Assembly: GCA_013822265.1 (NCBI GenBank)
Contig: PNKD01000017.1
Coordinates: forward strand, 1-48,412
Length of the DNA: 48,412 nucleotides
Origin: Leptothrix sp. (in: b-proteobacteria)
GTDB taxonomy: Bacteria > Pseudomonadota > Gammaproteobacteria > Burkholderiales > Burkholderiaceae_C
Direction: 5' to 3'
The translations under genes and the position numbers were made by a program. This document shows positions 1 to 48,412 of this stretch, in pieces. The first letter of the stretch is position 1. Each line of letters opens with the position of its first letter. Under the pieces are notes generated by a model, which did not search any database, was not told where the DNA came from, and worked only from the letters and a program-made list of their open reading frames with translations.

Positions 1-12
1 CTCTTCCGATCT
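1..12. other. Residual Illumina adapter sequence
   Basis: The first twelve bases, CTCTTCCGATCT, are identical to the 3' end of the standard Illumina TruSeq adapter. They sit exactly at the window edge and abut a coding region that continues in frame afterwards. The simplest reading is untrimmed adapter at a contig end, so these bases should not be treated as genome. Confidence 0.85.
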
Positions 13-323
13 CCCACCAGCAGCTTGATGCGCAGGAAGTGCGCCACCAGCTGACGCTGCAGCAGGCGGCTGGCCCACGAGCCCAGGCCCATCGCGAACA
101 GGTAGGTGCCGATGACGGTGGAGAACTGCAGCACCGAATCGCCGAGCAGGTAGCTGGCCAGCGCGCCGGCGGCGAGTTCGTAGACCAGGCCGCAGGCCGC
201 GACGACGAACACCGAGACCAGCAGCGCCAGCTCGGCGGGGCTGATGCGGGCGGTGCCGGCGCCCGCCGGGCCGGGATCGGCTGCGGGCTCGGCAGGGGGT
301 TGAGACGGGGCGATGGCGGGCAC
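13..323 (-). CDS. SpeE-like membrane protein (N-terminal part; cut by window edge)
   Basis: Only the N-terminal ~100 residues are present; the rest lies beyond the window. After a Pro/Ala-rich stretch of about 30 residues there are hydrophobic membrane segments with motifs such as ACGLVYELAAGAL, SYLLGDSVLQFS and GTYLFAMGLGSW. These are typical of the membrane domain that precedes the spermidine-synthase fold in integral-membrane polyamine aminopropyltransferase-like proteins. An in-frame TAG just upstream (335-333) leaves GTG at 323 as the natural start, although no good Shine-Dalgarno site precedes it; an internal ATG at 92 is the alternative. The catalytic domain is not visible, so enzymatic activity is inferred from the family only. 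Genes for DUF350, DUF4178 and SPFH proteins on the same strand nearby are frequent companions of such proteins. Confidence 0.6.
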
Positions 324-398
324 GGCGGGAGCCTAACGCAGCGACGCCGGGTCGCCGGTGCGACAGGCCGCCGCGCGGTGCTGGCGACAATGCGCGCC

Positions 399-1085
399 AT
401 GGGAACGCTCTATCTCGTGCGCCACGGCCAGGCCAGCTTCGGCGCCGCCGACTACGACCAGCTGAGCGCGCTGGGCACGCGCCAGTGCCGGGCGCTGGGC
501 CAGTGGTTCGCCGGCCGCGGCATCACCTTCGAGGGCGTGCTGCGCGGCACGCTGCGGCGGCACGAACAGTCGCTGGCGGCCATCGCTGCGGGCTTGGCCG
601 CCGACGCCGGGCCGGCCGCGCTGCCCGAGGCGCTCGTCTGGCCGGGGCTGAACGAATACGACCCCGAGGCGCTGATCCGTTGCGTGCACGCCGGCCCGCT
701 GGCCAGGCCCGACAGCCCCGAGGCCTACCGCGCCCACTTCCGTCTGCTGCGCCAGGCGCTGACACGCTGGATGGCGGGCCAGGCCACGCCCGAAGGCATG
801 CCGAGCTGGGCGCAGTTCGCCGCCGGCGTGGCCGCCGCGCTGGACCACGTGCGCCGCGCGCACCACGGCCCCGTGCTGCTGGTGAGCAGCGGCGGGCCCA
901 TCGCCACCGCCGTGCATCAGGTGCTGGGCACGCCGGCCGAGGCGGTGGTCGAGATGAACATGCGCATCCGCAACAGCGCGCTGACCGAGTTCGCCTTCAC
1001 GCCGAAGCGGCACATGCTGCTGAGCTTCAACCACCTGCCGCACCTGGACCACAGCGAGCGGCGAGGCTGGGAAACCTACGCCTGA
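399..1085 (+). CDS. Histidine phosphatase family protein (phosphoglycerate-mutase-like)
   Basis: A 228-residue protein opening with LYLVRHGQ. The RHG motif, with the phospho-accepting histidine at residue 9, defines the histidine phosphatase superfamily. A second catalytic histidine is expected near the C-terminal half, but the usual GH motif appears altered in the LLVSSGGPI stretch. The substrate cannot be told from sequence; members act on sugar phosphates, nucleotides or phosphoproteins. An alternative ATG lies three codons upstream at 390. The gene stands alone on the plus strand, facing the DUF350 gene, with adjoining stop codons (1083-1085 and 1086-1088). It therefore interrupts the otherwise minus-strand SPFH/DUF4178/DUF350/SpeE-like group. 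No frameshift is seen. Confidence 0.88.
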   Translation: MGTLYLVRHGQASFGAADYDQLSALGTRQCRALGQWFAGRGITFEGVLRGTLRRHEQSLAAIAAGLAADAGPAALPEALVWPGLNEYDPEALIRCVHAGPLARPDSPEAYRAHFRLLRQALTRWMAGQATPEGMPSWAQFAAGVAAALDHVRRAHHGPVLLVSSGGPIATAVHQVLGTPAEAVVEMNMRIRNSALTEFAFTPKRHMLLSFNHLPHLDHSERRGWETYA

Positions 1086-1307
1086 TCAGCCCACCGCCGC
1101 GGCCACGATCATGCCGATGGCGATGCACATCGCGCCCACCACGATGGCCAGCGCCATGTTCTTCTTCTCGATGATCTCGGCCCACAGGTCGTAGGGCGTG
1201 AGCTTGTCGACGATCACGAAGCACAGCCAGAACACGGCCACGCCGACCAGCGCGTAGAGCACCGAGCCGAAGAAGACGGCCGGCTTGAGCCATTCGATAC
1301 CCATCAT
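1086..1307 (-). CDS. DUF350 small membrane protein
   Basis: A 73-residue protein with two predicted transmembrane stretches, about residues 11-33 and 50-72, separated by a short charged segment (DKLTPYDLWAEIIEKKN). This is the size and layout of a single DUF350 unit, as in E. coli YjfL, which has two. The start is well supported: AAGGAG at 1320-1315 lies seven bases before ATG at 1307; a second ATG follows immediately. Molecular function is unknown. DUF350 genes are commonly found near PspA/SPFH, DUF4178 and polyamine-synthase-like genes, suggesting a part in envelope homeostasis. It lies downstream of the DUF4178 gene across a 200-bp spacer holding GC-rich palindromes, so co-transcription is uncertain. 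Confidence 0.85.
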   Translation of the reverse strand: MMGIEWLKPAVFFGSVLYALVGVAVFWLCFVIVDKLTPYDLWAEIIEKKNMALAIVVGAMCIAIGMIVAAAVG

Positions 1308-1397
1308 GTCAGTGCTCCTTGAGCGTTATTACCTGTGCAGAGTCCATTACCAAGCTTCCCGCCACGGAACCGGCTTCGCCGGGCCGTAGGCGGAGCG

Positions 1398-1454
1398 GCC
1401 CCCCCCCGGGGGGGGGCGCAGGCCGCGGCTCCCGGTCCGCCTGCGCGGACTGGG
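1398..1454. repeat. GC-rich palindromes: C9/G9 self-complementary run plus 10-bp hairpin
   Basis: Positions 1399-1407 are nine C and 1408-1416 nine G, extended by one flanking pair, giving a perfect 20-bp palindrome. About 15 bases on, CCCGGTCCGC (1431-1440) and GCGGACTGGG (1445-1454) form a ten-pair stem with one wobble pair and a CTGC loop. Both lie in the 203-bp spacer between the DUF4178 and DUF350 genes. There is no T-run, so this is not a classical terminator. The spacer otherwise shows only the DUF350 ribosome site. Confidence 0.75.
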
Positions 1455-1510
1455 ACGGCCAAGCAAGCAACCCCTCTGGCGTGGCGTGGAGCGCGGGCGA
1501 GCTTGGGGGC

Positions 1511-3088
1511 TCATTTATGTCCACCGCCGCCACTGGACCAGCCGCCGAAGCTGCCGCCGCCCGAGCGCACGCCGCTGCTGCCCGAGCCGCGGTTGCGCGC
1601 GCACTGCTGGTACTCGGCGCTGGCCTCGCCGAAGGTGGCTTTGACGTCGCTGCACTCGTCGCCGCCGCATTGCGACATCACGATGACGGCGAACATCACG
1701 ATCAGGAGGATGACCAGCGCCCGCGGCACGCCCGCGGCCTTGAAGCTGGTGGGCGCGACGTCGCGCTGCAGCCGCGGCGGCGCCAGCGCAAAGGCGGCCG
1801 CCACCACCGCGGCGGGCAGCGTCCGGCCGGCCGACCAGGTCACCTCGCCCGCCGTCTGCTCGCGCGACAGGCGCTTGTCGGCGCCGCCGCCGCTGCCCTC
1901 GTAGTCGGTGACCTGCGCGCGTTCGTCGCGCTGCACGCGCCAGTAGAACTCGCCCTGCACCCAGGTCACCTTGGCGGCGTAGGTCCAGCGCTGGCGGTAG
2001 TCCACGCCGTCCCAGCGCGCCGTCTCGCCGCGCACGGCGGGCGCGCCGGTGATGGGGCGCACCCAGCTCCAGCCGTCGTCGGTGTCGACGAGGAAGGCGA
2101 AGCCCGCCGTGGCGTTGTAGAGCAGGTACTCGCGCCAGAAGCTGGTCTCGTCCTCGCCGGGCTCGGGGATGTCGCAGCGCACGAGGTAGCCCACCACCTG
2201 CCACGGCAGCCGCGGCCCGCCCAACGCCAGCGGGCCGGCCTTGCCCAGCGGGATCTGCGGCTCGGCGCCATCGTGGTCGGCGTTGTTCTGCTGGTAGTGC
2301 GCCAGGTCGCCGCCCACGCCCTGGCTGATGTCGACCACGGCGGCGCAGTTCGTGCACACCAGGCTTTGCGTGGCGGCCAGCTTGGCCTCGAGCGCGGTGC
2401 CGCAGTTCGGGCACTCGACGCCGCGCGCGCCCAGCGTCTTTTCGCCGACCTCCCTCAGGCCCTGCAGCGCCAGCGCGGACAGCGCCACGCCGCGGCCCAC
2501 CGACCAGCCCGGGCGCTGGGGGTCGATGTCGTCGAGCGTGGCCACCTCGCCGGCGCTGTTGCGCAGGTCGACGACGGTGAACTCGCCTTGCAGCCGGGGC
2601 GGCGCCGGCAGTTCGCCCTGCGCGGCAATGAGCCTCGCGCGCACGACCGAGGCGACGTCCCAGGCGCGGCCGTCGGCCAGCACGCGCGTGCCGGCGCGCA
2701 GCCCGTCGGGCGCCGGCGCATCTGCCGGCCGCGGGGCGTCGAAGGCGATGACGTAGGCGCCGTTGTCTTCGCTCAGCCACGCGCTGCGGCCGTTGTCGAA
2801 GAGCGCGTGCCATTCGTTCCAGGTGCCCCCGCCATAGCCGTATTGCAGACGGCCGACCAGGGTGAAGGCCACGCCCTGGCGTTCGCCGCGCACGCCCAGC
2901 TGCAGCGGGCTGTGGTCGTCGAAGAGTTCGGCGCTGACGCCGATGCGGCGCAGCGCCTCGCCGTCGCGCACCAGCGTGCTGCGGCAGAAGCTGCACACCG
3001 CGCTGGCCGACGCGGCCGATGTGAACTCGACCGGCGCGCCGCAGTTCGGGCACGCCGCGCGGTAAGCCCGCTGCGGTGAGGTGGCCAA
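1511..3088 (-). CDS. DUF4178 zinc-ribbon membrane-anchored protein
   Basis: A 525-residue protein with two four-cysteine zinc ribbons: CPNC/CSFC at residues 13-35 and CPNC/CTNC at 226-248. Each is followed by a beta-rich segment of the DUF4178 type, with motifs such as WNEWHALF and FWREYLLY. One hydrophobic segment near residues 450-470 could anchor it in the membrane, and the tail is rich in Gly and Ser, ending GGGGHK. The function of DUF4178 is not established. It begins 26 bases after the SPFH gene stop on the same strand, so the two are very likely one transcript. That pairing suggests a scaffold or sensor working with the SPFH protein at the inner membrane. Family assignment is good; role is inference. 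Confidence 0.85.
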   Translation of the reverse strand: MATSPQRAYRAACPNCGAPVEFTSAASASAVCSFCRSTLVRDGEALRRIGVSAELFDDHSPLQLGVRGERQGVAFTLVGRLQYGYGGGTWNEWHALFDNGRSAWLSEDNGAYVIAFDAPRPADAPAPDGLRAGTRVLADGRAWDVASVVRARLIAAQGELPAPPRLQGEFTVVDLRNSAGEVATLDDIDPQRPGWSVGRGVALSALALQGLREVGEKTLGARGVECPNCGTALEAKLAATQSLVCTNCAAVVDISQGVGGDLAHYQQNNADHDGAEPQIPLGKAGPLALGGPRLPWQVVGYLVRCDIPEPGEDETSFWREYLLYNATAGFAFLVDTDDGWSWVRPITGAPAVRGETARWDGVDYRQRWTYAAKVTWVQGEFYWRVQRDERAQVTDYEGSGGGADKRLSREQTAGEVTWSAGRTLPAAVVAAAFALAPPRLQRDVAPTSFKAAGVPRALVILLIVMFAVIVMSQCGGDECSDVKATFGEASAEYQQCARNRGSGSSGVRSGGGSFGGWSSGGGGHK

Positions 3089-3114
3089 CTCAGGCCCGGC
3101 TCAGCGACACGGGC

Positions 3115-4179
3115 CTAGACGAGCTTCTTCAGCAGCTCGGCCTTCTTGGCCGCGAACTCGTCCTCGGTGAGGATGCCCTTGGCCTTCAGGTCGGCCAGCT
3201 TCTCCAGTGTCGCCATCACTTCGTCGGGTTTGATGCCCGCCGCGGCGGCAGCGCCGGCCGCCTGCGCCGCCGCCGCACCGCCGCCCTGCAGGCCCTGGCT
3301 GAGCTGCTGCGCCATCACCTGGCCCAGCGCGACACCGGCGCCCAGGCCCATCGCGTCGCCCACCACGCCGCCACCGCCGCCACCGCCGCCGGCCCCGGCG
3401 GCACCCTCGGCGAACTTGGGGATCGCCTGCGCCGTCTGGTACTGCATGAACTTGCCCATGTCGCCACCGACCATGCCCATGCCGATCTTCTGGTCGAGGA
3501 TCTTCTGCAGCTCTTCGGGCAGGCTGACGTTTTGCACCGTCACGCTGGCCAGCACGAGGCCGAGCTTGATGAACTCGGGCGCGGTGGCTTCCTGCAGCTG
3601 CTTGGCGAACTCGATCTGGTTGGCCGCCAGGTCGAGGAAGGGCACGCCGCTGCCCGCCACGGCGTCGCTGATGTGCTGCAGCATCAGCCCGCGCAGCTGG
3701 CCGTCGAGATCGTCGACGGTGTAGCGGTCGCGCGTGCCGCTGATGGCGGTGTGGAAGAGCTTGGGGTCGGCGATCGCGTAGGCGTAGTTGCCGAAGGCGC
3801 GCAGCCGCACGGCGCCGAAGTCCTTGTCGCGGATGGTCACGGGCTGCGTCGTGCCCCAGCGGCGGTCGAGCTGCTGGCGCGTGCTGAAGAAGTAGACGTC
3901 GCTCTTGAACGGGCTCTGGAACAGCTTGTCCCAGTTCTGCAGGTAGGTCAGCACCGGCAGCGTCTGCGTCGTCAGCTTGTGCATGCCGGGGCCGAAGACG
4001 TCGGCCACCTTGCCTTCGTTGACGAAGACGGCCATCTGGCTCTCGCGCACGGTGAGCGAGCCGCCGTACTGGATTTCGTTGCCGGCCATCGGGTAGCGCC
4101 AGGCCAGCGTGCCGTCGCCGGTCTCCGTCCACTCCAGGATGTCGATGAACTGTTTCTTGATGAAATCCATCAGCGCCAT
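3115..4179 (-). CDS. SPFH domain protein with C-terminal SHOCT domain
   Basis: A 354-residue protein. Residues about 20-225 form an SPFH/band-7-like domain of the 'virion core protein'/YdjI-related group. It starts MALMDFIKKQFIDILEW and contains VFGPGMHKLTT and WGTTQPVTIRDKDFG. A Gly/Ala-rich linker follows at about 260-315. The C-terminal ~35 residues (DEVMATLEKLADLKAKGILT, then an EDEF motif) are a SHOCT domain, a short oligomerisation helix pair. SPFH proteins form large membrane-associated assemblies. The start is clear: GGAGG at 4190-4186 precedes ATG at 4179. It is the first gene of the minus-strand run into DUF4178. The exact client or lipid domain it organises cannot be read from sequence. 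Confidence 0.88.
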   Translation of the reverse strand: MALMDFIKKQFIDILEWTETGDGTLAWRYPMAGNEIQYGGSLTVRESQMAVFVNEGKVADVFGPGMHKLTTQTLPVLTYLQNWDKLFQSPFKSDVYFFSTRQQLDRRWGTTQPVTIRDKDFGAVRLRAFGNYAYAIADPKLFHTAISGTRDRYTVDDLDGQLRGLMLQHISDAVAGSGVPFLDLAANQIEFAKQLQEATAPEFIKLGLVLASVTVQNVSLPEELQKILDQKIGMGMVGGDMGKFMQYQTAQAIPKFAEGAAGAGGGGGGGGVVGDAMGLGAGVALGQVMAQQLSQGLQGGGAAAAQAAGAAAAAGIKPDEVMATLEKLADLKAKGILTEDEFAAKKAELLKKLV

Positions 4180-4260
4180 GGCAAACCTCCTGGGGACGTG
4201 GTGCGGCGAATAATAAGCGGGGGTGCCGGCATGGGCACGCGGCCCGGGGACGAACGGCGA

Positions 4261-5466
4261 ATGACGACGACGGCTTGCGAGATGGCGGTGGTGGGCGCCG
4301 GCCCGGTAGGGCTGGCGCTGGCGCTGCACGCGGCGCAGGCGCTGCCGCAGGCGCGCATCACGGTGTTCGACGCGCGCCCGCCGGAGCGCGACGTCGCCGC
4401 CGACCCGCGCACGCTGGCGCTCAGCCTGGGCAGCGTGCAGTTCCTGCAGCGTCTGGGCGCCTGGGCGGGCACGGCGGCGCAGGCCATCACCGAGATCCAC
4501 GTCTCGCAGCAGCCGCCGAGCTGGGGCGACGCCGAGGTGCGCCTGGGCGCCGCCGAGTTCGGTGTGCCGCAACTCGGCGCGGTGCTCGGCTACGGTGCGC
4601 TGCTGGCGCCGCTGCAGGCCGCCTGGCTGGCGTGCGCGCAGCAGCAGCCGCAGCGGTTGCACACGCGCTTTGGCACGCCGGTGGCGGCGCTGAAGGCCGG
4701 CGGCGACGGCGTCGAGGTCGATGCCGGCATCGCCGAGCGTTTCGACCTCGCCGTGGTGGCCGAAGGCGGGGTCTTCGGCGAGAACACCTCCGGCGCGCAG
4801 GGGCCGGCCCTGGCGCGCCGCGCGCTGAACAGCGACTACGGCCAGACCGCCTGGGTCGGCACGGCGACGCTGCAGGGCGCCACGCCCGGCATGGCGTTCG
4901 AGCGTTTCACGCGCCACGGCCCGGCGGCGCTGCTGCCGCTGCCGCCGCAGCCCGACGGCCGCGCCCGCGCCGCGCTGGTGTGGTGCGTAGCCGCTGCCGC
5001 CGACCCGGTGCGCGAGCTGAGCCCGGCGCAGCGGCTGGCAGTGCTGAACACTCTCTTCCCGGCCGCGGCCGGCCGGCTCGTCGGGCTCTCGCCGCTGAAG
5101 GACTTTGCGCTCGGGCTCAAGGCCGAACGCACGCTGGTCAGCGGGCGCATCGTGCGCATCGGCAACGCCGCGCAGACCCTGCACCCCGTCGCCGGCCAGG
5201 GCCTGAACCTGGGCCTGCGCGATGCCCACGAACTGGTGGCCGCCCTGCGCCGCGCAACCGACCTCGACAGCGCGCTGCGGCGCGTGGAGCGGGCGCGCGC
5301 GCCCGACCGCTGGAGCGTGATAGTCGCCACCGACTTCCTGGCCCGCAGCTTCACCTGGCAACTGCCCGGCGCCGCCACGGCGCGCGGCCTGGGCCTGGCG
5401 GCGCTGCAGGCGCTGCCGCCGGTGAAGGGCTGGCTGGCGCGCCGGATGATGTTCGGGGGGCGTTGA
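4261..5466 (+). CDS. UbiH/UbiF/VisC/COQ6-family FAD monooxygenase
   Basis: A 401-residue flavoprotein. It has an N-terminal Rossmann motif VVGAGPVGLAL (residues 9-19), a mid-protein FVEDG-like region, and the family C-terminal FAD motif GNAAQTLHPVAGQGLNLGLR with following DAHEL. In most members the first motif reads GNAAH; glutamine replaces the histidine here, which is known in related bacteria. The family hydroxylates the ubiquinone ring (UbiH, UbiF, UbiI), and which position this enzyme acts on cannot be decided. ATG at 4261 gives the usual family length; an upstream in-frame ATG at about 4230 is less likely. It is divergent from the SPFH gene with 81 bases between the starts and ends facing cheW. 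Confidence 0.88.
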   Translation: MTTTACEMAVVGAGPVGLALALHAAQALPQARITVFDARPPERDVAADPRTLALSLGSVQFLQRLGAWAGTAAQAITEIHVSQQPPSWGDAEVRLGAAEFGVPQLGAVLGYGALLAPLQAAWLACAQQQPQRLHTRFGTPVAALKAGGDGVEVDAGIAERFDLAVVAEGGVFGENTSGAQGPALARRALNSDYGQTAWVGTATLQGATPGMAFERFTRHGPAALLPLPPQPDGRARAALVWCVAAAADPVRELSPAQRLAVLNTLFPAAAGRLVGLSPLKDFALGLKAERTLVSGRIVRIGNAAQTLHPVAGQGLNLGLRDAHELVAALRRATDLDSALRRVERARAPDRWSVIVATDFLARSFTWQLPGAATARGLGLAALQALPPVKGWLARRMMFGGR

Positions 5467-5505
5467 CAGGGGGCATCGGCGCCGGGTCCACGGCTCGACG
5501 GGCGC

Positions 5506-6057
5506 TCAGTGCCGCGCTGCGCCCACCAGCCCCATGTCGGCGCTGCTCATCAAGTCTTCGATGTCGGTCAGTATCAGCCTGCGCTCGACGTCACCACTCT
5601 TGACGCAGCCCATGCCCATGATGGGGCAGGCAGCCACCGATCCGGCCGTCTCGGGCGCAGCCTTGATGCTGTCGGCGCTCAGCGCCAGTACGTCGGACAC
5701 CGAGTCGACCACCGCACCAACCACGCGGCCGCGCACGGCACGCACGATCACCACGGTGAAGTCGGTGTACGCCGCCGACTCGCAGGTCAGCTTCAGACGC
5801 AGGTCAACGATGGGCACGATGACACCACGCAGGTTGATCACGCCCTTGATGAAGTGCGGCGCGTTCGCAATGCGCGTGGGCGCCTCGTAACTGCGGATTG
5901 CCCGCACCTGCAGGATGTCGATGCCGTATTCCTCGCCTCCGAGACGGAAGCTGAGGAACTGGCCGGGCATGGCAGTCACCCCACGCGTGGCCGGCATTGC
6001 GGGCGTCGTGGCTGCGACAGGCGCCACGATGTTTCGCTCTTCGACGACCACGGTCAC
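5506..6057 (-). CDS. cheW: Chemotaxis adaptor protein CheW
   Basis: A 183-residue CheW, slightly longer than E. coli CheW because of about 25 extra N-terminal residues. The core reads QFLSFRLGGEEYGIDI, RIANAPHFIKGVINLRGVIV and PIVDLRLKL, the classic signature. CheW bridges chemoreceptors and the CheA kinase. The start is set at GTG 6057 because a GAGGA site lies about eight bases upstream and because the longer frame would run into the receptor gene; an internal ATG is possible. It lies 46 bases after the receptor gene on the same strand, so the pair is probably co-transcribed. No CheA, CheR or CheB is in the window; the pair probably plugs into a pathway encoded elsewhere. Confidence 0.92.
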   Translation of the reverse strand: MTVVVEERNIVAPVAATTPAMPATRGVTAMPGQFLSFRLGGEEYGIDILQVRAIRSYEAPTRIANAPHFIKGVINLRGVIVPIVDLRLKLTCESAAYTDFTVVIVRAVRGRVVGAVVDSVSDVLALSADSIKAAPETAGSVAACPIMGMGCVKSGDVERRLILTDIEDLMSSADMGLVGAARH

Positions 6058-6103
6058 TTGGGGATCCTCGGGCTGGGGACGGGTCGGGTGCCGCGAACCG
6101 CAC

Positions 6104-7861
6104 TCAGAACGAGGACCAGCCGTCGGTACCCGTCTTGGCGGGTGTGCTGTCGCGCCCGCTCGATGCCGAGCCCCGCGCGGGTTTGGCAGCAGGGTCGGCC
6201 TTGAAGGCCGGGCGAATGACGTTCTTGGCCCGGGCCGGGCTGCGACGATCTCCGCGAGACGCCTCCGCCGCGGGCGCCACCGGGCGGGCCGCTGGCACAC
6301 GGGCCCCCAGGCCCGACAGCTTGAACACCGCCACAGCCTCCACCAGATGCTGCGCCTGTGCCTTCAGACTCTCTGCCGCCGCGGCGCTCTCTTCGACCAG
6401 CGCCGCGTTCTGCTGCGTGGCCTGGTCCATCTGCCCCACCGCCTCGCCAACCTGCGACACACCGGTACTCTGTTCCACGCTGGCGGAGCTGATCTCGCCC
6501 ATGATGGTGGTCACGCGATTGATGCTGCTGACCACTTCGGCCATCGTCGCGCCGGCCTTGTCCACGAGAACGGAGCCCTGCTCGACACGCTCGACGCCGG
6601 CGGAGATCAATGACTTGATCTCCTTGGCCGCTTCGGCCGAGCGGCCGGCGAGGCTGCGCACCTCGGAGGCCACGACCGCAAAGCCGCGCCCCTGCTCACC
6701 CGCACGCGCGGCTTCGACAGCCGCGTTCAGTGCGAGGATGTTCGTCTGAAAGGCGATGCCATCGATGACGCTGATGATGTCGGCGATCCTCTTCGAACTG
6801 TCGTTGATGCCCTTCATCGTTTCGACCACCTGGCTTACGACGTCGCCTCCCTGCCCCGCCACGGTGGACGCCCTGTTCGCCAGTTGATTGGCCTCGCGGG
6901 CGTTCTCAGCGTTCTGCTTGACCGTCGCGCCGAGTTGTTCCATCGACGCTGCAGTTTCCTCCAGGGCGCTTGCCGTCTGCTCGGTGCGCGCGCTCAGGTC
7001 GTTGTTGCCCGCGGCAATCTCGCTGCTGGCCAGATGCACGCCTTGCGTCTGCAGGCTGACGTCGTCCACCAGCGAGCGCAGGTTCAGCGCCGACTGGTTC
7101 ACCGCGCGCAACAACATGCCGATCTCGTCGACGCGGTTCAGCGTCACGTTTCGTTCGGGGCTGCCGGACGCCGCAGCTTGCGCCACGCGCAGGACGGTCT
7201 CCAGCGGTGACGCAACTTGCGCGCGCAGCCAGAGGCAGTTGACCAGAGCCGCCGTCGCGGCAGCCCCGCCAACGATGCCCAGCGCGCCCCCCGACAGGCC
7301 CGCCAATGCGCTGACACCCACGACGATGCCGACGCTGGCCAGGCTGCCTGCGCCGATACGCCAGCCCACGGAAGCCGTCTGCAGCACCGACGCCCAGCGC
7401 ATCATGCCGGTGCGGATGAGAATGCCCTTGTAGATCGCCCGATCCTGGGCCCGTCCCTCGCGAATCTCTCGGTAGAGGTTTTCGGCGGCCTGTACCTCGT
7501 CGCGCGTCGGCTTGGTGCGCACCGACATGTAGCCCACGAGCTGATTGTTTCGACGTACCGGCGCCGCGTTGGCGCGCACCCAGTAGTGATCGCCGTTCTT
7601 GCGCCGGTTCTTGACCAGGGCCGACCACGACTGACCCTCCTTCAGCGTCTGCCACATGTCGGCGAAGGCCTCTTTGGGCATGTCGGGGTGCCGCACCATG
7701 TTGTGAGGCTGACCGATGATCTCGGCACGCTCGAACCCGCTGACGGCGATGAAGGCCGCGTTGGCGTAGGTGATGTGGCTCTGCGTGTCGGTGAGCGACA
7801 TCAGGGTCGCATCGTCAGCGTAGTCGTACTCGTGTTGCGAGACCGGTTGGTTGTTGCGCAT
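6104..7861 (-). CDS. Aer-like methyl-accepting chemotaxis protein with N-terminal PAS domain
   Basis: A 585-residue receptor. Residues about 10-120 are a PAS domain of the Aer type ([42 protein letters not shown]), which usually binds FAD and reads redox or oxygen state. A hydrophobic region at about 165-215 is the membrane anchor, with no large periplasmic domain. Then come a HAMP-like stretch and the signalling hairpin, whose tip holds [20 protein letters not shown]. The protein ends GWSSF, a plausible W-x-x-F pentapeptide for CheR/CheB docking. ATG at 7861 has AAGGAG eight bases upstream. Its cheW follows at once. The likely role is aerotaxis or energy taxis; PAS cofactor binding is inferred, not seen. 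Confidence 0.92.
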
Positions 7862-7891
7862 GCCTTGCTCCTTCTCTTTCGCGGGCCAGCG

Positions 7892-7917
7892 ATAGGACCG
7901 GCATCGACCGGTCCTAT
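7892..7917 (-). promoter_or_regulatory. 10-bp perfect inverted repeat in receptor leader
   Basis: ATAGGACCGG (7892-7901) and CCGGTCCTAT (7908-7917) are perfectly complementary around a six-base spacer, CATCGA. The element lies 31-56 bases upstream of the receptor start codon, just before the ribosome-binding site. It could be a leader hairpin or a dimeric repressor operator; sequence alone does not decide. Confidence 0.6.
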
Positions 7918-8205
7918 GGGTTCTTTCCGAACGATGTCGTGAACATCGGCCAGTCACCGGTGGAAATCGCCCCCCGTCGGTGGGCACTTCTCACGTGATT
8001 GGGGACCTTGGAGTGCGTTTTGGCGTCAGGGCGGCCGTTGGCCAGGGGCCGCGCTTCGCCGCGACCCGCTCCATGCCGCCGCCCCCAGGCCTGCTGAACC
8101 CCGCACGGTCATCTGCCGCCGCCTTCACCACGGCTGAGACGCGGGGCCGGACTCGATTGACCGAGACCGGTCGATGGGCCGCCGCCCGGGTGGGTCCGCC
8201 CGTCA

Positions 8206-8227
8206 GCCTGCCCGTGAACGGGCTGGC
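8206..8227 (-). terminator. Possible hairpin terminator after the lipoprotein gene
   Basis: GCC-T-GCCCGT, a GA loop, ACGGGC-T-GGC: nine pairs with one T-T mismatch, 38-59 bases past the stop codon of the minus-strand lipoprotein gene. There is no U-tract, so an intrinsic terminator is only a guess. Confidence 0.3.
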
Positions 8228-8264
8228 CGGGCCCTCAGGATCGCCGCGTCAAGCCCACCGCGGT

Positions 8265-8753
8265 TCAGTGTTCGCCCAGGTGCAGCTTGTAGGTGGCGCC
8301 GTTCGAGAACGTGCAGTCGCCGGTGCCCTGGTAGGGCGTCGTCATCTGGTACTCGCAGGACATGAAGGTTCCCTTGGTCCCGAAGGCGCTGGCGACACCG
8401 CGCCGGTCTTCGTTGGACACGCGCGTGGCTTCGCCCACCAGCACGTCGCCCAGGTAGTTCACGGTGAACCGGCCCTTGCCTGTCATCAGGTTGGTGACCA
8501 CGCCCGTCACGATGCCTGTCTGCGTGGCCAGCTCGTTGACCGGGTAGAGCCTTGCGCTGAGCACCGCGGGCATCGAACCCGCAGGGCCTGCGCCGGGTGC
8601 CGCGGCCGGCGGCATGGGCACCACCACGCCCGCCGGCGGCAGCGGATAGTGCTCGTAGATGACCCTGCCGTCGGGGCTCTGGACGGGGACCACGTAGCAG
8701 CCGGAAAGCGTGGCCGCGACCGCCGCCATCATCACGGGTCGGATTGTTCTCAT
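8265..8753 (-). CDS. Predicted lipoprotein of unknown function
   Basis: A 162-residue protein with a lipoprotein signal: short basic N-terminus, hydrophobic core and LSGC lipobox with the acylated cysteine at residue 19. A Pro/Ala-rich linker follows (about residues 35-62), then a compact domain containing GKGRFTVNYLGDVLVGEATR and two more cysteines near residues 132 and 146 that might form a disulfide. I do not recognise a named family. The start has GAGGAG six bases upstream. It stands alone between the receptor and the amidase genes. Aspartate is absent after the cysteine (YVV), so outer-membrane sorting is expected by the usual rule. Function unknown. Confidence 0.8.
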   Translation of the reverse strand: MRTIRPVMMAAVAATLSGCYVVPVQSPDGRVIYEHYPLPPAGVVVPMPPAAAPGAGPAGSMPAVLSARLYPVNELATQTGIVTGVVTNLMTGKGRFTVNYLGDVLVGEATRVSNEDRRGVASAFGTKGTFMSCEYQMTTPYQGTGDCTFSNGATYKLHLGEH

Positions 8754-8908
8754 CGACCACTCCTCGCGAAGAGGACTTCGTGGAACGCCCGCGATGCCTC
8801 TCCGTCAGGGCCAGTCTAGAAACCGGGCGCAGGCTGCCGTTGACTGCACGCAATGCGGCGACCCGTGCTGGCCGTCGAGCCGCCGCTCGATGTCGCGTGG
8901 CCGCGCAC

Positions 8909-9754
8909 CTACAAGCGCCGATGCGCCAGCGCCGGCAACTGCTGCCGCACCTGCGCGATGTGCGCCGGGTCGAGTTCGGCCAGCACCACGCCCTCGCCTT
9001 CGGGGCGCACCGCGATGACCTCGCCCCAGGGCCCGACCACCATGCTGTGGCCCCAGGTGCGGCGGCCGTTCTCGTGCAGGCCGCCCTGCGCCGGGGCCAG
9101 CACGTAACACTGGTTCTCGACCGCGCGCGCGCGCAGCAGCAGCTCCCAGTGCGCCTGGCCGGTGGTGTGGGTGAAGGCCGATGGCACCAGCAGCAGGTCG
9201 CAGGGCGGCGTCATCAGCGCACGATAGAGCTCGGGAAAGCGCAGGTCGTAGCACACGCTCAGGCCCACGCGCAGCGGCCGGCCGCCGGGCAGCGGGCCGC
9301 TGGCGTCGGCCAGCTCCAGTGCCACCGGCTGGCCGCCGGCGCACAGCGTGCGGCCCTCGTCGTAGCTCTCGCGCCCGTTGTCGTAGGCGAAGAGGTGGAT
9401 CTTGTCGTAGTGGCCGGCCTCGCGACCGTCGGGGCCGTAGACGGCGCAGCGGTTGAGAACACGCTCGCCGCCATCGGCCGCGCCGGCCTTCACCGGCAGC
9501 GTGCCGCCCACGAGCCACAGGCCGTGGCGCGCCGCCGTCTCGGCCAGGAACTGCTGTATCGGCCCCGCGCCCGCGCCCGCGCCCTCGGCCAGCGCCAGCT
9601 TGTCGCTGTCGCGGTGGCCCAGCAGGCAGAAATACTCGGGCAGCGCCACCAGCCGCGCGCCGGCCGCGGCGGCGGCGGCGACGAGGCGGGCAGCGGCCTC
9701 GCGGTTGCGGGGCCAGTCGGGCGTGCTGACCATCTGAACGGCGGCAATCTTCAT
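8909..9754 (-). CDS. Carbon-nitrogen hydrolase (nitrilase superfamily, Nit1/Nit2-like amidase)
   Basis: A 281-residue protein with the full catalytic triad of the superfamily: Glu40 in ALPEYF, Lys118 in YDKIHLF and Cys168 in SVCYDLRFPELY. These local motifs match the Nit1/Nit2 branch, whose members hydrolyse deaminated glutathione or omega-amides of 2-oxo acids, a metabolite-repair task. ATG at 9754 starts directly with the first beta strand (KIAAVQMVS). It is divergent from glnE, with 147 bases between the two starts. Small frames in the 155 bases beyond its stop show no coding support. Assignment to the superfamily is firm; the substrate is inference. Confidence 0.93.
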   Translation of the reverse strand: MKIAAVQMVSTPDWPRNREAAARLVAAAAAAGARLVALPEYFCLLGHRDSDKLALAEGAGAGAGPIQQFLAETAARHGLWLVGGTLPVKAGAADGGERVLNRCAVYGPDGREAGHYDKIHLFAYDNGRESYDEGRTLCAGGQPVALELADASGPLPGGRPLRVGLSVCYDLRFPELYRALMTPPCDLLLVPSAFTHTTGQAHWELLLRARAVENQCYVLAPAQGGLHENGRRTWGHSMVVGPWGEVIAVRPEGEGVVLAELDPAHIAQVRQQLPALAHRRL

Positions 9755-9901
9755 GCGCCCATTTTGCGACCGCACGGTCACCAAACCCCCCCGACACAGT
9801 AGGCCTTGACGAAGGGACGACACTGCCGCCCCGGCAGCCGCGCCGTACGGACGCAATACAGAATGCGGCGCCGATAGAGGACGTCTTCCGGAGGGATATC
9901 G

Positions 9902-12706
9902 ATGCACACCGCCCCAGCGGATGCAGCGCACAGCCGTTTCGTGCAGCGCATCCGCCGCCGCTACGCCGACGCGCTGGCCCTGCTGCCGCCCGGCGCGCCC
10001 GACGCCGCGGCCATCACCGCGCTGGTGCGGGCACTGCAGCAGGGCGGGCGCGACCTGCCCGGCGCCATGCGCGTGGCGCGCCACCTGGTCATCGAGCGCC
10101 TGGCCGTGCTCGACGTCGAGCAGGCCGCGCCGTTGGACGTGGTCACCGCCACCATGACCACGCTGGCCGAGGCAGCGCTGGAACTGGCGCTGGCCCAGGC
10201 CCATGCCGAGGCCGACGAGCGCCACGGCCCGGCGCTGGCCGCCGACGGCCGGCCGCAGCAGCTGTGGATCGTCGGCATGGGCAAGCTGGGCGCGCGCGAG
10301 CTCAATGTCTCGTCCGACATCGACCTCATCTACGTCTACGAAGACGAGGGCCAGACCGCGGGGCCCAGGCCGGTGAGCTTCCACGAGTACTTCACCTTCG
10401 TCGCCAAGCGCCTGTACGCGCTGATCGGCGAGACCACCGACGACGGCTTCGTCTTCCGCGTCGACCTCATGCTGCGCCCCAACGGCAGCGCCGGCCCGCC
10501 GGTGGTCAGCCTGGGCATGCTGGAGGAGTACCTGCAGGTGCAGGGCCGCGAGTGGGAGCGTTTCGCCTGGCTCAAGAGCCGCGTGGTGGCGCCGCGCGAG
10601 GCCGTCACCGGCGGCCGTGCGTTGGCGCTGCGCTCGCTGGTCATGCCCTTCGTCTACCGGCGCTACCTCGACTACGGCGTCTTCGAGGGCCTGCGCCAAC
10701 TGCACCGCAAGGTGCGCGACGAGGCCCAGCGCCGCGCCGCGGGCCGCCCCGAGCGCGCCAACGACGTCAAGCTCTCGCGCGGCGGCATCCGCGAGATCGA
10801 GTTCATCGTGCAGCTGATGCTCGTCGTGCGTGGCGGCAACTTCCCCGAGATCCGCACGCGCAGCACGGTGCGTGCACTCGACAAGCTGGTGAGCGGCGGG
10901 CTGATGAAGGGCGAGACGGCGCAGAAGCTGGCGCAGGCCTATGTCTTCCTGCGCCAGGTCGAGCACCGCATCCAGTACCTGGACGACCAGCAGACCCACC
11001 TGCTGCCCACCGACGACGGCGACCTCGGCTGGATCGCGCGCAGCCTGGGGCTGGCCTGCCGCGGGCCCGAGAGCTGCGCGCTGCTCGACCGCCTGCTCGA
11101 GGTACGCGAACTGGTGGCCGCCGAGTTCGACGAGCTGCTGCGCGAGGGCCAGAACGGCAACGCGAACAACAGCGGCAAGTGCAAGGGCGGCTGCGGGCCC
11201 AAGCCGGCGGCCATCGACAGCGAGACCCTGCTCGAGGGCCTGCCACCCGAGCTGGCCGAGCGCGTGCGCCCGTGGGCGCAGCAGCCGCGCGTGCAGGCGC
11301 TGCGCGACGAAAGCCGGCTGCGCCTGGGCCGGCTGATGCAGAAGACCGGCCAGGCGCTGCGCGACGGCCAGTGCACGGCCGCCGCGGCGCTGCGCTTCGT
11401 CGACTGGGTCGAACCGCTGCTGCGCCGCGAGAGCTACCTGGCGCTGCTGGTCGAGCGCGCCGAGGTGCACAAGCGGTTGCTGCGCCTGCTGGGCGAGGCG
11501 CGCTGGCCCATGCGCTACCTCATGCGCCACCCCGGCGTCATCGACGAGCTGGCCGACGAGCGCCTGCTGCACCTGCGCTTCGACCGCGAGGCTTTCACTG
11601 CCGAGCTCGACCAGCGCCTGGCGGCCTGGCAGCGCGCCGGTGAGGACGATGAAGAGCAGCTGCTCGACACGCTGCGCCACGCCCACCACGCCGAGGTCTT
11701 CCGCACGCTGGTGCGCGATGTCGGCGGCGAGCTCACCGTGGAGCAGGTCGCTGACGACCTCTCGGCGCTGGCCGACGCCGTGCTCGACATCGCGCTGCGC
11801 TGGTCTTGGTCGCGCTTCAAGCAGCGCCACCGCGAGGTGCCGGCGCTGGCCGTCATCGCCTACGGCAAGCTCGGCGGGCTCGAGCTGGGCTACGGCGGCG
11901 ACCTCGATGTCGTCTTCGTCTACGACGACAGCGATGAATCGGTGCCCCAGGCCGCTGCTGCGCAGCGTCCGCCCTCCGAGGGGAGCCAGGCAGCTTCGGA
12001 CGGCCGTGCGCTGCCTGACGACAAGCAGCGCGCCCAGGAGGTCTACGCCGCCTTCGTGCGCCGCCTCATCACCTGGCTGACGCTGCGTACCTCGGCCGGC
12101 GAGCTGTTCGACATCGACACCGCGCTGCGGCCCAACGGCAACTCGGGGCTGCTGGTCACCTCGATCAGCAGCTTCGAGGCCTACCAGGCCGGCCGTGGCA
12201 GCAACACCGCGTGGACCTGGGAACACCAGGCGCTGACGCGCGCGCGCTGGTGCGCCGGTGCGCGCAGTGTCGCGGCGCGATTCGAGGCCACGCGCCGCGC
12301 CGTGCTGACGGCGCCGCGCGACGCCGCGGCGCTGCGCGACGAGGTCAGCGCCATGCGCGCCAAGCTGCGCGCGGCGCGGCCCGTGCCGGCCGGCCGCTTC
12401 GACGTCAAGCACAGCCCGGGCGGCATGATGGACGTCGAGTTCGCGGTGCAGTACCTGGTGCTGGCGCACAGCGGCAGCCACCCTCCGCTGCAGGACAACA
12501 AGGGCAACATCGCGCTGCTGCAGCGCGCCGAGAGCGAAGGGCTGCTGCCCGCCGGCGTCGGCACGGCCGCCGCTGATGCCTACCGTGAACTGCGCCGCGC
12601 CCAGCACCGCGCGCGGCTGGACGAAGCGACGACCCAGTTCGAAGCCGAGGCCCTGGCCGCCCAGCGCGAAGCCGTGCTGGCGCTGTGGCGCACGGTCTTC
12701 GGTTGA
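9902..12706 (+). CDS. glnE: Bifunctional glutamine synthetase adenylyltransferase/deadenylase
   Basis: A 934-residue GlnE with both nucleotidyltransferase domains. The N-terminal one has GMGKLGARELNVSSDIDLIY (about residues 124-143). The C-terminal one has AYGKLGGLELGYGGDLDVVF (about 651-670). Each is followed by a helical GlnD/GlnE-type domain. It adds AMP to, and removes it from, a tyrosine of glutamine synthetase under control of PII. GGAGGG lies eight bases before ATG at 9902. Two oddities are an Asn/Cys/Gly-rich linker insert at about residues 416-435 and an extra ~25-residue insert right after the second active-site strand (about 681-706), encoded by a palindromic repeat. The next gene overlaps its end. 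Confidence 0.97.
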   Translation: MHTAPADAAHSRFVQRIRRRYADALALLPPGAPDAAAITALVRALQQGGRDLPGAMRVARHLVIERLAVLDVEQAAPLDVVTATMTTLAEAALELALAQAHAEADERHGPALAADGRPQQLWIVGMGKLGARELNVSSDIDLIYVYEDEGQTAGPRPVSFHEYFTFVAKRLYALIGETTDDGFVFRVDLMLRPNGSAGPPVVSLGMLEEYLQVQGREWERFAWLKSRVVAPREAVTGGRALALRSLVMPFVYRRYLDYGVFEGLRQLHRKVRDEAQRRAAGRPERANDVKLSRGGIREIEFIVQLMLVVRGGNFPEIRTRSTVRALDKLVSGGLMKGETAQKLAQAYVFLRQVEHRIQYLDDQQTHLLPTDDGDLGWIARSLGLACRGPESCALLDRLLEVRELVAAEFDELLREGQNGNANNSGKCKGGCGPKPAAIDSETLLEGLPPELAERVRPWAQQPRVQALRDESRLRLGRLMQKTGQALRDGQCTAAAALRFVDWVEPLLRRESYLALLVERAEVHKRLLRLLGEARWPMRYLMRHPGVIDELADERLLHLRFDREAFTAELDQRLAAWQRAGEDDEEQLLDTLRHAHHAEVFRTLVRDVGGELTVEQVADDLSALADAVLDIALRWSWSRFKQRHREVPALAVIAYGKLGGLELGYGGDLDVVFVYDDSDESVPQAAAAQRPPSEGSQAASDGRALPDDKQRAQEVYAAFVRRLITWLTLRTSAGELFDIDTALRPNGNSGLLVTSISSFEAYQAGRGSNTAWTWEHQALTRARWCAGARSVAARFEATRRAVLTAPRDAAALRDEVSAMRAKLRAARPVPAGRFDVKHSPGGMMDVEFAVQYLVLAHSGSHPPLQDNKGNIALLQRAESEGLLPAGVGTAAADAYRELRRAQHRARLDEATTQFEAEALAAQREAVLALWRTVFG
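11972..12017. repeat. Palindromic element inserted in frame inside glnE
   Basis: The stretch holds CCCTC/GAGGG around one base (11972-11982) and an eight-base perfect inverted repeat, CAGGCAGC (11987-11994) and GCTGCCTG (12010-12017), with a 15-base loop. An outer CGTCCG...CGGACG pair spans 11967-12002. It encodes residues such as RPPSEGSQAASDGRALPDD that are not part of the conserved GlnE fold. It keeps the frame open. Confidence 0.6.
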
Positions 12707-13314
12707 GCCGGCCCGGCCACGCCTGGGCCGGCCTGGCGGCGGGGCTTGCCGCCGCCGCGCTGCTGGGCTGGTGGCTGCCGGCGCCGCTGCTGGACTGGCA
12801 GCCCGCGCTGGTGCGGCACGAACCGTGGCGCGCCTTCAGCGCCGCCTTCGTGCACTGGAGCGACACGCATCTGGCGGCCAACCTCGCCGGCACGGCGGTG
12901 CTGGCCGCGCTGGGCCTGGCCGGTCGCCTGCCCGCGCGGGCCACGCTGGCCTGGCTGCTGGCCTGGCCGCTGACCCACCTGGGCCTGGCCGTGATGCCGA
13001 CGCTGACGCATTACGGCGGCCTGTCGGGCGTGCTGCACGCCGGCGTGGCGGTCGCCGCGACCTGGCTGGTCGCCACCGCGGCCGGCACACGCCGGCGCAT
13101 CGGCGCGGCCATCGCCGTCGGGCTGTTGCTCAAGCTGCTGCTGGAAGAGCCCTGGGGTGCGCCGCTGCGCGCCGGCAGCGGCTGGGACATCGCCACCGCA
13201 CCGCTGGCCCATGCCACCGGCGCGCTGGCCGGGCTGCTGTGCGCGGCCGTGGTGCTGGCCTGGCCGCGGCGCCCGGTTGTACGGGCGGACACACGGCCAG
13301 ACACCCCGCCATGA
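12685..13314 (+). CDS. Rhombosortase-like intramembrane serine protease
   Basis: About 209 residues with six hydrophobic segments. The rhomboid active site is visible: serine 114 in GGLSGVLHA and histidine 176 in APLAHATGALAG on the last helix. The HW motif (VHWSDTHLAANLAG) after the first helix and the short length fit the rhombosortase branch, which cleaves GlyGly-CTERM sorting tails. The start is doubtful. GTG at 12685 lies inside the end of glnE, while TTG at 12703 overlaps the glnE stop; neither has a strong ribosome site, so coupling to glnE translation is likely. No protein with a GlyGly-CTERM tail is encoded in this window. It overlaps the following broken transporter gene by four bases (ATGA). 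Confidence 0.72.
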   Translation: MAHGLRLSRPGHAWAGLAAGLAAAALLGWWLPAPLLDWQPALVRHEPWRAFSAAFVHWSDTHLAANLAGTAVLAALGLAGRLPARATLAWLLAWPLTHLGLAVMPTLTHYGGLSGVLHAGVAVAATWLVATAAGTRRRIGAAIAVGLLLKLLLEEPWGAPLRAGSGWDIATAPLAHATGALAGLLCAAVVLAWPRRPVVRADTRPDTPP

Positions 13315-13665
13315 GCGAGGGCCGCCGCAGCGAGCTCGACGACCCGGCGGTGCTGCTGTTGCTGGTCTGCAGCGCGCTGTGGGGGCTGGGGCAGGTAGCG
13401 GCCAAGGTGGAGCTGGCCGAGATGCCGCCGCTGTGGCCGCTGGCGGTCTCGGGCCTGGCGCTGGGCGCCGCGTCGTGGCTGCATGGCGAGGCCTGGCCGG
13501 CGCACTGGGGCGCGCTGTCGCTGGGAGCGCTGGCCTCCAGACCGTGGTCACCAGCTTCGCCAGCTACCTGGCGCGGTTCTGGCTGCTGCGCCACTACCCG
13601 GCCACGCGCATCCCCGTGTTTTTGCTGCTGACGCCGTTGTTCGGCCTGCTCGCCGGCGTGGCGCT
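13311..13665 (+). pseudogene. Broken EamA/DMT-family transporter gene
   Basis: ATG at 13311 overlaps the previous stop. The first frame gives a typical EamA start (LWGLGQVAAKVELAEMPPLW) but then passes directly to the second half of the protein (GAASWLHGEAWPAHWGALSL). About half of a normal ~300-residue DMT protein is therefore missing. At about 13530 the reading frame changes: GCCTCCAG needs one more base to read Ala-Phe-Gln, after which another frame continues with QTVVTSFASYLARFWLLRHY and TPLFGLLAG. The homology stops near 13660, before the last helices. Internal deletion, frameshift and 3' truncation together make this a pseudogene. It was probably the third gene of the glnE-rhombosortase run. 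Confidence 0.75.
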
Positions 13666-13947
13666 GTCGGCCAGCAGCGCCGAATCGCCGGCCAGCACGC
13701 CAACGGCGGCGGTAGCGAGGGTGCTGCCGATGAGCTCGACCGCGCCGACGCCCCAGCCCGCGGCCATGAGGTCCGGCGACAGTGCCTGGCCGGTGCTGGT
13801 GACGGCGCTGTTGCGCACGACCGCGTCGCGCGCGGCCCGCGGCGTCACCCCCGTGTGCAAGCTGGGCAGGCTGGCGCGGATGGGGGTCTTGCTGGACGGC
13901 TTGTTCTCGGTGACCTCGATGCGCGTGAGCCTGCCTTCGGCGACACG
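13660..13947 (-). pseudogene. Truncated minus-strand coding remnant, part POTRA/ShlB-like
   Basis: On the minus strand this stretch keeps an open frame with almost only G or C in third positions, as real genes here do, yet has no proper start or end. Its first part (VAEGRLTRIEVTENKPSS and IRASLPSLHTGVTP) recalls the POTRA region of ShlB/FhaC-type two-partner-secretion pores. The following part (ALSPDLMAAGWGVGAVELIG) is not recognised. It runs straight into the antisense of the broken EamA gene, so its 3' end is lost. Between it and the diiron gene stop (13948-14120) nothing convincing is seen. The ShlB similarity is from memory of the family and is weak. Confidence 0.35.
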
Positions 13948-14120
13948 CCTGCGAGCGGCGCTCTCCCGCGGCCTAGGCGCGTGGTCCCACCCGCGTCCGG
14001 CGGGCCGTGCGGCGAGGGCTGACTCTGGACTTGAGTGGCGTCGGGCGGCGTCCGTCGACCGGGTGACGGGCGCCAAACCGGCGGCGAGCGAGGGTTTGCC
14101 TCGCGCTGCGGCCGCCGCCG

Positions 14121-15008
14121 TCAGGCCGGGCGCGCCTGCGCCGCCTGCGCCGCCAGCGCGGCGGTGACCTGCTTGCGATAGCGGTTCAGCTCCTGCACGT
14201 TCGCGAAGCTGCGCTCCATCAGCAGGCTCATGTTGTGCAGGATGCGCTCGACGACCTTGCCTTCCCAGGCGTCGTCGAACCGGATCTGCTGGTCCAGCCA
14301 GGCGTGCAGCCAGTCGGGGTCGGGCATGCGGCTTTGGATGGTGTCGCGCGGGAACAGCCGCTCGTTGACGTGCAGGTTGGTCGGGTGCAGCGCCTGGGCG
14401 GTGCGGCGGGCGCTGGCCATCAGCACGCCGATCTTGGCGAATGCCGCGCGCGCCTCGTCGCCGAAACGGGTCAGCGCGCGTTTCATGTAGCGCAGGTAGG
14501 CGCCGCCGTGGCGTGCTTCGTCGCGTGCCAGGGTCTCGTAGATGGCCTTGATGACGGGCTCGCTGTGCCATTCGGCGGCACGGCGATACCAGTGGTTGAG
14601 GCGGATCTCGCCGCAGAAGTGCAGCATCAGCGTTTCCAGCGCCGGCGCGGGGTCGAACTCGAAGCGCACGGCGTGCAGTTCGTCTTCGCTGGGCACGAGC
14701 TCGGGACGGAAGCGGCGCAGGTACTCCATCAACACCAGGCTGTGCTTCTGCTCTTCGAAGAACCACACGCTCATGAACGCGCTGAAGTCGCTGTCGTCAC
14801 GGTTGTCGCGCAGGAACATCTCGGTGGCCGGCAGCGCCGCCCACTCGGTGATGGCGTTCATCTTGACCGTCCGCGCCTGCTCTTCGGTCAGCAGGCTGGC
14901 GTCGAAGCGGGCCCAGGGGATGTCGGTTTCCATGTTCCAGCGCACGGCTTCCAGTTGTCTGAAGAGCTCGGGGTAGACCATGGTTTGCGCGGCTTGCATG
15001 TCGGCCAT
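14121..15008 (-). CDS. Ferritin-like diiron protein (acyl-ACP-desaturase-like fold)
   Basis: A 295-residue, mostly helical protein with paired carboxylate/histidine motifs typical of diiron four-helix enzymes: EEQKH (about residues 85-89) and DEARH (about 163-167), each preceded by a helix with a conserved glutamate (EWAALPATEMF and FCGEIRLNHWYR). Length and motif spacing suggest the ferritin-like/type 2 fatty-acid-desaturase superfamily, which uses two irons and oxygen. The substrate is not known. Its ATG at 15008 comes two bases after the B12-regulator stop codon (TAG-A-ATG), so the two are almost certainly translated from one message. Being tied to a light/B12 regulator and lying across from lipid-modifying genes hints at fatty-acid modification, but that is inference. 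Confidence 0.8.
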   Translation of the reverse strand: MADMQAAQTMVYPELFRQLEAVRWNMETDIPWARFDASLLTEEQARTVKMNAITEWAALPATEMFLRDNRDDSDFSAFMSVWFFEEQKHSLVLMEYLRRFRPELVPSEDELHAVRFEFDPAPALETLMLHFCGEIRLNHWYRRAAEWHSEPVIKAIYETLARDEARHGGAYLRYMKRALTRFGDEARAAFAKIGVLMASARRTAQALHPTNLHVNERLFPRDTIQSRMPDPDWLHAWLDQQIRFDDAWEGKVVERILHNMSLLMERSFANVQELNRYRKQVTAALAAQAAQARPA

Positions 15009-15009
15009 T

Positions 15010-15999
15010 CTAGGAAGCCCCCTCGGCCGCCGTCATCGGGGATTCATCATCGGCAGGCAGCGCCGAAGCGGCCAGGCGCCAGCGGTGAAGCTGGGCTTGC
15101 AGCTCGCCAAGTTGGGCCAGCGCCAGCACCCGCGGCACGCCGCGCCGGTGCAGCACGGGCGCGCCGCCACCGACCCAGACCTGCACCCCCGGGGGCAGCT
15201 TGGCCGCCAGTTCGGACAAGCCGTCGACGACCGGGTTGGGGCTCATGCACCCGGTGAAGCTCAAGGCCACGATGTCGGCACGATAGGCCCGCGCGGCCAG
15301 CACAGTGTCCCAGACCGGGGTCTGCAGTCCCATCGACGTGCACTGACAGCCGTCCAGCGCAAACATGGCCTCGGCCATCAGCAGGCCCAGGCCATGCGGC
15401 TCGCCAGGGAAGGTACTGAGCAGCACGCGGGGCCGCGCCGCGGCACCGGCCGCGGGCAGTGCGGCAATGGCCTGCCGCAGCACGGTCTGCAGGACCTCGG
15501 TGAAGACATGTTCTTCGAAGACCTCGATCTGGCCGCGCATCCACGCGTCGCCGACGGCGGCGCTCAATGGTGCCGCCACCTCGAGCACGAAGCGCGACAC
15601 CCCGACACGCGCCTGCAGGCGCGTCAGTTCGCTGCGCAGGCCGGTGACGTCGTGGCTGCGGATGAGTGCCAGGCGGTCGTGCACGTCGGCGGCGCCGAGC
15701 AGCGCGACGGCTGCGCTTCGCGGCTGGTCGACCGTCTGGTCGGCCAGCGACTGCAGCGCCTCCATCGGCAGCACCACGATACGGCCGGGGCGATGGCCGG
15801 CATCGAGCAGGCGCTTGACGATGCGCAGCTTCTCGACCTCGGCCAGCGTGTAACTGCGCTCGCCCTGAAAGTCGCGCCCCGGCGTCGGGAAACCATAGCG
15901 CCGTTCCCAGACGCGCAGGGTGTCCTTGCTGAGGCCCGTGTCGCGCTCGACGGCGGCGATCGACAGGGAGATGCGGGTGGCAGGCGAGGCGTTTTCCAT
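15010..15999 (-). CDS. litR: MerR-family regulator with cobalamin-binding domain (LitR/CarH-like photoreceptor)
   Basis: A 329-residue protein. Residues 10-75 are a MerR winged helix (DTLRVWERRYGFPTP, GERSYTLAEVEKLR). Residues about 95-185 are the helical B12-cap domain, and about 188-300 the Rossmann-like B12 domain. Trp153, Glu163 and His164 reproduce the W-x9-EH motif that in CarH contacts the adenosyl group. His202 in GEPHGLG is the expected lower axial ligand (ExHxxG). In CarH/LitR, adenosylcobalamin binding in the dark promotes DNA-bound tetramers and light breaks them. The gene is divergent from a lipid-remodelling operon, with 594 bases between, and co-transcribed with the diiron gene. 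The symbol reflects family resemblance; light response is inferred from conserved residues. Confidence 0.9.
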   Translation of the reverse strand: MENASPATRISLSIAAVERDTGLSKDTLRVWERRYGFPTPGRDFQGERSYTLAEVEKLRIVKRLLDAGHRPGRIVVLPMEALQSLADQTVDQPRSAAVALLGAADVHDRLALIRSHDVTGLRSELTRLQARVGVSRFVLEVAAPLSAAVGDAWMRGQIEVFEEHVFTEVLQTVLRQAIAALPAAGAAARPRVLLSTFPGEPHGLGLLMAEAMFALDGCQCTSMGLQTPVWDTVLAARAYRADIVALSFTGCMSPNPVVDGLSELAAKLPPGVQVWVGGGAPVLHRRGVPRVLALAQLGELQAQLHRWRLAASALPADDESPMTAAEGAS

Positions 16000-16040
16000 G
16001 GCGTCATCGGGCCGGGGACAGGCCCAGACTCAAAGCATTG

Positions 16041-16168
16041 TGTCCTGGACATCTACGGTGTTTACGGTCCAGCATACGGCAGCGCCTCGGGTAGTCAGAC
16101 AGTTTGACATGGACAATTTTGCGGCATTCCAGCCGTTCAGGCCCATTACCGCAAGTCCGCAATGGACA
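16041..16168. repeat. Three TGGACA repeats, one in a perfect 11-base palindrome
   Basis: TGGACA occurs at 16046-16051, 16110-16115 and 16163-16168. The first is half of TGTCCTGGACA (16041-16051), a perfect palindrome around one central base. The second directly follows TTGACA, and the third is in AATGGACATG. They lie 42-170 bases upstream of the litR-like start, where an autoregulating MerR/B12 protein would be expected to bind. They are candidate operators only; the known CarH box (TGTACA type) is similar but not identical. Confidence 0.45.
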
Positions 16169-16469
16169 TGGGCAGCACGGCTTGCAGGATCAAAACCGTT
16201 TAGTCACAATGCGACTGTTTGGTTTTTCAACAAGGCCGGTCGCCAGACAGGCGGCGCCTTCGGGTTGATGACAGGGGCAGGAATGAACACTCGCAGGCGG
16301 GCGGCTGCCCGGCAACGACGGCGTCACGCAACTTTACGGAGCGCCGCAGAAGAGCGCGGAACTTTCCGCGCGGATCGCTTTCTCAGCAGGACGTTCAGCA
16401 TCGTGTCGCGGCTGAACAGGATGCCGGTTCCTCTGTTGTGCGGATCTCGGGCGCCAAGCCTGACGGCCA

Positions 16470-16519
16470 CTCCGAAACGTCTCTCCTCCTCCCTCCTCTC
16501 TCCCTCCTTCGTTTCGGGG
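16470..16519 (+). promoter_or_regulatory. Leader hairpin with a 30-base pure-pyrimidine loop
   Basis: CCGAAACG (16472-16479) and CGTTTCGG (16510-16517) are perfect inverted repeats. The 30 bases between them, 16480-16509, are only C and T, with several CCTCC units complementary to Shine-Dalgarno sequences. Outer wobble and G-C pairs may lengthen the stem to ten. It lies 75-124 bases before the FAD oxidoreductase start. On DNA such a tract could also adopt triplex structure. Confidence 0.55.
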
Positions 16520-16543
16520 CGCCGCACAGCAGTCTTTACAGCC

Positions 16544-16570
16544 CGGGGCACCGCCGAGCGCGGTGCCCCG
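16544..16570 (+). promoter_or_regulatory. 11-bp GC hairpin just before the lipid operon
   Basis: CGGGGCACCGC (16544-16554) and GCGGTGCCCCG (16560-16570) pair perfectly around a five-base loop, CGAGC. The hairpin ends 23 bases before the ATG of the first operon gene and 12 bases before its GAGGG ribosome site. There is no T-run after it, so it is not an ordinary terminator; a translational or mRNA-stability element is more likely. Confidence 0.6.
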
Positions 16571-16593
16571 CCCGTTTCAGCCGAGGGCGCGCG

Positions 16594-17886
16594 ATGAAGC
16601 GCGTGGCCGTGGTCGGCTCAGGCATCACGGGCCTGGCCGCAGCCTACCGGCTGGCGCGAGACGCGCGCGTCACGCTGTTCGAAGCCGGCAGTTGGTTCGG
16701 CGGCCACACGCACACGGTGGACGTCACGCTGCAGGGCCGCACGCACGGCGTCGACACCGGCTTCCTGGTCTTCAACCACCGCACCTATCCGAACCTGGCC
16801 CGGTTGTTCGACGAGCTGAAGGTGCCGACCACGGCCTCGGACATGTCGTTCTCGGTCCAGGTGAGGCAGGACGGGCTGGAGTGGAGCGGCAACAACCTCG
16901 ACACCGTCTTCGCGCAGCGCCGCAACCTGCTGCGGCCACGCTTCCTGCGCATGCTGGCCGACATCGCGCGCTTCAACCGGCTGGCCACGACCCTGGCCGA
17001 GCGCGGCGCCGAAACCGAGCTGGCGATGCCGACAGCCGACTTCCTGGACGCCCACCGCTTCGGCGCGGCGTTTCGCGACTGGTATTTCCTGCCCATGATC
17101 GGCTGCATCTGGAGCTGCCCCACCGACCAGATGCTGCGCTTCCCGATCGCCACCATGATCCGTTTCTGCCACAACCACGGCCTCCTCCAGGTGAGCGGCC
17201 GGCCGCAGTGGCACACCGTGACCGGCGGCGCCAGGAACTACGTCAGCCGGCTGCTGAAGGGCATCGCCGATGCACGGTTGAATACGCCCGTGCGCAGCGT
17301 GCGGCGCCACGCCGGCGGCGTCCACGTGGCCACCGACGGCGGCAGCGAGACCTTCGACGACGTGCTGCTGGCCTGCCACAGCAACCAGAGCCTGGCGCTG
17401 CTGGCCGATGCCAGCGCCGAAGAGCGCGCGGTGCTGGGCGCGATCCGCTACCACGCCAACCGCGCCGTGCTGCACACCGACGCCGGCGTGCTGCCGCAGC
17501 GCCGGTCGGCCTGGGCGGCCTGGAACTACGCCGGCGCCGCCGAAGCCGGCCGCGAGCAGGCGGGCGTCTGCCTGCACTACCTCATCAACCGCCTGCAGCC
17601 GCTGCCCTGGCAGCAACCGGTGCTGGTGTCGCTGAACCCCGACCCGGCGCGAGCGCCGGCGCCCGAACAGGTGCTGCAGGGCTTCGACTACAGCCACCCG
17701 CTGTTCGACGCTGCCGCCATCGCGGCACAGCGCCGGCTGCCTGCGCTGCAGGGTCGCGGCGGCGTCTGGTTCGGCGGCGCCTGGACGCGCTACGGCTTCC
17801 ACGAGGACGGCCTGATGTCGGCGCTGGACATGGTCTCGCAGGTGCAGCGCTCGTGGCAGCACGCGGCAGAGCCGCTGGCGGCATGA
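16594..17886 (+). CDS. FAD-dependent oxidoreductase (amine-oxidase/phytoene-desaturase-like)
   Basis: A 430-residue flavoprotein. It begins with the dinucleotide-binding motif VVGSGITGLAAAYRLA and the FEAGSWFGGHTHTV strand-loop, followed by GVDTGFLVFN. The C-terminus has the FAD-closing segment GGVWFGGAWTRYGFHEDGL. This is the NAD(P)-binding-8/amine-oxidase type commonly found directly before DUF1365 and cyclopropane-fatty-acid synthase genes. In Rhodobacter sphaeroides a related linked cluster belongs to the singlet-oxygen response, and some members make furan fatty acids. An oxidation or desaturation of a lipid acyl chain is therefore a fair inference. GAGGG lies about seven bases before ATG at 16594. 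The stop overlaps the next start by four bases. It is the first gene of an eight-gene run. Confidence 0.9.
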   Translation: MKRVAVVGSGITGLAAAYRLARDARVTLFEAGSWFGGHTHTVDVTLQGRTHGVDTGFLVFNHRTYPNLARLFDELKVPTTASDMSFSVQVRQDGLEWSGNNLDTVFAQRRNLLRPRFLRMLADIARFNRLATTLAERGAETELAMPTADFLDAHRFGAAFRDWYFLPMIGCIWSCPTDQMLRFPIATMIRFCHNHGLLQVSGRPQWHTVTGGARNYVSRLLKGIADARLNTPVRSVRRHAGGVHVATDGGSETFDDVLLACHSNQSLALLADASAEERAVLGAIRYHANRAVLHTDAGVLPQRRSAWAAWNYAGAAEAGREQAGVCLHYLINRLQPLPWQQPVLVSLNPDPARAPAPEQVLQGFDYSHPLFDAAAIAAQRRLPALQGRGGVWFGGAWTRYGFHEDGLMSALDMVSQVQRSWQHAAEPLAA

Positions 17887-18689
17887 ACACGATGCCGTCG
17901 CCGCGCTCGCACGCGGGCGCGCCCGCCACGCCGGCGACACCCGCGGCGCCGATGCTGGGCCTGGGCGCGGTGCGCCATCGCCGCCTGCGGCCGGCGGCCA
18001 ACGCCTTCGCCTACCCCACCTGCTTCCTGCTGCTGCCGATGCGCAGCCTGCGCCGGCTGCCCGACGCCGGCCTGGCGCGCAACCGTCGCGGCCTGCTCAG
18101 CTTCCACGACCGCGATCACGGCGACGGCCGCGCCGACGCGCTGGGCTGGCTCGAGGACCTGCTCGCCGCCGAGGGCGTGGCCGACGCCGACGGCGAGGTC
18201 TGGCTGCACACCAGCCCGCGGGTGCTGGGCTTCGTCTTCAACCCGGTGAGCTTCTGGTACTGCCATCGCGCCGACGGCACGCTGGCGGCCATCGTCGCCG
18301 AGGTCAACAACACCTTCGGTGAACGCCACTGCTACCTGCTGGCCGGCGCCGGGCTCGCCTGGGGCCGCGAACTCAGGGCCCGCAAGGTCTTCCACGTCTC
18401 GCCCTTCTGCGCCGTGCAGGGCAGCTACCGCTTTCGCTTCATGCGCACCGCCAGCCGGCTGGTGGCGCGCATCGACCACGACGACGCCGAGGGCGCGCTG
18501 CTGCAGACCAGCGTCAGCGGTGAGCTGCAGCCGCTGACCCCGGCGAGCGCGCGCGCCGCGTTTTTCGGCGCACCGCTGATGACGCTGGGCGTGGTCGCCC
18601 GCATCCACTGGCAGGCGCTGCGGCTGTGGCTCAAGCGCGTGCCCTTCCATGGCAAGCCGGCGCCGCCGCAACGTTTCGTCTCGCGATGA
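17883..18689 (+). CDS. DUF1365 family protein
   Basis: A 268-residue DUF1365 protein. After a low-complexity Ala/Pro start it shows family motifs: AVRHRRLRPAANAFAYPTCF near residue 30, GFVFNPVSFWYCHRADG in the middle, EVNNTFGERHCYLL, and KVFHVSPFCAVQGSYRFRF. The biochemical role is unknown. It is nearly always found between the FAD oxidoreductase and the cyclopropane synthase, as here, which points to a shared task in acyl-chain modification. ATG at 17883 overlaps the previous stop (ATGA). The next gene begins 72 bases later; that gap has no visible promoter. The real N-terminus could be a later methionine (residue 24), which would drop the low-complexity start. Confidence 0.92.
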   Translation: MNTMPSPRSHAGAPATPATPAAPMLGLGAVRHRRLRPAANAFAYPTCFLLLPMRSLRRLPDAGLARNRRGLLSFHDRDHGDGRADALGWLEDLLAAEGVADADGEVWLHTSPRVLGFVFNPVSFWYCHRADGTLAAIVAEVNNTFGERHCYLLAGAGLAWGRELRARKVFHVSPFCAVQGSYRFRFMRTASRLVARIDHDDAEGALLQTSVSGELQPLTPASARAAFFGAPLMTLGVVARIHWQALRLWLKRVPFHGKPAPPQRFVSR

Positions 18690-18761
18690 GGCGCCGCACC
18701 GGCATCCGGCCACCGCCCGATCGCGTGTCCACCGCCACCCCTGCTCAGTGAAGCGTCGGAC

Positions 18762-20003
18762 ATGAACCCTCGATCCGCGTCCACCACGACGCCCGTCGCC
18801 AGCCTGCCCGCGTCTGCACCGGCCGCGGCCCGGGCCGTCTTTCGCCTGCTCAAGGCCCTGCGGGTGGGCACGCTGGACCTGCAGTTGCCCGACGGTTCGC
18901 AGGCCCGCTTCGGCAAGGCCGAAGTGCAGGGCGGCCCGCGCGCCGCGCTGCGGCTGCACGACTGGAGCGTGTGCGCGGCGGCGCTGAAGGGCGGCGACAT
19001 CGGCTTTGCCGAGAGCTACATCGCCGGCCACTGGACGACGCCCGACCTGGCGGCGCTGCTCAAGCTGCTGATCGCCAACCGCGACGCCGTCGATGCGGTG
19101 ATCTATGGCACCTGGTGGGGCCGGCTGGCCTACCGCGTCAAGCACCTGCTGAACCGCAATTCGCGCCGCGGTTCGGCCAGGAACATCCACGCCCACTACG
19201 ACATCGGCAACCCGTTCTACCGCCTGTGGCTGGACGAGACCATGAACTACAGCAGCGCGTTGTTCGAGGGCGACTTCGACCAGCCCATGCACGAGGCGCA
19301 GCACGCCAAGGTGCGGCGCGCGCTGCGCGAGTGCGGCGTGCAGCCCGGGCAGCGCGTGCTGGAGATCGGCTGCGGCTGGGGCGCGCTGGCCGAGTGCGCG
19401 GCGGGCGAGTTCGGCGCCCAGGTCACCGGCGTCACGCTGTCGACCGAACAGCTCGAATTTGCGCGCGAGCGCATGCAGCGCCACGGCGTGGCCGACCGCG
19501 TCGATCTGCGCCTGCAGGACTACCGCGACATCGGCGACGAGCCCTTCGATGCGATCGCGTCGATAGAGATGTTCGAGGCCGTGGGCCGCGAGTACTGGGA
19601 CAGCTTCTTCGGCACGCTGCGCGAGCGCCTCAAGCCCGGTGGCCACGCCTGCATACAGACCATCACCATCCGCGACGACCTGTTCGAGCGCTACCTGCGC
19701 GGTACCGACTTCATCCAGCAGTACATCTTTCCCGGCGGCCTGCTGCCCAGCCCGCAAGCCTTTCGCGCCGAGGCCACCAGGGCCGGGCTCGAGGTGGTGA
19801 ACGAGTGCGCCTTCGGCCCCGACTATGCCGAGACGCTGCGCCGCTGGCGCGCGGCCTTCCTGCACCACGATCCGCAGGTGCGCAAGCTCGGCTTCGACCA
19901 GCGCTTCATGCACATCTGGGAGTTCTACCTGGCCTATTGCGAGGCGGCGTTCGACACCGGCAACACCAACGTCATGCAGTTTACGCTGCGCCGCGCGCCG
20001 TGA
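18762..20003 (+). CDS. cfa: Cyclopropane-fatty-acyl-phospholipid synthase family protein
   Basis: A 413-residue SAM-dependent enzyme with an N-terminal lipid-binding domain (about residues 25-120) and a C-terminal methyltransferase domain. The latter shows HYDIGNPFYRLWLD and NYSSALFE, the SAM loop VLEIGCGWGALAE at 199-211, SIEMFEAVG, and QQYIFPGG. The active-site cysteine segment is WEFYLAYCEAAF, with Cys near residue 394. These enzymes methylate the double bond of unsaturated acyl chains in membrane phospholipids, giving cyclopropane or, in related branches, methylated chains. Which product is made is not certain, because some relatives in such clusters are methyltransferases of the furan-fatty-acid pathway. 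It lies in the photoreceptor-linked operon, and its stop overlaps the next GTG start. Confidence 0.93.
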   Translation: MNPRSASTTTPVASLPASAPAAARAVFRLLKALRVGTLDLQLPDGSQARFGKAEVQGGPRAALRLHDWSVCAAALKGGDIGFAESYIAGHWTTPDLAALLKLLIANRDAVDAVIYGTWWGRLAYRVKHLLNRNSRRGSARNIHAHYDIGNPFYRLWLDETMNYSSALFEGDFDQPMHEAQHAKVRRALRECGVQPGQRVLEIGCGWGALAECAAGEFGAQVTGVTLSTEQLEFARERMQRHGVADRVDLRLQDYRDIGDEPFDAIASIEMFEAVGREYWDSFFGTLRERLKPGGHACIQTITIRDDLFERYLRGTDFIQQYIFPGGLLPSPQAFRAEATRAGLEVVNECAFGPDYAETLRRWRAAFLHHDPQVRKLGFDQRFMHIWEFYLAYCEAAFDTGNTNVMQFTLRRAP

Positions 20004-20563
20004 AGCGCCCGCTGCCGCGACGGGCGCTGCTGGCCGCCGCCCTGCTGTCGGCCACCGGCGTGCGCGCACAGGCGCCTGCCGCCGCAAGCCCGCCCCCCGA
20101 GCTGGCCGGTGCCCTGCCCGGCGCGCGCCGGCTGGGGTCGGCGACGCTGCGCTTCTTCGGCCTGCGTGTCTACGACGCGCGCTTGTGGGTGGGCGCGCAA
20201 TCGCCCGGCGCCGACTGGGTGGCCGTGCCCTTTGCGCTGGAGCTGCAGTACGCGCGCAGCCTGAAGGGCGAGCAGATCGCCGAGCGCTCGCTGACCGAGA
20301 TGCGCCGCCAGGGCGAGATCGCCGAGGCCGTGGCCGAGCGCTGGCTGGGCAACATGAAGCAGCTGTTCCCGGATGTCGAGCCTGGCGACCGCATCACGGG
20401 CCTGAACCTGCCTGGCGTGGGTGCGCGCTTCTTCGTCAATGGCAACCTGCGCGGTGAACCACGCGAGGCCGATTTCGCGCGCATGTTCTTCGGCATCTGG
20501 CTGTCGCCGCGCAGCTCGGAGCCGGTGCTGCGCGAGCAGCTGCTCGGCCGCACCGCGTCGTGA
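20000..20563 (+). CDS. Exported chalcone-isomerase-like protein
   Basis: A 187-residue protein with an N-terminal signal sequence (KRPLPRRALLAAALLSATG, cleavage probably after VRA-QA). The mature part has the bacterial chalcone-isomerase-like fold motifs GSATLRFFGLRVYDARLWVG and ALELQYARSLKGEQIAERS, then a C-terminal FFGIWLSP. No plant-type catalysis should be assumed; in bacteria this family is periplasmic and related folds bind fatty acids. GTG at 20000 overlaps the Cfa stop (GTGA), which fixes it as a coupled member of the operon. Binding or handling of lipids in the periplasm is inference from fold and neighbours. Confidence 0.87.
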   Translation: MKRPLPRRALLAAALLSATGVRAQAPAAASPPPELAGALPGARRLGSATLRFFGLRVYDARLWVGAQSPGADWVAVPFALELQYARSLKGEQIAERSLTEMRRQGEIAEAVAERWLGNMKQLFPDVEPGDRITGLNLPGVGARFFVNGNLRGEPREADFARMFFGIWLSPRSSEPVLREQLLGRTAS

Positions 20564-20578
20564 GGCCATGACACCGTG

Positions 20579-21880
20579 ATGCCGGCCGCCACCGACGCCG
20601 TGGCCGCCGCGGCGCCGGTCTGGCGCGGCGGCTGGTCGCAGGGCCTGAGCTACGGCGGCCTGGGCCTGCCGCTGGCTTTCGTCGCGCTGCCGCTCTATGT
20701 GGTGCTGCCCAACCACTATGCGGTCGAGTTCGGCATACCGCTGGCTACGCTGGGGGCGTTGCTGCTGGGAGCGCGGCTGCTCGATGCCGTGGCCGACCCC
20801 TGGATAGGCCACAAGGTCGACACCTGGTTCGGCGCCTCGGCAGCGCGCGTGCTGCTGGCCGCGGCCATCGCCTCGGTGCTGCTGGCGCTGGGTTTTCGCG
20901 GCCTCTTCTTCCCCGCCGTGCACGGCACCGACGCCCTGCTGGCGTGGTGCGCGGCGCTGCTGGCCGTCACCTACCTCAGCTACAGCGTGCTGTCGGTGCT
21001 GCACCAGGCCTGGGGCGCACGACTGGGCGGCGGCGAGGACCAGCGGGCGCGCATCGTCTCGTGGCGCGAGGGCCCGGCGCTGCTGGGCGTGCTGGTGGCC
21101 AGCGTGCTGCCATCGCTGGCCGGGCTGTCGGTGACGAGCGGGGTCTTCGCGTTGCTGCTGGGCGCCGGCATGCTGTTGCTGACACGCGCGCCGCGGCCGC
21201 GCCGAGACGGCGGCCGCGACAGCCGCACCGGTGGTGCACGGCGCCTGGCCATGCCGCTGCGCAGCGCGGCCTTTCGCAGGCTGCTCGCCGTCTACCTGCT
21301 CAACGGCGTGGCCAGCGCCGTGCCGGCCACGCTGGTGCTGTTTTTCATCCGCGACCGCCTGCAGGCGCCGGCCTTCGAGCCGCTGTTCCTGGCCAGCTAC
21401 TTCGCCGCCGGCGCGCTGAGCATGCCGCTGTGGGTGCGTGCGGTGGCGCGGCTGGGGCTGGCGCGGGCCTGGCTGGCGGGCATGGTGCTGGCCGTCGTCA
21501 CCTTCGCCTGGGCCGCGCTGCTGGGCGCCGGCGACGTGGCGGCGTTCACCACCGTGTGCATCGCCAGCGGCATCGCGCTGGGTGCCGACCTCACGCTGCC
21601 GGGCGCCCTGCTGGCCGGCGTCATCCAGCGCGCCGGCCATGCCCGGCAGCTCGAGGGTGCGTACTTCGGCTGGTGGAACTTCGCCACCAAGCTCAACCTG
21701 GCGCTGGCCGCCGGCATCGCGCTGCCGCTGCTGGGCGCCTTCGGCTACACGCCGGGCGGCCGCGACGCCGGCGCGCTGCAGGCGCTGACGCTGGCCTATG
21801 GCCTCTTGCCCTGCGTGCTGAAGGTTGGCGCCGCGGGGTTGCTCTGGACCCTCTGGTTGCGCAAGGAAAGCCCGCGATGA
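20579..21880 (+). CDS. MFS transporter (GPH/MFS_2-like)
   Basis: A 433-residue membrane protein with about twelve hydrophobic helices. It has motifs of the glycoside-pentoside-hexuronide/MFS_2 type: GLSYGGLGLPLAFVALPLYV in helix 1, LLGARLLDAVADPWIGHKVD after helix 2, and YFGWWNFATKLNLALAAGI in helix 10. The start could be GTG 20576 or ATG 20579, which are adjacent. The substrate is unknown. Lysophospholipid transporters belong to a related MFS branch, which would suit a lipid operon, but this is speculation. Its stop overlaps the next ATG by four bases. Confidence 0.88.
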   Translation: MPAATDAVAAAAPVWRGGWSQGLSYGGLGLPLAFVALPLYVVLPNHYAVEFGIPLATLGALLLGARLLDAVADPWIGHKVDTWFGASAARVLLAAAIASVLLALGFRGLFFPAVHGTDALLAWCAALLAVTYLSYSVLSVLHQAWGARLGGGEDQRARIVSWREGPALLGVLVASVLPSLAGLSVTSGVFALLLGAGMLLLTRAPRPRRDGGRDSRTGGARRLAMPLRSAAFRRLLAVYLLNGVASAVPATLVLFFIRDRLQAPAFEPLFLASYFAAGALSMPLWVRAVARLGLARAWLAGMVLAVVTFAWAALLGAGDVAAFTTVCIASGIALGADLTLPGALLAGVIQRAGHARQLEGAYFGWWNFATKLNLALAAGIALPLLGAFGYTPGGRDAGALQALTLAYGLLPCVLKVGAAGLLWTLWLRKESPR

Positions 21881-22428
21881 GCCGTCTGCCGAATCGCCTC
21901 GTCCTGACGGCCGGCGCCTGCGCGCTGGGCGCTGCCCTGCTGGCCGGCTGCGCCGCGGCGCCGACACCGGCCGACTACGCCGCGGAGAAGCCCGTGCTCG
22001 ACCTCAAGAGCTACTTCAACGGCCCACTGGTCGCCCACGGCATCTTCACCGACCGAGCCGGCAAGGTCGTGCGCCGCTTCACGGTGCAGATGACCGGCAC
22101 CTGGAACGGCGCCCAGGGCACGCTGGACGAGCGCTTCAGCTACAGCGACGGCAAGACCGAGCGCCGCGTCTGGCGCCTCACCGACGAAGGCAACGGCCGC
22201 TGGACCGGGCGCGCCGACGACGTGCTCGGCGTGGCCGAGGGCCGCGCCGCCGGCAACGCGCTGAACTGGCGCTACACGCTCAACCTGCCGGTCGACGGCA
22301 AGGTCTACGAGGTGCAGTTCGACGACTGGATGGTCCTGATGGACGACAAGGTGATGCTGAACAAGGCGGTGATGAGCAAGTTCGGACTCCGCCTCGGCGA
22401 GGTCACGCTGTCCTTCCACAAGCCATGA
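21877..22428 (+). CDS. DUF3833 family lipoprotein
   Basis: A 183-residue lipoprotein with an LAGC lipobox (cysteine near residue 25) after a standard hydrophobic signal. The mature domain has DUF3833 features: LDLKSYFNGPLVAHGIFTDR, VQMTGTWNGAQGTLDERFSY and DDWMVLMDDKVMLNKAVMSK. It resembles a small lipocalin-like beta barrel, but its ligand is unknown. It is a regular member of operons with Cfa, DUF1365 and SDR genes. ATG at 21877 overlaps the transporter stop. An envelope-side lipid-handling part is inferred from company and lipid anchor. Confidence 0.9.
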   Translation: MSRLPNRLVLTAGACALGAALLAGCAAAPTPADYAAEKPVLDLKSYFNGPLVAHGIFTDRAGKVVRRFTVQMTGTWNGAQGTLDERFSYSDGKTERRVWRLTDEGNGRWTGRADDVLGVAEGRAAGNALNWRYTLNLPVDGKVYEVQFDDWMVLMDDKVMLNKAVMSKFGLRLGEVTLSFHKP

Positions 22429-22477
22429 GCCTGCACCGATCGGCCCGCGCCGCCGGCACGCCCGCGAGGGCCCGGCC

Positions 22478-23263
22478 ATGGCACTGAACCCCCGCCTCAC
22501 GCAGTGGGCCGGCAAGACGGTGTGGCTGGTGGGCGCCTCCTCCGGCATCGGCCGCGCCACGGCGCATGCGCTGCACGAGGCCGGCGCGCACGTGGTTGTC
22601 TCGGCGCGCGGCCGCGACGCGTTGGACAGCTTCGTCGCCGGCCATGGCGGCAGCCAAGCCATCGCGCTCGACGTCACCGACCACGACGCGCTGCATGCCG
22701 CCACGGCGCACATCGTCGGCGCGCGAGGCGGCATCGACCTGGTCGTCTACTGCGCCGGCACCTACAGCGCGCTGCGCGCCACCGCCTTCGACCTCGATGT
22801 CGCGCTGAACCACATGCAGGTGAACTACGTCGGCGCGCTGTACCTGCTGGACGCCGTGCTGCCGCAGTTGCAGGCTCAGGCCAGAGCCGGGCGCGGCGGC
22901 CACCTCGGCCTGGTGGCCAGCGTGGCCGGTTTTCGCGGCCTGCCGCAAAGCCTGGCCTACGGCCCGACCAAGGCGGCGCTGATCCATCTGGCCGAGACGC
23001 TCTACCTCGACCTGCAGCCGCTGGGCCTGGGCGTTTCGATCATCAACCCGGGCTTCGTCGCCACGCCGCTGACGGCCCAGAACGCCTTCCGCATGCCGGC
23101 GCTGATCTCGCCCGAGCAGGCGGCGGCCGAGATCCTGCGCGGCTGGCGGCGCGGCGACTTCGAGATCCACTTTCCCAGGCGTTTCACGTTCTGGATGCAG
23201 GCGCTGCGCCGCCTGGGCTACGGCAGCTACTTCGCCGCCGTGCGCCGGTCCACGGGGCCGTGA
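22478..23263 (+). CDS. Short-chain dehydrogenase/reductase
   Basis: A 261-residue SDR with the cofactor motif GASSGIGRATA (residues about 19-29), an NNAG-equivalent YCAGT, a catalytic serine in VASVAG and the YGPTK active site (Tyr-x-x-x-Lys). An extended C-terminus (EIHFPRRFTFWMQALRRLGY) could contact the membrane. It reduces or oxidises a carbonyl/alcohol with NAD(P)H; the substrate is not visible. GAGGG lies about eight bases before ATG at 22478, and the gene follows the DUF3833 gene by 49 bases. A fatty-acyl-derived substrate is plausible from the operon context. Confidence 0.92.
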   Translation: MALNPRLTQWAGKTVWLVGASSGIGRATAHALHEAGAHVVVSARGRDALDSFVAGHGGSQAIALDVTDHDALHAATAHIVGARGGIDLVVYCAGTYSALRATAFDLDVALNHMQVNYVGALYLLDAVLPQLQAQARAGRGGHLGLVASVAGFRGLPQSLAYGPTKAALIHLAETLYLDLQPLGLGVSIINPGFVATPLTAQNAFRMPALISPEQAAAEILRGWRRGDFEIHFPRRFTFWMQALRRLGYGSYFAAVRRSTGP

Positions 23264-23318
23264 CCCGGCTTGCCCGACACTGCGGCACTCCCGCGCCACG
23301 CCCCACGGAGCCCCACCG

Positions 23319-23756
23319 ATGAGCCGCCACGAAGACCCGCGCATTGCACGCATCGTCACGCTGTTCGAGACGCTGTCGCCGGCGGGCCTGCCGCAGCTGG
23401 CAAGCCTCTACACCGAAGACGCGCGCTTCAAGGACCCGTTCAACGAGGTGCAGGGCGTGCCGGCCATTCGCGCCATCTTCGAGCACATGTTCGTGTCGCT
23501 CGACGGCCCGCGTTTCGTCGTCCACGACGTGGTCGTTCAGGGCGGGCAGTGTTTCCTGACCTGGGACTTCGTCTTCCGCCTGCGCCGCGCGGGCAGCGAC
23601 GAACTCGTCGTTCGCGGCGGCACGCACCTGAAGCTGGCGGCCGACGGCCGCATCGGCGTGCACCGCGACTACTGGGACGCGGCCGAAGAGATCTACGAGA
23701 AGCTGCCCTTGCTGGGCACATTGATGCGCTGGCTGAAACGGCGCGTCAACCGCTAG
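23319..23756 (+). CDS. NTF2-like (SnoaL-type) protein
   Basis: A 145-residue protein with the NTF2/SnoaL fold pattern: an N-terminal helix, then LASLYTEDARFKDPFNEVQG, IRAIFEHMF, and beta strands to HRDYWDAAEEIYEKLP. Such proteins are small enzymes or ligand-binding scaffolds. It is the last gene of the operon, 55 bases after the SDR, and ends facing the TonB-domain gene 15 bases away. Similar proteins close comparable Cfa/SDR clusters in other Proteobacteria. Catalytic residues cannot be assigned with confidence. Confidence 0.85.
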   Translation: MSRHEDPRIARIVTLFETLSPAGLPQLASLYTEDARFKDPFNEVQGVPAIRAIFEHMFVSLDGPRFVVHDVVVQGGQCFLTWDFVFRLRRAGSDELVVRGGTHLKLAADGRIGVHRDYWDAAEEIYEKLPLLGTLMRWLKRRVNR

Positions 23757-23771
23757 CGGCCGGGGTCGCCT

Positions 23772-24263
23772 TCAGCGCTGGCCCTCGGTCAGCGTATCGA
23801 CCTGGAACAGGCCGGACTTGTCGACGAGCCAGATCTCGAAGTAGCGCACGGTGGCCGTGCCCACCGCGGTCGGCGCGGGGTAGGGGGCGGCGCGCTTGAT
23901 CATGGCCACGACCCAGGGCGCCACCTCGTCGGCGGCCGGCTTGCGCACGACGCTGACGTTGACCACCTGCCCGGTGGCATCGATCTCGGTCTCGACCGCC
24001 ATCACCGAGTACAACATCGGCGGCATCTTGCCGCGGAACACCCGCATCGGGAACGCCGCGTAGAGGTGGCGCGCAGCGTCGGTGCGGTAATCCTTGTCCG
24101 AGGTGGCCGCCGACGGCTTGGCCACACCGGCCGTCAAGGGCGCCGGCACCATGCTGAACTGGGCCCACGCCGGCGTGGCGGCCAGCAGCACGGCCCCCAG
24201 CAACGCCGCAAGCAAGGTGCGACCGCTGCAGACGAATGCCTTGCCGTTGGAGGGGGTGTGCAT
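23772..24263 (-). CDS. Exported protein with TonB-C-like domain
   Basis: A 163-residue protein with a signal peptide (hydrophobic LLAALLGAVLLAA, cleavage likely after AWA). The mature part carries a TonB C-terminal-like segment: VMAVETEIDATGQVVNVSVV followed by a PWVVAMIKRAAPYPAP stretch. It lacks the proline-rich spacer and N-terminal anchor of true TonB, so energy transduction is unlikely. A periplasmic protein using the fold for peptide or wall binding is more probable. It is separated from corA by 140 bases in which I see no feature. Function unknown. Confidence 0.75.
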   Translation of the reverse strand: MHTPSNGKAFVCSGRTLLAALLGAVLLAATPAWAQFSMVPAPLTAGVAKPSAATSDKDYRTDAARHLYAAFPMRVFRGKMPPMLYSVMAVETEIDATGQVVNVSVVRKPAADEVAPWVVAMIKRAAPYPAPTAVGTATVRYFEIWLVDKSGLFQVDTLTEGQR

Positions 24264-24403
24264 GCTCGTTGCGGCGCCGCGCGGCGGCACCGGGTCCGTC
24301 AGACTACATGCGTTCGAGGTTACACGATGGCAGCGGCCGGCCGGTTGCGCCAGCTTGCGGAGTTGTGCGCATGGCACGCCGCGGTGTGCGCCCCTGCCGC
24401 CGA

Positions 24404-25390
24404 TCAGCGCAGCCAGCCCTTGCGCCGGAAGTAGATCAGCGGCACGGCCACCGAGACCGCCATCAGGCCCAGCGCGAACGGGTAGCCGGCCTGCCAGTCG
24501 AGTTCGGGCATGAACCGGAAGTTCATGCCGTAGATGCTGGCGATCAGCGTCGGCGGCAGCAGCGCCACGCTGGCCACCGAGAAGATCTTGATGATCTTGT
24601 TCTGGTTGATGTTGATGAAGCCCACCGTGGCGTCCATCAGGAAGTTGATCTTGTCGAACAGGAAGGCGGTGTGGCTGTCGAGGCTGTCGATGTCGCGCAG
24701 GATCTGCCGCGCCTCCTCGAACTGCTCGGCGCCCAGCATGCGGCTGCGCATCATGAAGCTGAGCGCACGCCGGGTGTCCATGACGTTGCGGCGGATGCGG
24801 CCGTTGAGGTCTTCCTCGCGTGCGATCGCGGTCAGCGCGGCGCCCGCCGTGCGGTCGTCGACCTCCTGCGTGAGCACGCGCGCGCTGACCTTCTCCAGGC
24901 TGTCGTAGATGCCCTCGAGGCGGTCGGCCGAGTACTCGGCGTCGGCGTCGTAGAGCTTGAGCAGCACGTCCTTCGCATCCTCGATCAGCGCCGGTATGCG
25001 CCGGGCGCGCAGCCGCAGCAGCCGGAAGACGGGCAGGTCTTCGTCGTGGATGGAGAACAGCACGTTCTTGGCCAGGATGAAGGCCACGCGCACGTTGCGG
25101 GCGGGCTCGGCCTGCGCCTCGGGGCTGGTGTCGCCCGGATCGATGAGGAAGTCGGAGCGGATGTGGAGCTCGCCGTTGTCCTCTTCGTAGAAACGCGCCG
25201 ATTCCTCGAGGTCCTCGTCGACGGCGTCGCTGGGGATGCTGAGGCCGAATCGCTGCTGCACCCAGTTCTCTTCCTCTTCGGTCGGGTTCTCGAGATCGAC
25301 CCACACCGGCTGCAGCAGCGACAGCATGTCCAGGCGTTCGATCTCGGCCTGGACCAGCCGGCCGTTGGTCAGCGTGAAGACGTTGAGCAT
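24404..25390 (-). CDS. corA: CorA-type magnesium/cobalt transporter
   Basis: A 328-residue protein with the long acidic and helical cytoplasmic domain of CorA and two C-terminal membrane helices. The selectivity motif YGMNF (about residue 288) and the adjoining MPEL loop are intact, as is the basic tail after the last helix (YFRRKGWLR). It forms a pentameric channel-like importer for Mg2+ and some other divalent ions. ATG at 25390 is followed at once by the family N-terminus (MLNVFTLTNGRL). It is divergent from the unknown gene at 25623 across a 232-base region with no other gene. Confidence 0.96.
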   Translation of the reverse strand: MLNVFTLTNGRLVQAEIERLDMLSLLQPVWVDLENPTEEEENWVQQRFGLSIPSDAVDEDLEESARFYEEDNGELHIRSDFLIDPGDTSPEAQAEPARNVRVAFILAKNVLFSIHDEDLPVFRLLRLRARRIPALIEDAKDVLLKLYDADAEYSADRLEGIYDSLEKVSARVLTQEVDDRTAGAALTAIAREEDLNGRIRRNVMDTRRALSFMMRSRMLGAEQFEEARQILRDIDSLDSHTAFLFDKINFLMDATVGFININQNKIIKIFSVASVALLPPTLIASIYGMNFRFMPELDWQAGYPFALGLMAVSVAVPLIYFRRKGWLR

Positions 25391-25622
25391 GGGGATGCTT
25401 CCGGGGGCGGCTCACCGCGTGCGGCGGTGGAGGAAAGGTGGGCGTGAGCGGCGGCGGGGTCCGTCTCGTGCCGGCACCGAAGGCCCGGAACGGACGGTCA
25501 CCGCAAGGGTGCGGGGTCCAAGGCGTCTCTCCATAGGAACGACACGGAATTATGCCCCCGAGCCCCCTGGCGGCGTCTGGCCGGCGATCGGCCACGAGGC
25601 GTCCATGCGGCAGACTCGGCGC

Positions 25623-26879
25623 ATGAAGAAACTGCTTCGCGCCGCCGCGCTGGCCCTGCTGCTGGCCGTGACGGCGCTGCTGCTGGCACTGATCGTCGCC
25701 CTGCAGCCCGAACCGGCCGTGACCTTGATGCAGCCGCCTGCCGTCAGCGATGTGGCGCGCGCCGTGGCCTTGCTGCGCACCCACGACCCGAGGCGGGCGC
25801 GGCCCGGCGCCGTCAGTGCGGTGCAGGTCGGCGAGCGTGACCTCGAGGTGCTGCTCAACCACGGCGCGCTGCGCCGCATCGAGGCCTACTCCACCGTCAG
25901 CCTGCAGCGCGGCGCGGCCACCGTGCGCAGCAGCGTGCCGGTGCCGCCCAACCCCTTCGGGCGCTGGCTCAACGTCGAGTTGCGCCTGCTCGAGACCGGG
26001 GGCCTGCCGGTGATCGCCGCGCTGAGGGTCGGCCGCCTGCCGCTGCCGGCCGTGCTGGCCGAGTGGGCCCTGCCCTGGCTGGCGCGACGCGCCGGCGTGC
26101 AGGGCGAGCTGGGCGTGCTCGCCGACGTCGTGCGCCGCGTGCACTTCACGCCCCAGCGGCTGGTGGTGGTCTACGCCTGGCGCAACGACAGCGCCGAGCG
26201 CATGCTCGGCACGCTGGTGCCGGCCGGCGACCAGGCGCGCCTGCGCGCCTACAGCGACCACCTGTTGCAGGTGGTGGCGCGCCAGGGCCCGGGCTGGACG
26301 GTCTCGCTGGCCGCGCTGGTGGGCCCGATGTTCGAGCTGGCGCGCGCGCGCAGTGCCGCCCGCGAAGCCGATGCCGCGGCCGAGAACCGCGCCGCGTTGG
26401 TGGTGCTGACGCTGTACGTCAATGGCCGCGGCGTGGGCGCCTTGCTGCCCGCCGCGCGCGCCTGGCCGCGCGTGCGGCCGTTGCGCGTGACGCTGGCCGG
26501 GCGCGACGACTTCCCGCGCCACCTGTTGATCTCTGCGGCGCTGGCGGCCGAGGGCACGGGGCCGCTGTCACGCGCCATCGGCGTCTACAAGGAGGTGGCC
26601 GACTCGCGCAACGGCAGCGGCTTCAGCTTCAACGACATGGCCGCCAACCGCGCCGGCACGCGGCTGGGCGAGTGGGCGCTGGCACAGCCGCAGCGCCTGC
26701 AGGCGGCCCTGGGGCGCAGCCTGCAGGACGGCGACCTCATGCCGGCCTGGGAAGACCTGCCCGAGTTCATGACCGAGCCCGAGTTCCTGAAGCGCTACGG
26801 CGGTGTCGGCGCACCGGCCTACGAGGCCATGCTGGCCGAGATCGATGTCCGCGTCGGCGCGCTGGCTGTCTTCCGCTGA
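25623..26879 (+). CDS. Conserved membrane-anchored protein of unknown function
   Basis: A 418-residue protein with one N-terminal hydrophobic helix (residues about 5-28) and the rest probably periplasmic. The family is not recognised by name. Segments likely to be conserved are VGERDLEVLLNHG, RSSVPVPPNPFGRWLNVELR, VYAWRN near residue 183, and FSFNDMAANRAGTRLGE near 335, followed by a C-terminal FLKRYGGVGAPAYEAM. The composition is coding (strong GC3) with no frameshift. The last ~90 residues, with an HLLISAALAAEG...SRAIGVYKEVADS...GFSFNDMAANRAG pattern, look like a folded, possibly enzymatic, domain. ATG at 25623 starts MKKLLR, a normal signal-anchor start. It faces the RlmL-like gene with three bases between stops. 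Confidence 0.75.
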   Translation: MKKLLRAAALALLLAVTALLLALIVALQPEPAVTLMQPPAVSDVARAVALLRTHDPRRARPGAVSAVQVGERDLEVLLNHGALRRIEAYSTVSLQRGAATVRSSVPVPPNPFGRWLNVELRLLETGGLPVIAALRVGRLPLPAVLAEWALPWLARRAGVQGELGVLADVVRRVHFTPQRLVVVYAWRNDSAERMLGTLVPAGDQARLRAYSDHLLQVVARQGPGWTVSLAALVGPMFELARARSAAREADAAAENRAALVVLTLYVNGRGVGALLPAARAWPRVRPLRVTLAGRDDFPRHLLISAALAAEGTGPLSRAIGVYKEVADSRNGSGFSFNDMAANRAGTRLGEWALAQPQRLQAALGRSLQDGDLMPAWEDLPEFMTEPEFLKRYGGVGAPAYEAMLAEIDVRVGALAVFR

Positions 26880-26882
26880 AGC

Positions 26883-28096
<1,214 letters not shown>

Positions 28097-28097
<1 letters not shown>

Positions 28098-29638
28098 CAG
28101 ATCGCCTTGCGCAGGCTGGCCGGCGCGATCTTCAGTGCCTCGCGGTACTTGGCCACCGTGCGCCGCGCCACCTGGATGCCCTGCTCTTCGAGCATGCTGC
28201 TGAGCTGGCTGTCGGACAGCGGCTTGCGCGTGTCCTCGGCGCTCACGAACTGCTGGATCAGCGCCCGCACCGCCGTGCTGCTGGCGTTGCCGCCGGCGTC
28301 GGTGTTCAGGCTGCTGCCGAAGAAGTACTTGAGCTCGAAGGTGCCCTGCGGCGTGGCCATGTACTTGGCCGTGGTCACGCGCGAGATCGTGCTCTCGTGC
28401 AGGCCCAGTTCGTCGGCGATCTCGCGCAGCACCAGCGGCTTCATCGCGATGGCGCCATGCGTGAAGAAGGCCTTCTGGCGTTCGACGATGGCCTTGCTGA
28501 CACGCAGGATGGTGTCGAAGCGCTGCTGGATGTTCTTCACGAACCAGCGCGCCTCCTGCAGGCGCGCGCTGAGCCCGGGGTTGGCCGAGGCGCCGCGCAG
28601 GCCGCGCGCGGCCTGCGCGTAGAGGTCGTTGATGCGCAGCTTGGGCATGACGTCGGGGTTCAACGTCACCACCAGGCCGCGGCCGTTCTTGCGCACCACG
28701 ACGTCGGGCACGACGATGGTGGCCTCGCCGCCGGCGAAGGGCCGGCCGGGCTTGGGCTCGCAGGCGATGATGAGCAGTTGCGCGTCGCGCACCAGCGCCT
28801 CGTCGGTGCCGGTGAGCGCGGTCAGCCGCTTGGTGTCGCGCCGCGCCAGCAGCTCGAGGTACTGCTCGCAGATGCGCAGCGCCAGCTGGCGCGCCGGCGT
28901 CTTGGGCAGTTGCCGGAGCTGCAGGCTCAGGCACTCGCCGAGGTTGCGCGCGCCCACGCCGGTGGGCTCCAGGCTCTGCAGCCAGTGCAGCGCGCAACGC
29001 AGCCGGTCGTCGATGTCGCTGCGGCCTTCGGCATCGTCGACCCCCAGCATCTCGGCCAGGCGTGCCGAGATCTCCTCCAGCGGGTCGGCCAGGTAGCCGT
29101 CGGCGTCCAGGCTCTCGATCAGCACCCGCAGCGCGGCGTGGTCGGCCCGGGACAGGCGCATGCCCATCACCTGCAATCGCAGGTGGTCTTCCAGCGAGCC
29201 GGCGCCGGCGCTGCGGTCCTGCGTCTCGAAGTCGTCACCGTCGCCGCTGGCCGCAGACGACGAGGGCGAGGACGGCGTCTCGCGGATGCCGTCGAAGTCA
29301 TCGCCCTCGGTGCCGTTTTCCCAGTCGTCACGCGCCGTGGTACCGAACTCGTCGCCGCGCATTTCGGCCACCGCTTCGCCGGCGTCGGGTGCCTCGTTGG
29401 CGGTTTCGCCGTCACCGGCGCGGTCGGCCACGCGGTCGACGGCCTGGCGCTCGATCGGCGTCTCGAAGGGGTTGACCAGCGCCTCTTCCTCGGCCTCGAG
29501 GAAGGGGTTCTGCTCGAGCATCTGCCCCACTTCCTGGTGCAGCTCCAGCGTGCTGAGCTGCAGCAGCCGGATCGACTGCTGCAACTGCGGCGTCAGCGCC
29601 AGGTGCTGGGACAGGCGAACCTGAAGCGAGGGCTTCAT
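28097..29638 (-). CDS. rpoN: RNA polymerase factor sigma-54
   Basis: A 513-residue sigma-54. The N-terminal activator-binding region is SLQVRLSQHLALTPQLQQSI with LLQLSTLEL. A long acidic Region II spans about residues 50-145. The core-binding domain follows, then the helix-turn-helix (LREIADELGLHESTISRVT) and the RpoN box ARRTVAKYRE near residue 494. It directs polymerase to -24/-12 promoters that need ATP-dependent activators. The gene follows lptB by one base and overlaps the RlmL-like gene by one base. The usual downstream hpf/ptsN genes are not here; the methyltransferase takes their place. Confidence 0.98.
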
Positions 29639-29639
29639 G

Positions 29640-30430
<791 letters not shown>

Positions 30431-30431
<1 letters not shown>

Positions 30432-31045
30432 CAGCGCGACGTCCCCAGGGCGCGGCTCGGCGCCAACGGCACGACGGCCGGTGCCGACGCGGCCGCGCCG
30501 GCCTCGGACCGCGGCGTGAGCGTCAGCCGCACGCGGCCGCTCGGGTTGGCCGGGCTGGCCTGCCCGCCTTCGACCTTGAAGACCTCGGCGGTGTTGTCCC
30601 AGACGATGGTGGCGCCGGTGATCTCGTCGGCCACGACACCGCTGCGCAGGCGCCGCACCGAACTGTTGCCGAGCAGGCGCAGCGTGTCGGCCCGGGCATC
30701 GAACTCGATGCGGTCGGCGCTGCCTTCGACGACCTCGTCGGCGCCGCCGTCGCGGCGCTGGCGCCAGGTGGCGGGCTGTCCGGGCAAACCGATGGCGCTG
30801 GCGGCGCGGTAGCCGTCGGGCATCTCGCGCAGCTCGATGCGCTCGGCCCGCAGCACCATCGTGCCCTGGCTGATGACGGCGTTGCCGTTGAGCACCGTCA
30901 CCTGCCGCTGCAGGTCGAAGGTGGACCCGCGCTCGGCCTCGACGACGATGGGCTTGCTGCGGTCAGCCTTCTCGGCCTGGGCGTGTCCGGCCACGGCCGC
31001 CCAGGCCAGCAGGCATGCGAGTGGAAACGAGGTGACGGCGGTCAT
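30431..31045 (-). CDS. lptA: LPS transport periplasmic protein LptA
   Basis: A 204-residue exported protein with a signal sequence ending near GHAQA. The mature beta-jellyroll (OstA) repeats include [39 protein letters not shown], then [20 protein letters not shown] and FKVEGG. LptA forms the periplasmic bridge carrying LPS to LptDE. The start is ATG 31045; the TTG one codon upstream is less likely. A Ser/Ala-rich tail extends the C-terminus. The usual upstream partners kdsD, kdsC and lptC are absent: dsbA lies there instead, after 176 bases. Confidence 0.95.
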
Positions 31046-31070
31046 CAATTCGGCACGGAAATTGCATGAA

Positions 31071-31076
31071 ATTCTA
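31071..31076 (-). promoter_or_regulatory. Candidate -10 element for lptA-lptB-rpoN
   Basis: On the minus strand TTAGAATTTC gives TAGAAT, close to the sigma-70 -10 consensus, 26-31 bases before the lptA start, in a locally AT-rich patch of an otherwise GC-rich spacer. No good -35 lies 17 bases upstream, so the call is tentative. Confidence 0.4.
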
Positions 31077-31221
31077 ACCGCTGGCGATGCCGCCGCCGCG
31101 CCGCGCGACCGCCCGGCGTGAAACTGTGATGCAAATGGACGGGCCTCGTCGGCGCCGGCTTCAGCGCCTCTTGCCGGGGTCGCCGCGCCGGGTCGTGCCC
31201 GTCCTGGCGCCTGGGCCGCGC

Positions 31222-31869
31222 TCAGCCGCCCTGGCGGGCGCGCTGGATGAGAAAGTCAACGACGGTCAGCGCCCGCTCGTGGCTGCCGGCCAGTGTGGCC
31301 GACGTGTAGTAGCGGCCCTGCACGCCCATCGAAGGCACGCCGTCGATCTTGTAGGCGTTGGAGAGCTGCTTGCCGCGGCTGACCTTGGTGTTCACGCCGA
31401 AGGACTTGAACGCCGCGGTGAACTTGGCCGCATCGACCCCGTTGGCAGCGACGAAGGCCGTGATCTCGGCCTCGCTGTTGAGGCGCCGCCGCTCGACGTG
31501 GATGGCGTTGAAGATGCGCCGCTGCAGCGTCTCGCGCTGGCCCAGCTCTTCCAGCGCATAGAACAGCTTCTGGTGCTCGACCGGGCCGATGAACGCGAAC
31601 GGCAACTGGCGGAAGGACACGTCGGGCGGCACGCGCTTGGCCCAGGCCTCGACGATGGGCTCGAACGAGAAGCAGTGCGAGCAGCCGTACCAGAAGAACT
31701 CGATGACCTCGATCTTCTTGTCGGGCGAGGGCAAGCTCACCGGCGCAGCGGTCTGCAGGCGAACGTAATGCTTGCCCTCCTCAGGCACACCCTGGGCCAA
31801 GGCACGCCCGGCCAGCGTCAGGCCCAGGCCGGCACCGGCCAAGTGCGTGGAAAACTCGCGCCGCTTCAT
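31222..31869 (-). CDS. dsbA: Thiol:disulfide interchange protein DsbA
   Basis: A 215-residue periplasmic thioredoxin-fold oxidase. It has a signal sequence with an RR-type start (KRREFSTHLAGAGLGLTLAG, cleavage near ALA-QG). The active site FFWYGCSHC has Cys63 and Cys66, and a cis-proline loop is seen in IDGVPSMGVQGRY. It introduces disulfides into exported proteins and is reoxidised by DsbB. GAGGA precedes ATG at 31869. The gene follows the SPOR protein gene by 43 bases and is probably co-transcribed with argS and it, a common Burkholderiales order. Confidence 0.96.
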   Translation of the reverse strand: MKRREFSTHLAGAGLGLTLAGRALAQGVPEEGKHYVRLQTAAPVSLPSPDKKIEVIEFFWYGCSHCFSFEPIVEAWAKRVPPDVSFRQLPFAFIGPVEHQKLFYALEELGQRETLQRRIFNAIHVERRRLNSEAEITAFVAANGVDAAKFTAAFKSFGVNTKVSRGKQLSNAYKIDGVPSMGVQGRYYTSATLAGSHERALTVVDFLIQRARQGG

Positions 31870-31912
31870 AGAAGTCCTCTCTGATTCGATGTCTGAAGGT
31901 CGTGGTCGGGGA

Positions 31913-32551
31913 TCAGGGGCGTTCGACGCGCACGATCTGCGACTCGACACCCGAGGCCTGGAGTTTGCTCTGCAAGCCGTCGGCCTCTTCACGGCTGGGG
32001 AATGGGCCCAGGCGCACACGGTAGACCGTGCGGCCGGCCTGGGCGCGCTCGCTGATGCGGGCCTGCTGGCCGAGCATGGCGAGCTGCGCGCGCTGGCCCT
32101 CGGCGTCTTCGTTGCGCGTGAAGGCCCCGGCCTGCACGTAGAAGTCGAAGCCCGGCGCCGATGCGGCCGGCACGGCCGCCGTCGCCGGGGTCGCCGCCGG
32201 GGTCGCTGCCGCGTCGCGCACCACAGGCCGTACCGGGACGCTGGCCACCGGCGCCTGCGGCGCCGCCGTGGCGATGCCCGGCGGCGGCGATGCCATCGGC
32301 CCCGCGGCCGACGCCGCACCGGGGCGTGCGGCCTTGCCGCCGAGCAGCGCATTCGGGTCCCAGCTGCGGTTGCGCTCGAGTTCCGCGCTGTCCTGCTCGG
32401 CGGTGCGTTGCGGCACCTTGTCGATGAAGGGCACGGGCGCCTTGGTGATGTAGAGCGCCACGCCCAGGGCGAGCGCCAGGCCGATGAGCAGCCCGGCCAC
32501 CAGGCCCATGACGAAGCCGCCGCGCTGCGGCTTGCGCTGTGCGGCGATCAT
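31913..32551 (-). CDS. SPOR-domain membrane protein (FtsN-like)
   Basis: A 212-residue protein with a basic cytoplasmic start, one membrane helix (about residues 14-34), a Pro/Ala-rich periplasmic linker (about 75-130) and a C-terminal SPOR domain. The SPOR domain opens with [15 protein letters not shown] and continues [18 protein letters not shown] domains bind denuded septal peptidoglycan, so a cell-division role is likely, like FtsN. ATG at 32551 overlaps the argS stop by four bases. The linker is longer in Ala and Pro than in model proteins, as expected at this GC content. Confidence 0.9.
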
Positions 32552-34281
32552 GCGGTCACCACCTCGGCGGCGGGCGCTGCGGCCTCGCGCGCCATGGCCT
32601 TGGGCGCAGAGACGCCCAGCACTGCCAGCGCGTTGTGCAGCACCTGCGCGGTGGCCGCCAGCAGCGCCATGCGCGCGCGCGCCAGCGCCGGGTCGTCGAC
32701 GAGGAATCTCTCGGCGCCGTAGTAGGTGTGGAAGTTGGCGGCCACCTCACGCAGGTAAAACGCCACGTCGTGCGGCGCCAGGTCGGCTGCGGCGCGGTTC
32801 AGCATCTCCGGGTAATCGGCCAGCTTGAGCATCAGCGCGGCTTCGCTGGGGGCGGTGAGCAGCGCCAGGTCGGCGGCGAAGAAGTCACGCTCGCCGGCGT
32901 AGGCCGCCAGCACCGAGCAGATGCGCGCGTGCGCGTACTGCACGTAGAAGACGGGGTTCTCGTCGCTGGCCTTCAGCGCCAGGTCGATGTCGAACACGAA
33001 CTCGGCGTCGGACTTGCGGCTGACGAGGAAGAAGCGCACCGCGTCGCGGCTGGTCCACTCGATGAGGTCGCGCAGCGTGACGTAGCTGCCGGCGCGCTTT
33101 GACAACTTGACCTCCTGGCCGTCCTTCATCACCAGGATCATCTTGTACAGCGCGTAGTCCGGGTAGCCCAGAGGAATGCCCAGGCTGAAGGTCTCGGAAA
33201 GGACTTGCAGCCCGGCACGCACGCGCGCCACCGTGCCGTGGTGGTCGGTGCCCTGCACATTGATGACCTGCGTAAAGCCGCGTTCCCACTTCGACAGGTG
33301 GTAGGCCACGTCGGGCACGAAGTAGGTGTAGGTGCCGTCCTGCTTGCGCATGACGCGGTCCTTGTCGTCACCGTACTCGGTGGTGCGCAGCCACAGCGCG
33401 CCGCCTTCCTCGTAGGTCTTGCCCGCAGACACCAGGCGCTGCACGGTGCTTGCGACACGGCCGCTGGCGTAGAGGCTGCTTTCGAGGAAGTAGTGATCGA
33501 AGTTCACGCCGAAGGCGCGCAGGTCGAGGTCTTGCTCGTGGCGCAGGTAGGCCACGGCGAACTGGCGGATGGCGTCGAGATCGTCGGCGTCGCCGCTGGC
33601 CGTGAATGCGCGGTCGTCGGCGTGCACCGTCTTCCTGGCGGCGTAGTCGGCGGCAATGTCGGCGATGTACTCGCCGTTGTAGGCCGCTTCGGGCCAGCCG
33701 GCGTCACCGGGCTTGAGCCCCTTCAGCCGCGCCTGCGTCGACAGCGCCAGGTTGGCGATCTGCACACCGGCGTCGTTGTAATAGAACTCGCGCTGCACGT
33801 AGTCGCCCTGGGTCTCGAGCAGGCGGCTGATGCTGTCGCCCAGGGCAGCATTGCGGCCATGGCCGACGTGCAGCGGGCCGGTGGGGTTGGCCGAGACGAA
33901 CTCGACCATCACGCGGCGGCCGCTGCCGGGCTGGCAGCCGTAGGCGGCGCCGGCGGCCAGCACCTCGGCCACCACGGCCTGCTTGGCGGCCGGCGCCAGG
34001 CGCAGGTTGATGAAGCCCGGGCCGGCGATCTCGAGCGCCTGCACCCAACGCTGGAAGGCCGGCGTGGCCTGCAGCGCCTGCACCAGCGCGGTGGCGATGT
34101 CGCGCGGGTTCTTCTTGAGTGCACGCGCCATCGGCATCGCCGCGGTGATCGCCAGGTCGCCATGCGCGGCCTGCTTGGGCGACTCGAAGGCGGCCACCGG
34201 GGCGGGGGCGCCCGCGGCATCGGCCAGCGCGGCGAGGGCGCCCTGCAAGGCCTGCTGCAACTCGTGCTTGGCTTGGATCAT
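32548..34281 (-). CDS. argS: Arginyl-tRNA synthetase
   Basis: A 577-residue class I synthetase. It has the N-terminal additional domain (about residues 1-100), the HIGH motif as HVGH in [15 protein letters not shown], and the KMSKS-equivalent as KLSKR in [14 protein letters not shown]-terminal anticodon-binding DALR domain ends near LGVSAPKAM. It charges tRNA-Arg. ATG at 34281 begins [12 protein letters not shown]. It is the first gene of the argS-SPOR-dsbA run and divergent from the kinase gene, with 108 bases between starts. Confidence 0.98.
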
Positions 34282-34389
34282 GCGCACGATTCTACTTTTG
34301 CACACCGCCCGACGGCTGCCGCCTTGGCGTACCGAGGCGGCTTCGGTCCACAATCGGCCCCCGCTGGTCCCTGGGAACCGTCCGTCGTC

Positions 34390-35751
34390 ATGCCCTTGTC
34401 GAACCTGATCAACGCCGACCCCGACCTGCCCGAAGGCGGCGCGCCGCGCCGGATCGGCAAGTACGAGGTGAAGGCCAAGATCGGCGAGGGCGCGACCAGC
34501 GAGGTGTTCGTCGCCCACGACCCCTTTGCCAACCGCGAGGTGGCCATCAAGCGCGTGCGCCCGGGCATCCTGCCCAACTCGCGCGAGTCGCACTACCAGA
34601 AGCGTTTCTTTGCCGCCGAGGCGGCGCTGGTCGGGCGGCTGCATCACCCCGGCGTGGTGCAGATCCTCGACGCCGTGGCCGATGTCGAGGCCCCTTACCT
34701 GGTGATGGAGTACGTGAGCGGCGGCACGCTGCGCCGCTACTGCCGCGCCGACAGCCTGCTGCCCATCGCGCAGATCGTCGAAATCGGCTTCAAGTGCGCG
34801 ATGGCGCTGGGCTACTGCTACCGGCAGGGCCTCATCCACCGCGACGTGAAGCCGGCCAACCTGCTGGTCGAGGTCGACGGCGATCAGGTCACGCAGGTCA
34901 AGGTCACCGATTTCGGCAGCGTCTTCAACCAGGGCGCCGACGCCACGCAGGTCTACCGCGTGGGCAGCCTGGCCTACATGTCGCCCGAGCAGCTCGACGG
35001 CGACGTGCTCGACAGCCGCGCCGACATGTACTCGCTGGGCGCCGTGCTCTACCACCTGATCGCCGGGCGCCCGCCGTTCGACGCGCAACAGCAGCAGGCG
35101 ATCATGAACCAGATCTACCACGGCACCGCGCCCTCGCTGGCGCTGCTGCGCGAGGGCGTGCCCAAGGATCTGCAGTCACTGGTCGAGCGCTGCCTGGCCA
35201 AGGACCGTGACCTGCGCCCTGCCGACTGGAACGAATTCGCGCAGGTGCTGTCTGCGCTGAGCGCCGACCGCCAGGCCACGCGCGGCTCGGTGCAGGAGGT
35301 GCTCGACTCCGAGCGCTTCACGCTGCTGCGCTCGCTGGAATTCTTCGCCGGCTTCGGCGATGTCGAGCTCTGGGAGGTGGTGCACCGCGCCAAGTGGCAG
35401 CGTCACAGCTACGGCGCGGCGCTGTTCCGCAGGGGCGAGTCGGGCAACACCTTCCACATCGTCACTCAGGGGCAGGTCGACGTCTACCGCGACGGCAAGG
35501 CCGTGGCCTCGCTGGGCGCCGGCAGTTCGGTCGGCGAGATGGCCTATCTCGCGCCCAATCCCGAGCTGCGCGTGCACACGGTGGACATCCTGGTGGCCCA
35601 GCAGGCCACCACGGTGGCCTTCACGCCCGCGTCGATGGAACAGTTGTCGCTGCCCACGCGCCACCTCTTCGACAAGGCCTTCATCGATGTGCTGGTGCGA
35701 CGACTGCACGCGGCGCACGAGGCACTGCACCACCCGCGCCGCGTGATGTAG
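34390..35751 (+). CDS. Ser/Thr protein kinase fused to a cyclic-nucleotide-binding domain
   Basis: A 453-residue soluble protein. Residues about 22-290 are a complete Hanks-type kinase: glycine loop GEGATSEVF, invariant lysine in VAIKRV, catalytic [13 protein letters not shown] in VTDFGSVF, and SPEQLDGD after the activation loop. Residues about 320-440 are a cNMP-binding/CAP_ED domain with [20 protein letters not shown] and [13 protein letters not shown]. There is no membrane helix. The likely function is phosphorylation of unknown targets, tuned by a nucleotide or other ligand. ATG at 34390 is the best start. Whether the C-terminal domain still binds cNMP is uncertain: the usual phosphate-binding RxA arginine is not obvious. 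Confidence 0.92.
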
Positions 35752-35877
35752 GGCCCTGGGCCGCCGGCGCGTCATCGCAAACCCGCAGTCGCGCGTTCTG
35801 TTCTGGCCTGGCGGCCCGGCCTCTGCTGAAATCACCGCCGGCACGCTGCCAACCCACCACACGAAAACGGAGCCCCC

Positions 35878-36171
35878 ATGAAGAAGACCCTGTTCGCTGC
35901 CCTCGTCGCTGCCTGCGGCCTGTTCGCCGGTTCCAGCTTCGCGGCCAACGCCGAGTGCGAAGCCAAGGCCGTCGACAAGAACGGCAAGGCGCTCGCCGGC
36001 GCCGCCAAGACGAGTTTCATGAAGAAGTGCGAGGCCGGCGCCGGCGCCGGCGCTGGCGGCTCGGCCTGCGCGGCCAAGGCCGTCGACAAGAACGGCAAGG
36101 CCCTGGCCGGCGCCGCCAAGACGAGCTTCATGAAGAAGTGCGAGGCCGACGCCGGCGCGGCAAAGAAGTAA
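35878..36171 (+). CDS. psiF: PsiF-repeat exported small protein
   Basis: A 97-residue protein with a signal peptide (LFAALVAACGLFAGSSFA-A) and two PsiF repeats: CEAKAVDKNGKALAGAAKTS and ACAAKAVDKNGKALAGAAKT, each ended by SFMKKCEA. A Gly-Ala spacer separates them. PsiF is induced by phosphate starvation in E. coli and its function is unknown. GGAG lies five bases before ATG at 35878. A good hairpin terminator follows. The DNA of the two repeats is almost identical, indicating a recent internal duplication. The symbol is given by family resemblance. Confidence 0.88.
   Translation: MKKTLFAALVAACGLFAGSSFAANAECEAKAVDKNGKALAGAAKTSFMKKCEAGAGAGAGGSACAAKAVDKNGKALAGAAKTSFMKKCEADAGAAKK
35962..36153 (+). 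repeat. 81-bp direct repeat inside psiF-like gene
   Basis: Copies at 35962-36042 and 36073-36153 are 81 bases each and differ at only four positions. They are separated by a 30-base Gly/Ala-coding spacer of GC-rich simple sequence. Identity at synonymous sites shows a young duplication or ongoing gene conversion. Confidence 0.85.
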
Positions 36172-36199
36172 GGCGCGCCCGCGCGGCCACGACACGCAG

Positions 36200-36223
36200 A
36201 GGGCGCCGGGAGGCGCCCTTTTT
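36200..36223 (+). terminator. Rho-independent terminator after psiF-like gene
   Basis: AGGGCGCC (36200-36207), a GGGA loop and GGCGCCCT (36212-36219) form an eight-pair stem followed by TTTTT. It lies 29 bases after the stop codon and is the clearest intrinsic terminator in the window. Confidence 0.85.
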
Positions 36224-36269
36224 CGTTCTTGCCGCGAAGTCCGCCGCCGCAGAGCGAACGCTCGGCGCC

Positions 36270-37205
36270 CTACTCGCCGGCCCGGCGTGCGCGGGCGCTG
36301 GCCGCGCTCCAGTAGGCGGCCTCGCCGTAGCTGTGCTTGATGAAGTCGATCCACAGCCGCACACGCAGCGGCAGGTGCTTGCGCTGCGGAAACACGGCGT
36401 AGATGCCGTTGGGCGGCGCCGAGAATTCCTCCAGCACCACCTGCAGGCGGTTGGCGGCGAGGTCGCCTTCGACCTCCCAGGTGCTGCGCCAGGCGATGCC
36501 CAGGCTCTGCAGGCACCAGTCGTGCAGCACCTGGCCGTCGCTGCAATCCAGCGGGCCACCAGGGCGCAGGTGGATCACCTCGCCGTCGACCTGGAAGGCC
36601 CAGCCGCGCGTCTGGCTGGCGTCGCTGCTCAGCGTCAGGCAATCGTGCTTCATCAGGTCGGCCGGCACCGCGGGCACGCCGGCGCGCGCCAGGTACTCGG
36701 GCGTGGCCACGCACAGCCGGCGGTTGTCGGCCAGGCGCACGCTGACGAGGCTGGAATCGGGCAGATCGCCGACGCGGATGGCGCAGTCGAAGCCCTCGTT
36801 GACGATGTCGACGACGCGGTCGCTGAGGTTCAGGCTCAGGCTCACGTCGGGGTGCGCAGCGACGAAGCCCGGCACCAGCGGCGCCACGTGGCGGCGGCCA
36901 AAGCCGGCCGGCGCCGTGATGCGCAGGTGGCCGCTGGCCTTCACGCCGCCGGCGCTGACGCTGGCCTCGGCGCTGGCCAGGTCGGCCAGCAGGCGCTGGC
37001 AATCTTCGAGAAAGGCGCTGCCTTCGTGGGTGAGCGTGATGCGGCGCGTGGTGCGCACCAGCAGCTTCACGCCCAGGCGCTCTTCCAGCGCGTCGATGCG
37101 CCGGCCGATGACCGCAGGGGCCACGCCTTCGGCCAGCGCGGCCGCCGTCAGGCTGCCCTTGCTGGACACCGCAACGAAGGACTCGAGTTGCTTGAGGCGG
37201 CTCAT
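36270..37205 (-). CDS. LysR-family transcriptional regulator
   Basis: A 311-residue LysR protein. The N-terminal winged helix is LKQLESFVAVSSKGSLTAAA with APAVIGRRIDALEERLGVKL and LLVRTTRRITLT. It is followed by a two-lobed effector domain (residues about 90-300) with SLNLSDRVVDIVNEGFDCAI and RVGDLPDSSLVSVRL. It is divergent from the haloacid dehalogenase and malate synthase genes, with 85 bases between starts, so it probably controls them. The spacer is AT-richer than its surroundings. The effector is not known. Confidence 0.94.
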   Translation of the reverse strand: MSRLKQLESFVAVSSKGSLTAAALAEGVAPAVIGRRIDALEERLGVKLLVRTTRRITLTHEGSAFLEDCQRLLADLASAEASVSAGGVKASGHLRITAPAGFGRRHVAPLVPGFVAAHPDVSLSLNLSDRVVDIVNEGFDCAIRVGDLPDSSLVSVRLADNRRLCVATPEYLARAGVPAVPADLMKHDCLTLSSDASQTRGWAFQVDGEVIHLRPGGPLDCSDGQVLHDWCLQSLGIAWRSTWEVEGDLAANRLQVVLEEFSAPPNGIYAVFPQRKHLPLRVRLWIDFIKHSYGEAAYWSAASARARRAGE

Positions 37206-37290
37206 GCGGTCGGATTATGCATAGCCAACGCACAAATCAATGACTTCCAGTGCACTTAATGCCGTCCAGCGCATCGAATAAAGTGTTCGC

Positions 37291-38010
37291 ATGAAAATTC
37301 GCGCAGTGCTGTTCGACGCCTACGGCACGCTGTTCGACGTGCACAGCGTGGCCCTGCTGGCCGAGCAGCTCTACCCCGGACAGGGTGAGCGCCTGAGCCA
37401 GCTCTGGCGTGACAAGCAGATCGAGTACACGCGTCTGGTGACGATGAGCGCCGAGTCCGACAAGAATTACCGCCCGTTCTGGGATCTCACGCGGGCCGCG
37501 CTGCAATTCAGCGCCGAGCGCCTGGGCCTCGAGCTGAACGCCGGTGCCGAAGACCGCTTGATGAACGAGTACCGCCACCTCAGCGTGTTCCCGGAGAACC
37601 GCGAGGTGCTGGCCGAGTTGAAGCGCCGCGGCGTGCCGGCCGGCATCCTGAGCAACGGCAACCCGGAGATGCTGGACGTGGCCGTGAAGAGCGCCGGCTT
37701 CGGCGACTGCCTGGCCCATGTGCTCAGCGTGCACGCCACGCGCCGCTTCAAGACCGACCCCGCCGCCTATGCGCTGGGGCCGGCGGCCTTCGCCATGCCG
37801 GCGCGCGACATCCTATTCGTCAGCAGCAACTGCTGGGACGCCATCGGCGCCACCTGGTACGGCTACACCACGTTGTGGGTGAACCGCGGTGGCGCGCCGC
37901 TGGACCGCCTGGGCACCGCGCCCACCCGCGTCGGCCGCACCCTGCGTGACGTGCTGGACTGCCTGCCGCGCCAGAACGCGCGCGCTGCCGCCGCCCCTTC
38001 TTCATCTTGA
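37291..38010 (+). CDS. Haloacid dehalogenase, type II
   Basis: A 239-residue HAD hydrolase. It has nucleophile Asp9 in [10 protein letters not shown], motif II in SNGNPEML, the motif III lysine in FKTDP and the [10 protein letters not shown] motif with its carboxylate. These are the forms of L-2-haloacid dehalogenases, which turn 2-haloacids such as chloroacetate into 2-hydroxyacids such as glycolate. The next gene, malate synthase G, consumes glyoxylate, so the pair may handle C2 acids. This gene order after a LysR regulator recurs in related bacteria. ATG at 37291; stop 16 bases before glcB. True dehalogenase activity is inferred. Confidence 0.92.
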
Positions 38011-38026
38011 ACCGGGAGACCCCGCC

Positions 38027-40249
38027 ATGTACACCCCCCTCCAAAGCCTTCAGGTCGCCGACACCCTGGTCCGTTTCGTCGAAGACGAAGTGCTGCCCGG
38101 CACCGGCATCGACGCGGCGCACCTCTGGGCCGGCTTCGACGCCATCGTGCGCGAACTGGCGCCGAAGAACGCCGCCCTGCTGGCCGAACGCGACCGCCTG
38201 CAGGTCGAACTGGACACCTGGCACGCGGCCCACCCGGGGCCGATCGGCGACATGCCCGCCTACCGGGCCTTCCTCGAGCGCATCGGCTACCTCGTCGAGC
38301 CCAAGGGTCCGGCGCAGTGCACCACGACCCACGTGGACGACGAGCTCGCCAAGCTGGCCGGGCCGCAACTGGTGGTGCCCATCCTCAACGCGCGCTACGC
38401 CCTCAACGCCGCGAATTCGCGTTGGGGCTCGCTGTACGACGCGCTCTACGGCACCGACGTGATCCCGGAATCCGGCGGCGCCGAAAAGGGCACCGGCTAC
38501 AACCCGGTGCGCGGCCAGAAGGTGATCGACTACGCCCGCAACGTGCTCGACCAGGCCGCCCCGCTGGCCACCGGCTCGCACCGCGTCGCCACCGGCTACC
38601 GGGTCGAAGGCGGCAAGCTGGCCGTGGCGCTGAAGGATGGCACCGTCACCGGCCTGGCCGACCCGGCCCGTTTCGTCGGCTACCAGGGCAACGCCGCAGC
38701 ACCCTCGTCGGTGCTGCTGCGCCACCACGGCCTGCACCTGGACATCCGCATCGATCGCAGCCACGCCATCGGCAAGAGCGACCCCGCCGGCGTCGCCGAC
38801 CTGGTGGTGGAGGCCGCCTTGTCGACCATCCTCGACCTCGAAGACTCGGTGGCCGGGGTCGACGCCGACGACAAGGTGCTGGCCTACCGCAACTGGCTGG
38901 GCATCCTGCGCGGCACGCTGACCGAGGCCGTGCACAAGGGCGGCCACACCTTCACGCGCCACCTCGAGCCCGACCGCCGCTACACGGGCGCCGACGGCCA
39001 GCCCGTCACGCTGCACGGTCGTTCGCTGCTGTTCGTGCGCAACGTCGGCCACCTGATGACGAACCCCGCCATCCTGTGGGACGACGGTCGTGAGATCCCC
39101 GAAGGCATCCTGGACGCCGTCGTCACGAGCACGATCGCCCTGCACGACCTCAAGCACCTGGGCACGCCCGGCCTGCACAACTCGCGCACCGGCAGCGTCT
39201 ACGTCGTCAAGCCGAAGATGCACGGCCCGGCCGAGGTGGCCTTTGCCTGCGAGCTGTTCAGCCGCGTCGAGCAGATGCTGGGCCTGCCGCAGAACACCGT
39301 CAAGCTCGGCATCATGGACGAGGAGCGGCGCACCAGCGTCAACCTGAAGGCCTGCATCGCCGAGGCCGCGGCCCGCGTGGCCTTCATCAACACCGGCTTC
39401 CTGGACCGCACCGGCGACGAGATCCACACCGCCATGCGGGCCGGGCCGATGGTGCGCAAGCCGCGCATGAAAAACGCCAACTGGCTGCGCGCCTACGAGT
39501 TCAACAACGTGCAGATCGGCCTGGCCTGCGGGCTGCGCGGCCGCGCCCAGATCGGCAAGGGCATGTGGGCCATGCCCGACCTGATGGCCGACATGATGAA
39601 GGAGAAGATCGCGCACCCGCAGTCGGGCGCCAACACCGCCTGGGTGCCCAGCCCCACCGCGGCCACGCTGCACGCGCTGCACTACCACCAGGTCGACGTC
39701 GCCGCGCTGCAGGAAAGCATGGAGGCGTTCGCGCGCCGTCCCGACGCCCCACAGCTCGAAGAGCGGCTGCTCGACGCGATCCTGCAGGTGCCGGTGGCGT
39801 TGGTGCCGTTCTGGACGCCCCCCGAAGTGCAGCAGGAGCTGGACAACAACGTTCAGGGCATCCTGGGCTACGTGGTGCGCTGGGTCGACCAGGGTGTGGG
39901 CTGCAGCAAGGTGCCCGACATCCACAACGTCGGCCTGATGGAAGACCGCGCCACGCTGCGCATCAGCAGCCAGCACATCGCCAACTGGCTGCTGCACGGC
40001 GTCGTCACGCCCGAGCAGGTGCACGCCACCTTCCGGCGCATGGCCGCGGTGGTCGACCAGCAGAATGCCGGCGACCCGCTGTACCAGCCGATGGCCGGGC
40101 ACTGGGACACCAGCCTGGCCTACCGCGCCGCGGTGGACCTCGTCTTCAAGGGCAAGGAGCAGCCCAGCGGCTACACCGAACCGCTGCTGCACGCGGCACG
40201 CCAGGCGGTGAAGCTGGCGCAGGCGCAACCGGTGGCGATGCCTGCCTGA
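38027..40249 (+). CDS. glcB: Malate synthase G
   Basis: A 740-residue monomeric malate synthase, close to the 723 of E. coli GlcB. Family motifs are all present: [62 protein letters not shown], and the C-terminal NWLLHGVV. It condenses glyoxylate with acetyl-CoA to malate. GGGAG lies about ten bases before ATG at 38027. It is probably co-transcribed with the dehalogenase gene and ends facing the defence operon. Confidence 0.98.
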
Positions 40250-40261
40250 AACGGCTTGGCT

Positions 40262-40282
40262 TGGGCGCCCTTGGGGCGCTCA
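40262..40282. terminator. Bidirectional hairpin between glcB and the defence operon
   Basis: GCGCCC (40265-40270) and GGGCGC (40274-40279) form a tight stem with a TTG loop, extendable by three more pairs including one wobble. It lies 13 bases after the glcB stop and overlaps the stop codon of the convergent res gene. There is no clear T-run on either strand, so termination is likely but unproven. Confidence 0.5.
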
Positions 40283-43200
40283 GGTCGGAGAAGTTTCAAG
40301 TTTGGGAACCAACTCGCGCAGGGCCTGCCCCAGCTTCTGCGGGTCCCAGCACACCTCGAAGCGCCATTGGCCCAGTTGCCCCCAGTGGTTCACCGCGGAC
40401 ACCCAACGCTTCGCAGCCTGGTGCTTGGCTTCCGTCTCAGCCATGGCCTGGCCCTTCACCTCCAGCATCACCTGCAGACCATTGCTCAACTTGACGATGA
40501 AGTCCGGCTCGTAGACCCGCGGCTGGCCATAGAACTCGTACGGCACGTTCAGTTCCAGATGATCGTTCCTCGCGTAGCAGATGACATGGCCTTGCTTGGC
40601 CAGCATCTCCAACTGGGTCGCCGCAGCTTGCTCCCAGGAATTCGTGTCCGCAGCCACGAAGTTCAAGTGGCTGGCTGAAGTGGCCTGCACGGGCTTGACG
40701 GTTTTGAAGCGAACGCTGGCCGTGCTCGCTATCGGCCGGTAGCGGTTCAACCGCGGCAGGATGGCCGCCTCACCGCGATCCGCATCCGGTTCGATGGATG
40801 ATGCCAACAGACTCACGACGCGCATCGCGTAGGTCTGAAGGCCCAACTCGCAGGGATGGCAGTCGTTGAAGTCCACCCGGCGATCGATGTAGCCCTGAAC
40901 AAAGCGCAGCACCTGCGGAAAAAGCGTCGCGCGGCCGGTTGAACGCAAGCGCTCCGCACGCGGATGCGCCGCTTCCACCAGCTGCCGCACGACCTCGCGA
41001 GCAATCTCGAAGGCGATGGTCTGCAAGTGCGTGTTGCGGTAGTACTCGTCCCGCGTGACGACATCGAAACCAAAGCCCGTCTGTGTTCCCGGCGAGCCGA
41101 TCGCATAGCCGACCTGTGGGCGCACGAAGGCGGCTGTCGGGTTGGACCAAGGGTCGAGCTTGATGCGCTCGACGGCGTCCACATCGCAGCGAACCAGATG
41201 CCGCTGAAGGTCGACGACGAAGCCCTCGACTACTGGGAAACGCATCTCGAAAGCTGCCCGCGCCGGCATGGCCAGCACCTCGTGCTTGGGCCTGTCGTCG
41301 GGTGGTGGTGGGTCGCCCGGTGGTCTGCCCTTGAACGGAATCAGCGAGAACGGCACGCCGAAGATGTCCACGTACTCTTCGGTCAGCAAGCCGGTGGCGG
41401 GGTCAGGCGTGTAGTCCATGCGACGCAACCCGCGACCGACCACCTGTTCGCAGAGCAACTGGCTGTTGAAGGCACGCAGCCCCAGGATGTGCGTCACGTT
41501 GTTCGCATCCCAGCCCTCGCTGAGCATGTTCACGCTCACCACGCAGCGCACTTGCTCGCCCGGTGCACCCAGCTTGCCGACAGTGGACACGATCCGGCGC
41601 AACGCCTCTGCCGCTTCCTTGCGCGTCGCATTGGGGTCGCCGCTCTCGGCGGCAGCCAGCAGGTTCGAGTCGATGCGCAGCGTGCGCTCCTGCCCCGCCG
41701 CGTTTGCCAACTCGGGGAAGCCCTGCATGCCGCCGTCGTAGCGCTTTACGGGCTTGGGCTTGCGGCGCCTGCGGGGTGCGGCAGCCTCCTCCTCGTCGTC
41801 ATCGTCATCTTCCTCGGCGGCGTCGACCTCCACGGTCTCTTCGCCTGAAATCTTGCGATGGAAGTGTTCGGCAATGTCGGTGTTGTCGCAGACGATGATC
41901 ATCACCGGCGGCGTGCGGTCTTGCCCCGGCGACCCGGCTTCGATCTGCTCAAAACGCCCTTGCCATTGCCCAGCCAGCGTGAGCAGCGCGTCCTCCGCCT
42001 TCCGGAACACGACCTCCGGCTTTGGCTTGCCCCCGGTCAGGCGTTCACCTGCGCGCAGGCCGTCCATCACGTGTTCCCACAGCTTAAAGAACTTGGGGTC
42101 GGGCCGCCCTGTGTTGTCCGCCGCCGGCAGGCGAGGAATCTTGGTGATGCCGCTCTCGATGGCATCGACCAGTGCAAAGTCACTCACGATCCAGGGGAAG
42201 GGCGAGCCCTCGGGGTAGCCGCTGCCGCCGATGTAGAAAGGCGTCGCCGACAGGTCGACGCAGAAGGCCACGCCACAGGCAGCGTTGATCTTGTCCAAGC
42301 CACTCACCCAGACGGTGGCTTCCTCGCGTTCGGCCTTCTCGGCGGTGGTCATCGCCTCGTCATCGGCCACGGGCGCCGGGCGGTAGGCGTGGTGGCCTTC
42401 GTCGTTTAGCACCAGGATCGGCTCGTCGTCCCAGAGTTCGTTCAGGCGGCTGCGCGCAAAGGAGTTGGCCGTCTCCGGCCCCAGACGGCCCACCGCCACG
42501 CCGCCGACGCGGATGTCCTCAGCCTCGGGGTTGAACGCGTGCCAGTTGGTGACGCGAACTCGGCCCTTGGCCAACTCCGGCCGCAGAGAGCTGGGCACGA
42601 TGTCGAACTTGTCGAAGTAGTTTTCCGGGTCGCCCGGGTTCAGCACCGCAAGTCGCTCGCGGATCGTGAGGTTGGGGCACACCACCAACGCCCGGCGCGG
42701 GTAGCGGGTGTCACCCGGTTTGGTGCCGCGGTTGCAGAAGGCCCAGGCCAGCAGCAGCGTCATCACCACCGTCTTGCCGCTGCCGGTGGCCATCTTGCAG
42801 GCGTAGCGCGTCAGTGCCCGCAGCCCCGCTTCGTGCGGCCGGTCAACCAACTTGGGATGCTGCGCCACAGTCGTCACCCACTCCAGCGGGCGCGGGTTGC
42901 GGCCCGCCATCAAGGCCTCGTGGTCGGCCAGGGTCAGCTTAGGCGTGAACGGCGGCTTGCGTCCCTGCGCCAGCATCTCGCGCAGGTAGATCAGGGTCTC
43001 GGCGGCCTCGATCTGGCAGAAAAACAGGCGTCGCGATCGGTCTTCGCGCGACCAGTGCCGCAACAGCGTCTTGGTGGTTTCGCTGGCGCCGCGCCAGCCA
43101 CCATCGCGCCAGCGCTTAACGTCTTCGCGCAGGGCGTTGACCAGCGGCAGGTCGTCGCTCTCCTCCTGCGTCATGAAGGCCAGCTTCTGCTGCGCGCTGC

Positions 43201-43369
43201 CGGTGCGGTCGCTCTTGAACCAATAGCCGGCGGCGCGCCGGCCCGGTTCCTTGCGGGGGATGCCGGTGCTGCGGTTGTAGAGCCAGTGCTGGTCGGGTTC
43301 CTTGTAGGGCGAGCACAGGATGGGCTTGTCGACCGGCTGGATGGGAAGGTCGGCTTGCGCGGCGTTCAT
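40280..43369 (-). CDS. Type III-like restriction helicase-endonuclease (Res)
   Basis: A 1029-residue protein. The SF2 helicase core has Walker A ATGSGKT (residues 194-200), a DEGH motif II (323-326; DExH class), SAT motif III (374-376), and GRGLRRMDY as motif VI. Residues 954-972 form a PD-(D/E)xK nuclease site (EPDF, with Asp956, then Glu970 and Lys972 in LEVKG). This is the layout of type III Res, which moves along DNA and cuts after meeting its Mod partner. An acidic run (E/D, about 527-545) followed by basic RRRRKPKP forms an unusual charged linker in the helicase region. ATG at 43369 overlaps the previous gene stop. It is the last gene of a four-gene operon headed by mod. Confidence 0.93.
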   Translation of the reverse strand: MNAAQADLPIQPVDKPILCSPYKEPDQHWLYNRSTGIPRKEPGRRAAGYWFKSDRTGSAQQKLAFMTQEESDDLPLVNALREDVKRWRDGGWRGASETTKTLLRHWSREDRSRRLFFCQIEAAETLIYLREMLAQGRKPPFTPKLTLADHEALMAGRNPRPLEWVTTVAQHPKLVDRPHEAGLRALTRYACKMATGSGKTVVMTLLLAWAFCNRGTKPGDTRYPRRALVVCPNLTIRERLAVLNPGDPENYFDKFDIVPSSLRPELAKGRVRVTNWHAFNPEAEDIRVGGVAVGRLGPETANSFARSRLNELWDDEPILVLNDEGHHAYRPAPVADDEAMTTAEKAEREEATVWVSGLDKINAACGVAFCVDLSATPFYIGGSGYPEGSPFPWIVSDFALVDAIESGITKIPRLPAADNTGRPDPKFFKLWEHVMDGLRAGERLTGGKPKPEVVFRKAEDALLTLAGQWQGRFEQIEAGSPGQDRTPPVMIIVCDNTDIAEHFHRKISGEETVEVDAAEEDDDDDEEEAAAPRRRRKPKPVKRYDGGMQGFPELANAAGQERTLRIDSNLLAAAESGDPNATRKEAAEALRRIVSTVGKLGAPGEQVRCVVSVNMLSEGWDANNVTHILGLRAFNSQLLCEQVVGRGLRRMDYTPDPATGLLTEEYVDIFGVPFSLIPFKGRPPGDPPPPDDRPKHEVLAMPARAAFEMRFPVVEGFVVDLQRHLVRCDVDAVERIKLDPWSNPTAAFVRPQVGYAIGSPGTQTGFGFDVVTRDEYYRNTHLQTIAFEIAREVVRQLVEAAHPRAERLRSTGRATLFPQVLRFVQGYIDRRVDFNDCHPCELGLQTYAMRVVSLLASSIEPDADRGEAAILPRLNRYRPIASTASVRFKTVKPVQATSASHLNFVAADTNSWEQAAATQLEMLAKQGHVICYARNDHLELNVPYEFYGQPRVYEPDFIVKLSNGLQVMLEVKGQAMAETEAKHQAAKRWVSAVNHWGQLGQWRFEVCWDPQKLGQALRELVPKLETSPT

Positions 43370-43938
43370 GGCGCGACCCCCTGCAGGTGGGCCGCAATGC
43401 GGTCGCGCAGCGTCTTGAGCTCAGGGCACAGCTGGTACAGCAGCGCCAGATTCGCCAGCGCCGCACCGATCATGAGATCGCGCCCGCCGCTGGGCCGTCT
43501 GGCATCGCCGTGTCGGTCCAGCAGTGGGGGGAAGATCACTTCCTTGAACCGCGCGTGGCGGCGGGCCTGGGGCCATCCGCCCGGGATCTCGGCGCGGTAC
43601 GGCACCGAAGCAAAGATTTCCAGCTCCGGTTCGGCTGCGCAACACATCAGCGTGACACCCTGGGCGGCGACTGCCGCCTCCAGCGCCGTCATCGCGGCCG
43701 GTTTCGCCTTGTCGGCGTCGGGCATGAACAACCACAGGTCCATCCAGCGATAGCGATCGACCAGCGCGCCCTTGATGGCGGCAACCGCCTGCTCGAAGCC
43801 CTGCACTCGCGGGTTGTCCAGCACCCGCACGTCAGCGGCCAGCTTGCCGGCGTCGGCCAGCACCGCCTGGACCAGCGGCTTCAGGATGGCACCGTTGTGC
43901 GTGTGGTCCTCGGGGATCACCAACACCTTGAAACTCAC
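43366..43938 (-). CDS. Toprim-like protein (RloB/DUF4276-type), defence-associated
   Basis: A 190-residue protein. The first strand KVLVIPEDH carries Glu10, a second strand DLWLFMPDADKAK carries Asp74 and Asp76 (D-x-D), and EPELEIF follows. This spacing matches Toprim-fold nuclease-like proteins such as RloB, DUF4276 and the AriB/OLD partners of ABC-type ATPases. The start is GTG 43938 with GGAGG seven bases upstream, overlapping the ATPase stop by four bases; a TTG further up is less likely. Its own stop overlaps the res start. The protein likely acts with the ATPase just before it. The exact family needs a profile search; the Toprim reading rests on three acidic residues and fold pattern. 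Confidence 0.65.
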   Translation of the reverse strand: MSFKVLVIPEDHTHNGAILKPLVQAVLADAGKLAADVRVLDNPRVQGFEQAVAAIKGALVDRYRWMDLWLFMPDADKAKPAAMTALEAAVAAQGVTLMCCAAEPELEIFASVPYRAEIPGGWPQARRHARFKEVIFPPLLDRHGDARRPSGGRDLMIGAALANLALLYQLCPELKTLRDRIAAHLQGVAP

Positions 43939-45167
43939 AGCGCCGCCTCCAGCCAACCCTCGGCAAAGAGATCGGCTATCGGCTGCTTGTTCACCACGTC
44001 CAGGAAGTGCGGCACTTCCGGAAGCGCGCAGATGCGGGATTCGCCTGTCGCTTCGTCGCGCTTGCAGAAGAAGGTGCTCGCGTATTCCGCCTCGGTCAAC
44101 CAGGCCAGAACGATGGGCGAGTGGGTGGTGGCCATGACCTGCGTGGTGCCAGCCGCTGCACGGCTGCGCAGCAGGTCCACCAGCAAACGCACCCGGCTGG
44201 CGTGGATGCCGTTCTCGATCTCCTCGATCGTCATCACGTCGGGCATGTCGGGCTGGAAGAACGCCGCCGTGATGGCCGCAAAGCGCAGCGTACCGTCGCT
44301 GAGGACAGTGGCAGGGAAGGGCTCGACACGTCCGTGTTCCTTGAGCATGAACAGCGGCTCGCCCACGGCACCCGTCAACGTGCCGACGTCATCCACCTCG
44401 GCCGGGCGAAGTTGTCGCAGCCACGACAAGTAGGCGTCTTTGGTCTTGGCGTCCTTGCCGATCGTGTTGACCAGCGCGGCAAAGTTCTCGCCCCGCTCGC
44501 CCATTCGCGCTATGTGTTGCGTTTGCGAATAGCCGCGCAGCACGGCCGGGCTCGGATCGATGCGCTGCATGTTGGCCAAGGTGCGTGCGATGGCCGAGGC
44601 GGCTTCCGCGTGCGCGGACTTCACGCCTTGATCACCGTTGGCGCGGGCAAGCTGCGTCAGCACTGGCCGGGCACGTTCGAACTTCAAGTGCGGCGGCCGG
44701 CTCTGGTTCCCCGACTGGTAGCGCACGGCAATCACCGGGTCAGCGCGGGTGTTCTTGCTCACGGGGGCGGAGTCGAAGACCTCACCGGGCACTGCGAGCC
44801 GTTCGTGAACCACCCGCCCGTCGCTGGCGCCTAGCGTGATGGCGTACTCCCAGGCGGCGCCAGTCTTGCCTGCGAGCCGGCCACTGACCAAGAACGCGAT
44901 CTCATCTGTCTGGGCTTCGGGCAGGAAACAGGCTTTCGAGCTGCCCCCGCGGACACCCTCCCACACTTCGCTCGTGGCGCTGCGTGGCTTGCCGTCCAGG
45001 ATCTCGCTGATCGTGAACCCGTTGCCGATGCCCTGCAGCACCCGCAGCGCGTCGAAGAAGTTGCTCTTGCCGCTGGCGTTGCTGCCAATGAACAAGTTCA
45101 TGCGGCCGAGCTTCAAGTCCACCTTGCGCAGGCTCTTGAAGTTCTCGATGAGGATGCGTTCGATCAT
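43935..45167 (-). CDS. ABC/AAA_21-type defence ATPase (RloA/AriA-like)
   Basis: A 410-residue SMC/RecF-like ATPase. It has N-terminal MIERILIENFKSLRKVDL, Walker A GSNASGKS (residues 28-35), a signature-like LSDGT (289-293), Walker B and catalytic glutamates in MTIEEIENG (about 312-320), and a switch histidine in TTHSP. Such ATPases pair with Toprim or nuclease effectors in OLD, Gabija, PARIS and Rlo systems, where they sense phage or foreign DNA events. ATG at 45167 lies eight bases after the mod stop. The tail ends without a fused Toprim domain, so the separate Toprim-like gene after it is the likely effector. Confidence 0.88.
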   Translation of the reverse strand: MIERILIENFKSLRKVDLKLGRMNLFIGSNASGKSNFFDALRVLQGIGNGFTISEILDGKPRSATSEVWEGVRGGSSKACFLPEAQTDEIAFLVSGRLAGKTGAAWEYAITLGASDGRVVHERLAVPGEVFDSAPVSKNTRADPVIAVRYQSGNQSRPPHLKFERARPVLTQLARANGDQGVKSAHAEAASAIARTLANMQRIDPSPAVLRGYSQTQHIARMGERGENFAALVNTIGKDAKTKDAYLSWLRQLRPAEVDDVGTLTGAVGEPLFMLKEHGRVEPFPATVLSDGTLRFAAITAAFFQPDMPDVMTIEEIENGIHASRVRLLVDLLRSRAAAGTTQVMATTHSPIVLAWLTEAEYASTFFCKRDEATGESRICALPEVPHFLDVVNKQPIADLFAEGWLEAAL

Positions 45168-45175
45168 GGTGGGCC

Positions 45176-48100
45176 TCACTCGGGCATGGTGAGCACACGC
45201 AGGCCTTCGTTGCCCCGCGGGTCGATCACCTTTACCGCCACGCGCCACGGTGCGCGGGCTGGCAGGCGCAGTGGCCGCGCAAAGGCCAGGCACTCGAATC
45301 CCGACAGCGCGTCGAAGCGCCCTTCGTCCACCACGCCCTTGTCACCCAGGGCGCGGGCCAGCTTGTCCCACTTCTTGCGGTCGGGGAAGAAGGCCTGGCA
45401 GATGCAGAAGGTGCGGCCGTCGTAGTCGGTGTCGACGAACCAGGCGGCGATGCGGTCGCGGCTGGTGGGGAAGAGCGCGTTGCTCACCGGGTCGTAGACG
45501 TCCATGCCTTCCACTTCCACCGTGAACTGGCCGTCGGCCTGGCGCACGGGCGGCTTCACGCGCGGCGCGCTGAAGACCATGAAGAGCTGGCTGCCGGGCT
45601 GTGACTTCAGCAGGTCGCCCATGGCCACGTCGGGGCGAATCAGCGCCATGTGCAGGCGCAGCTTGGGGTGTGTGGCTTCGTCGATGGCGGCCTGCGCGGC
45701 GGCGTCGAAGCCGAAGCCGGCGAACACCACTTCGTCGTAGCCGGCGCGGTTGGCCGCGCGCACCGCGTCTTCCACCTGGTAGGCAGTGACGTTGCCCACC
45801 TCGGGGCCTACCGACACCGCCACGCGCCGGTCGCCGTCGTCGGTCCAACTTCCTTCCGCGTGCAGCAGCGCCGCGCTGGCCATGGGCTCCAGCCGCGCGA
45901 AGCGTTTGTTGACGTTACCCGCGAAGTCCACGCCCGACGCCTTCAGCAGCCGCATGATCTTGTCGAGGTGGGCTTCGGCGTTGGTCACTGTGCCGGCAGC
46001 CACGCCTTCGCCGTCGAAGGTGTCGAGTTCGCCCGGCGCGCCGCCGATGGGCGAATCGTCGTCAGGGCCCTGCTCGTGCGCAATCACACCTTCGATCGTG
46101 AAGGGCCCGGCCACGCGCACCACGCCGGGCGCGGGCAGCGGCTGATCGACCAGTTCTTCCACGTCGGCATTGGCCGCTATGCAGGCGTTCACCTCGTCCA
46201 TCTTGGTGCGCCAGGCGGTGCGGTAAGCCGTCAGCGCGTCGGCCAGTGGCTTGGGCCAGTCGGCGTCGGTGTCGAAGGGCACCTGCCAGGCTTGCCACTC
46301 ACCCACAGGGATGGCCGCGCGGTAGGCCTGCGCCTGCTTTGCCGTCAATGCCTTCAGCGGCTTGGCCGCTTTGGCTTCGCGCAGGTGCGCGGGGTGCGTG
46401 CCGGGCAGCAGCCAGCGGCGGATGTCGGCATCGCTGACCGCGCTGGCGCCTTCTTCGCGGTGCTTGCGCGTCAGCTTCGCCGACAGCTTGTCTTTGAGTT
46501 CCGGCGTCGCCTTGGCCAACGCGTGGTTCAGCGCGGTCAGCTTCACGGCAAGCACCGGCTCGTGTTTCGCAAAGATGGGGTCCAGTGAGCTGTTGCGCGC
46601 GATGCTTTTCAGCGTGATGTGCGGCACCGTCTTGCAGTCAAACGTCTTCGGCTCGGGTCCCCCGTTGCGCAGCCAGGCGCCGCGCGGGTTGCGTTGAAGG
46701 TCTTCGGGCGAGAGCGCTCGCAGCTTGAAGTGCTCGAAGCTGGCCGTCATCAGGCGGTGCTTCGCCAGCGCCAGCGCCACGCGGCTGGAATCGATGGTGA
46801 TCCAGCGGCGGCCCCATTTCTCGGCGACGAAGGCCGTGGTGCCGCTGCCGCAGGTGGGGTCGAGGACGAGGTCGCCGGGGTCGGTGGTCATGAGGAGGCA
46901 GCGGTCAACAACTTTCGTCGCTGTCTGCACCACGTACACCTTCGATTCTGTGAAGCTTCCTGTGCTTGTGTCGGTCCACATGTTGGCGACAGGCGTTACC
47001 GCGAAGTCCAAGAACATTCGCTTGTAACGCAACGTCGAACCCGTTACACCAAGCCGATTCGCACGCTCTAGCCGCCTTAGGCCTGGGCCGTCGCTCTTGA
47101 ACGTTCCCTTGGTCACCGGGTACGGGACTCCTTGAAAGTCGTAGCTCTTGAGGTCGCCGTCTCCGGCAGGCCGCGAGGACGTAATGTTGTCCATCGAGAA
47201 AAGGCGCGACTCGGCAAGCATGGCTGAACGAGACTCGGCATGCGAAGCAACCAATGTCAACTCGTGGCCAGACGTGAACTCAAGGTACTTATAAATGTTG
47301 TCTGGCTCATCGTCTTTGGGTAGATAAACAGGGTTGAACTTGATCCGCGGCTTGTCCTTCGCATACCAAACCAAGAAGTCGTTGACTGTCGCAAGTAAGT
47401 CGCCTGAGCCAGTTGTCGTCGTCTTAAAAGAAACCACGCTCACAAAGTTCTCGGCGCCGAGCACGTCATCCATCACGCACCGCACCCGATGCAGGTTCTC
47501 ATCCGAAATCTGCACGAACACACTGCCGCTCTCGGTCAACAGCTCGCGCGCCATCATCAGCCGGTCGCGCAGATAGGCCAGGTACGAATGGATGCCCAGC
47601 GTCCAGGTGTCGCGGTAGGCCTTCACCATCTCGGGCTCGCGCGTCAGGTCCTGCTCGCGGTCCTTCACGTCACGTTGGCCCAGTTGCGGCTGGAAGTTGC
47701 TCTTGAAGCTGATGCCGTAGGGCGGGTCGATGTAGATCATCTGCACCTTGGCCGCCAGGTCTTCGCGCCTCGCCAGACTGGCCATCACCGCCAGGCTGTC
47801 GCCCAGGATCATGCGGTTGGACCAGTCCACTTCGTGCTTGTAGAACTGCACCGCCTCGGCGTAACTCTGCTGCGGGTCGGCAAACAGGTCGCGGTTCACG
47901 TCTTCGCGCGCCAGCACGCGCAGCATGGCCTGGGTGCTGACGCGTTCATGGATGTGCAGCGCCGGCGGCTCCACTTCGAACCAGGGCCGCTCGCGCTTGC
48001 CGGCCCATTCCAGCCAGGGCTCGTGGCGGCGCAGCGCGGCGGCGAGCACGGCCGCTTCGTCGGCGCTCAACGCGCGTTCGCGGGCGGTGGCCAGCAGTTG

Positions 48101-48334
48101 CGGCAGACGGTCGGTCGCCGCCGGGTCGTCGGAGAAGCGGAGCACCGGCGGCAGGTGCGGGTTGTACTCAAACCGCGCCTTGGGTGCCTCTTCCACCCGG
48201 CCCTGCGCCTCCAGCCCGGCGGGCGGGATGTTCTTGCGCTTGGCGCGGTGGCGGGTGGCCTGGATGGCCTGCTCGGCGCCTGGCGCGTCTGTACCCTCTG
48301 GCGCCGTCGGCGGTGTGCTCTTGCGTGTGGGCAT
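45176..48334 (-). CDS. Type III-like adenine DNA methyltransferase (Mod)
   Basis: A 1052-residue N6-adenine methyltransferase of the beta class: the catalytic DPPY (residues 203-206) comes before the SAM motif DPTCGSGTT (492-500). The ~290 residues between hold the presumed target-recognition region. The long C-terminal half (about 560-1052) exceeds that of classical type III Mod (~650). It contains a second, unassigned domain pair including EVEGMDVYDPVSN and WFVDTDYDGRTFCICQAFFP. Large Mods of this kind accompany DEAD/DEAH Res partners. ATG at 48334 opens a basic, low-complexity N-terminus. It is the first gene of the operon. DNA from about 46,960 to 47,440 is visibly AT-richer than the rest of the gene and corresponds to residues ~300-458. 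Confidence 0.92.
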   Translation of the reverse strand: MPTRKSTPPTAPEGTDAPGAEQAIQATRHRAKRKNIPPAGLEAQGRVEEAPKARFEYNPHLPPVLRFSDDPAATDRLPQLLATARERALSADEAAVLAAALRRHEPWLEWAGKRERPWFEVEPPALHIHERVSTQAMLRVLAREDVNRDLFADPQQSYAEAVQFYKHEVDWSNRMILGDSLAVMASLARREDLAAKVQMIYIDPPYGISFKSNFQPQLGQRDVKDREQDLTREPEMVKAYRDTWTLGIHSYLAYLRDRLMMARELLTESGSVFVQISDENLHRVRCVMDDVLGAENFVSVVSFKTTTTGSGDLLATVNDFLVWYAKDKPRIKFNPVYLPKDDEPDNIYKYLEFTSGHELTLVASHAESRSAMLAESRLFSMDNITSSRPAGDGDLKSYDFQGVPYPVTKGTFKSDGPGLRRLERANRLGVTGSTLRYKRMFLDFAVTPVANMWTDTSTGSFTESKVYVVQTATKVVDRCLLMTTDPGDLVLDPTCGSGTTAFVAEKWGRRWITIDSSRVALALAKHRLMTASFEHFKLRALSPEDLQRNPRGAWLRNGGPEPKTFDCKTVPHITLKSIARNSSLDPIFAKHEPVLAVKLTALNHALAKATPELKDKLSAKLTRKHREEGASAVSDADIRRWLLPGTHPAHLREAKAAKPLKALTAKQAQAYRAAIPVGEWQAWQVPFDTDADWPKPLADALTAYRTAWRTKMDEVNACIAANADVEELVDQPLPAPGVVRVAGPFTIEGVIAHEQGPDDDSPIGGAPGELDTFDGEGVAAGTVTNAEAHLDKIMRLLKASGVDFAGNVNKRFARLEPMASAALLHAEGSWTDDGDRRVAVSVGPEVGNVTAYQVEDAVRAANRAGYDEVVFAGFGFDAAAQAAIDEATHPKLRLHMALIRPDVAMGDLLKSQPGSQLFMVFSAPRVKPPVRQADGQFTVEVEGMDVYDPVSNALFPTSRDRIAAWFVDTDYDGRTFCICQAFFPDRKKWDKLARALGDKGVVDEGRFDALSGFECLAFARPLRLPARAPWRVAVKVIDPRGNEGLRVLTMPE

Positions 48335-48412
48335 GTGCCGGACCTCTCCCGCAGCCTGGCGGCTCGTCGATTTGCGGCAAGTCTATGTCGATGCCCAGCA
48401 GCCCCACATTGC
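48335..48412. other. Right-hand edge upstream of mod, no gene seen
   Basis: These 78 bases precede the mod start. They contain a GAGAGG ribosome-site candidate about nine bases from the ATG and no supported coding sequence. The operon promoter may be here or beyond the window. Confidence 0.5.

What the first reader, a model, noticed from the sequence alone, without database searches (positions are those of the whole stretch)
40280..48334. Composite defence operon: RloA/RloB-like ATPase-Toprim pair embedded in a type III-like mod-res operon
Four minus-strand genes are locked together: mod, then eight bases, an ABC/AAA_21 ATPase, a four-base GTGA overlap, a Toprim-like protein, an ATGA overlap, and res. 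Established: type III systems need only Mod and Res, and ATPase-Toprim pairs (OLD, PARIS AriA/AriB, RloA/RloB) act as independent abortive or nuclease modules; Rlo genes were first noted inside type I restriction loci. Inference: here the pair may be a back-up that fires when restriction is inhibited, or a part of the restriction complex itself. The strict translational coupling argues for a shared stoichiometric complex rather than chance proximity.
Basis: partly seen in the sequence, partly recalled or inferred. Interest (0 to 1): 0.85.

Follow-up and report, generated by a model that had tools for sequence, protein, structure and literature searches.

The report
Swappable defence pair inside restriction operon
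A bacterial DNA-modification and cutting operon carries, wedged between its two genes, a two-gene ATPase and nuclease-like pair that looks like a plug-in anti-virus module, since its relatives also occur apart from that operon and inside other defence systems.

Summary
Mod and Res form a type III-like system (Res passes NCBIfam's BPTD_3080 cut-off). The small protein has no match in Pfam, NCBIfam, PADLOC or PHROGs. Its confident model best matches, moderately, an RloB-like protein, and nearly all 69 aligned relatives keep its Toprim-type acidic residues.

The pair is a module of its own. The ATPase lies beside the small gene in 79 of 80 related loci. At least 17 of the 80 are embedded in methylation-based defence operons: this type III-like kind (2), another type III (1), Hma (12), DISARM-like (1), type I between hsdS and hsdR (1). 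The rest showed no such neighbour.

The mod-res junction is a replaceable slot: empty in 7 of 26 mod-first loci, elsewhere holding this pair, HEC-01-like, PD-T4-4-like, long single-gene ATPase or other cassettes. Two nearly identical res genes carry unrelated cassettes.

So this is most likely an embedded, exchangeable ATPase-nuclease cassette, not a fixed restriction subunit. A back-up role when restriction is blocked fits PARIS but is untested. Embedding of such modules is published; this protein family and slot were not found in the libraries and papers searched.

The parts
45176..48334 (-). mod: type III-like DNA methyltransferase, 1052 aa
   Evidence: PADLOC MTase_III PDLC03632 E 4.8e-166; Pfam N6_N4_Mtase E 1e-27; DPPY at 203 and DPTCGSGTT at 492
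43935..45167 (-). ABC-type (OLD/SMC-like) ATPase, 410 aa, first gene of the embedded pair
   Evidence: Pfam AAA_21 E 4.2e-31; PADLOC PDC-M07A E 1.3e-67; model pLDDT 94.0, best PDB matches PtuA of Septu and of retron complexes
43366..43938 (-). small RloB/Toprim-like protein, 190 aa, predicted nuclease, second gene of the pair
   Evidence: no family match; in 70 aligned sequences D74, E105, E107, R126, K132 are invariant, E10 in 68, D11 in 67, D76 in 69, E133 in 69; model pLDDT 94.7, pTM 0.90; best BFVD match an RloB-like protein, TM 0.54; hhalign to RloB 80%
40280..43369 (-). res: BPTD_3080-family restriction endonuclease (helicase motifs plus a PD-(D/E)xK-like motif), 1029 aa
   Evidence: NCBIfam NF046055 895.5 bits, cut-off 800; ResIII E 1.1e-7; motifs
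43366..45178 (-). cassette slot from the mod stop codon to the res start codon; in other loci empty or holding other cassettes
   Evidence: slot survey, cassette exchange in a near-identical backbone, pairless relatives

Best explanation
An independent two-gene defence module (ABC ATPase plus RloB-like Toprim-type nuclease) sits in an exchangeable slot between the mod and res genes of a type III-like restriction-modification operon and is translated with them. The restriction system methylates host DNA and cuts unmethylated DNA. The pair acts on its own: the ATPase, probably as an oligomer, senses infection (a phage product or blocked restriction) and releases or activates the small nuclease, which cuts nucleic acid and stops the infection, probably at the cost of the cell. 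Shown here: anatomy, homology, modularity, replacement of slot content. Inferred: nuclease activity, control by the ATPase, trigger, abortive outcome.
For: ATPase and small gene together in 79 of 80 loci, 4-base overlap in 69 of 78. At least 17 of 80 loci lie inside five kinds of methylation-based system; the others showed no such neighbour. Context (embedded or not found embedded) changes 13 times on the pair tree, 12 forced by well-supported branches. Close mod-res relatives lack the pair. Of 26 mod-first loci 7 slots are empty and 19 filled, 12 with an ABC ATPase; 12 of 13 slot ORFs of 300 aa or more carry the ABC Walker A pattern against 1 of 180 flanking ORFs. L060 and L061: res 99.4% identical, cassettes unrelated. 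Toprim-type acidic residues conserved, RloB-like fold. PARIS mechanism from PMC11455837 (whole text).
Against: No activity was or could be measured. The fold match to RloB is moderate (TM 0.54, E 5.4e-3) and no solved structure matched at E <= 0.001. Window, L073 and L074 differ to a similar degree in all four genes (57-69% identity), which a joint function would also give, and the careful pair tree puts these three together (support 79/85, not strong). The embedded label is slightly clustered on the pair tree (13 changes against a shuffled mean of 15.7). 'Not found embedded' rests on ten reference proteins and often on short contigs.
Confidence: 0.68

Rival explanations
1. Back-up reading in the strict sense: the pair monitors the host restriction system and fires only when a phage anti-restriction protein blocks Mod-Res, as PARIS responds to Ocr.
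For: Repeated placement inside five kinds of methylation-based operons. PARIS is triggered by Ocr and Arn (PMC11455837, whole text). OLD-ABC/TOPRIM modules in BREX loci are read as back-ups (PMC12839542, passages).
Against: In 62 of 80 loci no embedding and no remnant was found, so a partner restriction system next door seems not required. The trigger is not testable here.
Confidence: 0.3
2. Co-transfer reading: the pair is an ordinary stand-alone phage defence module, and the RM operon is only a shared vehicle for expression and transfer, without functional link.
For: Copies without a detected host system in most of 80 loci, repeated changes of context, cassette exchange at gene junctions.
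Against: In mod-first loci the slot is strongly enriched in ABC ATPase genes over flanking genes, more than co-transfer alone would lead one to expect (inference).
Confidence: 0.4
3. The pair is a true part of the restriction complex, adding an ATP-driven sensor and a second nuclease to Mod-Res.
For: Tight gene junctions, same order in L073 and L074, similar divergence of the four genes.
Against: Close relatives keep mod and res without the pair, one of them (L217) inside the pair-bearing group (98/98; holding the three pair-bearing rows together gives p 0.046). Other unrelated cassettes fill the same slot. The pair is equally tight in other systems.
Confidence: 0.08
4. Toxin-antitoxin-like addiction module that stabilises the RM operon, the ATPase restraining the small toxin.
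For: AriA restrains AriB in PARIS (PMC11455837). In res-first loci some slots hold genes of toxin-antitoxin look: L007 is annotated UPF0175 plus DUF3368; PIN-like genes in L184, L230, L245 are read from sequence only.
Against: No test of toxicity. L217 may have lost the pair while keeping mod and res, although two gains explain the same tree.
Confidence: 0.15

Closest known systems
Embedded candidate systems HEC-01 and PDC (guilt-by-embedding, Payne et al. 2024 preprint, itself not seen)
   Same: ABC ATPase plus small protein embedded in other defence systems. The window's ATPase matches PDC-M07A (E 1.3e-67) and, more weakly, HEC-01A. HEC-01-type pairs occupy the same slot in L050, L172 and L173, and lie between a mod tail and res in L060.
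   Different: The small protein matches neither HEC-01B nor PDC-M07B nor DUF4276.
RloB (Pfam PF13707) and its RloA partner
   Same: Fold (BFVD top hit, TM 0.54) and order of the E, DxD and E motifs (hhalign 80%); one relative sits between hsdS and hsdR (L104).
   Different: No PF13707 match by sequence. That Rlo genes were first noted in type I loci is recalled.
PARIS (AriA/AriB)
   Same: ABC ATPase with a separate Toprim nuclease; the window's ATPase hits PADLOC AriA models (E 3.7e-31).
   Different: No known trigger here, and AriB is not among the 50 PDB fold matches listed for the small protein.
OLD-ABC/TOPRIM back-up effectors of BREX and BREX-related systems (PMC12839542, passages)
   Same: ABC ATPase plus nuclease encoded next to or within core loci of modification-based defence, read there as back-ups.
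   Different: The host here is a type III-like RM with a replaceable mod-res slot; the terms RloB and DUF4276 do not occur in that paper's main text.
DarTG2 embedded between hsdS and hsdR (PMC12255303, passages)
   Same: Second defence system nested between genes of an RM operon; the site is suggested there to be a hotspot and also holds an ATPase gene pair in four genomes.
   Different: Type I host; toxin-antitoxin cargo in the main case.

Membership tests
BPTD_3080 type III-like restriction-modification | Res passes the curated NF046055 cut-off | tested here: met
   895.5 bits against 800
BPTD_3080 type III-like restriction-modification | adjacent type III-like Mod with methyltransferase motifs | tested here: met
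Type III restriction-modification (enzymology) | ATP-dependent cutting at two inversely oriented sites (recalled) | not testable with these tools
   needs purified enzyme
RloB (PF13707) | sequence match to the Pfam model | tested here: not met
   no match up to E 1
RloB-like / Toprim fold | fold similarity | tested here: inconclusive
   BFVD top hit RloB-like, prob 1.00, TM 0.54, E 5.4e-3; no PDB match at E <= 0.001
RloB-like / Toprim fold | conserved E, DxD and further acidic residue | tested here: met
   E10 in 68, D74 in 70, D76 in 69, E105 and E107 in 70 of 70 sequences
PDC-M07 | ATPase PDC-M07A | tested here: met
   E 1.3e-67
PDC-M07 | partner PDC-M07B | tested here: not met
   no PADLOC match for P0003 up to E 0.1; model PDLC04394 (PDC-M07B) not found in the own genome at E <= 1
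HEC-01 | partner HEC-01B (DUF4276) | tested here: not met
   no match; hhalign 28% to five DUF4276/HEC-01B proteins
PARIS | activation by Ocr-like proteins and tRNA cleavage by the Toprim partner | not testable with these tools
   needs phage and tRNA assays
Embedded defence module (kind) | nested between genes of another defence system and also found outside it | tested here: met
   'outside' means no host system found for ten reference proteins

The most novel reading that the evidence does not exclude
The junction between mod and res of these type III-like systems is a dedicated exchange site for ATPase-nuclease back-up effectors. Unrelated cassettes are swapped there with similar break points, from about 16-24 bases before the mod stop to the res start, and each is tuned to fire when its host restriction system is disabled. 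The window's pair is one such effector, with a previously unnamed RloB-like nuclease family.
Probability: 0.25. Interest if true: 0.75.

Novelty: new variant of a known kind. Interest (0 to 1): 0.55.

Why it matters
It gives a natural system for asking whether embedded ATPase-nuclease modules are back-ups of the operon they sit in or mere passengers: related restriction backbones exist empty, with this pair and with other cassettes, and relatives of the pair exist in other systems and without a detected one. It also points to an RloB-like protein family without a match in the four libraries searched, found in 11 named phyla by record titles.

Tried and rejected
Integral-subunit reading: rejected as the main explanation because of pairless close relatives and the pair's occurrence elsewhere. 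Calling the pair PDC-M07 or HEC-01: rejected, since the partner protein does not match. Calling it PARIS: not tested beyond the ATPase match. Calling the small protein DUF4276: no match, weak profile link. PDB sequence searches with the small protein and with its alignment gave only weak matches to unrelated proteins. Phage records gave no match, and one pattern match in viral contigs was not confirmed. Literature: BPTD_3080 and PDC-M07 gave 0 papers. In the listings I saw no title or start of abstract on this arrangement; apart from PMC12255303 those papers were not opened. The Payne 2024 preprint is not in the library and was not seen. An ABC ATPase paper (10.1093/nar/gkaa726, recalled) is not held.

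Limits of counts: the slot table rests on 76 loci: 5 of 40 plasmid records with a Res match, 25 of the 34 places, 14 regions from the 26 places, 28 of the 29 places (the 29th is the genome of L074) plus one, L073, L074 and the window. Nine loci (8 without mod found, 1 with mod on the other strand) were set aside, leaving 26 mod-first and 41 res-first. 'Empty' means no same-strand ORF of 70 aa or more between them. The ATPase of L172 was missed by the slot caller and is counted. Flanking ORFs include mod and res themselves and are mechanical ORFs. The Fisher value for ATPase in the slot by gene order (2.3e-5) was computed with 27 instead of 26 mod-first loci and ignores kinship; gene order changes once on the Res tree. 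Eight of 78 pairs were dropped as incomplete before the pair tree, among them embedded L143. RloB alignment: 10 of the 12 matches (one frame not recovered, one partial). The clade test for pair-bearing mod-res (p 0.046) is borderline; the quick pair tree splits the three (2 changes), the careful one joins them (79/85), and window plus L071 as one clade is not rejected (p 0.119). L060 is a 5 kb contig, so its 55-base mod tail could in principle be an assembly join; L172/L173 against L176/L178 support similar break points. In the first attempt to file I misstated the Res motif spacing, the break-point range and the place of the acidic stretch; these were mended.
Full report
Anatomy. Mod matches a PADLOC type III methyltransferase model (E 4.8e-166). 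Res is a BPTD_3080-family restriction endonuclease by NCBIfam (895.5 bits, cut-off 800). The ATPase is AAA_21 (E 4.2e-31), closest in PADLOC to PDC-M07A (E 1.3e-67). The small protein has no match in Pfam, PADLOC, NCBIfam or PHROGs. Expected motifs are present in Mod, ATPase and Res.

What the small protein is. One scan of genome contigs with a five-sequence alignment found 84 relatives, of which 80 loci were kept, from 11 named phyla. In 70 aligned sequences D74, E105, E107, R126 and K132 are invariant; E10 is kept in 68, D11 in 67, D76 and E133 in 69. The model is confident (pLDDT 94.7, pTM 0.90). Its best match among viral models is an RloB-like protein (prob 1.00, TM 0.54, E 5.4e-3; nothing reached E 1e-3); no PDB match reached E 1e-3. 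A profile comparison with ten RloB (PF13707) proteins gave 80% probability and lined up the E, DxD and second E motifs; five DUF4276/HEC-01B proteins gave 28%, two PD-T4-4-like partners 0.1%, and HEC-01B against RloB 6%. I read it as an RloB/Toprim-like probable nuclease of a family not named in those libraries.

The ATPase. Its model (pLDDT 94.0) matches PtuA of Septu and of retron complexes, Rad50 and SMC heads in the PDB. That PtuA-type ATPases control a partner nuclease is recalled; the complexes are named in the PDB titles.

The pair is a unit. An ATPase of this family lies next to the small gene in 79 of 80 loci; in L135 neither gene was recognised. The two genes overlap by exactly 4 bases in 69 of 78 scored pairs.

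Where the pair lives. Neighbour searches place 17 of the 80 loci inside other defence operons. L073 and L074 are of this type III-like kind. L081 is another type III operon whose res is split over two ORFs. Twelve are Hma: HmaB-pair-HmaC in L085, L092, L101, L102, L115, L132 (with a second ATPase gene before the pair), L136 and L147; L143, cut at the contig edge, with HmaC after the pair; HmaA-pair-HmaB in L076, L114 and, in broken ORFs, L118. Hma genes were identified by PADLOC in L076, L085, L114, and in part L115 and L132, otherwise by BLAST to L085 and L114. L082 lies after a methylase that hits DISARM DrmMI best and type IIG models next. L104 lies between hsdS and hsdR. L135 is an Hma operon with a remnant and is not counted. 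The remaining 62 showed no such neighbour for ten reference proteins, but many contigs are short. In eleven embedded loci measured to the first possible ATPase start, the pair overlaps the upstream gene by 4 bases in L073, L074, L076, L102 and L147 and by 8 in L104, and lies 11 to 61 bases after it in the other five. Context changes 13 times on the pair tree, 12 forced by well-supported branches; shuffled labels average 15.7.

Mod-res without the pair. L217 (res 64.8%, mod 60.4% identical to the window), L063 (58.7, 57.0), L218 (55.3, 53.1) and L219 (53.8, 53.9) have adjacent mod and res and no pair; L073 and L074 (67.9-68.9, 62.8-63.1) have it. On the mod-res tree L217 falls inside the pair-bearing group (98/98; clade test p 0.046), so the pair was probably lost in L217 or gained twice. 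The pair's own careful tree leans to one origin for the window, L073 and L074 (79/85), without proof; L071, not found embedded, is closest to the window (66% over both proteins). Among 100 genomes of the window's relatives, the own one included, the small protein was found in the own genome and, as a weak partial match, in one other.

The slot. Of 76 Res loci examined, 67 have mod on the same strand and contig. In 26 mod comes first: 7 slots are empty (4-58 bases between the matched parts) and 19 filled. Twelve of the 26 hold an ABC ATPase: this pair (window, L073, L074); an ATPase plus DUF4276/HEC-01B protein (L050, L172, L173); a PD-T4-4-like pair (L053); and long single-gene ATPases (L055, L061, L175, L231, and L236, 71% identical to L231), which hit NsnB, AriA, GajA and similar models and which I call OLD-like, their C-terminal part not tested. 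Among the loci set aside, L060 and L058 show HEC-01-like pairs and L054 a PD-T4-4-like pair next to res. In 41 res-first loci 14 are empty and one holds an ABC ATPase (L180). In the mod-first loci 12 of 13 slot ORFs of 300 aa or more carry the ABC Walker A pattern, against 1 of 180 flanking ORFs. Other fillings include DUF3800 (L003) and proteins without a Pfam match (L008, L232, L176).

Exchange. L060 and L061, from two genomes of one genus, share res at 99.4% over 3101 bases from the res start and 55 identical bases at the mod end, but carry unrelated cassettes. In the window's genus L172/L173 (HEC-01-like) and L176/L178 (a 160 aa gene) match at 80-86% up to about 18-24 bases before the mod stop and again from the res start; in L173 a 1.3 kb insertion interrupts the mod end. 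This shows different content in a kept backbone.

How it most likely works. Inference: Mod and Res act as a type III-like system; the ATPase senses infection and controls the small nuclease. By analogy, AriA of PARIS holds AriB and releases it on meeting Ocr, whereupon AriB cuts tRNA (PMC11455837, whole text; AriB is a Toprim nuclease whose E26A mutant does not cut, PMC12409363, passages). Recruitment of OLD-ABC/TOPRIM modules as back-ups has been argued for BREX and related systems (PMC12839542, passages), and embedded candidates are known as HEC and PDC (PMC12988326, passages). Whether this pair reports on restriction or senses phage directly is not decided by anything here.

Novelty. The kind is known. 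What was not found in the searched libraries and papers is this small-protein family and a description of the BPTD_3080 mod-res junction as an exchangeable slot (searches; mostly listings, five papers opened).

Noticed in passing
L060:1-5087 and L061:2750-7600: Nearly identical mod end and res (99.4% over 3101 bases) with entirely different cassettes between them: looks like a recent swap.
   Followed up: yes
L173:5113-6418: About 1.3 kb insertion in the mod 3' end with two overlapping ORFs of 101 and 299 aa, absent from L172; looks like an insertion sequence (not searched).
   Followed up: no
L135:3810-5751: Hma operon (HmaA, HmaB) with only a remnant of the small gene between them.
   Followed up: partly
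L220, L227, L230, L235, downstream of mod: In these res-first loci an ABC ATPase lies downstream of mod (in L227 after one further long ORF). The gene after it looks DUF4276-like in L227 and L235 and PIN-like in L230 (read from sequence, not searched).
   Followed up: partly
L132:1830-5702: A second ABC ATPase ORF (E 2e-25 to the pair's ATPase profile) lies between HmaB and the pair.
   Followed up: no
L056:14815-16628: Genes beside res look like a ThiF/E1 and JAB-type protein (read from sequence, not searched).
   Followed up: no
window 40250-40279: res converges on malate synthase G (38024-40246, + strand) with 30 bases between the stop codons and a G+C-rich inverted repeat, possibly a shared terminator; no terminator scan was run.
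   Followed up: no
window 41753-41815 (Res residues 519-539): Res has a strongly acidic stretch followed by a basic one (EEDDDDDEEE...RRRRKPK) between helicase motifs.
   Followed up: no
window 33205-35748: ORF with a eukaryotic-type protein kinase domain (Pfam Pkinase E 7.3e-49).
   Followed up: no
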